The notes under the pieces: model-generated | What the model was told of the DNA's origin: nothing | Seen by the model: the letters and a program-made list of their open reading frames with translations, nothing else | Database searches by the model: none | Shown here: positions 1-39,794 of the stretch, in pieces | Layout: each line of letters begins with the position of its first letter | Numbering within the stretch: the stretch's first letter is position 1 | Program-made: the position numbers and the translations under genes | Virus record (IMG/VR): IMGVR_UViG_3300042691_040033 | Location: 1-39,794 of that record | Length of the DNA stretch: 39,794 bases | Origin: a virus | Strand: one strand, 5' to 3'

Positions 1-292
1 TAAAATTACCAACTTGGCTTAAATCAAAATTTGGATAAACCTTAAAGTTGTTTTCAACCAAAGCTCTTGATTCCAGAATGGTATCCAAGCCCAAAGAATC
101 CAGGTTTATAGGATCCGAAAAGTTACCGGTTGAAAACGTTCTGTTCTGTTTCTCGCTAGTAGCCGTTGTAAAGTTGAAATTTCCTTGCGTTAAGCCACCT
201 CCGGTAACGAGTTGAAATCCGACAAGATTGTCGGAAAATGTTCCAGCCCCTGTAGCCGGCTGTGGTGGACAAGTATATTTCTGCTCTGCCAT
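1..292 (-). CDS. Partial virion-type protein, C-terminus outside window
   Basis: An open frame starts with ATG at 292-290 and runs off the left edge, giving at least 97 residues beginning MAEQKYTCPPQPATGAG. The start overlaps the stop of the upstream gene by one base (TAATG), the same coupling used by its neighbours, which supports this start. The visible part has no signal peptide or membrane segment and no domain I recognise. As the last visible member of a coupled run of large tail proteins it is probably another tail or adhesion component, by context only. A different-frame 106-residue ORF over the same bases (156-476) is a shadow of this gene and the one before it. Confidence 0.7.
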   Translation of the reverse strand, partial: MAEQKYTCPPQPATGAGTFSDNLVGFQLVTGGGLTQGNFNFTTATSEKQNRTFSTGNFSDPINLDSLGLDTILESRALVENNFKVYPNFDLSQVGNF

Positions 293-1200
293 TATTGTGT
301 GATGTTGGTAAAGTTCTTGCTAAAATCAATATTATTTCCCCTATCTTGTCTAACTTCATACAGCAATTCATTGAATTGGTTTCTGATTTCGTATAGGTTA
401 TACTGCTTATAGATATTATTCTGCCCATCATAAATGGTGTAAACGCCGTCTTCGATTGATTTGGTTTGATTTCCATACAATGCCAAAGCCAACGTTGATA
501 TATCGTGTTCCGCCATTTCTATATCCAAAGTAATCGGATTGAAAAATGTATTAGTGATTATGACATTTTGATTTGGCTGACCAATATACGGTACAGCATT
601 CGGCTTATTTGTTGGTGCCGACGATGGGGAAAGCGTACAGAATATAAGATTGGTATTATTATCGGTATATCTATATCTGATTGCTTTTTGGGAGCTGTTT
701 GTTAAATTCTGAACAACAGGTTCGCAGAAAAAACTGGAAGTAATTATTCTGAAAAAGTTTGGTATCTTTGTTCCATCAGAATTAAGATACTCAATTCTAA
801 ATCCGACAAGCCCTTGGTTTACAAATTTATTCCTATATTCGTTAGGTACGGAATTCAAATCAATAATAATACCTCTAACATTTGGTAAAGCAGATAAAAC
901 ACCACAATCCAATATGGTTGTTCTTATTTGAGCGGGTCTTATGTAAAGAGTATAAATCCCCAATCTATTGAATTGATCTGCAGGCAATGTTAAATTATAT
1001 AAACCACCAAGAATTTCAACATTGGCGTTTCCTCCCGTATTAGCATTATTGAAATACGGTCTTAAAATTGATTTTGCATCCAATTTTGTTAATACAAAGT
1101 TATCTGTCTGATCTCTTGAAGGTGTATAATTCAAAATTATTTCAACATCTTCTGGTGATACATCTGAGCTTCTAATATTTCCGTAGGCTCCAACACTCAT
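292..1200 (-). CDS. Hypothetical virion structural protein, 302 aa
   Basis: The protein is 302 residues, rich in Asn, Thr, Ile and aromatic residues, with no membrane segment and no recognised catalytic motif; this composition suits a beta-rich virion protein. ATG is chosen as start because it is the first in frame and lies 11 bases after a GTATTTAT motif (1212-1218) that recurs before other virion genes. The stop overlaps the next start (TAATG). Only 24 bases separate it from the gene upstream in transcription, so it may be expressed both by read-through and from its own late-type promoter. Its function is not recognised; a tail, baseplate or fibre-connector role is inferred from neighbours. 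Confidence 0.75.
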   Translation of the reverse strand: MSVGAYGNIRSSDVSPEDVEIILNYTPSRDQTDNFVLTKLDAKSILRPYFNNANTGGNANVEILGGLYNLTLPADQFNRLGIYTLYIRPAQIRTTILDCGVLSALPNVRGIIIDLNSVPNEYRNKFVNQGLVGFRIEYLNSDGTKIPNFFRIITSSFFCEPVVQNLTNSSQKAIRYRYTDNNTNLIFCTLSPSSAPTNKPNAVPYIGQPNQNVIITNTFFNPITLDIEMAEHDISTLALALYGNQTKSIEDGVYTIYDGQNNIYKQYNLYEIRNQFNELLYEVRQDRGNNIDFSKNFTNITQ

Positions 1201-1211
1201 ATTTTTTTATT

Positions 1212-1218
1212 ATAAATA
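1212..1218 (-). promoter_or_regulatory. Candidate late promoter motif before the 302-aa gene
   Basis: The minus strand reads GATAGTATTTATAATAAAAA in the 24-base gap, the core ending 11 bases before the ATG at 1200. Confidence 0.4.
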
Positions 1219-1224
1219 CTATCG

Positions 1225-2403
1225 TTATATTTTTATTACATTAAAAAACCCATAACCATACTTGGTTAAATCGCCAATATTATCCACCTCATTCAATCTT
1301 TGAAGTCGCTCCAATGCCGAGTTTTTACCCCGTTCAATAAATACATTTGATTGTATTTCCGGAGCATCAATAACATTTATCAAAAACTCCTCTTTGGTTA
1401 TACCAGAACAGACAAGCATATCGGCAGTTATACCTGAAGAATAAACGGCAAATATTGTTGTTCCATCGCTATAATCGTAATAATCAATATCGTTTATTGT
1501 GTATGCGGTATATACATTATCAATAGATGGTCCGTGGAAAATGCCAACACTACCCGATGTCCCAGTTACGGGAACACCAATTTTAAACTTGCCGGCATAG
1601 AGATTATATTTGCTACCATATTGTGTTAAATCATTTACCGATGATTTTGTGTATCCGGTAACTAAAAATGGTACCGATGTGTATTGATAATCGGTCTGTA
1701 ATTCAATATCGCAAACTGAATCCCCTGTGAATAGATAATCATACATGAGGGATGTGCCTGACCAGCTACCACCCAATGGTGTGAAATAAGCAGTTCCATT
1801 TGGGTTATCAACTGTTGTTCCTGTAAACGGAAGATTTACGGTTTTTTCAACCACATTTGTACCCCAAGGACTCATACCACTCATAACGATTTTGAATTGA
1901 CCGTCCTGAGCATATGTATGTGAATAATAATTAGGAGATAAGCCATTAACAGTTTCTTGTGGTGTGCCGTCGCCCCAATCTATTTTATAATCGGAAAAAG
2001 ATAAATACTTCTTGAACTCCCTGTTAGATGTATTATAAAAATAACATTCGTATGGATTGTTTATATCACCTGAAAAAACAAAATTGGTCATCGTTTGTTG
2101 TTGAATAACGAAACCATCAAATACGGAATAATAACCAACATCAATTGCAGTTTGATCCAAGAAAACAGGAATGGTTAATCCCGTTAAAATCGATGAACCA
2201 TTTGTACCTCCGCTAAGAATATCCGTCATTGACGAATAAACATAAGTTAAACCACTATAATTGACTGTTGTTGAAGAAGGACTTATATCACAGCATGGAT
2301 TGCCAGGAATTGGTATAACGTTTGTTCCGGCATTATAAGGTGCTAAGAACAAATCATTGGCTATAACTTCTGGTGAAATCCTAATACTATAATATCTTTC
2401 CAT
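1225..2403 (-). CDS. Virion protein with PKD-like domain, 392 aa
   Basis: Residues about 138-188 look like a PKD (Ig-like) fold: the signature DWGDGTPQ is followed by HTYAQDGQFKIVMSG, matching the usual WGDG...HTY...G.y.v pattern. PKD domains are common in surface-exposed adhesive proteins and appear in phage tail proteins, where they probably help carbohydrate or protein binding. The flanking parts are Gly/Thr/Tyr-rich and beta-like with no recognised family. The ATG overlaps the preceding stop by one base (TAATG), so translation is likely coupled. A host-surface interaction role is inferred, not shown. Confidence 0.75.
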   Translation of the reverse strand: MERYYSIRISPEVIANDLFLAPYNAGTNVIPIPGNPCCDISPSSTTVNYSGLTYVYSSMTDILSGGTNGSSILTGLTIPVFLDQTAIDVGYYSVFDGFVIQQQTMTNFVFSGDINNPYECYFYNTSNREFKKYLSFSDYKIDWGDGTPQETVNGLSPNYYSHTYAQDGQFKIVMSGMSPWGTNVVEKTVNLPFTGTTVDNPNGTAYFTPLGGSWSGTSLMYDYLFTGDSVCDIELQTDYQYTSVPFLVTGYTKSSVNDLTQYGSKYNLYAGKFKIGVPVTGTSGSVGIFHGPSIDNVYTAYTINDIDYYDYSDGTTIFAVYSSGITADMLVCSGITKEEFLINVIDAPEIQSNVFIERGKNSALERLQRLNEVDNIGDLTKYGYGFFNVIKI

Positions 2404-3230
2404 TACGGGTTTACATATTCAAACCACTTTATGGTGGTCAATCGGTTATCGAACAAATCGAAAATCTGATAAGTTTTTGTATTATAATCCAATACAACCT
2501 TATGATAAAAGTAATCGGCTCCATTAAATAAATATGGACTTGGTACAGGGTTCGGCGTAGTAGTGGTTGTCGTGGTTGCATTGAACGCGGCTTGAGTTGT
2601 TGTCATCATTTTAACAAACACACCAAGTCTGGCGTCAAAGAATTTGGCAGTCATATAAAATGTATCCAAACTCAGAAATTGTTTATTAACCAACCAATAA
2701 ATGAAAAACCCTTCTTTATCCCCAACATAATCCAATTTAAAAACTGGTTTTTTTATTTGAACGGGAGGAACCGATGGAGATATGCTTGCAGTTTCGGTAA
2801 ATCCTTGTTGTACCGGTATTATTATTGTAAAATAATTTGATTGGGTTGCCGAATCTCTTGTGTCATAAAAATCCAATTTAAAAAATGATTTTGTAAATGG
2901 GTTTCTATAATAATATATCTGATCGCTAGTGAATCCCTCAGATAAATAACTTGTTGCCCAATCAGATGGTATTGATGTCCCTAGTGTTGTATTATCTCCA
3001 CTATAAAAATAAAACTCATAAAATATTTCCGTTTTATCATTGTTTACGTGTGGAGCATGTGCAAATCTTAAAATCTCAAAATCCTCGGCAACACCAATAA
3101 TATCTTCCAATACCTCATCTTCATACATCTCAATACTATCGGTTCTTCCTGCGAAGTCCCAATTCATCTCAATCGGAATATTTATTACCCGATTGCCAGG
3201 TGTAATGGTAAATAGAAATTTATTACTCAC
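2403..3230 (-). CDS. Hypothetical tail/adhesion protein with Thr-rich linker, 275 aa
   Basis: The 275-residue protein starts at a GTG (3230) embedded in the end of the upstream gene, giving an 8-base overlap; no ATG is available before conserved-looking sequence begins (SNKFLFTITPGN). A run of seven threonines followed by PNPVPSP, near residue 220, forms a flexible linker between an N-terminal beta-rich part and a short C-terminal segment. No family is recognised. Coupled overlaps on both sides place it in the same translation unit as its large neighbours, so a structural role in tail or adhesion is the best inference. Confidence 0.7.
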   Translation of the reverse strand: MSNKFLFTITPGNRVINIPIEMNWDFAGRTDSIEMYEDEVLEDIIGVAEDFEILRFAHAPHVNNDKTEIFYEFYFYSGDNTTLGTSIPSDWATSYLSEGFTSDQIYYYRNPFTKSFFKLDFYDTRDSATQSNYFTIIIPVQQGFTETASISPSVPPVQIKKPVFKLDYVGDKEGFFIYWLVNKQFLSLDTFYMTAKFFDARLGVFVKMMTTTQAAFNATTTTTTTPNPVPSPYLFNGADYFYHKVVLDYNTKTYQIFDLFDNRLTTIKWFEYVNP

Positions 3231-5019
3231 AGTCGTCGCTTATTGGATCAGGTATTATTGTTTGTTCTGTATAATTAGTTCCTTCAGGTATTATTCTGAA
3301 AAAATAATCAGAATAAGGATAATGTGCACCATTTAAAAATGGATATGATATGCCCAATCCACTGCTATCGATAAATCCATATGGATATAAATCTCGCCAT
3401 ATAAATGTGTTTAAGGACGTTGAAAAATAAGAATAATTTGGTATGTTTTCAACATCTTGTGGATTACCATTTTCAATATAATCAGAATAAACTCTTGTTG
3501 GTAAAGAATAATGAGGTTTATAATAATATCCTCTAGGATTGGTTAAATTATCACCTGTCGTGAATACATAATTGTTGAACTTTATCTTATGATATATTTC
3601 CGATATAACGCGCTCATTTTGCTCGTAATCGTTCCATTCACATACAGCCCCATCCATGGTATCCCCAGAGGAAAAGGATTCAACATAGGTAAATACAAGC
3701 GGTCCTCCGTTCAGTCCTAGATTTGCCCCAGCAGTTGTTGTGTAAGCACCTATAGAAAAATCCGTATTAGAATAACTATTCGCATCGTCCCACCAGTTGC
3801 TTGGATTGGTAATGTTGCTAATTGGATCGGTAGCCAATGGCAAATTGAATTCATACCCCTGTTTCATTTGTTTTGGTGTGAAATTATCTGTACCTATTGA
3901 CCACCCAAAATAACCTTTCCATAGTACGGTAAAGAATAATTCGGTTATAGGTCTTTTCTGATTGTCAATAAGAGGATTTATTTTTATATCGGTATTGAAA
4001 CTTAATGTATATGATTGACTACCTTCTTTTATTGAAACCCTTGCTACGCCGTTTGGGGTAAATCCACTGCTTTCGTATTTTTTTACTGTGCCAAAAATGC
4101 TTTGCTCGAAACCCGCTTTTCCCATAACAGCATCTTGGGGGTTGGTCAATATCTTATGTCTTCTTACATAATATTCGGATATTGTATCAGTTTCATTTTC
4201 GTTGTTGATTACCCTTTTTGCCGTTCCTGTAACCCCATTATTAAATGTTGTCCCAGTATAACCAACATTTATTATTGAAAAGACATATTCATCACTACCA
4301 TAAGTTTCAGCACCCAAAGAATAAATTTGAAACAAATCGTTTCCATTGTAATCGAAACTTAATTTAACATATTCACCTGTTGATAAACCATGTTTTATTG
4401 GGCATCTAAATGATATGATATCTCTACCATTATATGTTGTATTTTCAATAATGAATGGAATACCATCACCAACAACCCAATTTAAATAAGTTCCGCTTTT
4501 ATTATCATATGCTTGTAATATCTTATTATAATCATTCTCGAAAGCATAACTAACAAAGAAGTTCCAATTGTATGACGATGCGCTGATAGGAGAAAAAATT
4601 AAATGTTCATTTGGCGGTTGTGTATATCCGGGAACATTGTAATCGTTTCTTATAAAATCAAATTCATTGTATTGAGGCAATCCTGTCCAAGAAACAGATT
4701 GTGCATTTCCTTCACATTGTGCCGCCGCAGCAGTTGCTGCATTCAAATAATACAAATTGTTTTCAAATGGTGGATAATTGGTGAACCCTGAATATGAGTT
4801 CTTGAAGATAATAGAGAACTTAGCCGTTGGGCGCATTACATCGGATGCCTGTCTTTCGTTGTCGAATACTTGTTCAAGTCCGATATCCATCGTTCTATCG
4901 TATTCAACAATTTCTTTCATATTCTGATTAAGAGGAACCCTAACGGATGTATCCGTATCGGGCGCCCCTTTAAACCTAAGCGAACCTAAAACTATTCTAG
5001 TATCATCAATATTTTCCAT
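3223..5019 (-). CDS. Large hypothetical virion protein, 598 aa
   Basis: A 598-residue protein rich in Asn, Tyr, Gly, Thr and Ser with no membrane segment, signal peptide or catalytic motif that I recognise. The composition and size suit a beta-structured tail or fibre protein. Its ATG overlaps the stop of the 1664-residue gene by one base (TAATG) and its end overlaps the next start by 8 bases, so it is produced in a coupled set. It could be a receptor-binding or baseplate-peripheral component; there is no direct evidence for either. Confidence 0.75.
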   Translation of the reverse strand: MENIDDTRIVLGSLRFKGAPDTDTSVRVPLNQNMKEIVEYDRTMDIGLEQVFDNERQASDVMRPTAKFSIIFKNSYSGFTNYPPFENNLYYLNAATAAAAQCEGNAQSVSWTGLPQYNEFDFIRNDYNVPGYTQPPNEHLIFSPISASSYNWNFFVSYAFENDYNKILQAYDNKSGTYLNWVVGDGIPFIIENTTYNGRDIISFRCPIKHGLSTGEYVKLSFDYNGNDLFQIYSLGAETYGSDEYVFSIINVGYTGTTFNNGVTGTAKRVINNENETDTISEYYVRRHKILTNPQDAVMGKAGFEQSIFGTVKKYESSGFTPNGVARVSIKEGSQSYTLSFNTDIKINPLIDNQKRPITELFFTVLWKGYFGWSIGTDNFTPKQMKQGYEFNLPLATDPISNITNPSNWWDDANSYSNTDFSIGAYTTTAGANLGLNGGPLVFTYVESFSSGDTMDGAVCEWNDYEQNERVISEIYHKIKFNNYVFTTGDNLTNPRGYYYKPHYSLPTRVYSDYIENGNPQDVENIPNYSYFSTSLNTFIWRDLYPYGFIDSSGLGISYPFLNGAHYPYSDYFFRIIPEGTNYTEQTIIPDPISDDCE

Positions 5020-8000
5020 TATTCAATTGTTTCAAATTTTATCCATTTCCTAGCAAATCTATCAAATGCTGATTTACCTTTCTTCAAACCAAAATAGAAA
5101 TGGAAAGGTGCACCAACAGTTATTACCTTAGGCAATGGATTGTTTGTTGGACTTTGACCATTTGGTAATGGATAGTAACCACCATCATTAGGCGTTGTTG
5201 CGCTGTAGGCATAAATGTATCCTTTCGAATCTCTTGGATATGGACTTATAGCTGAATTGGTTCTAAAATATCTCGAATTAGGGTTTAACCTATCCATTGA
5301 TTGGTAATTATAGCTGAAGTAAGTTTTCCCACCGTTTGTTAATCCGCTAGTGTACCAATCATTTGTTTGAGAGCCAAAGATATTATCTGGATCACCTTCT
5401 TTTATTTCCCATTGATAAAATGGAACCTCTTGTGAAAAACCATAGAAATTGTTGAATGCGCATGGATTTGTAACCATTACAACATCATTTATAATAGTTC
5501 TTTTTGGTGTTATAAAATCCCTTATTTGTGTGTCAGATGAGAAGAATATGCCAATAACACCATCATCAGTATCGCCAGCATTAAAGTAAACGGGATCTTG
5601 ACCACCAACCACTTCAGGGTAATTTTCAGGTTCAAATTCTGTTACACCAAGTTCGGAACTGATTGAAATCATTTGAGCATAATCAGCATCAACGGTTAAT
5701 CTTCTTCTATTAAAATATGTAAATATATTGGATCCACTTGCACCAACCATAGCGGCAATGACGCTTGTATTTGCAAGTCGGCTTATAATAAAGATATTCA
5801 ATATCTCACTTACATCGGTAAATGTGGTGGTGGATAAATCGGGCATAACATAGCCATCGTATTCATCGGACATTACTATTTCTTGCAAATATGCGCTTCT
5901 TGGACCCAAATCCATAATGGTTGTTGGGAATAATAAGTTTCTTATATTTGTGCTTGAAGATGGTGCTTCTTGACCAACAAAGAAGGATGTTGTTGTGCCC
6001 GAGAAATATGGACTACTTCTATAATAGAAATTGTTGGTGGTATTATCGAAGTGAATTACATCAGTACAAAATTCACTATATGGTTGATTGTTGGCATCAA
6101 AAAATCTATTGTTTACAAAAGCAAATGAATATAGAGTTCCATTTATCCAGTTATTGGTAAATAAATGTGACCATACATTTCTGCAAGCGCCAAATACAAT
6201 ACTTGTTCTTGAAATCCATTCCGTTAATAATTGAATGTCCTTACCTAATGAAATCAACGGTGTGCTAATAAGAAGATAGCAACCGTTATTGAAAATATCC
6301 TTCCCGTTAAATGTTTCACAAGGACCACTATTAACAATAAACTCACCTTGTTGGAAATCGTAACAATCTAACGGAACGGAATCGGTACAGTTATTTAAGC
6401 TATTTACAAGTTGATTGGTGAAGTTTTGCGGCGTGTCGTTGTCTGATGGTCCTGGTATATAACTTGTTATTCCACCACCAGGTATCGGTGACTGAAAAAT
6501 ACCATAATCATCAGATAACGCATATATACCAAGTGGGATATTGCTTTGCCAAGCAAAACTGAGGTTGCAATTATTGGTTAAATTAGTGGATACAGGTAAT
6601 CTATCAGATCGCATAACTATTTGACGACCACTACCAACATTATAAACCATATCTACATTACTATCATATTGGATTGATATATATGTTGTCTGAACATTAG
6701 GGTTAAATACAATATTAAAAGCACCGCAAATAGGATGATAAGTACTGTTCCCGTAAAGCATTATCATTAATGTTCCACCTTCAATAATTTCACCGAAACT
6801 AGTAGGAGATATAAAATAACCTCTATTTGTTGTTGTGTTTAATGAAAAATAAAACAAATCACATGGACAACCATTCGCTTGATCTAAAATATTCCATTCT
6901 TTTGTAAAATCATTAGTATTCCTAACCCTTAATCCATAATTATTATCAAAAATTGCACCGTCGTTTACAGAAGAACAACTTCCACAATCCAATGGTTGAA
7001 AAGATGTGGCGTTATTATCTAACGAAGAATAATAAGTGTTTAAGTTAGACGTAAACGCTGAATAACTTTGTGGCACATAATCGTATGTATTATAATACAG
7101 ATACTGGTTGGAATAAGATGAATCTAAGTCATAATTATTATTTAAATCATGTCTTACATTTTTAAATCCTGGTTGTATTGGTATATTTAATTTATAGTTT
7201 CCTGACACAATAACATTGTTATATGAGTCAAAACCAAATATCCTACTTAAGTCGTATTTAAGAGGTATTCTATCTGAGTATGGATCAACACCTCTAACCA
7301 TAAATACACAAGTTAGGTTTTCATAGTTATCTATGGACGTTAAAGGATTATCAGAGATATCTTCAGAGCATCCAGGATTTGTAGTTCCGCTTATTTTATT
7401 TATACGCATATCGTTATTCAAGAATCTTGAATCCAACGAATTTGGTAAAGCAGATGGAGATATATCATTTAATGACAAAAATTGCGAATATGTCATCGCA
7501 GTTATAACCTGAAAATACTCTATATCGGTAGGGTACTTGTGGAAATAAACATTATTTGTGGGTGGCGGTATTGTATAAAATGTTGTCCCTATGGTATTAT
7601 TAGGGTTTGAATAATTAACAGTTATTTGATATGGTGTTGGCGGATCGTTGTAGTTTAAACTATAACCCGTAATCGCATTATTACCAAATTCATTCGTTGC
7701 CCCACTTATTGAGTTAATATCACCACTTTTTGTTGGATCCTGAAAAGTTAATAATAATCCTGTTGTTATGTTTTGCAAACTTTCAGGTGTACAAAGCATA
7801 AAAGTAATATTATCATAATGGTAGTTTGCACCATTATCAAAACTAACTTGTATTTGATTAACTCCCCCGCCTGGATTATCCGTACTATCCTCAAAAAACT
7901 TGGCTTTCGTATTAAATAAATTTATCCTTTCAGCCAAAGTTAAGCTAGAAGTAAAATAATAATACAAATCATTGTTTTCATCTCTAGCCTCAACGAGAGC

Positions 8001-10013
8001 CGGAGTCCTCGTCTGACAAGTTTCATCTGAAGCAGGTGGGTTGCCTAATAATGCTCCGGCAAATAATTGATTAACATATATCGAATCTGTATCAGAATTA
8101 ATAGTATCGGTGTTATATGGTCCGGAATCGAGTAGAGCTAATTGTAAACCCGAAAGATTGGGTGAGTTTTCACCCAATTGAGTCCCATCATCTAAATCAC
8201 CTGGATTAGAACAATTGCAAAACTCACACTGATCATAAAGTAGTATAGGTAAATTAATTCCTTTTAATTTAAGTTGCCAAAGTTTAACAGTGGCTGTAGT
8301 TAATGCTGCCGCCAATCCAAACCAAGCTAATGATTTTAAAATTGCAAATATTATTAAACCAAGAGCAAACGGCGCAGTACCTGTAATGGATGATAATTCA
8401 ATGCCGCCTAGAATGAGTGAATATAATGCAAGACCGGGTAAGATAATAGCCCTTAATAAATTTAAGAAAATATATAAAGCATGCAATATAAAAATCATTG
8501 CATACAATACTGGTCTGAATATGAACATTGCAAACCCAAACAACAAGAAAATAATATCCATCCTAAAAGATGAATCGTTTGTTGGAAACTTGTTATTGTC
8601 GCTCTCGCAAGCATCATCCAATATATTCTTAATACCAATAATTCTATTAGGCAATGTACCTTTTCTATATTGGTCAATCATCTGTGATACCGTATAAACC
8701 TTATTATATGTCATCATATAAAAGGTATCTTCACAATCTATTGCCGCTTGAACATCAGCATATTCATTCCAATCCAAACTGAACGCATAGGACTTATCAA
8801 CCAATGTTGTATTGGATATTGTTCCACCGCTGCTCCATCCATATTCTCTAACATTGGGAACCAAATAATATGCTCTCTTTATATTCTCTGATAACTTAGG
8901 TGATTGATTCCATTTAATCTTAAATCTATATTTTCCTTTTGTCGGAACACCAACAGTTGGATCATTCGATATAACCCTTTCACCAAATTCATTTGTGGTT
9001 ACATAGTCATAATTCATTGGAACATCAACCAACCAAGTTCCATTTTCGTCAATAACCTGACCACCGCCTTCCAATTCGTATTGTTCAAGAATGGGCAATC
9101 CATTCTCATCTTGTTGAATCGTTTGTCTTATTGCTAATATTTCACCAGGTCCCGTAGCCAATCTACATAACTGACCTTGCCTGAATTTAGGTTTGCAATT
9201 ATTCTTTAATGCCAATCCATCAATATCGGATACAATTGATCCCATAAAAATGGCTGTTGGGGTAATAGTGATATTGGCTTCGTCCGTTAAATCAAAATCA
9301 GTTCTAGTGATTCCAAGATTGCATATTTCAGGTTGTCCCCATAATGGTTCAACTTCAATCGTTCTGTTTATGCTTATAATCTGTGGGAGTTCATTTAAAT
9401 TGCTCGATGATCTAAAATTGGTTCCTGCAACTTGTGCATCAGTTGCAACACCCATTCTAATCAAATCCTGTGGAGATAATGAAAACTCGCCGATATCGGA
9501 TAAGTCAATATCCACATGTATTGTCTGAGAACCAACAGGAACGCCGAAAAGCATAAAATCACCACTTTCATTAGTATTTGCTGTGTACTTAAAATACTTG
9601 TCAAAAATGGTAATTAGAGTTGGATTGGTTAAAACATCCTCTCTTGTTGGAAATGTACCTGTTGGATTATGTGCCGAATATGACTTAACATATGGTAATA
9701 AATTATATCTATACCCATCCTCGTTCAAATCACTCAATGTGGTGTAAGGATATAAATCTGATATAATTGGATTGGTAGAATCTGATTCAGTTAATGGAAT
9801 GAAAATGGAAACCTTAGCATTTGGAATACCATATCCATTATTTGCTGTAACCCTCCCTACAACCACACCATAGTCAGAACACTGTCTAGTATAGATTTGG
9901 TTCTGAACAACTTTAATCGATAAGATTTCAAGGAAATCAAAATCTTGATCGAGTTGTACCTTTATTGACTTATCTACACCGACTTGCGTTCTTATTCTAT
10001 ATGATTTGGGCAT
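5019..10013 (-). CDS. Giant virion protein with CarboxypepD_reg-like domain and internal hydrophobic block, 1664 aa
   Basis: Residues about 48-168 resemble a carboxypeptidase regulatory-like (Ig-type) domain: VVGRVTANNGYGIPNAKVSI, then, after an insertion, TANTNESGDFMLFGVPVG. Residues about 485-580 are strongly hydrophobic, with three or four candidate membrane helices (near IIFLLFGFAMFIF, LYAMIFILHALYIF, ILPGLALYSLILGG and FALGLIIFAILKSLAWFGLAAAL). A Cys cluster CEFCNC follows at about 596-601. The remaining roughly 1060 residues are Asn/Tyr/Ser-rich and beta-like. The gene lies just after gp6 and begins the coupled set running to the left edge, so it is probably a tail or baseplate-peripheral protein. 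The membrane-type helices suggest insertion into the host envelope, which is inference. No family is recognised for the whole protein. Confidence 0.8.
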   Translation of the reverse strand: MPKSYRIRTQVGVDKSIKVQLDQDFDFLEILSIKVVQNQIYTRQCSDYGVVVGRVTANNGYGIPNAKVSIFIPLTESDSTNPIISDLYPYTTLSDLNEDGYRYNLLPYVKSYSAHNPTGTFPTREDVLTNPTLITIFDKYFKYTANTNESGDFMLFGVPVGSQTIHVDIDLSDIGEFSLSPQDLIRMGVATDAQVAGTNFRSSSNLNELPQIISINRTIEVEPLWGQPEICNLGITRTDFDLTDEANITITPTAIFMGSIVSDIDGLALKNNCKPKFRQGQLCRLATGPGEILAIRQTIQQDENGLPILEQYELEGGGQVIDENGTWLVDVPMNYDYVTTNEFGERVISNDPTVGVPTKGKYRFKIKWNQSPKLSENIKRAYYLVPNVREYGWSSGGTISNTTLVDKSYAFSLDWNEYADVQAAIDCEDTFYMMTYNKVYTVSQMIDQYRKGTLPNRIIGIKNILDDACESDNNKFPTNDSSFRMDIIFLLFGFAMFIFRPVLYAMIFILHALYIFLNLLRAIILPGLALYSLILGGIELSSITGTAPFALGLIIFAILKSLAWFGLAAALTTATVKLWQLKLKGINLPILLYDQCEFCNCSNPGDLDDGTQLGENSPNLSGLQLALLDSGPYNTDTINSDTDSIYVNQLFAGALLGNPPASDETCQTRTPALVEARDENNDLYYYFTSSLTLAERINLFNTKAKFFEDSTDNPGGGVNQIQVSFDNGANYHYDNITFMLCTPESLQNITTGLLLTFQDPTKSGDINSISGATNEFGNNAITGYSLNYNDPPTPYQITVNYSNPNNTIGTTFYTIPPPTNNVYFHKYPTDIEYFQVITAMTYSQFLSLNDISPSALPNSLDSRFLNNDMRINKISGTTNPGCSEDISDNPLTSIDNYENLTCVFMVRGVDPYSDRIPLKYDLSRIFGFDSYNNVIVSGNYKLNIPIQPGFKNVRHDLNNNYDLDSSYSNQYLYYNTYDYVPQSYSAFTSNLNTYYSSLDNNATSFQPLDCGSCSSVNDGAIFDNNYGLRVRNTNDFTKEWNILDQANGCPCDLFYFSLNTTTNRGYFISPTSFGEIIEGGTLMIMLYGNSTYHPICGAFNIVFNPNVQTTYISIQYDSNVDMVYNVGSGRQIVMRSDRLPVSTNLTNNCNLSFAWQSNIPLGIYALSDDYGIFQSPIPGGGITSYIPGPSDNDTPQNFTNQLVNSLNNCTDSVPLDCYDFQQGEFIVNSGPCETFNGKDIFNNGCYLLISTPLISLGKDIQLLTEWISRTSIVFGACRNVWSHLFTNNWINGTLYSFAFVNNRFFDANNQPYSEFCTDVIHFDNTTNNFYYRSSPYFSGTTTSFFVGQEAPSSSTNIRNLLFPTTIMDLGPRSAYLQEIVMSDEYDGYVMPDLSTTTFTDVSEILNIFIISRLANTSVIAAMVGASGSNIFTYFNRRRLTVDADYAQMISISSELGVTEFEPENYPEVVGGQDPVYFNAGDTDDGVIGIFFSSDTQIRDFITPKRTIINDVVMVTNPCAFNNFYGFSQEVPFYQWEIKEGDPDNIFGSQTNDWYTSGLTNGGKTYFSYNYQSMDRLNPNSRYFRTNSAISPYPRDSKGYIYAYSATTPNDGGYYPLPNGQSPTNNPLPKVITVGAPFHFYFGLKKGKSAFDRFARKWIKFETIE

Positions 10014-10056
10014 CTGGGATATCTTTATAGCTTATTTATTAATTAAATTATTAAAG

Positions 10057-11895
10057 TCAAGAAAAATTAACAGTCTTAAGGTTTTTAACCCTTACATTGA
10101 TATCCTTGCTTGGGAATCTTACCTGATAAGTTTGCGTTGGCTCAGCGAATATTGTGTCATCAATAAGTTGTATTTGTTTGGTTTCAGCATCAATATATCT
10201 TTGAGATGTTTGAGATGAAGAATATTGACCACCGACTTTATTGAATACCTGAATATCGGATACGGAAATAACCCCATTCTGGGATTGAATCAAACGCCTT
10301 ATTTCAGATACATAAACATTCTGTCCCATTTGTATATTACCAGGATCAAAATAAGTTGAAATGGTATCAGCAATCTGTGCAATAACAGCACCTTGGTTTT
10401 GACTATTATCCAATACAACATCAATGTTCATTGACAAATCAATTACATTTGCAACCTCAACCGATATATAGTCGTTTATCATTCTGTAGTTCGATAAATA
10501 ATTTGCCACATTGCTTATAAGCGTATTCGAAATAGTTTCGGTCAATTTTCCGGTTGAATCGAAAGAAAGCATTTTGATTTTAATCTTGTTGTTTTCCTCC
10601 GTTACCGCAACTTTTGCTGGTGCACCAAATTGAGATGGCATTGTTCTGATTATCGATTCGTAGTCATTTATTGTTACCGCTCTGTTTTGAGCTGAGAAGT
10701 TAAAGCCGACATAATTTCTAATCTCTTCTGTTGTCGGAGCCGCTGCACCACCAATGGCTGCCGTTACATTTGTACAACTCAATGAATTGATTACACTCGT
10801 ATTTATGGACGCGGATGGACCATTAACCGAGAATGTAATCGTCCCCACTTGGTTTATAACGTTTACACCCAAATTACTGCCTGTTCCGCCTCCAATTCTG
10901 TACTGCACGAATAATGTACTGTTCGCCTTTAAAGTGCTCCCTAAGGCGAAATTATTGGAATATTTGTATAGGTTTAAGGTTAAACCATTTCTAGCGAACT
11001 CTCTTAATTGTTCATCTGCTGATTGACTGCCACCACCAAATGTCATTTTCATATAACCCTCTGGTGTATATTCGGTAATGAACTTATTACTAGTCGTAAT
11101 GTATTTTCCGACTTTAATACCGGGAGAGTCGGAAACTTTTGTTGGGTCTTCGACAAATACACGGTCTTCCGCCAATGCTTTTACCTCATACCATCTGTTA
11201 TCCAATCCTAGAAACTCTTGTGCGGAAGGTACATTTGCATATTGGGTTCCATCTTTCAATAAAACGCTGGTTACACCAAGAACATTCTTTTCAGGTAAAA
11301 ACAGTTCAAAGAAAGGTTTTACATCATTTGCCGTAATCGTCCTTTTGAATACTTTGGTTACACCATTTACAACGGTTTCCCTTTTTACAATAGTATAATT
11401 CAACAACCTATTGTTTGCATCGAAATTTGGTATCTTAAGTCTATTTGGAAACCCATCAGCATTTAAAGGCGATGCGAAATCAATATCATAAACCGTTTCA
11501 AATACCTGACCGGCACCGTTTACCTGAGATCCTCTTCTAAGTATTCCACAATATCTCAAATCTTCTTTATCTCCGAATGCTGGAACAGTTATGGAAAAAT
11601 CAACCAATGCAACGGATGGTCTTTGTCCGGGTATCTTTAATCCGTATGTCCTTGCAATATTGAATACGGATGATCTTTGTTGAGCATATTGTAATACCGT
11701 TTCTTGAATGCTTCGGTCAATATTGAATTGTAGGTTATCCGTTACCGCAGCATTCAAATCCAATAAAGCAGAAAATACGGATGCATCATTGAAATTATCA
11801 ACAAGTTCCGGATAGTATGTTCTTGTAAAATTAATTAACTCTGTACGTATGGATTGAAAATCCCTTGTTGTATAGGATATCTTTTTGTTCGCCAT
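10057..11895 (-). CDS. gp6: Baseplate wedge protein, gp6 / BaseplateJ-like, 612 aa
   Basis: This is a likely homologue of T4 gp6 (BaseplateJ family), the protein that forms the ring joining baseplate wedges in contractile tails. The N-terminus (TTRDFQSIRTELINFTRTYYPE followed by DASVFSALLDLNAAVTDNLQFNIDR) has the typical pattern of this family, and the C-terminal half has the ANVIDLSMNIDVVLD and IADTISTYFDP type segments. The length of 612 is close to the T4 protein. It lies downstream of gp25 as in many myoviruses, but two repeat-protein genes separate them here. A TATTTAT motif lies 12 bases before the ATG. I am confident of the family; the numbered homology is by resemblance only. Confidence 0.88.
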   Translation of the reverse strand: MANKKISYTTRDFQSIRTELINFTRTYYPELVDNFNDASVFSALLDLNAAVTDNLQFNIDRSIQETVLQYAQQRSSVFNIARTYGLKIPGQRPSVALVDFSITVPAFGDKEDLRYCGILRRGSQVNGAGQVFETVYDIDFASPLNADGFPNRLKIPNFDANNRLLNYTIVKRETVVNGVTKVFKRTITANDVKPFFELFLPEKNVLGVTSVLLKDGTQYANVPSAQEFLGLDNRWYEVKALAEDRVFVEDPTKVSDSPGIKVGKYITTSNKFITEYTPEGYMKMTFGGGSQSADEQLREFARNGLTLNLYKYSNNFALGSTLKANSTLFVQYRIGGGTGSNLGVNVINQVGTITFSVNGPSASINTSVINSLSCTNVTAAIGGAAAPTTEEIRNYVGFNFSAQNRAVTINDYESIIRTMPSQFGAPAKVAVTEENNKIKIKMLSFDSTGKLTETISNTLISNVANYLSNYRMINDYISVEVANVIDLSMNIDVVLDNSQNQGAVIAQIADTISTYFDPGNIQMGQNVYVSEIRRLIQSQNGVISVSDIQVFNKVGGQYSSSQTSQRYIDAETKQIQLIDDTIFAEPTQTYQVRFPSKDINVRVKNLKTVNFS

Positions 11896-11898
11896 TAC

Positions 11899-11924
11899 TT
11901 TTTATTGATAAATATAATGGTTTC
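11899..11924 (-). repeat. 26-bp identical upstream element, copy 1 (before gp6)
   Basis: A 26-base stretch with plus-strand core TTGATAAATATAATGG is perfectly repeated at 12447-12472. It contains the TATTTAT motif (11908-11914) on the minus strand, 12 bases before the gp6 ATG. Confidence 0.85.
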
Positions 11925-11936
11925 CGAATTCCTGAA

Positions 11937-12401
11937 TTAACTCTTTAATGTATCTGAAATCATATTAAAAACTTCATATCGGTTGCCCGAATAATCGACC
12001 AAAGTATCTATATCATCAGAGTCCAATGAATGACCCTTTATCATAATTATTTTTTCAGCCGTTAAAAGTTTATTATCTGAATGTTTTAATAACATGTATA
12101 TATCATGAGAATCTAGTTTATTTCCAATTCCTTTAATTATTTTTCCTGAAAGAACATCACGATATTCACTAAACTCCAAAAAATATAGTAAATTGTTTAA
12201 ATCAAACTTATTAAAATATTTTGGATTTTTATCTACAAATGCTACCTCGTATTCAGTTGGTCTGTTATAATCAATATCTTTATTCCTATTATAAAAATAA
12301 TAATTTAAAAACTGACCATCATTCTTTATTTTATCAAACTGATATTCAGTCAACGCTAATCCAGTTGATACATATTGTTTTAGTAAGTCGTAGTAGGTCA
12401 T
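11937..12401 (-). CDS. Short helical-repeat protein, paralogue of 12489-13433
   Basis: The 154-residue protein shares its N-terminal ~70 residues with the gene upstream (both begin MTYYDLLKQYVS, then EYQFDKIKNDGQ), so the two arose by duplication. After this cap it has two 30-residue units (around SEYRDVLSGKIIKGIGNKLD and SDNKLLTAEKIIMIKGHSLD) and a partial third, a degenerate version of the solenoid repeat seen in its neighbour. No catalytic or membrane features are visible. It sits between gp25 and gp6, a place where extra genes are not needed for the baseplate, so it looks like an accessory insertion. A 26-base element identical to that before gp6 lies upstream at 12447-12472. Function is unknown. 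Confidence 0.8.
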   Translation of the reverse strand: MTYYDLLKQYVSTGLALTEYQFDKIKNDGQFLNYYFYNRNKDIDYNRPTEYEVAFVDKNPKYFNKFDLNNLLYFLEFSEYRDVLSGKIIKGIGNKLDSHDIYMLLKHSDNKLLTAEKIIMIKGHSLDSDDIDTLVDYSGNRYEVFNMISDTLKS

Positions 12402-12446
12402 AGGATTGTTTTAAAATAATTACTATATCAAACCAAGTTCTTTTAA

Positions 12447-12472
12447 TTTTTATTGATAAATATAATGGTTTC
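12447..12472 (-). repeat. 26-bp identical upstream element, copy 2 (before the short repeat paralogue)
   Basis: Identical to 11899-11924. Here the TATTTAT core (12456-12462) is 54 bases before the ATG at 12401, farther than in the other cases, so the leader is longer. The rest of the 12402-12488 gap shows nothing recognisable. Confidence 0.85.
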
Positions 12473-12488
12473 AAAATTACTAAATTAA

Positions 12489-13433
12489 TCAATCAGGTAT
12501 TTTATTTGGCGCAATACCAGCTTGGATTAATATATTTTTTGTTTTTTCTTTATCATATGAATTTTTTATAAGATATTCTATATCTTTTGAATTCAACTCA
12601 TTACCTTTAGCTTTAATAATCATTTTAGCTATTTCATCTGGGTTTTGGGAATACCTAAGTAAATTATCCATATAATATAAATCAAACTCATATAAGTATT
12701 TATTTACTTTATCCATTCCAATTAATCGAGCTATTTCATCTGGGTTTTTGGAAAATGAAAGTAAATATTCTATATTTCTTGAATCCAACTTATCCCCTTT
12801 AGCTTTAATAATCATTTTAGCTAGTTCATCTGGGTTTTGGGAATACGTAAGTAAATATCCTATATCATATGAATCCAAATTATCCCCTTTAGCATTAATA
12901 ATCATTTTATCTATTTCATCTGGGTTTTTGGAATAAAAAAGTAAACGTCTTATATCATTATAATTCAACTTATCCTCTTTAGCTTTAATAATCATTTTAG
13001 CTATTTCAATTTGGTTTTTGGAATATTTCATTAAATATTCTATATCATTTGAATCCAACTTATCCCCTTTAGCATTAATAATCATTTTAGCTATTTCATA
13101 TGGGTTTTTGGAATATGAAAGTAACGTTTTTATATTATTTGAATCCAACTTATCCCCTTTAGCATTAATAATCATTTTAGCTATTTCGTCCGGATTGGAT
13201 GAATATTCGATAAAATAAATCAAATTATTTTGATCGAATCTTGAAAAATATTTTGGATTGGCTTCGATAAAATCTACTTCATATTCTTTTAAAGAATAAT
13301 AACCTAATGTTTTATTTCTAGCATAAAAATAAGAATTCAGTAATTGACCATCATTCTTGATTTTATCAAATTGATATTCACTCAAGAGTTTACCAACTGA
13401 TACATATTGTTTCAATAAGTCGTAGTAGGTCAT
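12489..13433 (-). CDS. Helical solenoid protein with eight 30-aa tandem repeats
   Basis: A 78-residue N-terminal cap shared with the neighbouring paralogue is followed by tandem 30-residue units with consensus NPDEIAKMIIKAKGDKLDS then xDIEYLLxY. Units 1-5 (residues 79-228) and 7 (263-292) are well conserved; unit 6 (229-262) is degenerate with a four-residue insertion; unit 8 is a truncated remnant. Each unit reads as two short helices, so the protein probably forms an alpha-solenoid used for protein binding. It does not match ankyrin, TPR or HEAT patterns that I know. The start overlaps the gp25 stop (TAATG). A host-protein-binding, possibly counter-defence, role is speculation; the repeats themselves are certain. 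Confidence 0.85.
   Translation of the reverse strand: MTYYDLLKQYVSVGKLLSEYQFDKIKNDGQLLNSYFYARNKTLGYYSLKEYEVDFIEANPKYFSRFDQNNLIYFIEYSSNPDEIAKMIINAKGDKLDSNNIKTLLSYSKNPYEIAKMIINAKGDKLDSNDIEYLMKYSKNQIEIAKMIIKAKEDKLNYNDIRRLLFYSKNPDEIDKMIINAKGDNLDSYDIGYLLTYSQNPDELAKMIIKAKGDKLDSRNIEYLLSFSKNPDEIARLIGMDKVNKYLYEFDLYYMDNLLRYSQNPDEIAKMIIKAKGNELNSKDIEYLIKNSYDKEKTKNILIQAGIAPNKIPD
12558..13199 (-). repeat. Tandem 90-bp coding repeats
   Basis: On the plus strand the block CATTTTAGCTATTTC recurs, with small changes, at about 12621, 12813, 12903, 12993, 13083 and 13173, a spacing of exactly 90 bases except for one 192-base step containing a 102-base degenerate unit. The frame is kept throughout. Confidence 0.95.
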
Positions 13434-13891
13434 TATATATTTATTATCACAAATTCGGATGGACTAAACGCACTATCATTTATGATGTAATCAATTCTTA
13501 TTTTAGCCGTATGTTCGGCAACGCCAATATTGGGAACGGTGAATTCCCTTTGACCATCTGAATTAATGAACGTACCCTTGTTTTCCTCGCCTTCTGATGC
13601 AGGTTTAATGCTTATATTGGTAACCGTTATATTTGGAATATATTCTGCAACGGATTCTCTTATCTCAGTTTCCAAATCTGAAAAGGTTGGACCATCCATT
13701 GGTTCGAATATATACTCATACAATCGAGTTCCAAAATTTGGTAAATAATATCGTGTTCCCTTTCTGGTTAAAAGAAGATGCAATAAACCACTTCTTATTT
13801 CATCATCATTTGTTTCGGAAAGTTCAAAATAAGTCCCCTTATAAGAATCTCTAAAAGGGAACACGATACCATATGTTCTGCCCTCAGCCAT
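13433..13891 (-). CDS. gp25: Baseplate wedge protein, gp25-like, 152 aa
   Basis: The protein matches the GPW/gp25 family, the small lysozyme-fold wedge protein conserved in contractile tails and injection systems (T4 gp25, T6SS TssE). The diagnostic block is visible: LLLTRKGTRYYLPNFGTRLYEY followed by FEPMD, with the conserved R-G-x-R, P-x-F-G and FEP elements. The length fits the family. Start and stop both overlap neighbouring genes by one base (TAATG). It would act with gp6 and gp53 in wedge assembly. Confidence is high for the family. Confidence 0.9.
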   Translation of the reverse strand: MAEGRTYGIVFPFRDSYKGTYFELSETNDDEIRSGLLHLLLTRKGTRYYLPNFGTRLYEYIFEPMDGPTFSDLETEIRESVAEYIPNITVTNISIKPASEGEENKGTFINSDGQREFTVPNIGVAEHTAKIRIDYIINDSAFSPSEFVIINI

Positions 13892-15003
13892 TATTTATTT
13901 GCTCTAGTATAAAGCCAGTCGAACTGTTCATCGGAAAGTGGGTTACCTAAGATTATATAATGAGATAAGTACCTTAGTGCGCCAACCTTTTTGTCGCCAG
14001 GCTCAAGCTCTTCTTCTCTACTTTGACCATACTTAATTAGATCTATCAAGAAATCAACACTTGGGTTTGTGTTTTTGGTTATTTCATTTGTCCACTTTTC
14101 CTCTTCCGACATTGGTCGGTTTTTAAATTTGGTATAATCAATACCCATCTTTTTGAGGTAATTTTGATAACCCTCAACAGATGTACCAAATTCTGCAATA
14201 TGACCGGTACGGTTACTAGAATCCGTTAATTGAACTGTACCGTCTTTTTGTAAGTCGTAAACTATAATATGCAAAGGATCGCTCGTATCCAAACTTCCGT
14301 CCGGCTTTACGGGCATTCTGTTTTTATCAACAATAAAATAGAAGGTTGAGCCATGTCTGACCCTGTAGCCAGAGTAAGCGTTTCCACCTCCTTTTGCACC
14401 AATGCAGAAACTGTAACTAGTTGGTGTTACCCCATAGTGCGAATACTCTATGCATCTGCCAACACTTCTACCCTCGTAAACATCGATACCGTTGCTACTC
14501 ATTATGGGTTTATCGGTTGTTGGAACCCAGTCCCCAGCGGAAGCGACTTCCCTTTTGGGAGCATCATCTTCATCCAAGCCATCAACGTACTGATGGAAAT
14601 CTATAAAATTATCAATAACCAAATCTTTTCCATCACTCTTTTTTATAGCCATTGTTTTATATGGTTTTCGAATTTCGAAATTACCTATTTTATTTTTCAA
14701 TAAAAGCTTTATATATTTACTACCATTTATTACAACGTTTTGAATTGAATCCTCCCAAGTGTAGAGTAAGGCTAAAAGAACTATTGAATTGGATTTTTGT
14801 TTTAAATATGTATCTTCTTTAGCTTTCGATATAAGTTGGGCTGCAATTTTTTTTGATTCTTCGTTTGCCCTTTCCTGAGCTTCCTCGTTGGATACCCCAT
14901 CATCCATAAGTTTAGATATAATATCAGATGATATAATTTTTTCAGCTTCAATATCATATTGACTTGCCTCTAGTAATAGTGCTAATACATTTTTAAGTTT
15001 CAT
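13891..15003 (-). CDS. Putative virion-associated protein with uncharacterised C-terminal domain, 370 aa
   Basis: The N-terminus MKLKNVLALLLEAS is a short amphipathic helix ending in Glu, similar to capsid-targeting leaders of T4-like internal proteins. Residues about 17-75 are charged and helical. The C-terminal part holds a distinctive block, GRCIEYSHYG, SFCIGAKGGG, YSGYRVRHGSTFYFIVDKN, then DPLHIIVYDLQKDG. I have the impression of having seen this kind of block in large phage proteins, but I cannot name a family or assign an activity. Conserved-looking Cys, His and Tyr residues make an enzymatic fold possible. A GTATTTAT motif lies 16 bases before the ATG, and the gene is coupled to gp25 (TAATG). 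A structural or co-injected role is inferred. Confidence 0.75.
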   Translation of the reverse strand: MKLKNVLALLLEASQYDIEAEKIISSDIISKLMDDGVSNEEAQERANEESKKIAAQLISKAKEDTYLKQKSNSIVLLALLYTWEDSIQNVVINGSKYIKLLLKNKIGNFEIRKPYKTMAIKKSDGKDLVIDNFIDFHQYVDGLDEDDAPKREVASAGDWVPTTDKPIMSSNGIDVYEGRSVGRCIEYSHYGVTPTSYSFCIGAKGGGNAYSGYRVRHGSTFYFIVDKNRMPVKPDGSLDTSDPLHIIVYDLQKDGTVQLTDSSNRTGHIAEFGTSVEGYQNYLKKMGIDYTKFKNRPMSEEEKWTNEITKNTNPSVDFLIDLIKYGQSREEELEPGDKKVGALRYLSHYIILGNPLSDEQFDWLYTRANK

Positions 15004-15019
15004 ATTTTAATTTTATTTT

Positions 15020-15027
15020 ATAAATAC
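15020..15027 (-). promoter_or_regulatory. Candidate late promoter motif before the 370-aa virion gene
   Basis: The minus strand reads AGTATTTATAAAATAAAA starting about 24 bases upstream of the ATG at 15003. The TATTTAT core recurs before other virion genes at similar distance. It could be a late -10 element or an AU-rich translation enhancer; the sequence cannot tell which. Confidence 0.4.
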
Positions 15028-15104
15028 TTTATTTTAACAAAAAATAACAAACTAAATAAAACACAAATATATTTTTTTTATTCGATTATTTCAAAAAATA
15101 ACAT

Positions 15105-15112
15105 TACCTTTG
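15105..15112 (+). promoter_or_regulatory. Bacteroidota-type promoter of the sigma factor gene
   Basis: TACCTTTG matches the Bacteroidota primary-sigma -7 box TAnnTTTG. It lies 20 bases upstream of the sigma ATG, giving a predicted short leader. A weak -33-like TTCG lies about 20 bases further up. The 15004-15132 intergenic region (129 bases) is a divergent control region holding this promoter and the opposite-strand late-type motif; I saw nothing else in it. Confidence 0.65.
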
Positions 15113-15132
15113 CAAAACAAAAATAACGAAAA

Positions 15133-16044
15133 ATGTCATATAGATCAAATTTATCTCAGAGCGTTATTATAACGGCAACAAACAGATCGCTTCTTGATAA
15201 GTATTATCAAGAGATATCTAAACTAAAACCGCTTAGTCGCGAAGATGAAGTTCACTTGTTTAATCTTATTATAAAAAATAACGATCAATCAGCAATTGAT
15301 AAAATATGTAAACATAATTTGTTATTTGTTGCAAGAGAGGCTAGGCGATATATTTCTAAATTAGGACACTCAAAAACACTTTATTTGGAAGACCTAATAA
15401 ACGAAGGAAATATAGGTCTCTGCGAAGCGATTAAAAGATTTGATCCGGATAAGGGTCATAAATTTATAACATACGCCGTATGGTGGATAAGGCTTTATAT
15501 CCTTAAATCAATTCAGGATAATGTTAAAAGTATCAGATTGCCAACCAGTGTTAAACATAAAATAGATGATATAAATAAGATTAAAAACAGAATGGAACAT
15601 GAAGGCAGCATTGAAGTTTCCTTGCGCGAAGTATATGAAGAGATGAGAAGAAACGGAGATGTTAAACAATGTGAATCATACGGAAAATTTATTCACAATT
15701 ATAATTTAGGATCTTTCGAAGAAAGTATCAATGATTTTATTGGCGGAGAAAAAGAAGACGGAGAGTTTGCTCAATTGATACCGGATGAAACAACAATGAA
15801 TGGTGAAGAATTATTGATTGATAGGGAGAAAAAAGATTTAATATATAATATGCTTAACGATTTGGACGATAATAGGTTGTTGTATATAAAACACTTTTTT
15901 GGTTTGGACGACTTTGAAAAGTTGACCGTAAAGGAAATAGCGGATAAATATAATAAGCCGGAAGCTAATTTAAGATACGATATTAAAAAAAGTATAAGCA
16001 ATCTAAAAAAGAAAAACAAACTAAAATTAAGAGAGTTTACTTAG
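15133..16044 (+). CDS. Phage-encoded sigma-70 family factor, 303 aa
   Basis: All sigma-70 core regions are visible: region 1.2 (DKYYQEISKLKPLSREDEVH, about 22-41), region 2 (LEDLINEGNIGLCEAIKRFD, then FITYAVWWIRLYILKSIQDN, then IRLPTSVKHK), a region 3 helix set, and a region 4 helix-turn-helix (LTVKEIADKYNKPEANLRYD). The protein directs RNA polymerase core to promoters. In region 2.4 the usual WWIRQ is WWIRL, so the -12 contacting Gln is replaced by Leu, suggesting altered -10 specificity. It is the only plus-strand gene, with its own host-type promoter and terminator, so it is likely made early by host polymerase. It is a plausible functional analogue of T4 gp55 for late transcription, which is inference; it resembles a primary sigma more than gp55. 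Confidence 0.93.
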   Translation: MSYRSNLSQSVIITATNRSLLDKYYQEISKLKPLSREDEVHLFNLIIKNNDQSAIDKICKHNLLFVAREARRYISKLGHSKTLYLEDLINEGNIGLCEAIKRFDPDKGHKFITYAVWWIRLYILKSIQDNVKSIRLPTSVKHKIDDINKIKNRMEHEGSIEVSLREVYEEMRRNGDVKQCESYGKFIHNYNLGSFEESINDFIGGEKEDGEFAQLIPDETTMNGEELLIDREKKDLIYNMLNDLDDNRLLYIKHFFGLDDFEKLTVKEIADKYNKPEANLRYDIKKSISNLKKKNKLKLREFT

Positions 16045-16046
16045 CT

Positions 16047-16077
16047 AAAAAGCCCGCTTAATTGCGGGCTTTTTTTA
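16047..16077 (+). terminator. Bidirectional rho-independent terminator
   Basis: AGCCCGC (16051-16057) pairs with GCGGGCT (16064-16070) around a six-base loop, extended by A/T pairs on both sides. A T run follows on the plus strand and another (TTTTTAGC) on the minus strand. It sits between the convergent sigma and SET-protein genes and probably stops both. Confidence 0.9.
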
Positions 16078-16097
16078 TTCGTTCTCGTAAAATATTA

Positions 16098-16514
16098 TTA
16101 AAAATCTATGATTTCATTTTCCGTATAAGTGCAAAGCAATTCCTCATCCGGTTCTATATTTCTTATTGCAACATAAACATCTTTTTCCAAATCGTGTTTT
16201 ATATTTGGATTCTGAGAATGATTTACGAAATATGATATATTGATATTATTTACTGTTCTTGACAAGAATATTCCATTTTCATCTGAATTACACATTGTAT
16301 TTAGATAATCAAGAACTCTTTTATCCACATTAATTAAATCACTCCACTTTATGTAAGTTTTATCTGGATTAACATCTTCGAATATAACTGTATCTTTTTC
16401 AATTGGTATTATGCTAAACACGCCTACGCCTGAGCATACAGTCGATGGTTTTAGTCTTACATTACAGTTATTTATTAAGCTATTTACTATTTTCTTTTTC
16501 ACTGTTTTTAACAA
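16098..16514 (-). CDS. SET-domain protein (putative lysine methyltransferase), up to 138 aa
   Basis: The protein is a minimal SET domain. It shows the N-terminal SGVGVFSIIPIEKDTVIF block (G-x-G-V-F), the central YFVNHSQNPN (residues about 95-104, matching NHSxNPN that forms the AdoMet pocket), and the C-terminal NIEPDEELLCTYTENE with the catalytic-type Tyr at 130. The family methylates protein lysines; the short size recalls viral SET proteins. The start is uncertain: TTG at 16514 or GTG at 16502 (MKKKIVNS...), with no ATG before the domain. It overlaps the upstream gene by 35 or 23 bases, so it probably depends on reinitiation. The target (host RNA polymerase, ribosomal protein or a phage protein) is unknown. 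Confidence 0.8.
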   Translation of the reverse strand: MLKTVKKKIVNSLINNCNVRLKPSTVCSGVGVFSIIPIEKDTVIFEDVNPDKTYIKWSDLINVDKRVLDYLNTMCNSDENGIFLSRTVNNINISYFVNHSQNPNIKHDLEKDVYVAIRNIEPDEELLCTYTENEIIDF

Positions 16515-17127
16515 AATTTGTTATGTAGTTATAATCGGTTTCATATTTATTTTCATTTTCTACACTGTAGATATTCATATCTATTCTGTACCCCGGGTTG
16601 CCCGTAATTCTATTAAATGTCCATGCTTTATCTGACCAAATTATTCTGTTGTTTGGATATATGAAATAATTTCCATTATCCATTTTAAAAACATGTCCGC
16701 ATTTATGTTCTGGGGTTTCAGAAAAATTGGTATCGAGCACATTTCTATTTTCATGCGACCAATCCAAAGTGAATAAATAAGTTCCTTGTCTTTTAACACC
16801 AGTTATGGATATTAAATCGGCTCTCAATCCAGATAATCTTGCCCTTACTTGTACATCAATATAAGATGAGAAACAATCCCAATATATATGTTCTGTCAAG
16901 GGCAATTTTTCAGCATCTTTTTTCCAACAAAAAGCGGATATTGGTCTTCGTGTCCAATTAACACCATTTTCTAGAAAAGCCTCAAACAATGGAACTCTCT
17001 TTTCTATTGAAGCAACAGAATGTACATCAGCTAATGTATATTCACCAAATCCTTTCTCATGATTAAACAAGAACTCATTTCTTATGAAACAAGTTATTGT
17101 TGGTATATTTGCATTTAAATAACTCAT
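16480..17127 (-). CDS. Hypothetical phage protein, 215 aa
   Basis: The start is set at the internal ATG at 17127 (MSYLNANIPTITCFIRNEFL), four bases after the stop of the upstream gene; a longer frame back to 17196 would overlap that gene by 65 bases and is unlikely. The protein is soluble, with Trp/Cys-rich segments such as VNWTRRPISAFCWKKDAE and IYWDCFSS, and GHVFKMDNGNYFIYPNNRIIW near the C-terminus. I do not recognise a family. It lies in a three-gene unit with the HCDKH-type protein upstream and the SET protein downstream, probably expressed early from the promoter at 17626-17633. Confidence 0.7.
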   Translation of the reverse strand: MSYLNANIPTITCFIRNEFLFNHEKGFGEYTLADVHSVASIEKRVPLFEAFLENGVNWTRRPISAFCWKKDAEKLPLTEHIYWDCFSSYIDVQVRARLSGLRADLISITGVKRQGTYLFTLDWSHENRNVLDTNFSETPEHKCGHVFKMDNGNYFIYPNNRIIWSDKAWTFNRITGNPGYRIDMNIYSVENENKYETDYNYITNFVKNSEKENSK

Positions 17128-17131
17128 GGTA

Positions 17132-17599
17132 TTAATGATAGTACCACTCTGGTTTTTCCGAATGTTTCCATGCGGCAAATGATGTTTTAGCACCATTATA
17201 ATAATTTCTATAAGATTGTACAGCGCTATTTACCTTATATTCATCTGGCATAGCCAATGCAAATGGCGTGATACAACCTTTTTCAGGGAGATTGGGTAGA
17301 TTATCTTCACACCAATCAAGAGCCGATTCGCTCTTGTGTTTCTTACCATATCTAGCCGTATATTCCTTACACAAGGCTCTTGTCATATCAATTAGCCAAA
17401 GATAGTTCTCGATACATTCCCTCGCCCAAATCGTACAAGGATGGTTCTTGTGCGTCATTTTGTAAGGGGCTTCATTGCCTGTAACCCAATGCGTAGTGCA
17501 TAAAATTTGATTTTGTTCCAAAATCATTTTTAAAACGTGTTTGTCGCAGTGATACTTTGCGCAAATGTTTGGGTTCTCGTCTAAAACAAAAATGTTCAT
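17132..17599 (-). CDS. Conserved phage protein with HCDKH motif, 155 aa
   Basis: The sequence has the pattern of a small family that I recall from T4-like marine phages and cyanophages: MNIFVLDENPNICAKYHCDKHVLKMILE at the N-terminus (given here by its key block YHCDKHVLKMI), then THKNHPCTIWAR, then KHKSESALDWCE, AMPDEYK, and a C-terminal PEWYYH. Conserved Cys, His and Asp residues suggest metal binding or catalysis, but no activity is known to me. The gene directly follows a host-type promoter whose -7 box is 27 bases upstream, so it heads an early accessory unit. The family resemblance is from memory and not checked. Confidence 0.75.
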   Translation of the reverse strand: MNIFVLDENPNICAKYHCDKHVLKMILEQNQILCTTHWVTGNEAPYKMTHKNHPCTIWARECIENYLWLIDMTRALCKEYTARYGKKHKSESALDWCEDNLPNLPEKGCITPFALAMPDEYKVNSAVQSYRNYYNGAKTSFAAWKHSEKPEWYYH

Positions 17600-17625
17600 G
17601 GTGGTTTATGTTTTGATTAACGAGG

Positions 17626-17633
17626 CAAAGATA
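17626..17633 (-). promoter_or_regulatory. Bacteroidota-type promoter of the accessory unit
   Basis: The minus strand reads TATCTTTG, matching TAnnTTTG, 27 bases before the ATG at 17599. A TTTTTGG that could serve as the -33 element falls in the loop of the adjacent terminator hairpin, about 17 bases upstream. Confidence 0.65.
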
Positions 17634-17634
17634 T

Positions 17635-17670
17635 AAAAAAACGGTGAAACCAAAAAGATTTCACCGTTTT
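17635..17670 (-). terminator. Rho-independent terminator after the 152-aa gene
   Basis: ACGGTGAAA (17641-17649) pairs with TTTCACCGT (17659-17667) around a nine-base loop, followed on the minus strand by a run of seven T. It ends the gene with stop at 17694. It overlaps the promoter region of the next unit. Confidence 0.85.
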
Positions 17671-17693
17671 CAATAAAAGAAATTTTTAATTGG

Positions 17694-18152
17694 TTAATAA
17701 CCGTGCAATGCTCTTACACAATCATTTATAATATCATTTTCATTTTCATTGATTGAAAATTTTAATCTAGCACCACAAATTTCACCAGTATCTCTATATT
17801 GTTCTTTTACTGTAATAAAACTATATTTCGATTGTAGTGAATCAACTAATCTATTTATTTTATCACATTTTTGTGAACCAGATTTAGCAACTAATGCTAA
17901 GCTATAATCTCCTTCTCCTTTATTATATTCAAAAGATATATTATTATCACCAGGTCTTTTAGGATCATTCCAAGCAAATGATATAAAATTATTGCTTACA
18001 TATCTTTTGGTTGGTTTTTTTGTGAAACTTTTTTTAGCCACTAAGTTGAAAAAATCTTCCGTTTTATCTTTAGGCATTTCCATTTGTTCATTAACAACCC
18101 TTTTAACGATTCTGACAATATCCGATTCTGTAAGTCTGATAATTTTTTTCAT
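17694..18152 (-). CDS. Small protein with LTESD leader, putative virion-internal, 152 aa
   Basis: The N-terminus MKKIIRLTESDIVRIVKRVV then NEQ is a basic amphipathic helix ending in Glu-Gln. I recall similar IRLTES-type leaders on proteins of Bacteroidota phages, where they look like capsid-targeting peptides. The remaining ~125 residues are a soluble mixed fold (FISFAWNDPKRPGDNNISFE, then GARLKFSINENE) that I do not recognise. A TATTTAT motif lies 14 bases before the ATG and its own terminator follows, so it is a single-gene unit with late-type control. An internal virion protein is the best inference. Confidence 0.7.
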   Translation of the reverse strand: MKKIIRLTESDIVRIVKRVVNEQMEMPKDKTEDFFNLVAKKSFTKKPTKRYVSNNFISFAWNDPKRPGDNNISFEYNKGEGDYSLALVAKSGSQKCDKINRLVDSLQSKYSFITVKEQYRDTGEICGARLKFSINENENDIINDCVRALHGY

Positions 18153-18166
18153 TTTTATTTTTTAAT

Positions 18167-18173
18167 ATAAATA
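18167..18173 (-). promoter_or_regulatory. Candidate late promoter motif before the 152-aa gene
   Basis: The minus strand reads ATATTTATATTAAAAAATAA, with the TATTTAT core ending 14 bases before the ATG. It shares core and spacing with the motifs at 1212, 11908, 15020 and 29224. Confidence 0.4.
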
Positions 18174-18184
18174 TATCAAATAAA

Positions 18185-18214
18185 AAAAAAACGGTGAATT
18201 ATTCATCCACCGTT
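18185..18214 (-). terminator. Terminator at the end of the replication/nrd operon
   Basis: On the minus strand ACGGTGGATGAATAATTCACCGT (18191-18213) forms a stem of at least six pairs that can extend inward, followed by ten T residues. It lies just after the NrdA C-half stop at 18225. Confidence 0.8.
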
Positions 18215-18224
18215 TTAATATTTT

Positions 18225-19436
18225 TTAAGAAGAGCAACCGAAACATTCAAATGGAGAGTCATCCGGTTTTTTAACAGGCTTTGGTTCCGGTTTTCTTGAT
18301 ATATCGATAGCCAAATGTTTTGCTCCAGTTGAAATAGCCCTGGTTCTTACATAATAGCAAAGCGTTTTCAAACCCTTCTTCCAACCATAAAAATGCGAGG
18401 ACGAGATTTTGGACATCGAAGGATTGCTCAAATAGATATTCATGGATTGAGATTGGTCAATAAATGGTGCTCTATCCGCTGCCATATCAATCAATTCTCT
18501 CTGAGATATTTCCCAAATCGTTTTATACTTCTGAATTAGATGTTCAATCCTTTTGACTTTCTTATCGTAGTTCTTATCCTCATCGTCCAAATACTTATTG
18601 AAATTAATGTTCTGAATAGATCCTTCATTCATAATAATTTCATTTTTCAAATCTTCACACCAAATACTAATCTTTTCAAAATCATTGATAAGATATTTGT
18701 TGACAATAAGAATCTCACCGCCGATAACCCTTCTGTTAAATAATGCAGAGTGTGCCGGCTCGGTCATTTCAAATGAACCAGTCGCTCGCGCCGAAGAAGC
18801 TACAGGCATCTGACAGGTAAACAAGCTATTGCAAACACCATGTTTTTTAACTTTGTCCTTCAAATCATTCCAGTCCCATAGTCCTGATAAATCATCTTCT
18901 TTCAATCCCCACATATCGAATTGGAAAATACCATTTGACATGGGAGAACCTTCAAAGAAATCATACGGTTTATATTCACCAGACTCACATAGATTTGCAC
19001 TTTCGGTAATGGATGCAAAATAAATGGTTTCAAATATCTCTTTATTTAATGTTCTTGATTGCGGAGATGTAAAAACATAATCCATAAGATAGAATACGTC
19101 TGCCAATCCTTGAACGCCAATACCAATAGCTCTTTGCTCTAGTCCACCCTTCCTTCCTTTTTCGGTTGAGTAGTTATTGATATCAATAACCTTATTTAAA
19201 GCCCTCACAATCTTCCTCGTTTCGACGTAAAGTTTGGTGTAGTTAAATTTACCGTCTTCGATAAAATTTTTCAACACGAGCGAAGATAGGGTACAAATAG
19301 CCGTGGTTTGTTCATCTGTTGCTTGATAGATTTCACAATTGTGGATTAGAATGTTGTTTGCGAAAAAACAAGATGTTTCTGGTACTTGAATATCGTACAC
19401 ATCGTATTTTTCTTGGATTTTTTTAATTTTAAGCAT
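18225..19436 (-). CDS. nrdA: Split intein C-fragment fused to NrdA C-terminal half, 403 aa
   Basis: Residues 1-33 are an intein C-fragment ending VPETSCFFANNILIHN, with the penultimate His and terminal Asn needed for cleavage, followed by Cys +1. Residues 34-403 are the C-extein: CEIYQATDEQ carries the Glu equivalent to E. coli E441, AICTLSS the partner Cys (C462 type), LCYYVRTRA the radical-transfer tyrosines (Y730/Y731 type), and the tail ends ECFGCSS, the redox Cys pair. The fragment has no ATP cone and no thiyl Cys, so it cannot work alone. It begins two bases after the homing endonuclease stop. After trans-splicing with the product of 20597-22183 a NrdA of about 796 residues is expected, a normal size. 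Confidence 0.93.
   Translation of the reverse strand: MLKIKKIQEKYDVYDIQVPETSCFFANNILIHNCEIYQATDEQTTAICTLSSLVLKNFIEDGKFNYTKLYVETRKIVRALNKVIDINNYSTEKGRKGGLEQRAIGIGVQGLADVFYLMDYVFTSPQSRTLNKEIFETIYFASITESANLCESGEYKPYDFFEGSPMSNGIFQFDMWGLKEDDLSGLWDWNDLKDKVKKHGVCNSLFTCQMPVASSARATGSFEMTEPAHSALFNRRVIGGEILIVNKYLINDFEKISIWCEDLKNEIIMNEGSIQNINFNKYLDDEDKNYDKKVKRIEHLIQKYKTIWEISQRELIDMAADRAPFIDQSQSMNIYLSNPSMSKISSSHFYGWKKGLKTLCYYVRTRAISTGAKHLAIDISRKPEPKPVKKPDDSPFECFGCSS
19338..19436 (-). other. Intein C-fragment (IntC, 33 aa)
   Basis: Encodes MLKIKKIQEKYDVYDIQVPE and the following 13 residues through IHN. VYDIQVPETSCFFANN is intein block F and ILIHN|C is block G with Cys +1. The size is typical of naturally split inteins. 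Confidence 0.93.
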
Positions 19437-19438
19437 AA

Positions 19439-20587
19439 TTAAACGTATTTAAAGATTAAATTTCTATGTTTATTTCTATTGCCTTTACAAACAGCGATTA
19501 TTGCTGATAGGTTTCCATTTATTTTTTTTGCCGCATCAGTAGCTGATTCGTAAATATTTTTAACACCATTATTATCTATACTCATTATCTTAACTTTTCT
19601 ACCTTTTTTAATATTAAATTTATATGTATCATTTTCATATCTAAAGATATTAGCATCCGTATTATTTAATAAGCACTTTCTTCGTATAACCTCTTTATTT
19701 ATACCTGTTTTTTCTGAAGCCTCACTCGCACTTTCAAAACAAATTTCATTTAAGTCATCATATTTTTCTTTAAAAAATATTTTTTTTTCTTTTTTTAATG
19801 TTTTTGGTTTTACATAATCATCTTTTTTGGATTTACTTAAAACTAAATCTTTGTTTTCGTATTTCCAATAATAATTATTATGCTTTCCACCATAATTTAA
19901 TGCTCTATATAATGCACTTGGATTTAAATTATATTTTTTTATAGCATCTAAAGTTTTAAGTTTATCAATAATATTATTTGTTAAAGGGCAAATCATCTCA
20001 ACAAATGGTAAATTATTATGTCTATGTTGTTTTAAAATTTCTTTAAGATTATCACTCATTTTTCTTCCAGAATTCCAATGATATCCATTTTCCAAAATAA
20101 ATTTGTGACTATAAGTGTCTTCTATTTTTTTATTATAATTTGGGTTTCCTGCGCCTCTCCATCTTTCGGAACTTATTTTATCTATTTTTTCTCTGAGTCC
20201 ATCAATATGGATAAATAAGTTTCCGCCAATACCACCGTCTGAAATATTTGTTAATATACCCCCGTCTTTGGATTTTCCATAGTATTTAATTAACTTTGAT
20301 TCTACATCCAAAACTTTTTTTTCATCATTATCTTTATACACTATTAAGAAATTTGGTTTAAAACCAAGTTTTTGTAATTTTTTTATTTTATTGAATTTAT
20401 GCGGATTTTTTGACTCATTTAAGTTTTTTTCAACTTCTTTATAATGAATTAAATGTCTCTTTGATTTACTTTTTGCTAATGAATCTCCCTTTCCGACATA
20501 GAAAGGCTTATATTTAACAGAGCTATACTCATTATCATAATTACCTTTCTTGGTATCATCTAGTAGGATATAGACATAATATCTCAT
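19439..20587 (-). CDS. Free-standing GIY-YIG homing endonuclease, 382 aa
   Basis: The N-terminal nuclease domain has VYILL (5-9) and FYVGKG (29-34) in place of GIY and YIG, catalytic-type Arg44 (KSKRHLIHY) and Glu97 (DVESKLIKYYG), and the typical LTNISDGGIGG at about 112-122. A NUMOD3-like block follows (GAGNPNYNKK and NSGRKMSDNLKE), then NUMOD1-like helix-turn-helix units (TLDAIKKYNLNPSALYRAL; ESASEASEKTGINKEVIRR; ESATDAAKKINGNLSAI) for DNA binding. The gene sits between the two halves of the split intein, 9 bases after one and 2 bases before the other, so it is co-transcribed. It is visibly more A/T- and Lys-rich than flanking nrdA, which suggests separate ancestry. It likely cleaves intein-free nrdA alleles at the insertion site. 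Confidence 0.92.
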   Translation of the reverse strand: MRYYVYILLDDTKKGNYDNEYSSVKYKPFYVGKGDSLAKSKSKRHLIHYKEVEKNLNESKNPHKFNKIKKLQKLGFKPNFLIVYKDNDEKKVLDVESKLIKYYGKSKDGGILTNISDGGIGGNLFIHIDGLREKIDKISSERWRGAGNPNYNKKIEDTYSHKFILENGYHWNSGRKMSDNLKEILKQHRHNNLPFVEMICPLTNNIIDKLKTLDAIKKYNLNPSALYRALNYGGKHNNYYWKYENKDLVLSKSKKDDYVKPKTLKKEKKIFFKEKYDDLNEICFESASEASEKTGINKEVIRRKCLLNNTDANIFRYENDTYKFNIKKGRKVKIMSIDNNGVKNIYESATDAAKKINGNLSAIIAVCKGNRNKHRNLIFKYV

Positions 20588-20596
20588 AAGTTAAAT

Positions 20597-22183
20597 TTAT
20601 TTAGTTATTTCTAAGATATCGTCTTCTTTAAGCTCATCTGCTCTAACATAGCCCCTATTTTTAGTATAAACTAAATGATCAGGTGTACATTTTAATGTTA
20701 AACCTGTTTCTTCATCAATTATTTCCATCACCTCTGAGTTTTTTCTAGTTAAACTACCAGCAATAATTAAAGAAAATTTATTGTCTTTTGTTAAAACCAT
20801 CAATCTTTCGGATTGATTTATTAAATCAACAACTTCTTTAATTTTTAGTGTTTGAACATCGCCATTCTCTCTTTTAATTACTAAATTAGTATCTCCAACA
20901 ACACAACAAAGATTGCTTTGATGAATAATACCAATATTTTGATGGTTTGTCTTTTTATTTGCACTATCTTTAGCAGAAAGATATGGAACTCCCGTTTCTA
21001 TTTGTGACTCAATAATTTTGGACCAAACATCTTGAGCTCTTACTTTCTTGCCGATTCCAAGCTCAACGGCTTTATTATAGTTGTTTTCATACTCTTCGCC
21101 ATAGCATTCTTGAAGTGGCTTAATACCTGATTTTAGAATTTCATTTGGACAAAAGAGATACCAATCACCATCGTTTTCAACAGCTCTCATAAAGTTATCC
21201 GGAATCCATAACGCAGTAAATAAGTCTCTAGCCCTCAATTCCTCAGCGCCAGTATTCTTTTTGATGTCCAATAAATCAAAAACATCTCTGTGCCACGGTT
21301 CCAGATAAATTGCCGCTGATCCTGGTCTCCGCCCTTGTTGATTAAAGAATCTCAATGATTCGTTAACGATTTTAAGGTATTTAAGTAACCCTCCTGAGTA
21401 CCCACCGGTTGTTGAAATTCTGCTTTCCTTGCTTCGAATATTACTCATACAAAGACCAATACCTGCGGCATCGGCTGAGTATGTTGAAATATCATTCAAA
21501 GACGCGAGCAAACCCTCTCTGGAGTCCCCGTTATTATAATGGAGAACACAAGAAGCCAGTTGAGGCTTCTTTGTTCCCGAATTAATCATAATTGGTGTTG
21601 CCGGAGATATTAACTGACTGGAAAGCGAATTGTAATAACGAATGGCATCATCTACGGTATTTGTAACCCAAACAGCAACACGCATATACATGTGCTGCGG
21701 ACGTTCAACGGTAACACCCTCAGGGGTTTTTAACAAATACATTTCTCTGAGTGATCGCCAAGCAAAGAAATCAAAGGTAAAATCATTTTCATGATTTATT
21801 GCTTCATCGATTTTTTCCTTACCATATTCATCCAATTTTTGAATAAATAAATCATTGATAATTCCTTCATTGTACAATGATTTCATTGTTTCATAGAAAC
21901 TTGGATTCGTTTCTTTATGGTAAGAAGTGATAGCAACATATGCCGCCATACGGGAATAGTCGTGATGACTTCCAGTATATGATGCAGCAATATCAGAAAC
22001 TTGTTTATCTAACTCTTTGGTCGTGATCTCACCTTCTGTAGGTAATGATGTAATAACTTTGATGAATATTTCATCGGGGTTAACACTAAGACCCTTAGCC
22101 GCTCTTTTGATTCGAGCATGGATTTTTTGAGGATTGAAAGCAACAGCCTCTCCATCTCTCTTTCTTATTCGTAAGGACATCAT
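20597..22183 (-). CDS. nrdA: NrdA N-terminal half fused to split intein N-fragment, 528 aa
   Basis: Residues 1-426 are the N-extein of class Ia ribonucleotide reductase large subunit: an ATP cone (RIRKRDGEAVAFNPQKIHARIK), the first redox Cys in LASCVLHYNNGDS, and the finger-loop end IIHQSNLC. Cys426 is the thiyl-radical residue (E. coli C439). Residues 427-528 are an intein N-fragment starting CVVGDTN, with block B TPDHLVYT and ending DDILEITK. NrdA reduces ribonucleotides to deoxyribonucleotides together with NrdB. Start is at ATGATG, one base after the nrdB stop. The product is inactive until spliced to the C-half. The remainder of the intein and enzyme lies at 18225-19436. Confidence 0.94.
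   Translation of the reverse strand: MMSLRIRKRDGEAVAFNPQKIHARIKRAAKGLSVNPDEIFIKVITSLPTEGEITTKELDKQVSDIAASYTGSHHDYSRMAAYVAITSYHKETNPSFYETMKSLYNEGIINDLFIQKLDEYGKEKIDEAINHENDFTFDFFAWRSLREMYLLKTPEGVTVERPQHMYMRVAVWVTNTVDDAIRYYNSLSSQLISPATPIMINSGTKKPQLASCVLHYNNGDSREGLLASLNDISTYSADAAGIGLCMSNIRSKESRISTTGGYSGGLLKYLKIVNESLRFFNQQGRRPGSAAIYLEPWHRDVFDLLDIKKNTGAEELRARDLFTALWIPDNFMRAVENDGDWYLFCPNEILKSGIKPLQECYGEEYENNYNKAVELGIGKKVRAQDVWSKIIESQIETGVPYLSAKDSANKKTNHQNIGIIHQSNLCCVVGDTNLVIKRENGDVQTLKIKEVVDLINQSERLMVLTKDNKFSLIIAGSLTRKNSEVMEIIDEETGLTLKCTPDHLVYTKNRGYVRADELKEDDILEITK
20600..20905 (-). other. Intein N-fragment (IntN, 102 aa)
   Basis: Begins with Cys1 (CVVGDTNLVIK, block A) directly after SNLC and contains block B TPDHLVYT with the T-x-x-H motif. 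It stops after DILEITK with a normal stop codon, without endonuclease domain or C-terminal splicing blocks, which are supplied by the separate IntC gene. Confidence 0.93.
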
Positions 22184-22184
22184 A

Positions 22185-23135
22185 TTAAAAATCTTCGTTT
22201 AGTTTTAAAGGTTCTTTTTGACTCATTTTTGTATATTCGATAGTTCTTGATTCAAAGAAATTGTTCTTAGTTTCAACTGCAATTTGTTCCATAAACTTAA
22301 ATGGTTGATCAACATTGAAAACTTTGGAACATCCCATTTTAACTAACAAACCGTCGACCACAAACTCTAAATACTGCTTCATTAAATTTGAATTCATTCC
22401 AATCATAGAAACCGGCAAAGATTCTGTAATAAATTCTTTTTCGATTTCAAGCGCGGATAACAGAATTTCTTTGATTCTTGCTTCACTTGGTTTGTTTTCC
22501 AAATGATTATTCAATAGATGAATTGCAAAATCACAGTGAAGATTTTCATCTTTAAATATAAATCCATTGGCTAAACAAAGACCCGGCATCAATCCTCTTG
22601 ATTTTAACCAGAAAATAGAACAGAAAGAACCCGAAAAGAAAATACCTTCAACTGCCGCAAATGCAACTAGGCGTTCCTGAAACGAGGCTTTTTCAATCCA
22701 ATCCAAAGCCCATTTGGCTTTTTTCTGTACAGCGGGAAGTCTATCCAATGCGTGAAAACATTCATTCTTTTCTTCAGGATTGGAAATGTATGTATCAATC
22801 AAAAGAGAATACATCAAGGAATGGATGTTTTCCATTGCCAATTGGAATCCATAAAAGAATTTCGCTTCAGGATATTGAACTTCACGATAGAAGTTTTCAG
22901 CAAGATTTTCATTCACAATGCCATCTGAAGCGGCAAAAAATGATAAAACATTTTTAATGAAGTACCTCTCATTATCCGTCAAATTAACCCAGTCTTTCCA
23001 ATCTTGGCTTAAATCCACCTCTTCAACAGTCCAAAAGGCTCTTTGGTGTTGATCATAAAAACTCCAGATATCGTGATACTGGATGGGGAATAGGACAAAC
23101 CTATTCGGATTTTCTGTTAAAATACGTTCGTTCAT
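22185..23135 (-). CDS. nrdB: Ribonucleotide reductase small subunit, class Ia, 316 aa
   Basis: This is the di-iron tyrosyl-radical subunit. All ligands are present: Asp71 ([13 protein letters not shown]), Glu102 and His105 ([10 protein letters not shown]), Glu163 ([10 protein letters not shown]), Glu197 and His200 (KDENLHCDF). Tyr109 occupies the radical position. The segment [14 protein letters not shown] is of the eukaryote-like type. The C-terminus ends LNEDF, the kind of tail that docks to NrdA. The length is slightly shorter than cellular homologues. It lies one base upstream of the nrdA N-half and is probably translated together with it, supplying dNTPs for phage replication. Confidence 0.95.
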
Positions 23136-23147
23136 AGTATAAAAAAA

Positions 23148-24530
23148 TTAATGTGTTTCGTATTGTTCTCTTTGTTTGCGGCGATCTAGAAGTTCGTTAA
23201 TTTTCTGTCTTTCAGACTGAGTTTTAACTTCTTCGTGACCCAAAAATGTTGTTTGCTCCGCAGTGTCAATATCAAGCATTGAGTTATCGAATTTACAGTT
23301 GGAGAAAACTTGCCCATCCGGACCACATCGGAATTTCGTAATGGCAATATTAGCCAAACCCTGTTCCTTTTGGGCTAGTGATTTTGCAAGCGTGATAATA
23401 ATTGTTGCCACCTGAGCTTTCTCAATAGCTCCACCCATTTGATCGGTTGTTACAACATCCGCAGAAATAGATTCGCGATTACCTTGGACCGCAGTCCATC
23501 CAGCAATATTAAGCTCCTTGCACATTGATTCAAACTCACGCATAACAGGTCCTTGGCTCTTCCAACTATCGGCAGTTTGAATATCCGATGCAATAAGATC
23601 AATGTAGTCGATAATAACCATATCTATTTTAATACCATCTTTTTCAAGTTGCTTGATTTGTGATTTAATTCTAGATAGAGTTATTGATCGAGATGGAAAA
23701 CTTCTGAGAACCAATCTGTTTGTCATAGTTGATTGAATCTCATTCAGCTTTTCCATGACCAATGGTTTATTACTGGATAAATTCTTGGGATGGATTTTTG
23801 TCCACAGAGTGTAATGTTTTCTTTTGATATCCTGCGGATTGTCCTCAAAGAAAACCTGTAAAACATTGTAACCAGAATTAAAAGCCGAATTGGAAATTTT
23901 AGTTAGGAATGTTGTTTTACCAACACCGGTTGGCGCTATAACAACACCTACCTCCCCTTTAGCTAATCCTCCAAGTGTTTTATCAATACCCGGAATACCC
24001 GTTGGTATTGGATGACGATAGTTTTCATCCAAAGCATCAACAGCATTGGTAAAAACATCTGTATAACCTATATCAGAACTTCCAGCTCTCATTGCTTTTG
24101 ATATGAGAGTTTCAATTCTGTCGTAGTTTTGAAAATCCCCGCCATCGATGTATTTCTGAGCTTTATTGATTGCCTTTTGAATCTCCTGCTGTTTACAGAA
24201 TTTAAAAGACTGCTCTTGCACCCATTCAACGTCGGTTAACGTGACATTTTTGACACTGCTTATGGTATCAAGAATAATTCTCAAGGTGGATTCATTCGTA
24301 TGTTCAGAGTGTATAATGTGCTCCAACGTATCGAATCCTGGGCTTTTTTCAAACTTATTATAATACTCCTTTATATGTTGACAAATAAGTCTAAAATACT
24401 TATTATCAAAATAATCTGGCTCTATAACTTCTAATATTGTACTAGAAAACTTACTATCTGAAATAATTTGGTTCAATAGCTTTTGTTGAAAAATATCACC
24501 TAAGCGACCAAAGTTTTTCTTATCCACCAT
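23148..24530 (-). CDS. DnaB/gp41-like replicative helicase, 460 aa
   Basis: The RecA-like ATPase core has Walker A APTGVGKTT (199-207) and Walker B IDMVIIDYIDL (302-312), preceded by the family block PTGIPGIDKTLGGLAKGEVG. The N-terminal ~150 residues are helical as in the DnaB/gp41 N-domain. A later QMGGAIEKAQVATIIITLAKS matches the C-terminal helicase motifs. It would unwind DNA at the replication fork as a hexamer. The position between exonuclease, recombinase and RNR fits a replication operon. In some phages this gene carries a split intein; here it is uninterrupted. Confidence 0.9.
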   Translation of the reverse strand: MVDKKNFGRLGDIFQQKLLNQIISDSKFSSTILEVIEPDYFDNKYFRLICQHIKEYYNKFEKSPGFDTLEHIIHSEHTNESTLRIILDTISSVKNVTLTDVEWVQEQSFKFCKQQEIQKAINKAQKYIDGGDFQNYDRIETLISKAMRAGSSDIGYTDVFTNAVDALDENYRHPIPTGIPGIDKTLGGLAKGEVGVVIAPTGVGKTTFLTKISNSAFNSGYNVLQVFFEDNPQDIKRKHYTLWTKIHPKNLSSNKPLVMEKLNEIQSTMTNRLVLRSFPSRSITLSRIKSQIKQLEKDGIKIDMVIIDYIDLIASDIQTADSWKSQGPVMREFESMCKELNIAGWTAVQGNRESISADVVTTDQMGGAIEKAQVATIIITLAKSLAQKEQGLANIAITKFRCGPDGQVFSNCKFDNSMLDIDTAEQTTFLGHEEVKTQSERQKINELLDRRKQREQYETH

Positions 24531-24541
24531 GATTTAAATGT

Positions 24542-25012
24542 TTAGTTTGTTTGATAAATATTGACCTTTGTAGAATAACCGAGATAATCATAGGTTAAAT
24601 CTTTGTCCGATAAAATATCGGAAAGCTCTCCCAAAATGTTTTTAACATAACGCTTGATGTCGACAGTGTAACGAACCTTTGGGGGATAAAGTTTTGCATC
24701 AAATTGCCTATGACAAAGAACTCTATCACCAGATTTAATATAAATATTATAATACTCTGGACCATCGGTGTTCGATGTTGTCAATACAGACGGGTTTCTC
24801 ATAATCTCATCCGCATAATCTGAAAGATATCCGGCGGTACTGAGTTTCATCTTCATTTCCAATGCTTCCTTCAAATAACAAATATAGTTATAGAACTCAT
24901 TGGAGTTGTGTGCGTGTTGATTGTAATTTCGCACATTAAAGAATCTTTGTACAATGATATTGTCATTAATTGTTAACAAAAATTCAAGTTTAGTTAAATC
25001 TAAATCTTTCAT
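24542..25012 (-). CDS. Hypothetical protein of the replication operon, 156 aa
   Basis: The 156-residue protein (MKDLDLTKLEFLLTINDNII) has no membrane segment and no motif I recognise. It is mixed helical and strand, with RFFNVRNYNQHAHNSNEFYNYICYLK in the N-terminal half and YNIYIKSGDRVLCHRQFDAK in the middle. It stops 11 bases before the helicase start, so a role as helicase loader or replication accessory factor is possible from position only. A TATTTATCAA occurs in its last codons but is probably coincidental coding sequence. Confidence 0.7.
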   Translation of the reverse strand: MKDLDLTKLEFLLTINDNIIVQRFFNVRNYNQHAHNSNEFYNYICYLKEALEMKMKLSTAGYLSDYADEIMRNPSVLTTSNTDGPEYYNIYIKSGDRVLCHRQFDAKLYPPKVRYTVDIKRYVKNILGELSDILSDKDLTYDYLGYSTKVNIYQTN

Positions 25013-25018
25013 GTTACA

Positions 25019-25153
25019 TTATTTGATTTTTAATTTTTTATTGATTTTTAATAAATGTTTATCGTTATTTATTGATATGGTTACAATTGTAGCCAATAAA
25101 AACGCATATAAAGAAATTAGTATTATTGCTTCGGTCCTTTTCTTTATTCTCAT
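25019..25153 (-). CDS. Small single-pass membrane peptide, 44 aa
   Basis: An open frame of 44 codons fills the gap between the exonuclease and the 156-residue gene. Its ATG overlaps the exonuclease TGA stop as ATGA, a classical coupling arrangement, and its TAA lies six bases before the next ATG. The sequence starts MRIKKRTEA, then about 20 hydrophobic residues (AIILISLYAFLLATIVTISI), then a Lys-rich tail ending KKLKIK. This predicts a one-helix membrane peptide with charged ends. Function is unknown; small membrane peptides in phage operons can act on host membrane proteins. A short plus-strand frame over the same bases is a shadow. Confidence 0.65.
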   Translation of the reverse strand: MRIKKRTEAIILISLYAFLLATIVTISINNDKHLLKINKKLKIK

Positions 25154-26154
25154 CTTGCTTTTCTGAAATTAGATTTTTCTTTTCTGGTTAATTTCAAAAA
25201 AGGTTTGATGAAATAAATCCAGGCATCATCCGACTTTGGAAGATACTTGAACATACCATCCTCCATCATCATCTTAATTATGTTTTTGTGATTTCTACCA
25301 TCAGGATCCAAAGTTTCAGAATAATACGATTTAACAACTTCCTTGGCATCCTCTGTAATCAAAGGATGTTGCAAATTTACAAGTTTTTCGTTTACCTCAA
25401 ACAATTCATCGCCAAATATTCCCGATTTTGTTTTTCCGGTTAGCAGATTCTTTAGTGCGTAATTATCTTTATCAGATTCAAATATTTCATTTGCTTTATC
25501 TAAAATCTGACGTACAGTTACCTTCTCGGAAAACAATTCAGGAAACAAAGAATATAAGGTTTTTTCACCGAGGTAATAAACACCATCTATGTTATCTGAC
25601 TTATCGCCAGATAGTACCTTATATGTCGCCACGTTTGCGTGTGGTAGTTCATAAAACTGAAGTTTGATCCTATCTCCGTTTTTATAAAATCTCTTGGCAG
25701 TGGGCGAATATATGGAAACATTTTCGGATATGAGCTGTGTCAAATCCATATCACCAGAGAATATTGTTATTTTCTCATTCGTCGCAATCTGACAATAATA
25801 AGCAATCATATCATCGGCTTCATTATTATCAATATCAACTTGGCGAACAAACATCTCTTCGAGATATTGTTTAACCCTTTGCTTTTGTTCGGTGAATGAA
25901 TTTTGAATATGCTCTTCAGGTGCATTTCGGTTTTGCTTGTATTGGGGGTAAAATAGCCGTCTTTCAAGAGATGAGTTCTCCCCATCCCAAAACACAACAG
26001 CCTTATCGAAGTTTTCATTCTCGATAAACTTCCTCAGTGTGTTGAGAAAATGCCATATACCCCCAATATGCTTACCGTTATGATGGTAGTCTTTGACGCC
26101 ATGGAAACCTATTTTTAAAAGGTTGTTGCCGTCAACAAGCAATGTTTTGGTCAC
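25150..26154 (-). CDS. 5'-3' exonuclease / RNase H of the FEN family, 334 aa
   Basis: The protein carries the full acidic active site of flap/5' nucleases related to T4 RNase H: Asp8 (LLVDGNNLL), Asp57 (VFWDGE), Glu112/Asp114/Asp115 (NNEADDMIAYY), Asp135/Asp137 (FSGDMDLTQ) and Asp184/Asp187 (LSGDKSDNIDG) leading into the helix-3-turn-helix. It should remove RNA primers and flaps on the lagging strand. The start is a GTG at 26154, because the first motif begins only five residues later and no ATG is possible. It is coupled to a small membrane peptide downstream through ATGA. Confidence 0.92.
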   Translation of the reverse strand: MTKTLLVDGNNLLKIGFHGVKDYHHNGKHIGGIWHFLNTLRKFIENENFDKAVVFWDGENSSLERRLFYPQYKQNRNAPEEHIQNSFTEQKQRVKQYLEEMFVRQVDIDNNEADDMIAYYCQIATNEKITIFSGDMDLTQLISENVSIYSPTAKRFYKNGDRIKLQFYELPHANVATYKVLSGDKSDNIDGVYYLGEKTLYSLFPELFSEKVTVRQILDKANEIFESDKDNYALKNLLTGKTKSGIFGDELFEVNEKLVNLQHPLITEDAKEVVKSYYSETLDPDGRNHKNIIKMMMEDGMFKYLPKSDDAWIYFIKPFLKLTRKEKSNFRKAR

Positions 26155-26190
26155 TAAATTATAAATAAATCGTGATCAAATATGTTTGAA

Positions 26191-27201
26191 TCAATCATAG
26201 GACTCTTCGTCATCGATATCATCAGCAGATGAATAAACTTCGCTGATTTCTCCGCTATCGAAGCCGGTCAAGATGTTATTCCAATACTGTGCATATTGCT
26301 TCTTATATGCTTCCAGTGCCTCTTTGGTATCATCAATATACCCGTGAGGTGTTGCAATAATTTTACCGTCTTTATAGCTGATACCGTTAACGTGATTCTT
26401 TAAAACGGAAATTTTGGTTCTAGTTGCAAAAGTAACAGTTCTTCCGTTTTTGGTTGCTGTAATATGATTAATACCAGCTTTCTTTTGATTTCCAAAAAGA
26501 AATACAATACTGGATGCCAACCAAATAGCCTCACCGCCTTTGGCTTTAATCTCTGGTTGAGAATAAGGGTTGTCGGGCAGATCTACCCAAGGTTGATTTA
26601 CAATAATCATTGAGTTGATATAAGGATAATCCTCTTTTCTCGACTTTGAAATTCTTGAATGCAGTCCCATGCCAATTTTATCTGCAAGGACTTTTGCGTT
26701 GTGCATACCACCGCCTTTTCCGTCGAAAGTCATTTTACAAGGCAATGAACCAACGCTATCCCAATAAATAGGAAGACTATACGGTAGTTCACCTTTTTCT
26801 TGTGAATCCAATAGATTGTTAACAAATTCGGCAGCTTCCTCAATAGTATCAAAACTATCGTTAAAGATGAAATTACCATCCCATTCACCATCTTCATTTT
26901 TCTTAGCATCCAAGCCAAGTTCTACCGCATGCTCCCAGGACCATTTCTTTTCCGTGATAATAAATACAGGTAAATGACCTTTAGCTTGCGCACTAACAGC
27001 CGACTTAATTAGGCAGGTAGTCTTGGAGGTGTTTGAGTGTCCAAGGAGCATTGTAATACCACCCATTACCGGTCCAGGCAAACCAGTGGCATTCATAAAC
27101 TCCTTGCCGCAATCATAAAAATCAAGAGGCTTGTACTTTGTTTTTGTTGAGAATTTTGACTTAATCGAATCTAAAGAAATTTCTTTTTTCTTAATCGCCA
27201 T
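26191..27201 (-). CDS. uvsX: UvsX/RecA-like recombinase, 336 aa
   Basis: The RecA-type core has Walker A GHSNTSKTT (54-62), a Walker B-like strand LPIYWDSVGSLP, and the L2-region pattern KAKGGEAIWLASSIVFLF, corresponding to the GGxAxxFxxS type of RecA/UvsX. It would coat single-stranded DNA and carry out strand exchange in recombination-dependent replication. The length of 336 is in the usual UvsX range. The C-terminus is acidic (DDIDDEESYD), as in other UvsX proteins. It follows the ssDNA-binding protein gene and a terminator, so it may be expressed at a lower level than SSB. Confidence 0.88.
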   Translation of the reverse strand: MAIKKKEISLDSIKSKFSTKTKYKPLDFYDCGKEFMNATGLPGPVMGGITMLLGHSNTSKTTCLIKSAVSAQAKGHLPVFIITEKKWSWEHAVELGLDAKKNEDGEWDGNFIFNDSFDTIEEAAEFVNNLLDSQEKGELPYSLPIYWDSVGSLPCKMTFDGKGGGMHNAKVLADKIGMGLHSRISKSRKEDYPYINSMIIVNQPWVDLPDNPYSQPEIKAKGGEAIWLASSIVFLFGNQKKAGINHITATKNGRTVTFATRTKISVLKNHVNGISYKDGKIIATPHGYIDDTKEALEAYKKQYAQYWNNILTGFDSGEISEVYSSADDIDDEESYD

Positions 27202-27235
27202 TGAAATTAAAATTTAAAGATTAAAAGATTGAAAG

Positions 27236-27269
27236 AATAAAAAAGCAAGCCCTTGGTTAAAGGGCTTGC
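27236..27269 (-). terminator. Strong terminator between SSB and UvsX genes
   Basis: GCAAGCCCTT (27245-27254) and AAGGGCTTGC (27260-27269) form a perfect ten-pair stem with a five-base loop, followed on the minus strand by TTTTTTATTC. It lies 16 bases after the SSB stop. No new promoter is visible before uvsX, so it probably acts as a partial terminator. Confidence 0.92.
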
Positions 27270-27285
27270 CTCTTGGTGTAATAAA

Positions 27286-28167
27286 TTAGAAAGGAAGCTC
27301 CTCAAATGGATCTTCATCTGCTTGCAGGTCCAAGTCAGGTTCTTTTGTTGGTTCGTTCTTGATTGGTGCTCCACCAAAAGAATCCTCCGAATCAATATCG
27401 GAGTCGTAAACGTATTTGTTTTGATTCTTGTCCCAACGCGGAGTTTTGCCTCTAGCAACAGCCTCAAGATATTCAACAGGCTTTTTGCTGTAAACATCTT
27501 CCCACGTATCGGGGTCTTCAATCCAGGACGCAGCCAACTCTTTATTAGTATGAAGCGGTCCCTTGTCCTCATAAAGGATGGATACTACGGATGGATAAGG
27601 CTTCTTTGTTTGAGGATTTTTCTGCTCAACGACCTTGATAATGATATCTCGTCCGTTTTCTGCATCTGAAAGCGAACCCTTCGACTCCCAGATAGCCATG
27701 ATCTTGTCGTAAACACCTTGCTTTCTGTGGTCATGCTTGAATCTCCAAAATTTGGGACCATCGCTCTCGTTTGCCCGATCAATCACTTTTACAATGTAGA
27801 AAAGTTTAGACAAATACTTTTTTGCAACTTCTTTGTTCTTTACAGGATCTTCTTTAATAAGCTCCTCGTAAACCTCGCTAATTGGTGACCGCTTACCTTC
27901 GTTTTTGGCGGGATCATAAAGTTTCGGTTTACCGTTATCGCTAGGATAGCCGGGTACGTCAATTTCGTGATACCAAACGTTGCTAATCGCCTTGCCACCA
28001 TTTTTACCGGGCAAAATTCTAATTACATACTCGAATTCGGTTTTACCCTTTGGTAGGACCGGAGAGAAATAACGAGCCTTTCTCTCTTCTTCTGTCATTT
28101 TTTTGGTTTGTTTCTTTTCGGAATTCCGAAAAAACTCCAAATCCGGATCGTGAAAATTGTTAGACAT
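27286..28167 (-). CDS. gp32-like single-stranded DNA-binding protein, 293 aa
   Basis: The order of features fits T4 gp32: a basic N-terminal segment (KKMTEEERKARYFSP), an OB-fold type core with IRILPGKNGG, VWYHEIDVPGYPSDNG, LFYIVKVIDRANESDGPKFW and FKHDHRKQGVYDKI, and a highly acidic tail ending ADEDPFEELPF, the element used for protein contacts. It protects ssDNA and organises replication and recombination. It is the first gene after the host-type promoter at 28226-28233 and is followed by a strong terminator, which suits high-level expression. Confidence 0.88.
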   Translation of the reverse strand: MSNNFHDPDLEFFRNSEKKQTKKMTEEERKARYFSPVLPKGKTEFEYVIRILPGKNGGKAISNVWYHEIDVPGYPSDNGKPKLYDPAKNEGKRSPISEVYEELIKEDPVKNKEVAKKYLSKLFYIVKVIDRANESDGPKFWRFKHDHRKQGVYDKIMAIWESKGSLSDAENGRDIIIKVVEQKNPQTKKPYPSVVSILYEDKGPLHTNKELAASWIEDPDTWEDVYSKKPVEYLEAVARGKTPRWDKNQNKYVYDSDIDSEDSFGGAPIKNEPTKEPDLDLQADEDPFEELPF

Positions 28168-28225
28168 AATAGTTAAAAATTAAGATTTAAATAAAAAGTT
28201 TATGTGGTACTCTAAAATTGTGGCA

Positions 28226-28233
28226 CAAAGATA
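28226..28233 (-). promoter_or_regulatory. Bacteroidota-type promoter of the replication operon
   Basis: The minus strand reads TATCTTTG, matching TAnnTTTG, 58 bases upstream of the SSB ATG, inside a 107-base intergenic region. A convincing -33 element is not visible. It would drive SSB and, by read-through, the replication and nrd genes. Confidence 0.6.
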
Positions 28234-28274
28234 ATATTGTTTCTCAATATATGTGGAAATTTCTCTGTTTTTTT

Positions 28275-28979
28275 TTAAATTCTTTTGAAGCCGCCGGTCT
28301 CCAACATATCGTCGCCAAAGTTTCTGAAACTCTTTTTTATATCGTTGGGTGAATAATCCTCAACTTCATCTTTGGTCAAAATATATTCGTTTTTACCGGA
28401 TTCCTCCATTTCAGGTTCTTTTTCTGCAAAGAAGTCTGTAAGTTTTTGTCTGTAAGGACCAGAATCCAAACTTCTTAATTCAAGTTTTTCTTCGGGTGTT
28501 TTTACACGATATTTTTCAATTTTGGAATCCAACGAATCCAATTTTCCCAAAATATCATCCATTACCGATAGTTTTCTTTCAAGATCATCCAACTGAGCCA
28601 TTAAAGTCTCTGTCATATCATCCTGTTTTTTCTCAAGAACTTTTTGAGCATTAACCAAATCGGTAACTTCTATTTCCTTACCCTTATCCACTTTTTCAAC
28701 TTCTTCCACATCTGGATTTTCATCAACATCGACAGGGGTTGGTGGTGGAAGTGGTTCTGATGGCGGCATTGGTTCGGTTTCGGCACCAGCAGGAGGGGGC
28801 GGAAGCGCCGGAGGAGGCGCTCCGCCAGGCGCAATACCTGGGGCACCACCTTCGGGTGGGGGTAAACCAGTTCCACCAGCAGGAGGTGGTTCAGGAAGCG
28901 GGGCTTCTTGCTCGCTTATGTAGTTTGTAATACTTTTGTAACGTCTAATTTCGTTAAGTATTTTTTCGTCTATTCTCAT
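28275..28979 (-). CDS. Pro/Gly-rich coiled-coil protein, putative virion component, 234 aa
   Basis: An N-terminal amphipathic helix (MRIDEKILNEIRRYKSITNY then ISEQE) is followed by about 65 residues very rich in Pro, Gly, Ala and Glu (for example PLPEPPPAGG and APPPALPPPPAGAE), an acidic stretch, a coiled-coil segment at about 110-165 (KVLEKKQDDMTETLMAQLDD, then MDDILGKLDSLDSKI), and a charged C-terminal domain. No enzyme motif is visible. The low-complexity DNA is locally GC-rich compared with the rest of the window. The helix ending in SEQE resembles a capsid-targeting leader. It is probably a structural or internal head protein. Confidence 0.7.
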   Translation of the reverse strand: MRIDEKILNEIRRYKSITNYISEQEAPLPEPPPAGGTGLPPPEGGAPGIAPGGAPPPALPPPPAGAETEPMPPSEPLPPPTPVDVDENPDVEEVEKVDKGKEIEVTDLVNAQKVLEKKQDDMTETLMAQLDDLERKLSVMDDILGKLDSLDSKIEKYRVKTPEEKLELRSLDSGPYRQKLTDFFAEKEPEMEESGKNEYILTKDEVEDYSPNDIKKSFRNFGDDMLETGGFKRI

Positions 28980-28985
28980 CTAGAA

Positions 28986-29210
28986 TTAACCATTTAAAAG
29001 TTGTTTTATACCATCAACGGTTTCAACTTGAATTTTTTTATTCGATCGCATGGTATTGTCAACGCGCTCAATTAATCCATCTTTCATTCTTACGGTATAA
29101 CATTCGCCGGTTTCAAGATCGCAAACCTGCTTCATTCCGTTGCCCATATCTTTTTCACTGGTTCTTGTGGGCTTACCAAGATAGTTTTCCAAAATATTTT
29201 TTACGCTCAT
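28986..29210 (-). CDS. Small hypothetical protein, 74 aa
   Basis: The start is placed at the internal ATG at 29210 (MSVKNILENYLGKPTRTSEK) because it leaves a normal 26-base gap after the hub gene and follows a TATTTAT motif by 13 bases; the longer frame to 29255 would overlap the hub gene. The 74-residue product has a central CDLETGECYTVRMKDGLIER strand pair and a helical N-terminus. It is followed six bases later by the Pro-rich protein gene. No family is recognised; a minor virion role is inferred from context. Confidence 0.65.
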   Translation of the reverse strand: MSVKNILENYLGKPTRTSEKDMGNGMKQVCDLETGECYTVRMKDGLIERVDNTMRSNKKIQVETVDGIKQLLNG

Positions 29211-29223
29211 AATTTCTTTATAT

Positions 29224-29230
29224 ATAAATA
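29224..29230 (-). promoter_or_regulatory. Candidate late promoter motif before the 74-aa gene
   Basis: The minus strand reads TGTATTTATATATAAAG in the 26-base gap after the hub gene, with the core 13 bases before the ATG. Confidence 0.4.
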
Positions 29231-29236
29231 CAATAA

Positions 29237-32200
29237 TTAACCAAAATTGTTCCAAATGTTTATAGATTTCTGAACTTTTTCTTCCAAGTCTTTTAAACTT
29301 GTTTCGGGCATAGTGGTGTAAACGTTCTCATTTTTTTTGACCGCCCCATCATTTATTATCCAAAACTTAGTTATTTCTTTAGCTGAATTATCTTTTAAAT
29401 TGAACATTCTGTCTTTCCATCTTAATAACAAAATATAAACGTTTGAGTTCAAATCATTAAAAACTGCATAAGGTGTTGTATATCCACCAGAACTTAAACA
29501 GAAAAATTGTTGATTACCACTAAAGTACGTCGAATTATTACCCCAGTTTTCGTTTAACTCTACCCCGGAAAAATTATTTTCATATGCCTCGAATCCAGTC
29601 TCGGTTCCTGACTCAAGATACAACGCAGCAAAAACAACATACTTAAGTTTTTTATCATCAACAATTCCGATCGATGAAATTAAAGATGTAATAACGTTGT
29701 ACGCTTCCTTAAATGCGATTTTTTTACTCTGGGGTGTTATTCTATAGAAAGTACCATATGAAGTCAACGGTGTACAATTAGGGTTATCGCTAACCTCTTT
29801 ACCTCTATTAGCCTTGGCTACAACCTTATCTTTTTGGGTTATCACATTTCCTTGTGCATCTTTTGTTTCAATAGGCTTATTTTGTTTATTTTTATCAATA
29901 ATTGTTTTAAGCAAATTGGTCCTAAGAGCCTGTATATTTTGATCCACCTTCGGTAGTGCTGCGGTTGGTTGTCTTATACCCACTACGCTTGTTGTAAAGT
30001 CCCCAGGTTCAATAGTATGATTAACTTCCAATATCATATATGGACCTGTGAACATTGGAACATATCTGAGATTAAAATACATAGTTGGTTGTATAAGAGC
30101 GTTCCCCATCATGTTTAATGTACAACTATAACTTCTATTCTTGTACAAGTTGTAAAGAGATATATTCTGTGTTGATGCCGCTCTGTTGCCACCAAGGTTA
30201 GCCATCTGATTTATTATCTGAAAAGCTTCCGAAGTAGCCTTTCCGGCTTCTTGTCCAACAGAAAAAGATTTTATAAGTTGTTGATTCTGGGGTCCAATAT
30301 CTACATTGAATCCGACAACTCTATTTGATTTATCCCAATCGTTTTTATCTATTTGATTCTCCACAAGGGGGTTATCACTAGCTCTTCGTAAATCAAATGC
30401 ATCATTCCTGAATCTAAAATCAACATTATTTTTAAGATCCAAAACCTCGCTTGGTCTATCACTATAAAAGCAAACAAGTTTTGATCCACTCTCTCTGTAA
30501 TCCACATTCAAAAACGTACCAAATAATGTGTTCGCGAACTCAAGCGTACCCTCTGTTTTTGGTTTTGGATTCTTGACTGCGTTCTGTACGTTATAAAAGT
30601 TAACATACGAAGGAATATTCATAACCACAAAATGGTTTTCAATCAAAATAGTTTGAACGAAATTAAGCATTGAATTCTTCTCATCTATATTAACCAACTT
30701 ATTCTTTAACTTAAAAACATCAACAAGTACCTTGTCGCCGATATTTCTACTAGCTCTATCCAATAATAGAACATCCTCAAATAAAGTTTTGTTCTTAAAG
30801 TCTCCACCTGCAATCCATTTGTCATTAAGTGCTTTGAATGATTCCCACAATTCAACCTTGGATTGTGTTCCCTGTAAATCGGAGAAAACTTGACCCTCGG
30901 ATGTATTAGTTACATTGGGTAAACCAAATCTAACCTTTGGCATTAGATTATCAATTATTTTACCTTGGAAATCATCTATTTGAGTTAAATAGTTTGTCAT
31001 AGAATCGTAAAACGCATTCAATCCGCTTCTTGTTAAACTATTTGGAACGTCACTATACTGAGCCGGAGTGTTTATAGTTAAAGATACAATGTACTGATTG
31101 TCGTTAGGGTTTGTGGAAGTTGAACCATAAATATTCTCGATAGCCTCATTGATTAATTGAGTATCTGTTGGTAATATGGTATATAATCCTGTAAACAAAG
31201 TTAAGTTGACTGAATTTCTAAGAACGGCTCTTTTTTCGGCACCCTTTTGCTCAACCGTCACTGTTGTTCCATCTTTCAATGTTGCAAGAGCAGATATGAA
31301 AACCGAACTGAATGTAGGTGGTGGTATTACATTAGACTGAAACTGATTTAATTTTTGAGTTGCATACATCCGAATAATTGGTGCAAATCTTTCAATGTTA
31401 TCAACATTGAACGCAATATTCATATCGATAAAGAAATCTGTTATGAAGGATCCACTATCCTTATATTCAAGTTGCGGAATATCCGAGAACCCAACATATG
31501 TTAATAACTTCTTCCACGGTTCCGGGTAGTTGAATCTTGAGTTTGCTAAAGTAATATTCCCACCACTGTAAGGTAATGCAAATGGCGAGGATACAGTATA
31601 GTTATTCCAGGTGTATGGATCGATAAGCGGTAGCGAAGAAAACGTATAAAACAATCTTCTATCATACCTAGACGGATTCCCATACTTGAATGCTATATCG
31701 TAATTTAGGAAATTTGACACATACGATCCAATATTCGTCAATTGCTGAGATTGAAGTTCCGTAATTATGGTCTCGGCAGTATTTGCACTTAGTGTTGGTA
31801 TGCGCATCATATTGCGCATGAGCATCTGGAAATTCTTAAAAGATTTTTGAGTCTCAGTTTCGTTTTCTGAAAATGTTTTATAATCGTAATCGTAAATTGA
31901 TTTTGAGAAATCCAAAAACATTTGTTCAAAACCATCGAGTACTGATTTTTCAAAAACAGAAAACAAATCGGTTATAGATTCATAATTATTTGAATCCCCG
32001 TTTAGTGAAAAGTTTTCCTGAATTGATGAAGCAGAAAAAATTTGTTTCAAATAATAATATGGACTCGGTTTGGATATTTTTGAATTGTCAAAATATCCAA
32101 AGTTTGGGGCTGCCCAAAATGTTCTGACAGATCCGTTGAAAACGGATGTATTCCCTGAAACTTCAATGGTTAGTTTATCGTTCGTAAAACACTCTTGATT

Positions 32201-35200
32201 TGTCTGGTTAATCAAAGAACCTTCAGAAGGTATCGCATATGTAAATTTTCCATCTAATGTATTTACCGTAACCGTCCATGGAATAATCCTTAAATCTCTA
32301 TTCGGATTACCAGGATCAAAGCTCTCGGATTTATTAATAATTGCCTGAGCCACATAATTTAATGTAAGTCCAGACGTTAAAGCATCTTGTATATTTCCAC
32401 TGGTATATCCAGTTGATGTATAGTTAGTTACAACGAAATTTTGGTTATTCAAGTTCTGGGATCTTGATACAACATAATCACCATCTCCGTTTGGTACTCC
32501 GCTTATTTGTGAAACAACTTGTGTATCAGCTAAAATACTACTTCCAGATATAATTGCACCTGGTTGCAAATCATTAATATTTAAACCAGAAACAGTCATG
32601 GTTGTTGCATTTATTGTGCAACTCCCGGTTACGGTGGTGTATGTTCCAATTATTTCAAAACCCTGATAAAATACATTAAAATCATTTATTGTTTTAGGAT
32701 AAAAACCAACATTCATTAATGTCGATGTTTCTGCACCGATTAAATTGTTATCTTGAAGTACAATATCTATCTGAGCACCGTTTATAATAAGATTATAAGT
32801 TCTTGTTTCTGCCGATGTGATAGGATCGTAATTGGTTAAATATGGAAAATCCTTCCAGCTTTCATCTAGAATATCAACTTCATCCTCTATGGATTTTTTA
32901 TATCTATGCCAAACGGATCCAATTTTTAAAACCCAAGCATAAGGTAACTTATGAACCGCGCCATATTTTTTTAACGTTGCAAAGATATAATCCAAATCGA
33001 TTGTTGCGCCTTCACTATATGTTTTGTATTTTTCCCTCAGTGTTGCAAGAGGTAGTGAGTTTATAAAATAATATGCGGCAGACACAAATGGGTAATCATC
33101 ACCTTGTCTAAATTTTTTAACACCTTCCTGTATTGCATTAACAAAATATGGTGTATTAAGAATTGATACAGTTTGATCCGATCTTATACCACCGCTATAA
33201 TTAATATATCTTAAATTACCCTCAGTTGGAAACTGTTTATCGAAAGATCTACCCGCATAATAGGTTCCAAGAAAGTTTAAATTACCTGTACCATCAATAT
33301 TTTTATATACAAAATTTGTAATTGGTCTGTTTACATCTGTACTTGTTGTTTCAGAAAAATTAGCAATTACTTTATTCGTAGTGTTATAAAGCAAAGACTT
33401 TCGGGTATCCAAAGCCATGTTTGCATCTTGTATGGTTGTACCATTTGCCATTTGAGTGGTTACCCAATCTTTATTGGTGAAAGGAAATGTATCGGTGAAA
33501 TCAAACCTATTCGAACCGGTTGAACCACTAATAAACTCAATAATTGCCTGTTCGGATGGTAAAGAAATTTGTGGCTGTGAAATATTCGATCCGAGCTTAT
33601 CAACATTTAAAAATTCAAAACCGGAATTATCGATTAAGTTTTTAATATATCCGGTATTAAAAATACCTCTAATATAATTTTGCCAACTTTCACCTACACC
33701 GCCATTTGAAAACTGTCTCAATATTGTTGGGAATGTATTTGAGTTAAAGTTGTAATATTTAAGTTTTTCGATTATAAAAGGATTATCATTTGATAAACTT
33801 TTTATAATGTTTTCACTCTCCGATTCAGCAATAATATTCAATATCTTGGATTCGTCGGCGTTACTTCCCTGAGCTCTGGATAGTTTTGAAAAATTGGATA
33901 TGAATATAACTCTTTCATATATTTCATAAAAATATTTTACCTCCTCTTTATTGCTAAATACGACATTTGATATTGGAAACTCAATTGAATTTAGAGTTGT
34001 TCGCATGATATCAGTACTCTGATTCATATTCTCAGTTGGATCTGCCGGCGGGAGAGTTCTTTCGATCAAGCCCTTAATGAACTCCTCGACAAATTCAACC
34101 TCAGCCCACACATCAAAAAGATAAGCCTTTGTTCTATCTATGATATCCGGATCGCCTGGATATCTTATCTCGTATAACTCTTGGTTTTTATCCCCTGTGG
34201 TTGCCACAATTAACTGTGGGAAGGGATAAACAGGTTGGTTGGCAACATCCCCCGTCAGCAAATTATCGGCGGAAGCGTTGGCGATTTGTTTGTTAAATAT
34301 GACCTCTTTTCTATATTTGTTATCTCTTTGTTCCCAAGCTTTTGTATGAACATCATCCATCATTCTTAAAAACGCTTCCCCGCTAGCAAATATAACTGCT
34401 AAAACATTTCTTATATTAGGAACAAATCCAATACCATTGTTTTTATCTTGCAACAAGTTTCCCAAGGCATTTGTTAATTCAGTTTCAACCTCTTCTCTTC
34501 TTGCCTTTAGATCCTTTCCCATTCTGTCGATTAAATCGATGAATCGGTTATTGCCTTCAAATATAAAGTTTTGAATTTCAGGTATAATTTGTCCATCCTT
34601 GAGTGTTATTACTGCAGAGCTGAAATACTTTCCACTTATTAAATCGTTTAGTAAATTTTGTATATCGCTTCCAGTTGGTTGATTTTTACCACCACGCTGA
34701 CGATAAGTTTCCTCTAAATCAACATCGTTTTCTTGTAGTTTGATTAAAAAAGTATCGTAAGAAATCCCGTTTGGGATGGATAACTTTTTTTCCTTATTGT
34801 TTACAGTATATTTACCGTTAGAACCAACGGTATTGTTCTTAGATAAAATATCGTTATATTTTGATATAAGACTTTTAAGTTCAGATATTGCATTTTGTTT
34901 TTTATCTGGTGTGTTTATTTCGGTCTTAAATGTATAGACTCTCTTTTTTGTTTCCTTTAGTACATAAAAGTTTTTTTGATCCATGTACTTATCAAACCAT
35001 GAAACTTTTGTTGTATAAAAAACATTTTTAGAATATTCATTTAAATCGTTTTGGTACTGATCCAAATCAGTTAAAGGCGTTAAGTTCTGTTTACTGAAGT
35101 TATCGAGAGTATTTTTTATGAAATTTTCAACCCTATCTTGTAACTGAACCAAAGTTATCTCAGGAAAGTCATCGGCTATTAAACCTTTAGTCTTGTACTC

Positions 35201-36067
35201 GCTGTACATTTCTTTTATCTTCTGATAACCTTTCTCGACAATAGCATCATCAACATCTGAAAACTGTCCAGGATTTCCGTTTGTTGTCTGTATTTTGACT
35301 CTTGATTTGTACATATGCGGAGCAGCCAATAGGGTCGCCATCGGCAACTCGCTCAATACACTATATTTATATGGATAGAACTCAAGATTGATTACAAAGT
35401 TACCTTTATAAGAATCGTATCGAGCATTGAAACTTTGAAGCATCAATGCTAGTCTAACCGCCTTGCCGAAATAACCCTTTATTGTTAGATAAAATAAAGG
35501 ATACGGCATATTGAAAAATGTGGCATAAGGAGAGTTATCACCCGATTCAAATAATGCTCTACCTTTAACATCCTCAAGGGTTATACTTATCGTCGGATTG
35601 AAAGCGGTGTTTTGCCTTATATTGATATAGGTTATACCGAGAAGACCATTATCAACCGCGCCTGGTTTTCCATAAGAGTTTATGGTTTGACGAATATAAT
35701 AATCGTTATCTTTCTGAGGGTTCTTAATTGAATTGGAAACAGGCTGATTTACGCCTTCACCCTTAATAGAGTCTTTACCGGTTATTTCATCGGTATAACT
35801 TTCATCCATAAAAGTTTTACCACCTGGTTTCAAAAAATTTATAGTTGCAACGGATATAGTTTGTATGGCATCATCAAGTGATACACCAAGTGCTAATTTT
35901 GTTCTGGGTAAAACTTTGCACTCCAAATTTGCATAGAAAACCAAATCCTCTTGCTTTACAAGACGTTCTTTTGCATTTCCATTTTCATCAATAACTTTAT
36001 TCGGATCTACAATTATTATATTATTGTAATCGAACTCTACTAGTATGTTTTCTGTCTTATCTGCCAT
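29237..36067 (-). CDS. Giant baseplate hub protein with possible C-terminal cell-wall hydrolase, 2276 aa
   Basis: At about residues 1970-2030 the pattern SYSCTLNMMGNALIQPTMYF, then FTGPYMILEVNHTIEPGDFTTS, is typical of hub proteins of contractile tails (gp27/gpD type), where a pG-like turn is followed by G-x-Y-x-I-x-x-V-x-H. The extreme C-terminus (about 2130-2250) has VVFAALYLESGTETG then YENNFSGVELNENWG, resembling glucosaminidase/muramidase domains in which Glu is catalytic, so a gp5-like tail lysozyme function is plausible. The long N-terminal part is helical and beta-mixed without recognised domains. Its start overlaps the LysM-like gene by 11 bases. At 2276 residues it is far larger than T4 gp27 plus gp5. 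The hub role is likely; the hydrolase role is tentative. Confidence 0.8.
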   Translation of the reverse strand: MADKTENILVEFDYNNIIIVDPNKVIDENGNAKERLVKQEDLVFYANLECKVLPRTKLALGVSLDDAIQTISVATINFLKPGGKTFMDESYTDEITGKDSIKGEGVNQPVSNSIKNPQKDNDYYIRQTINSYGKPGAVDNGLLGITYINIRQNTAFNPTISITLEDVKGRALFESGDNSPYATFFNMPYPLFYLTIKGYFGKAVRLALMLQSFNARYDSYKGNFVINLEFYPYKYSVLSELPMATLLAAPHMYKSRVKIQTTNGNPGQFSDVDDAIVEKGYQKIKEMYSEYKTKGLIADDFPEITLVQLQDRVENFIKNTLDNFSKQNLTPLTDLDQYQNDLNEYSKNVFYTTKVSWFDKYMDQKNFYVLKETKKRVYTFKTEINTPDKKQNAISELKSLISKYNDILSKNNTVGSNGKYTVNNKEKKLSIPNGISYDTFLIKLQENDVDLEETYRQRGGKNQPTGSDIQNLLNDLISGKYFSSAVITLKDGQIIPEIQNFIFEGNNRFIDLIDRMGKDLKARREEVETELTNALGNLLQDKNNGIGFVPNIRNVLAVIFASGEAFLRMMDDVHTKAWEQRDNKYRKEVIFNKQIANASADNLLTGDVANQPVYPFPQLIVATTGDKNQELYEIRYPGDPDIIDRTKAYLFDVWAEVEFVEEFIKGLIERTLPPADPTENMNQSTDIMRTTLNSIEFPISNVVFSNKEEVKYFYEIYERVIFISNFSKLSRAQGSNADESKILNIIAESESENIIKSLSNDNPFIIEKLKYYNFNSNTFPTILRQFSNGGVGESWQNYIRGIFNTGYIKNLIDNSGFEFLNVDKLGSNISQPQISLPSEQAIIEFISGSTGSNRFDFTDTFPFTNKDWVTTQMANGTTIQDANMALDTRKSLLYNTTNKVIANFSETTSTDVNRPITNFVYKNIDGTGNLNFLGTYYAGRSFDKQFPTEGNLRYINYSGGIRSDQTVSILNTPYFVNAIQEGVKKFRQGDDYPFVSAAYYFINSLPLATLREKYKTYSEGATIDLDYIFATLKKYGAVHKLPYAWVLKIGSVWHRYKKSIEDEVDILDESWKDFPYLTNYDPITSAETRTYNLIINGAQIDIVLQDNNLIGAETSTLMNVGFYPKTINDFNVFYQGFEIIGTYTTVTGSCTINATTMTVSGLNINDLQPGAIISGSSILADTQVVSQISGVPNGDGDYVVSRSQNLNNQNFVVTNYTSTGYTSGNIQDALTSGLTLNYVAQAIINKSESFDPGNPNRDLRIIPWTVTVNTLDGKFTYAIPSEGSLINQTNQECFTNDKLTIEVSGNTSVFNGSVRTFWAAPNFGYFDNSKISKPSPYYYLKQIFSASSIQENFSLNGDSNNYESITDLFSVFEKSVLDGFEQMFLDFSKSIYDYDYKTFSENETETQKSFKNFQMLMRNMMRIPTLSANTAETIITELQSQQLTNIGSYVSNFLNYDIAFKYGNPSRYDRRLFYTFSSLPLIDPYTWNNYTVSSPFALPYSGGNITLANSRFNYPEPWKKLLTYVGFSDIPQLEYKDSGSFITDFFIDMNIAFNVDNIERFAPIIRMYATQKLNQFQSNVIPPPTFSSVFISALATLKDGTTVTVEQKGAEKRAVLRNSVNLTLFTGLYTILPTDTQLINEAIENIYGSTSTNPNDNQYIVSLTINTPAQYSDVPNSLTRSGLNAFYDSMTNYLTQIDDFQGKIIDNLMPKVRFGLPNVTNTSEGQVFSDLQGTQSKVELWESFKALNDKWIAGGDFKNKTLFEDVLLLDRASRNIGDKVLVDVFKLKNKLVNIDEKNSMLNFVQTILIENHFVVMNIPSYVNFYNVQNAVKNPKPKTEGTLEFANTLFGTFLNVDYRESGSKLVCFYSDRPSEVLDLKNNVDFRFRNDAFDLRRASDNPLVENQIDKNDWDKSNRVVGFNVDIGPQNQQLIKSFSVGQEAGKATSEAFQIINQMANLGGNRAASTQNISLYNLYKNRSYSCTLNMMGNALIQPTMYFNLRYVPMFTGPYMILEVNHTIEPGDFTTSVVGIRQPTAALPKVDQNIQALRTNLLKTIIDKNKQNKPIETKDAQGNVITQKDKVVAKANRGKEVSDNPNCTPLTSYGTFYRITPQSKKIAFKEAYNVITSLISSIGIVDDKKLKYVVFAALYLESGTETGFEAYENNFSGVELNENWGNNSTYFSGNQQFFCLSSGGYTTPYAVFNDLNSNVYILLLRWKDRMFNLKDNSAKEITKFWIINDGAVKKNENVYTTMPETSLKDLEEKVQKSINIWNNFG

Positions 36068-36380
36068 AATAGAATAAATAATTATCCAACTGATTTTTAT
36101 AATCTTGTAATGAAGGTACTAAGGGAAATGGAATAGTCAATATAGCACCATCTGGAATATTCCATTCTTGCCCTCCGTAAAGAGGATTTGCTTGCAATAT
36201 TAACCAACCGAATGTTGGAGAGCCATAATACTGCTGAGATATTTTATCAAATCTGGACATGCCAACTTTGTAAATATGACGCTTGTCTGTTGACTTGGAT
36301 GGCAGATTAATATATGGTACAACTGTTTGTTCGCCGTTGACAATAAAATCTGAATATCTGTTATATGCCTGTCTTGCCAT
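36057..36380 (-). CDS. LysM-like tail/baseplate protein (gp53 or gpX type), 107 aa
   Basis: The protein has a LysM-like core: RFDKISQQYYGSPTFGWLIL, then ANPLYGGQEWNIPDGAILTI, matching D-x-I-a-x-x-y-Y-G-x-x-x-x-W...N...I-x-x-G-x-x-L-x-I/V-P. In myoviruses such proteins connect the hub or tube to the wedge (T4 gp53, P2 gpX). The N-terminal YSDFIVNGEQTVVPYI is typical of small wedge proteins. It sits between two giant tail genes, one base after one and overlapping the other by 11 bases. I favour gp53-like because gp6 and gp25 are also present. Confidence 0.8.
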   Translation of the reverse strand: MARQAYNRYSDFIVNGEQTVVPYINLPSKSTDKRHIYKVGMSRFDKISQQYYGSPTFGWLILQANPLYGGQEWNIPDGAILTIPFPLVPSLQDYKNQLDNYLFYYGR

Positions 36381-36381
36381 A

Positions 36382-39300
36382 TCAATTAAAAGTTATTTTA
36401 TTTCTGTAAAGATCGATTATATTTTGTTTCTGGATCTCGTTATTTGGTCCAGGAACTGTTGTATAATCAAACTTCCTGAGTTTACCTGTTGGGTACATTA
36501 TATCGGTTATTCCGTCTGTTAAATTTTTAAAATTGGAAGAGTTCTTAAACTGATTGAATTTAGTTTTTTCTGCTTCAAGTTCTTTACTGTAAATCTTTTC
36601 TATTTTTTCAACAGCTTTCTCAAACTTATTTCTTAAACTAACCGGACTACTATAGTTTGCAATACTACCTTTAATAACAAAATTTATAAACTCTTCTCGT
36701 TTGTTTTTGTCGGTTATAACTCTAGACATCAGAAGAAAGAAGTTTAAATCTTCAGTAGTCTCAATTGGTCTATTATCCGTTAAACGGAAGAAGCAACCAT
36801 TTTCCTGTCTCGAATATGTTTTAACAAAAGCAAAGTAATAACCATCAGCCGAAATATTAGAGTTAAAACCATTTTTTGAATCCATTAATGTATATTCAAG
36901 TCTATTGTAATCCATTATAAACTCTTCGAATGTGTTTAAAGGTACAGTCCCATCACTATAAACACTCGATTTAGATACTCCTGAAGTTCCACTTATGTTA
37001 TAAACCCTTGGTTGATTGTTTTCTAGTATTTTACCATCAGTTGATGTTGATATAAGATTTGCCTTTTGTATTAAATAAACATAATTTTGCTGAAATTCAA
37101 CCATCTCCTGTATTGCTATGGCTATATCATTGTTATAACTCTGAGATAGTAAATCAAGATAATCGTTCATGTTTTGAATAACTTCTCTCATAGGTGTTGC
37201 ATTGGTATCAGTACCAAAAAACGTTTTTAAATCAATTAGTATTGGATTTTTAAGTTTAGTTATATTTGCTTTGGCTTTATCAAACTGATATTTAATTTCA
37301 TCCTCCCATCCTGTTGGTTTACCGTACAATTCTATTTTTTCTATCGGATTACTTATATCCCATTCGTTATACTTTCTGTTATTACTTAGCATCTGAATAA
37401 TACCAAAATTATATGCGTTGTTCAATGTTTCCATTTTATTGGTCACCAACTGAATATAACTTCTGGTATCGGTTAACAATTGATCCATTAAACGCTGATA
37501 AGTAATTTCCCCTGTTTGACCGCTCGCGACTGGTATATTAGTGATTATATCACCAATTGTATTTCCCGCATCATTTGACTGTTGATTAGGTACATCATTC
37601 ACTGTGGCAGGAACTTGACCAGCAAGTATCGCATCAACAACTTGTTTGTCGAGAGCTGAAGTATCTTCCGTTGGTACAGCCCTCTCGTCGTATATTTCCG
37701 TATTTGCATAATAGTTAAACGACAAAGCATTCTGCAATTGCTCCACAGGTTTGGCTAGACCCATACCACCAATGATTTTAAAGTTCATTGTTACATTGAC
37801 AATCATAGGCTGAATACCAATTCCTTCAGGATTCAAATCAAAGGTTATTGGTTCATACGAGAATGAAACACCATCAGGTACTATTTTGGTATGATAAAAG
37901 TCACCTATTCTTAGAACCAATATCGGCGGAGCGCCAAATGAGGTATTAACAGCATCGTTGTATTTTGGTTGCCCATCAGTTCCGATTGTGGGTATTGTCT
38001 CACCAGGTCTAACACATTGATTTAGAAATGTAAGGCGAGCATTCAAACCCTCAGGAGTTGTCGAGTGAAAAGCCGGATTAAAATAACGTATTTTCTCCTT
38101 AAATGTATTATACAACATTGGTACCTCCTCTTTGATAATATCAAAGTAGTCGCACTCGCTAAACAAACTTCTTAATATCTGTTTGCTTATACCTTCTTTT
38201 AATTTCTTAATAACATCGACAGTTGGTTTGGGTTTTGGAACAGGTATTGTCTCAACATTAGGTGGGGGTATAACCTCGGGTTTTTTAACTATGTCAACAA
38301 TAGGTTCCGGATCTGGTGTTGGAATAACATCAATACTTGCAATCTTAACTCTTCTGCAAGCCATGGCATTAACAGAATAAATCTGTGAGTTGCTTGTAAC
38401 AGTTCCAGTCCCGCCTGTTATATTTTTTGTACAATTAACCTCAAAGCCTGTACCCAAGTCTCCTTTCGGAATAACAATGTTCTCACCTCTTCCTGTTTGT
38501 GAAACAATCTTAAATGTTCCATCATCCAAATAAGGACCTAAGGTTGCATCACCTATTTTATAGTTTTTGAAAAACTTTTTAACCGAATCAATTCTCCTCT
38601 TCGATAGTGATACGTTGTAAGTTGGGTCGGCAGGAGCGGATGCAGAACCAAGCATTGAAATAGTTATTGTACCTTTCTTTTCTTTAAGAATATTATAAGC
38701 ATCAACAATAAAATTGCTTTCGTTAACGGCAATTTGGTTAAAGTTATTTTGTATTACATTTGTGAAGAACTCTTTAACTTTTACAGCCCTACTACAATAT
38801 TCAGTATTCTTTTTACAAAAATTTGAGTTTTCAGGAAATGTTGCATTCGCCGTATCTTCCATTTGTTGTACAAATGTTGCAGCACTATAATTTCTGTAAG
38901 TAACATCAAAAGGTACTGTAGATGTTTCTCTTCTTGTATTTGGATCTGGAATATCATTAAAGAAATAAAATCCTAATTCTAAATATTTCTTTTCAAATTC
39001 TTTTGCTGTTTCATCATTCGTAAGCGCTTTACCACTCACATTGTTTTGAACACCCGTTGTACCGTCTTGGGGTCCAATAACAGTTGGGGCTTTGGGAATT
39101 TCCTTATTTATATTAATCAACTCCTCTTCAGTGAGTCTTGGATTGTTCAATATTTCTTGATACGTATAAAGCTGAGATATTGGTATTGTGTTAAATTTTT
39201 TAGCTAACTCGTATATATCAAACTTGACGCACCCCGCAAAGAAAGAATCAATTATTGAATCAATTCTTTCTTGTGGAACACCTTTTAATTGTTTTTCAAC

Positions 39301-39794
39301 AATAGTGTTCATTACCGAAGGATGATCGACTATAATTTTCCAACTCAATGTGCCCGACCTAGATGTTTCTTTGTAAGTGTAAATTGGCTCCGGTCTACCA
39401 AGGAATGTTGTCGAATTGAATGATGAAGAACTCGAGTCACTGAACTTGATGTCATAAGGTGGGAACCACATTACTCTACCACCATTTGGACCCTTCTCAC
39501 ATATTGGTAAATCATCATAAGTAAATCCTGGTCTGCTAGATGTTCTCCAAGCCAAATTCTCGATCGAAAACATGTATTTTTTGGCATGCAAATCTCCTTT
39601 CGCATTTGGTAAAATATTTGTTGAACCCGGGTTTCTAAGCGGTGCAATATTAAGATTGTACGTATTATCGAACACAGAATTTACAAATCTTCTTCCCGAT
39701 GTCGTTATACCATCCGTTTTTTGTAAATCGGCATAGGTATAATATGGCGTATCCTTTGTGAAAACTCTGCAATACTCAATACCCGCTTCTGCTC
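36382..39794 (-). CDS. Partial giant tail/baseplate protein with OmpA-like domain, at least 1137 aa
   Basis: The frame stays open to the right edge of the window, adding residues such as YCRVFTKDTPYYTYADLQ before the apparent GTG at 39675, which therefore is not the start. Features, numbered from that GTG: a domain at about 85-120 (FLGRPEPIYTYKETSRSGTL) of a kind I associate with tail proteins; an OmpA-like peptidoglycan-binding domain at about 318-446 with VSLSKRRIDSVKKFF and GRGEN; a Pro-rich linker (PTPDPEP, IPPPNVETIPVPKPKP); and a C-terminal structural region with VLRIGDFYHTKIVPDG. It is likely a baseplate or tube-associated protein that contacts the cell wall. The 5' end lies outside the window. 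Confidence 0.78.
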   Translation of the reverse strand, partial: AEAGIEYCRVFTKDTPYYTYADLQKTDGITTSGRRFVNSVFDNTYNLNIAPLRNPGSTNILPNAKGDLHAKKYMFSIENLAWRTSSRPGFTYDDLPICEKGPNGGRVMWFPPYDIKFSDSSSSSFNSTTFLGRPEPIYTYKETSRSGTLSWKIIVDHPSVMNTIVEKQLKGVPQERIDSIIDSFFAGCVKFDIYELAKKFNTIPISQLYTYQEILNNPRLTEEELININKEIPKAPTVIGPQDGTTGVQNNVSGKALTNDETAKEFEKKYLELGFYFFNDIPDPNTRRETSTVPFDVTYRNYSAATFVQQMEDTANATFPENSNFCKKNTEYCSRAVKVKEFFTNVIQNNFNQIAVNESNFIVDAYNILKEKKGTITISMLGSASAPADPTYNVSLSKRRIDSVKKFFKNYKIGDATLGPYLDDGTFKIVSQTGRGENIVIPKGDLGTGFEVNCTKNITGGTGTVTSNSQIYSVNAMACRRVKIASIDVIPTPDPEPIVDIVKKPEVIPPPNVETIPVPKPKPTVDVIKKLKEGISKQILRSLFSECDYFDIIKEEVPMLYNTFKEKIRYFNPAFHSTTPEGLNARLTFLNQCVRPGETIPTIGTDGQPKYNDAVNTSFGAPPILVLRIGDFYHTKIVPDGVSFSYEPITFDLNPEGIGIQPMIVNVTMNFKIIGGMGLAKPVEQLQNALSFNYYANTEIYDERAVPTEDTSALDKQVVDAILAGQVPATVNDVPNQQSNDAGNTIGDIITNIPVASGQTGEITYQRLMDQLLTDTRSYIQLVTNKMETLNNAYNFGIIQMLSNNRKYNEWDISNPIEKIELYGKPTGWEDEIKYQFDKAKANITKLKNPILIDLKTFFGTDTNATPMREVIQNMNDYLDLLSQSYNNDIAIAIQEMVEFQQNYVYLIQKANLISTSTDGKILENNQPRVYNISGTSGVSKSSVYSDGTVPLNTFEEFIMDYNRLEYTLMDSKNGFNSNISADGYYFAFVKTYSRQENGCFFRLTDNRPIETTEDLNFFLLMSRVITDKNKREEFINFVIKGSIANYSSPVSLRNKFEKAVEKIEKIYSKELEAEKTKFNQFKNSSNFKNLTDGITDIMYPTGKLRKFDYTTVPGPNNEIQKQNIIDLYRNKITFN

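What the first reader, a model, noticed from the sequence alone, without database searches (positions are those of the whole stretch)
18225..22183. Fractured nrdA: split intein with a free-standing GIY-YIG endonuclease in the break
Ribonucleotide reductase large subunit is encoded as two separate genes. The first ends with a complete intein N-fragment (Cys1, block B TPDHLVYT) and a stop codon; the second begins with an intein C-fragment (block F, IHN|C). A homing endonuclease gene sits between them with gaps of 9 and 2 bases. This arrangement (fractured genes with split inteins) is known from environmental phage sequence, but each natural example is rare. The endonuclease here is GIY-YIG with NUMOD DNA-binding units. 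The whole is consistent with an inteinic gene broken by an invading endonuclease or with collaborative homing.
Basis: partly seen in the sequence, partly recalled or inferred. Interest (0 to 1): 0.85.

Follow-up and report, generated by a model that had tools for sequence, protein, structure and literature searches.

The report
Split reductase gene rejoined by intein
In an uncultured phage, the gene for an enzyme that makes DNA building blocks is cut in two by a mobile DNA-cutting gene, and the two protein halves carry matching self-splicing ends that should join them again; about two dozen relatives show that this cassette moves between phages and that the gene stays split even after the cutting gene has decayed.

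Summary
nrdA is encoded as two minus-strand genes, NrdA-N+IntN (20597-22183) and IntC+NrdA-C (18225-19436), with a GIY-YIG/NUMOD endonuclease gene between them (19439-20587; gaps 9 and 2 bases). All class 1 intein splicing residues are present, and the joined intein resembles the solved split intein NrdJ-1 (E 3e-22). It sits directly behind the catalytic cysteine of NrdA; the splice product would be 796 aa.

It is a new member of a known kind: 'fractured genes' (Dassa 2009), for which a GIY-YIG example in nrdHF (AceL) is published.

About 25 IMG/VR contigs carry this split intein at this site; 76 close relatives have an uninterrupted nrdA. The +1 residue is Cys in every inteined allele and in none of the 76 free ones. 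Intein presence is patchy on the NrdA tree; one pair of relatives shows intein transfer and another a co-conversion tract, so the cassette homes. The endonuclease has been deleted or lost repeatedly while the gene stayed split: the split outlives the endonuclease. Splicing and DNA cutting themselves are inferred, not shown, and no recent transfer can be claimed for the window's own copy.

The parts
20906..22183 (-). NrdA N-extein (residues 1-426; ATP cone, all-alpha domain, first part of barrel), ends ...SNLC at the catalytic cysteine
   Evidence: alignment to solved class I NrdA chains
20600..20905 (-). IntN, 102 aa: Cys1 (CVVGDT), block B CTPDHLVYT
   Evidence: homologous to NrdJ-1 split intein
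20588..20599 (-). stop codon of nrdA-N and 9-base gap with a second in-frame TAA
19439..20587 (-). free-standing homing endonuclease gene, 382 aa: GIY-YIG domain (about residues 3-119) and NUMOD-type DNA-binding unit near the C end (336-380)
19437..19438 (-). 2-base gap between endonuclease stop and IntC start
19338..19436 (-). IntC, 33 aa: block F VYDIQVPETSCFFANN, block G ILIHN
18225..19337 (-). NrdA C-extein, 370 aa, begins with Cys+1 (CEIYQ), ends ECFGCSS
22185..23135 (-). nrdB, small subunit of the same reductase, immediately upstream
   Evidence: Ribonuc_red_sm, E 2.3e-105

Best explanation
This is a fractured nrdA gene. Two separate polypeptides, NrdA-N-IntN and IntC-NrdA-C, associate through the intein halves, which splice in trans (class 1: Cys1, block B His, block G His-Asn, Cys+1) to give a continuous 796-residue NrdA with SNLC-CEI at the radical site. 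Because the intein lies directly behind the catalytic cysteine, neither half should be active until splicing occurs. The gene in the break encodes a GIY-YIG endonuclease that most likely cuts intein-free nrdA alleles near this site in mixed infection; repair from the inteined copy transfers IntN + endonuclease + IntC with flanking extein DNA, including the +1 Cys codon. The endonuclease is dispensable for the host protein: it decays, and the split intein stays. Shown by sequence: the anatomy, conservation of splicing and catalytic residues, patchy distribution, one intein transfer and one co-conversion tract among relatives, and endonuclease loss with retention of the split. Inferred: that splicing occurs, that the nuclease cuts, and where.
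For: Complete intein halves at the break homologous to the solved split intein NrdJ-1, E 3e-22. Break directly behind the catalytic Cys by alignment to solved reductases. +1 residue Cys in all inteined alleles and in 0 of 76 intein-free relatives, which have Asn, Ser or Ala; 7 of 7 independent pairs on the NrdA tree, p 0.016. IntN dN/dS 0.03-0.10 among L089, L142, L143. GIY-YIG catalytic positions Y6, Y30, G32, R44, H48, E96, N114 invariant in 11 homologues. Intein state changes at least 8 times on the NrdA tree, and the window groups with intein-free L005/L006. L089 and L143: intein 96% but extein 82% identical, extein data reject them as a clade, AU p 0.0019. L089 against L140: N-extein DNA 62-83% identical far from the site, 87-100% in the 540 bases next to it, about 100% inside the insert. 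Endonuclease deleted across a 12-bp repeat in L143/L004/L091/L144 and absent in L146 and L153, split intein intact in all.
Against: No splicing or cleavage data. IntN profile score slightly below the curated cut-offs. For the window itself synonymous sites are saturated in insert and exteins, so no recent transfer can be shown, and no co-conversion gradient is seen next to its insertion. GIY-YIG profile score 0.2 bits under cut-off.
Confidence: 0.87

Rival explanations
1. Gene in pieces without splicing: the two halves assemble non-covalently into an active reductase, as reported for phage Aeh1 where mobE splits nrdA, and the intein pieces are inert remains.
For: Precedent for functional nrdA in pieces (PMC2988022).
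Against: Every splicing residue is kept in window and relatives, IntN shows strong purifying selection among L089/L142/L143, and Cys+1 is tied perfectly to the intein. The break lies beside the catalytic cysteine, where unremoved 102- and 33-residue tails should block the site (inference).
Confidence: 0.06
2. The locus is not a split protein gene: it is an RNA-level element (group I intron) or a sequencing or assembly error of a continuous intein with an embedded endonuclease.
For: IntN and endonuclease happen to be in the same reading frame in the window, separated by stop codons.
Against: No Rfam match in the window; two stop codons, not one; many independent contigs with the same order but other gap lengths and frames.
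Confidence: 0.02
3. Split first, endonuclease later: an intein was already split (or split by simple deletion or mutation), and endonucleases of several families then settled in the ready-made gap, where they do no harm.
For: Endonuclease-less split alleles with gaps of -4 to 42 bases exist (L159, L161, L165, L174, L146, L153), and GIY-YIG, HNH and other nucleases occupy the gap at the same site; direction of cis/split change unresolved.
Against: Several endonuclease-less alleles nest among endonuclease-bearing ones (L153 with L002/L095; L174/L175 with L176), and remnants of the same genes are seen, which points to loss in those cases. This rival concerns the origin of the split, not its present function.
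Confidence: 0.3
4. The endonuclease is an unrelated passenger that targets another locus and plays no part in the spread of the intein.
For: Free-standing phage endonucleases often cut hundreds of bases away from their own gene (PMC2988022).
Against: Its relatives were found only in this break, and insert and flank move together in L089/L140.
Confidence: 0.08

Closest known systems
Fractured genes with split inteins and free-standing endonucleases (Dassa et al. 2009, Nucleic Acids Res 37:2560; not held here, known through PMC3653736 and memory)
   Same: Conserved DNA-metabolism gene broken in two by a split intein with an endonuclease gene between; nrdA is a known host gene (7 nrdA cases in ocean data according to PMC3653736)
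   Different: Endonuclease here is GIY-YIG with NUMOD; the Vsr-like family highlighted in that paper (from memory) is not the one found in this break
AceL NrdHF split intein (PMC7891396)
   Same: Fractured phage-like reductase gene with a GIY-YIG gene in the break; IntN 98 aa there, 102 aa here
   Different: AceL is in nrdHF (beta subunit), class 3 without a Cys1 nucleophile; here nrdA (alpha subunit), class 1
NrdJ-1 split intein (PDB 8ubs)
   Same: Best solved relative of the joined halves, E 3e-22; shares TPDHxVYTKNRGYVRADEL and the block F/G region
   Different: Lies in class II reductase NrdJ
Klebsiella phage KP13-7 nrdA (OP617745)
   Same: Same site SNLC|C, split intein, GIY-YIG gene in the break
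   Different: Another GIY-YIG subtype (237 aa), IntN 43% identical; nrdA further broken by a second intein and another nuclease gene
Yersinia phage TG1 nrdA (KP202158)
   Same: nrdA split by an intein with a homing endonuclease gene between
   Different: HNH endonuclease; intein one codon upstream (SNL|C), so that the catalytic Cys itself is +1
Aeh1 nrdA split by mobE
   Same: nrdA broken by a homing endonuclease gene (PMC2988022)
   Different: Halves function as separate polypeptides; no intein

Membership tests
Fractured gene (split intein + endonuclease gene) | One conserved protein encoded by two genes, broken within an intein | tested here: met
   NrdA profile continues across the two genes; intein halves at the break; uninterrupted homologues in 76 contigs
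Fractured gene (split intein + endonuclease gene) | Endonuclease gene with its own start codon in the break | tested here: met
   19439-20587, GIY-YIG/NUMOD
Split intein, class 1 | Cys1, block B TxxH, block G HN, nucleophile at +1 | tested here: met
Split intein, class 1 | Protein trans-splicing | not testable with these tools
   needs co-expression; homology to NrdJ-1 supports it
GIY-YIG homing endonuclease | GIY-YIG motifs with catalytic Arg and Glu, modular DNA-binding C part | tested here: met
   invariant in 11 homologues; Pfam; weak fold matches to I-HmuI and a GIY-YIG nuclease
GIY-YIG homing endonuclease | Mobility of its gene into empty alleles | tested here: met
   in relatives, not for the window itself: L089/L143 and L089/L140
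GIY-YIG homing endonuclease | Site-specific DNA cleavage | not testable with these tools
   needs protein
Collaborative homing | Endonuclease gene independent of the element that it mobilises | tested here: inconclusive
   no independent copy of this endonuclease found, but the searches were not exhaustive
Gene in pieces (Aeh1 type) | No splicing element at the break | tested here: not met
   complete intein halves at the break

The most novel reading that the evidence does not exclude
At this nrdA site the whole life cycle of a fractured gene is visible: the cassette homes with its flanks, the endonuclease is repeatedly deleted or replaced by others (GIY-YIG of two kinds, HNH, others), yet the gene is not seen to re-fuse in the lineages that lost it. 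Split inteins without an endonuclease would then be relics of endonuclease-bearing ones, and splitting would act as a ratchet.
Probability: 0.5. Interest if true: 0.65.

Novelty: new member of a known kind. Interest (0 to 1): 0.5.

Why it matters
Natural split inteins are prized tools, but how they arise and why they stay split is open. This family offers, at one site in one gene, empty alleles, full cassettes, endonuclease remnants, endonuclease-less split alleles and, in a sister group, continuous mini-inteins. That makes the question testable by phylogeny and by bench splicing. The NrdJ-1-like inteins, which come in many diverged natural variants, are also candidates for fast, mutually independent splicing pairs.

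Tried and rejected
Recent transfer into the window phage, from low dS: apparent dS of the insert (about 0.8-1.1 against L089 and L103) was below that of the exteins, but a codon-usage control showed both saturated and the difference due to AT-rich composition; claim dropped. Co-conversion in the window against L005 or L089: no identity gradient near the site. Conflict between IntN and endonuclease trees for L002/L095 (a swap of endonucleases): only borderline (AU p 0.024 for protein, 0.078 for DNA, and the endonuclease tree does not resolve L002 against the window group). Group I intron: no Rfam hit. Endonuclease homologues in bacterial or archaeal genomes: none. Structure model from two sequences was poor; from eleven it was better but of low pTM, with only weak fold matches. 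Direction cis to split: unresolved. The viral scan with the single endonuclease as query found nothing; the scan with its alignment worked. Dassa 2009 was not held in the library, so its exact list of endonuclease types could not be checked.

Full report
1. Observation. On the minus strand of the window lie, in order, a DnaB-like helicase gene, nrdB, nrdA-N (20597-22183), an endonuclease gene (19439-20587) and nrdA-C (18225-19436). The NrdA barrel domain is cut at profile position 213 of 523 and continues in the second gene. nrdA-N ends with 102 residues that begin CVVGDT and hold CTPDHLVYT; nrdA-C begins with 33 residues ending FFANNILIHN, followed by Cys. IntN stops at TAA, a second TAA follows in frame, then comes the ATG of the endonuclease. 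The spliced protein would have 426 + 370 = 796 residues. The window is a 39.8-kb virus record that may be a fragment; baseplate similarity points weakly to phages such as the Flavobacterium phages 'immuto' (26% identity).

2. Site. Alignment to solved class I reductases places the break directly behind the conserved SNLC cysteine, which is the thiyl-radical cysteine (E. coli Cys439, human Cys429; numbering from general knowledge). 76 close relatives have an uninterrupted nrdA with exactly one residue (Asn 65, Ser 6, Ala 5) where every inteined allele has the +1 Cys. On the NrdA tree 7 of 7 independent pairs agree (p 0.016). The intein therefore brings, or demands, its nucleophile, and that cysteine stays beside the radical cysteine in the spliced enzyme. 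In Yersinia phage TG1, Aeromonas phage PhAER-4 and Dickeya phage LIMEstone1 the inteins lie one codon upstream (SNL|C) and use the catalytic cysteine itself as +1.

3. Intein. The joined halves match the structurally solved split intein NrdJ-1 (E 3e-22) and, more weakly, gp41-1 (6e-4). Splicing residues are conserved in relatives. dN/dS of IntN is 0.03-0.10 among L089, L142 and L143. By inference the intein is under selection to work.

4. Endonuclease. Pfam gives LEM-3-like GIY-YIG (0.2 bits under its cut-off) and an I-HmuI NUMOD-like unit. The GIY and YIG tyrosines and the Arg, His, Glu and Asn at the expected places are invariant in 11 homologues (assignment to the I-TevI catalytic set is from general knowledge). 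A model from the 11 sequences (pLDDT 71, pTM 0.28) has I-HmuI and a GIY-YIG nuclease as its best, weak PDB matches. The gene is more AT-rich (22-26% GC) than most of nrdA (35-42%). No full-length relative was found in named phages (only GIY-YIG domain matches) or in bacterial and archaeal genomes. In IMG/VR the 18 contigs found with an endonuclease of at least 42% identity all have it in this break; two more, 36-37% identical over the GIY-YIG domain only, were not followed up.

5. Relatives. About 25 contigs, the window included, with window-like NrdA carry this intein: 12 with the full endonuclease, plus L194 and L199 with more distant NrdA; some are cut by contig ends; four contigs share one allele with a 120-aa remnant, explained by a deletion between two copies of AATTATTTATGA; L155 has a 94-aa remnant; L146 and L153 have none but are still split, with stop and new ATG 30 and 14 bases apart. 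In other phages the same SNLC|C site holds split inteins with HNH-type genes (PHROG 655, the family of the TG1 gene), with another GIY-YIG subtype (KP13-7, L157), with no endonuclease (L159, L161, L165, L174), and continuous mini-inteins of 144-147 aa (L110-L113, L178).

6. Mobility. Intein state must change at least 8 times on the NrdA tree, and the window groups with intein-free L005/L006 at full support. L089 and L143 have 96% identical inteins in 82% identical exteins, and the extein data reject them as a clade (AU p 0.0019). L089 and L140 have 62-83% identity per 60-base block in the distal 720 bases of the N-extein, 87-100% in the 540 bases next to the insertion and about 100% inside the insert: a co-conversion tract, the footprint of homing. 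For the window itself synonymous sites are saturated in both insert and exteins, so no recent transfer can be claimed.

7. Loss of the endonuclease. On the intein tree the presence of an endonuclease changes about 11 times among split alleles, and endonuclease-less alleles nest among bearing ones (L153 with L002/L095; L174/L175 with L176; L159 with L160), while cis/split changes only twice. With the deletion remnants this shows loss of the endonuclease without re-fusion of the halves in several lineages. Not all branches are strongly supported, the sample is what pattern-based scans returned, and the direction of the cis/split change is open.

8. Verdict. A real, conserved and very probably functional trans-splicing system, filed as a new member of the fractured-gene kind. 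Known precedents are Dassa 2009 (through PMC3653736) and AceL NrdHF with a GIY-YIG gene in the break (PMC7891396). What is added is an allele series at one site that speaks to how split inteins spread and persist.

Noticed in passing
L002, L089, L095, L099, L103, L109, L143, L147 just upstream of the endonuclease; window 18166-18175 (-): A start-proximal element TATATTTATA: 58 of 76 occurrences in these contigs lie within 25 nt upstream of an ATG on the same strand, 39 of them exactly 3 nt away, against 3 of 76 for its reverse complement (many are the same gene in related contigs). It precedes the endonuclease in the relatives but not in the window; it may be a phage promoter or translation element carried with the endonuclease.
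   Followed up: partly
window 15133-16044 (+): A protein with sigma-70 region 2 (E 3.2e-14), the longest plus-strand ORF in a window whose other long ORFs are on the minus strand; a candidate to read the element above.
   Followed up: no
L146 6361-9595, L148 7511-10720, L153 6330-8042: A second intein in the same nrdA at MPVA|C...SHN|S: split with a ~500-aa gene in the break in L146 and L148, continuous in L153. The gene matches only a PHROG of unknown function; by eye it resembles Vsr-like nucleases.
   Followed up: partly
L084 (Klebsiella phage KP13-7) 3998-9528: nrdA in several pieces in a cultured jumbo phage: an ORF with an HNH look between the first two pieces, a split intein with a GIY-YIG gene at SNLC|C, and a second split intein with an endonuclease-VII-like gene.
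   Followed up: partly
L194 6356-7105 and 7098-7484: A GIY-YIG/NUMOD endonuclease gene whose first codons (MANGKYININYP) nearly repeat the start of the next gene (MANGRYININYP), as if it had been inserted at that gene's 5' end and had copied its start.
   Followed up: no
window 16098-16514 (-) and 17132-17599 (-): A SET-domain protein (E 6.9e-11) and a pyrimidine dimer DNA glycosylase (E 6.9e-9) close to nrdA.
   Followed up: no
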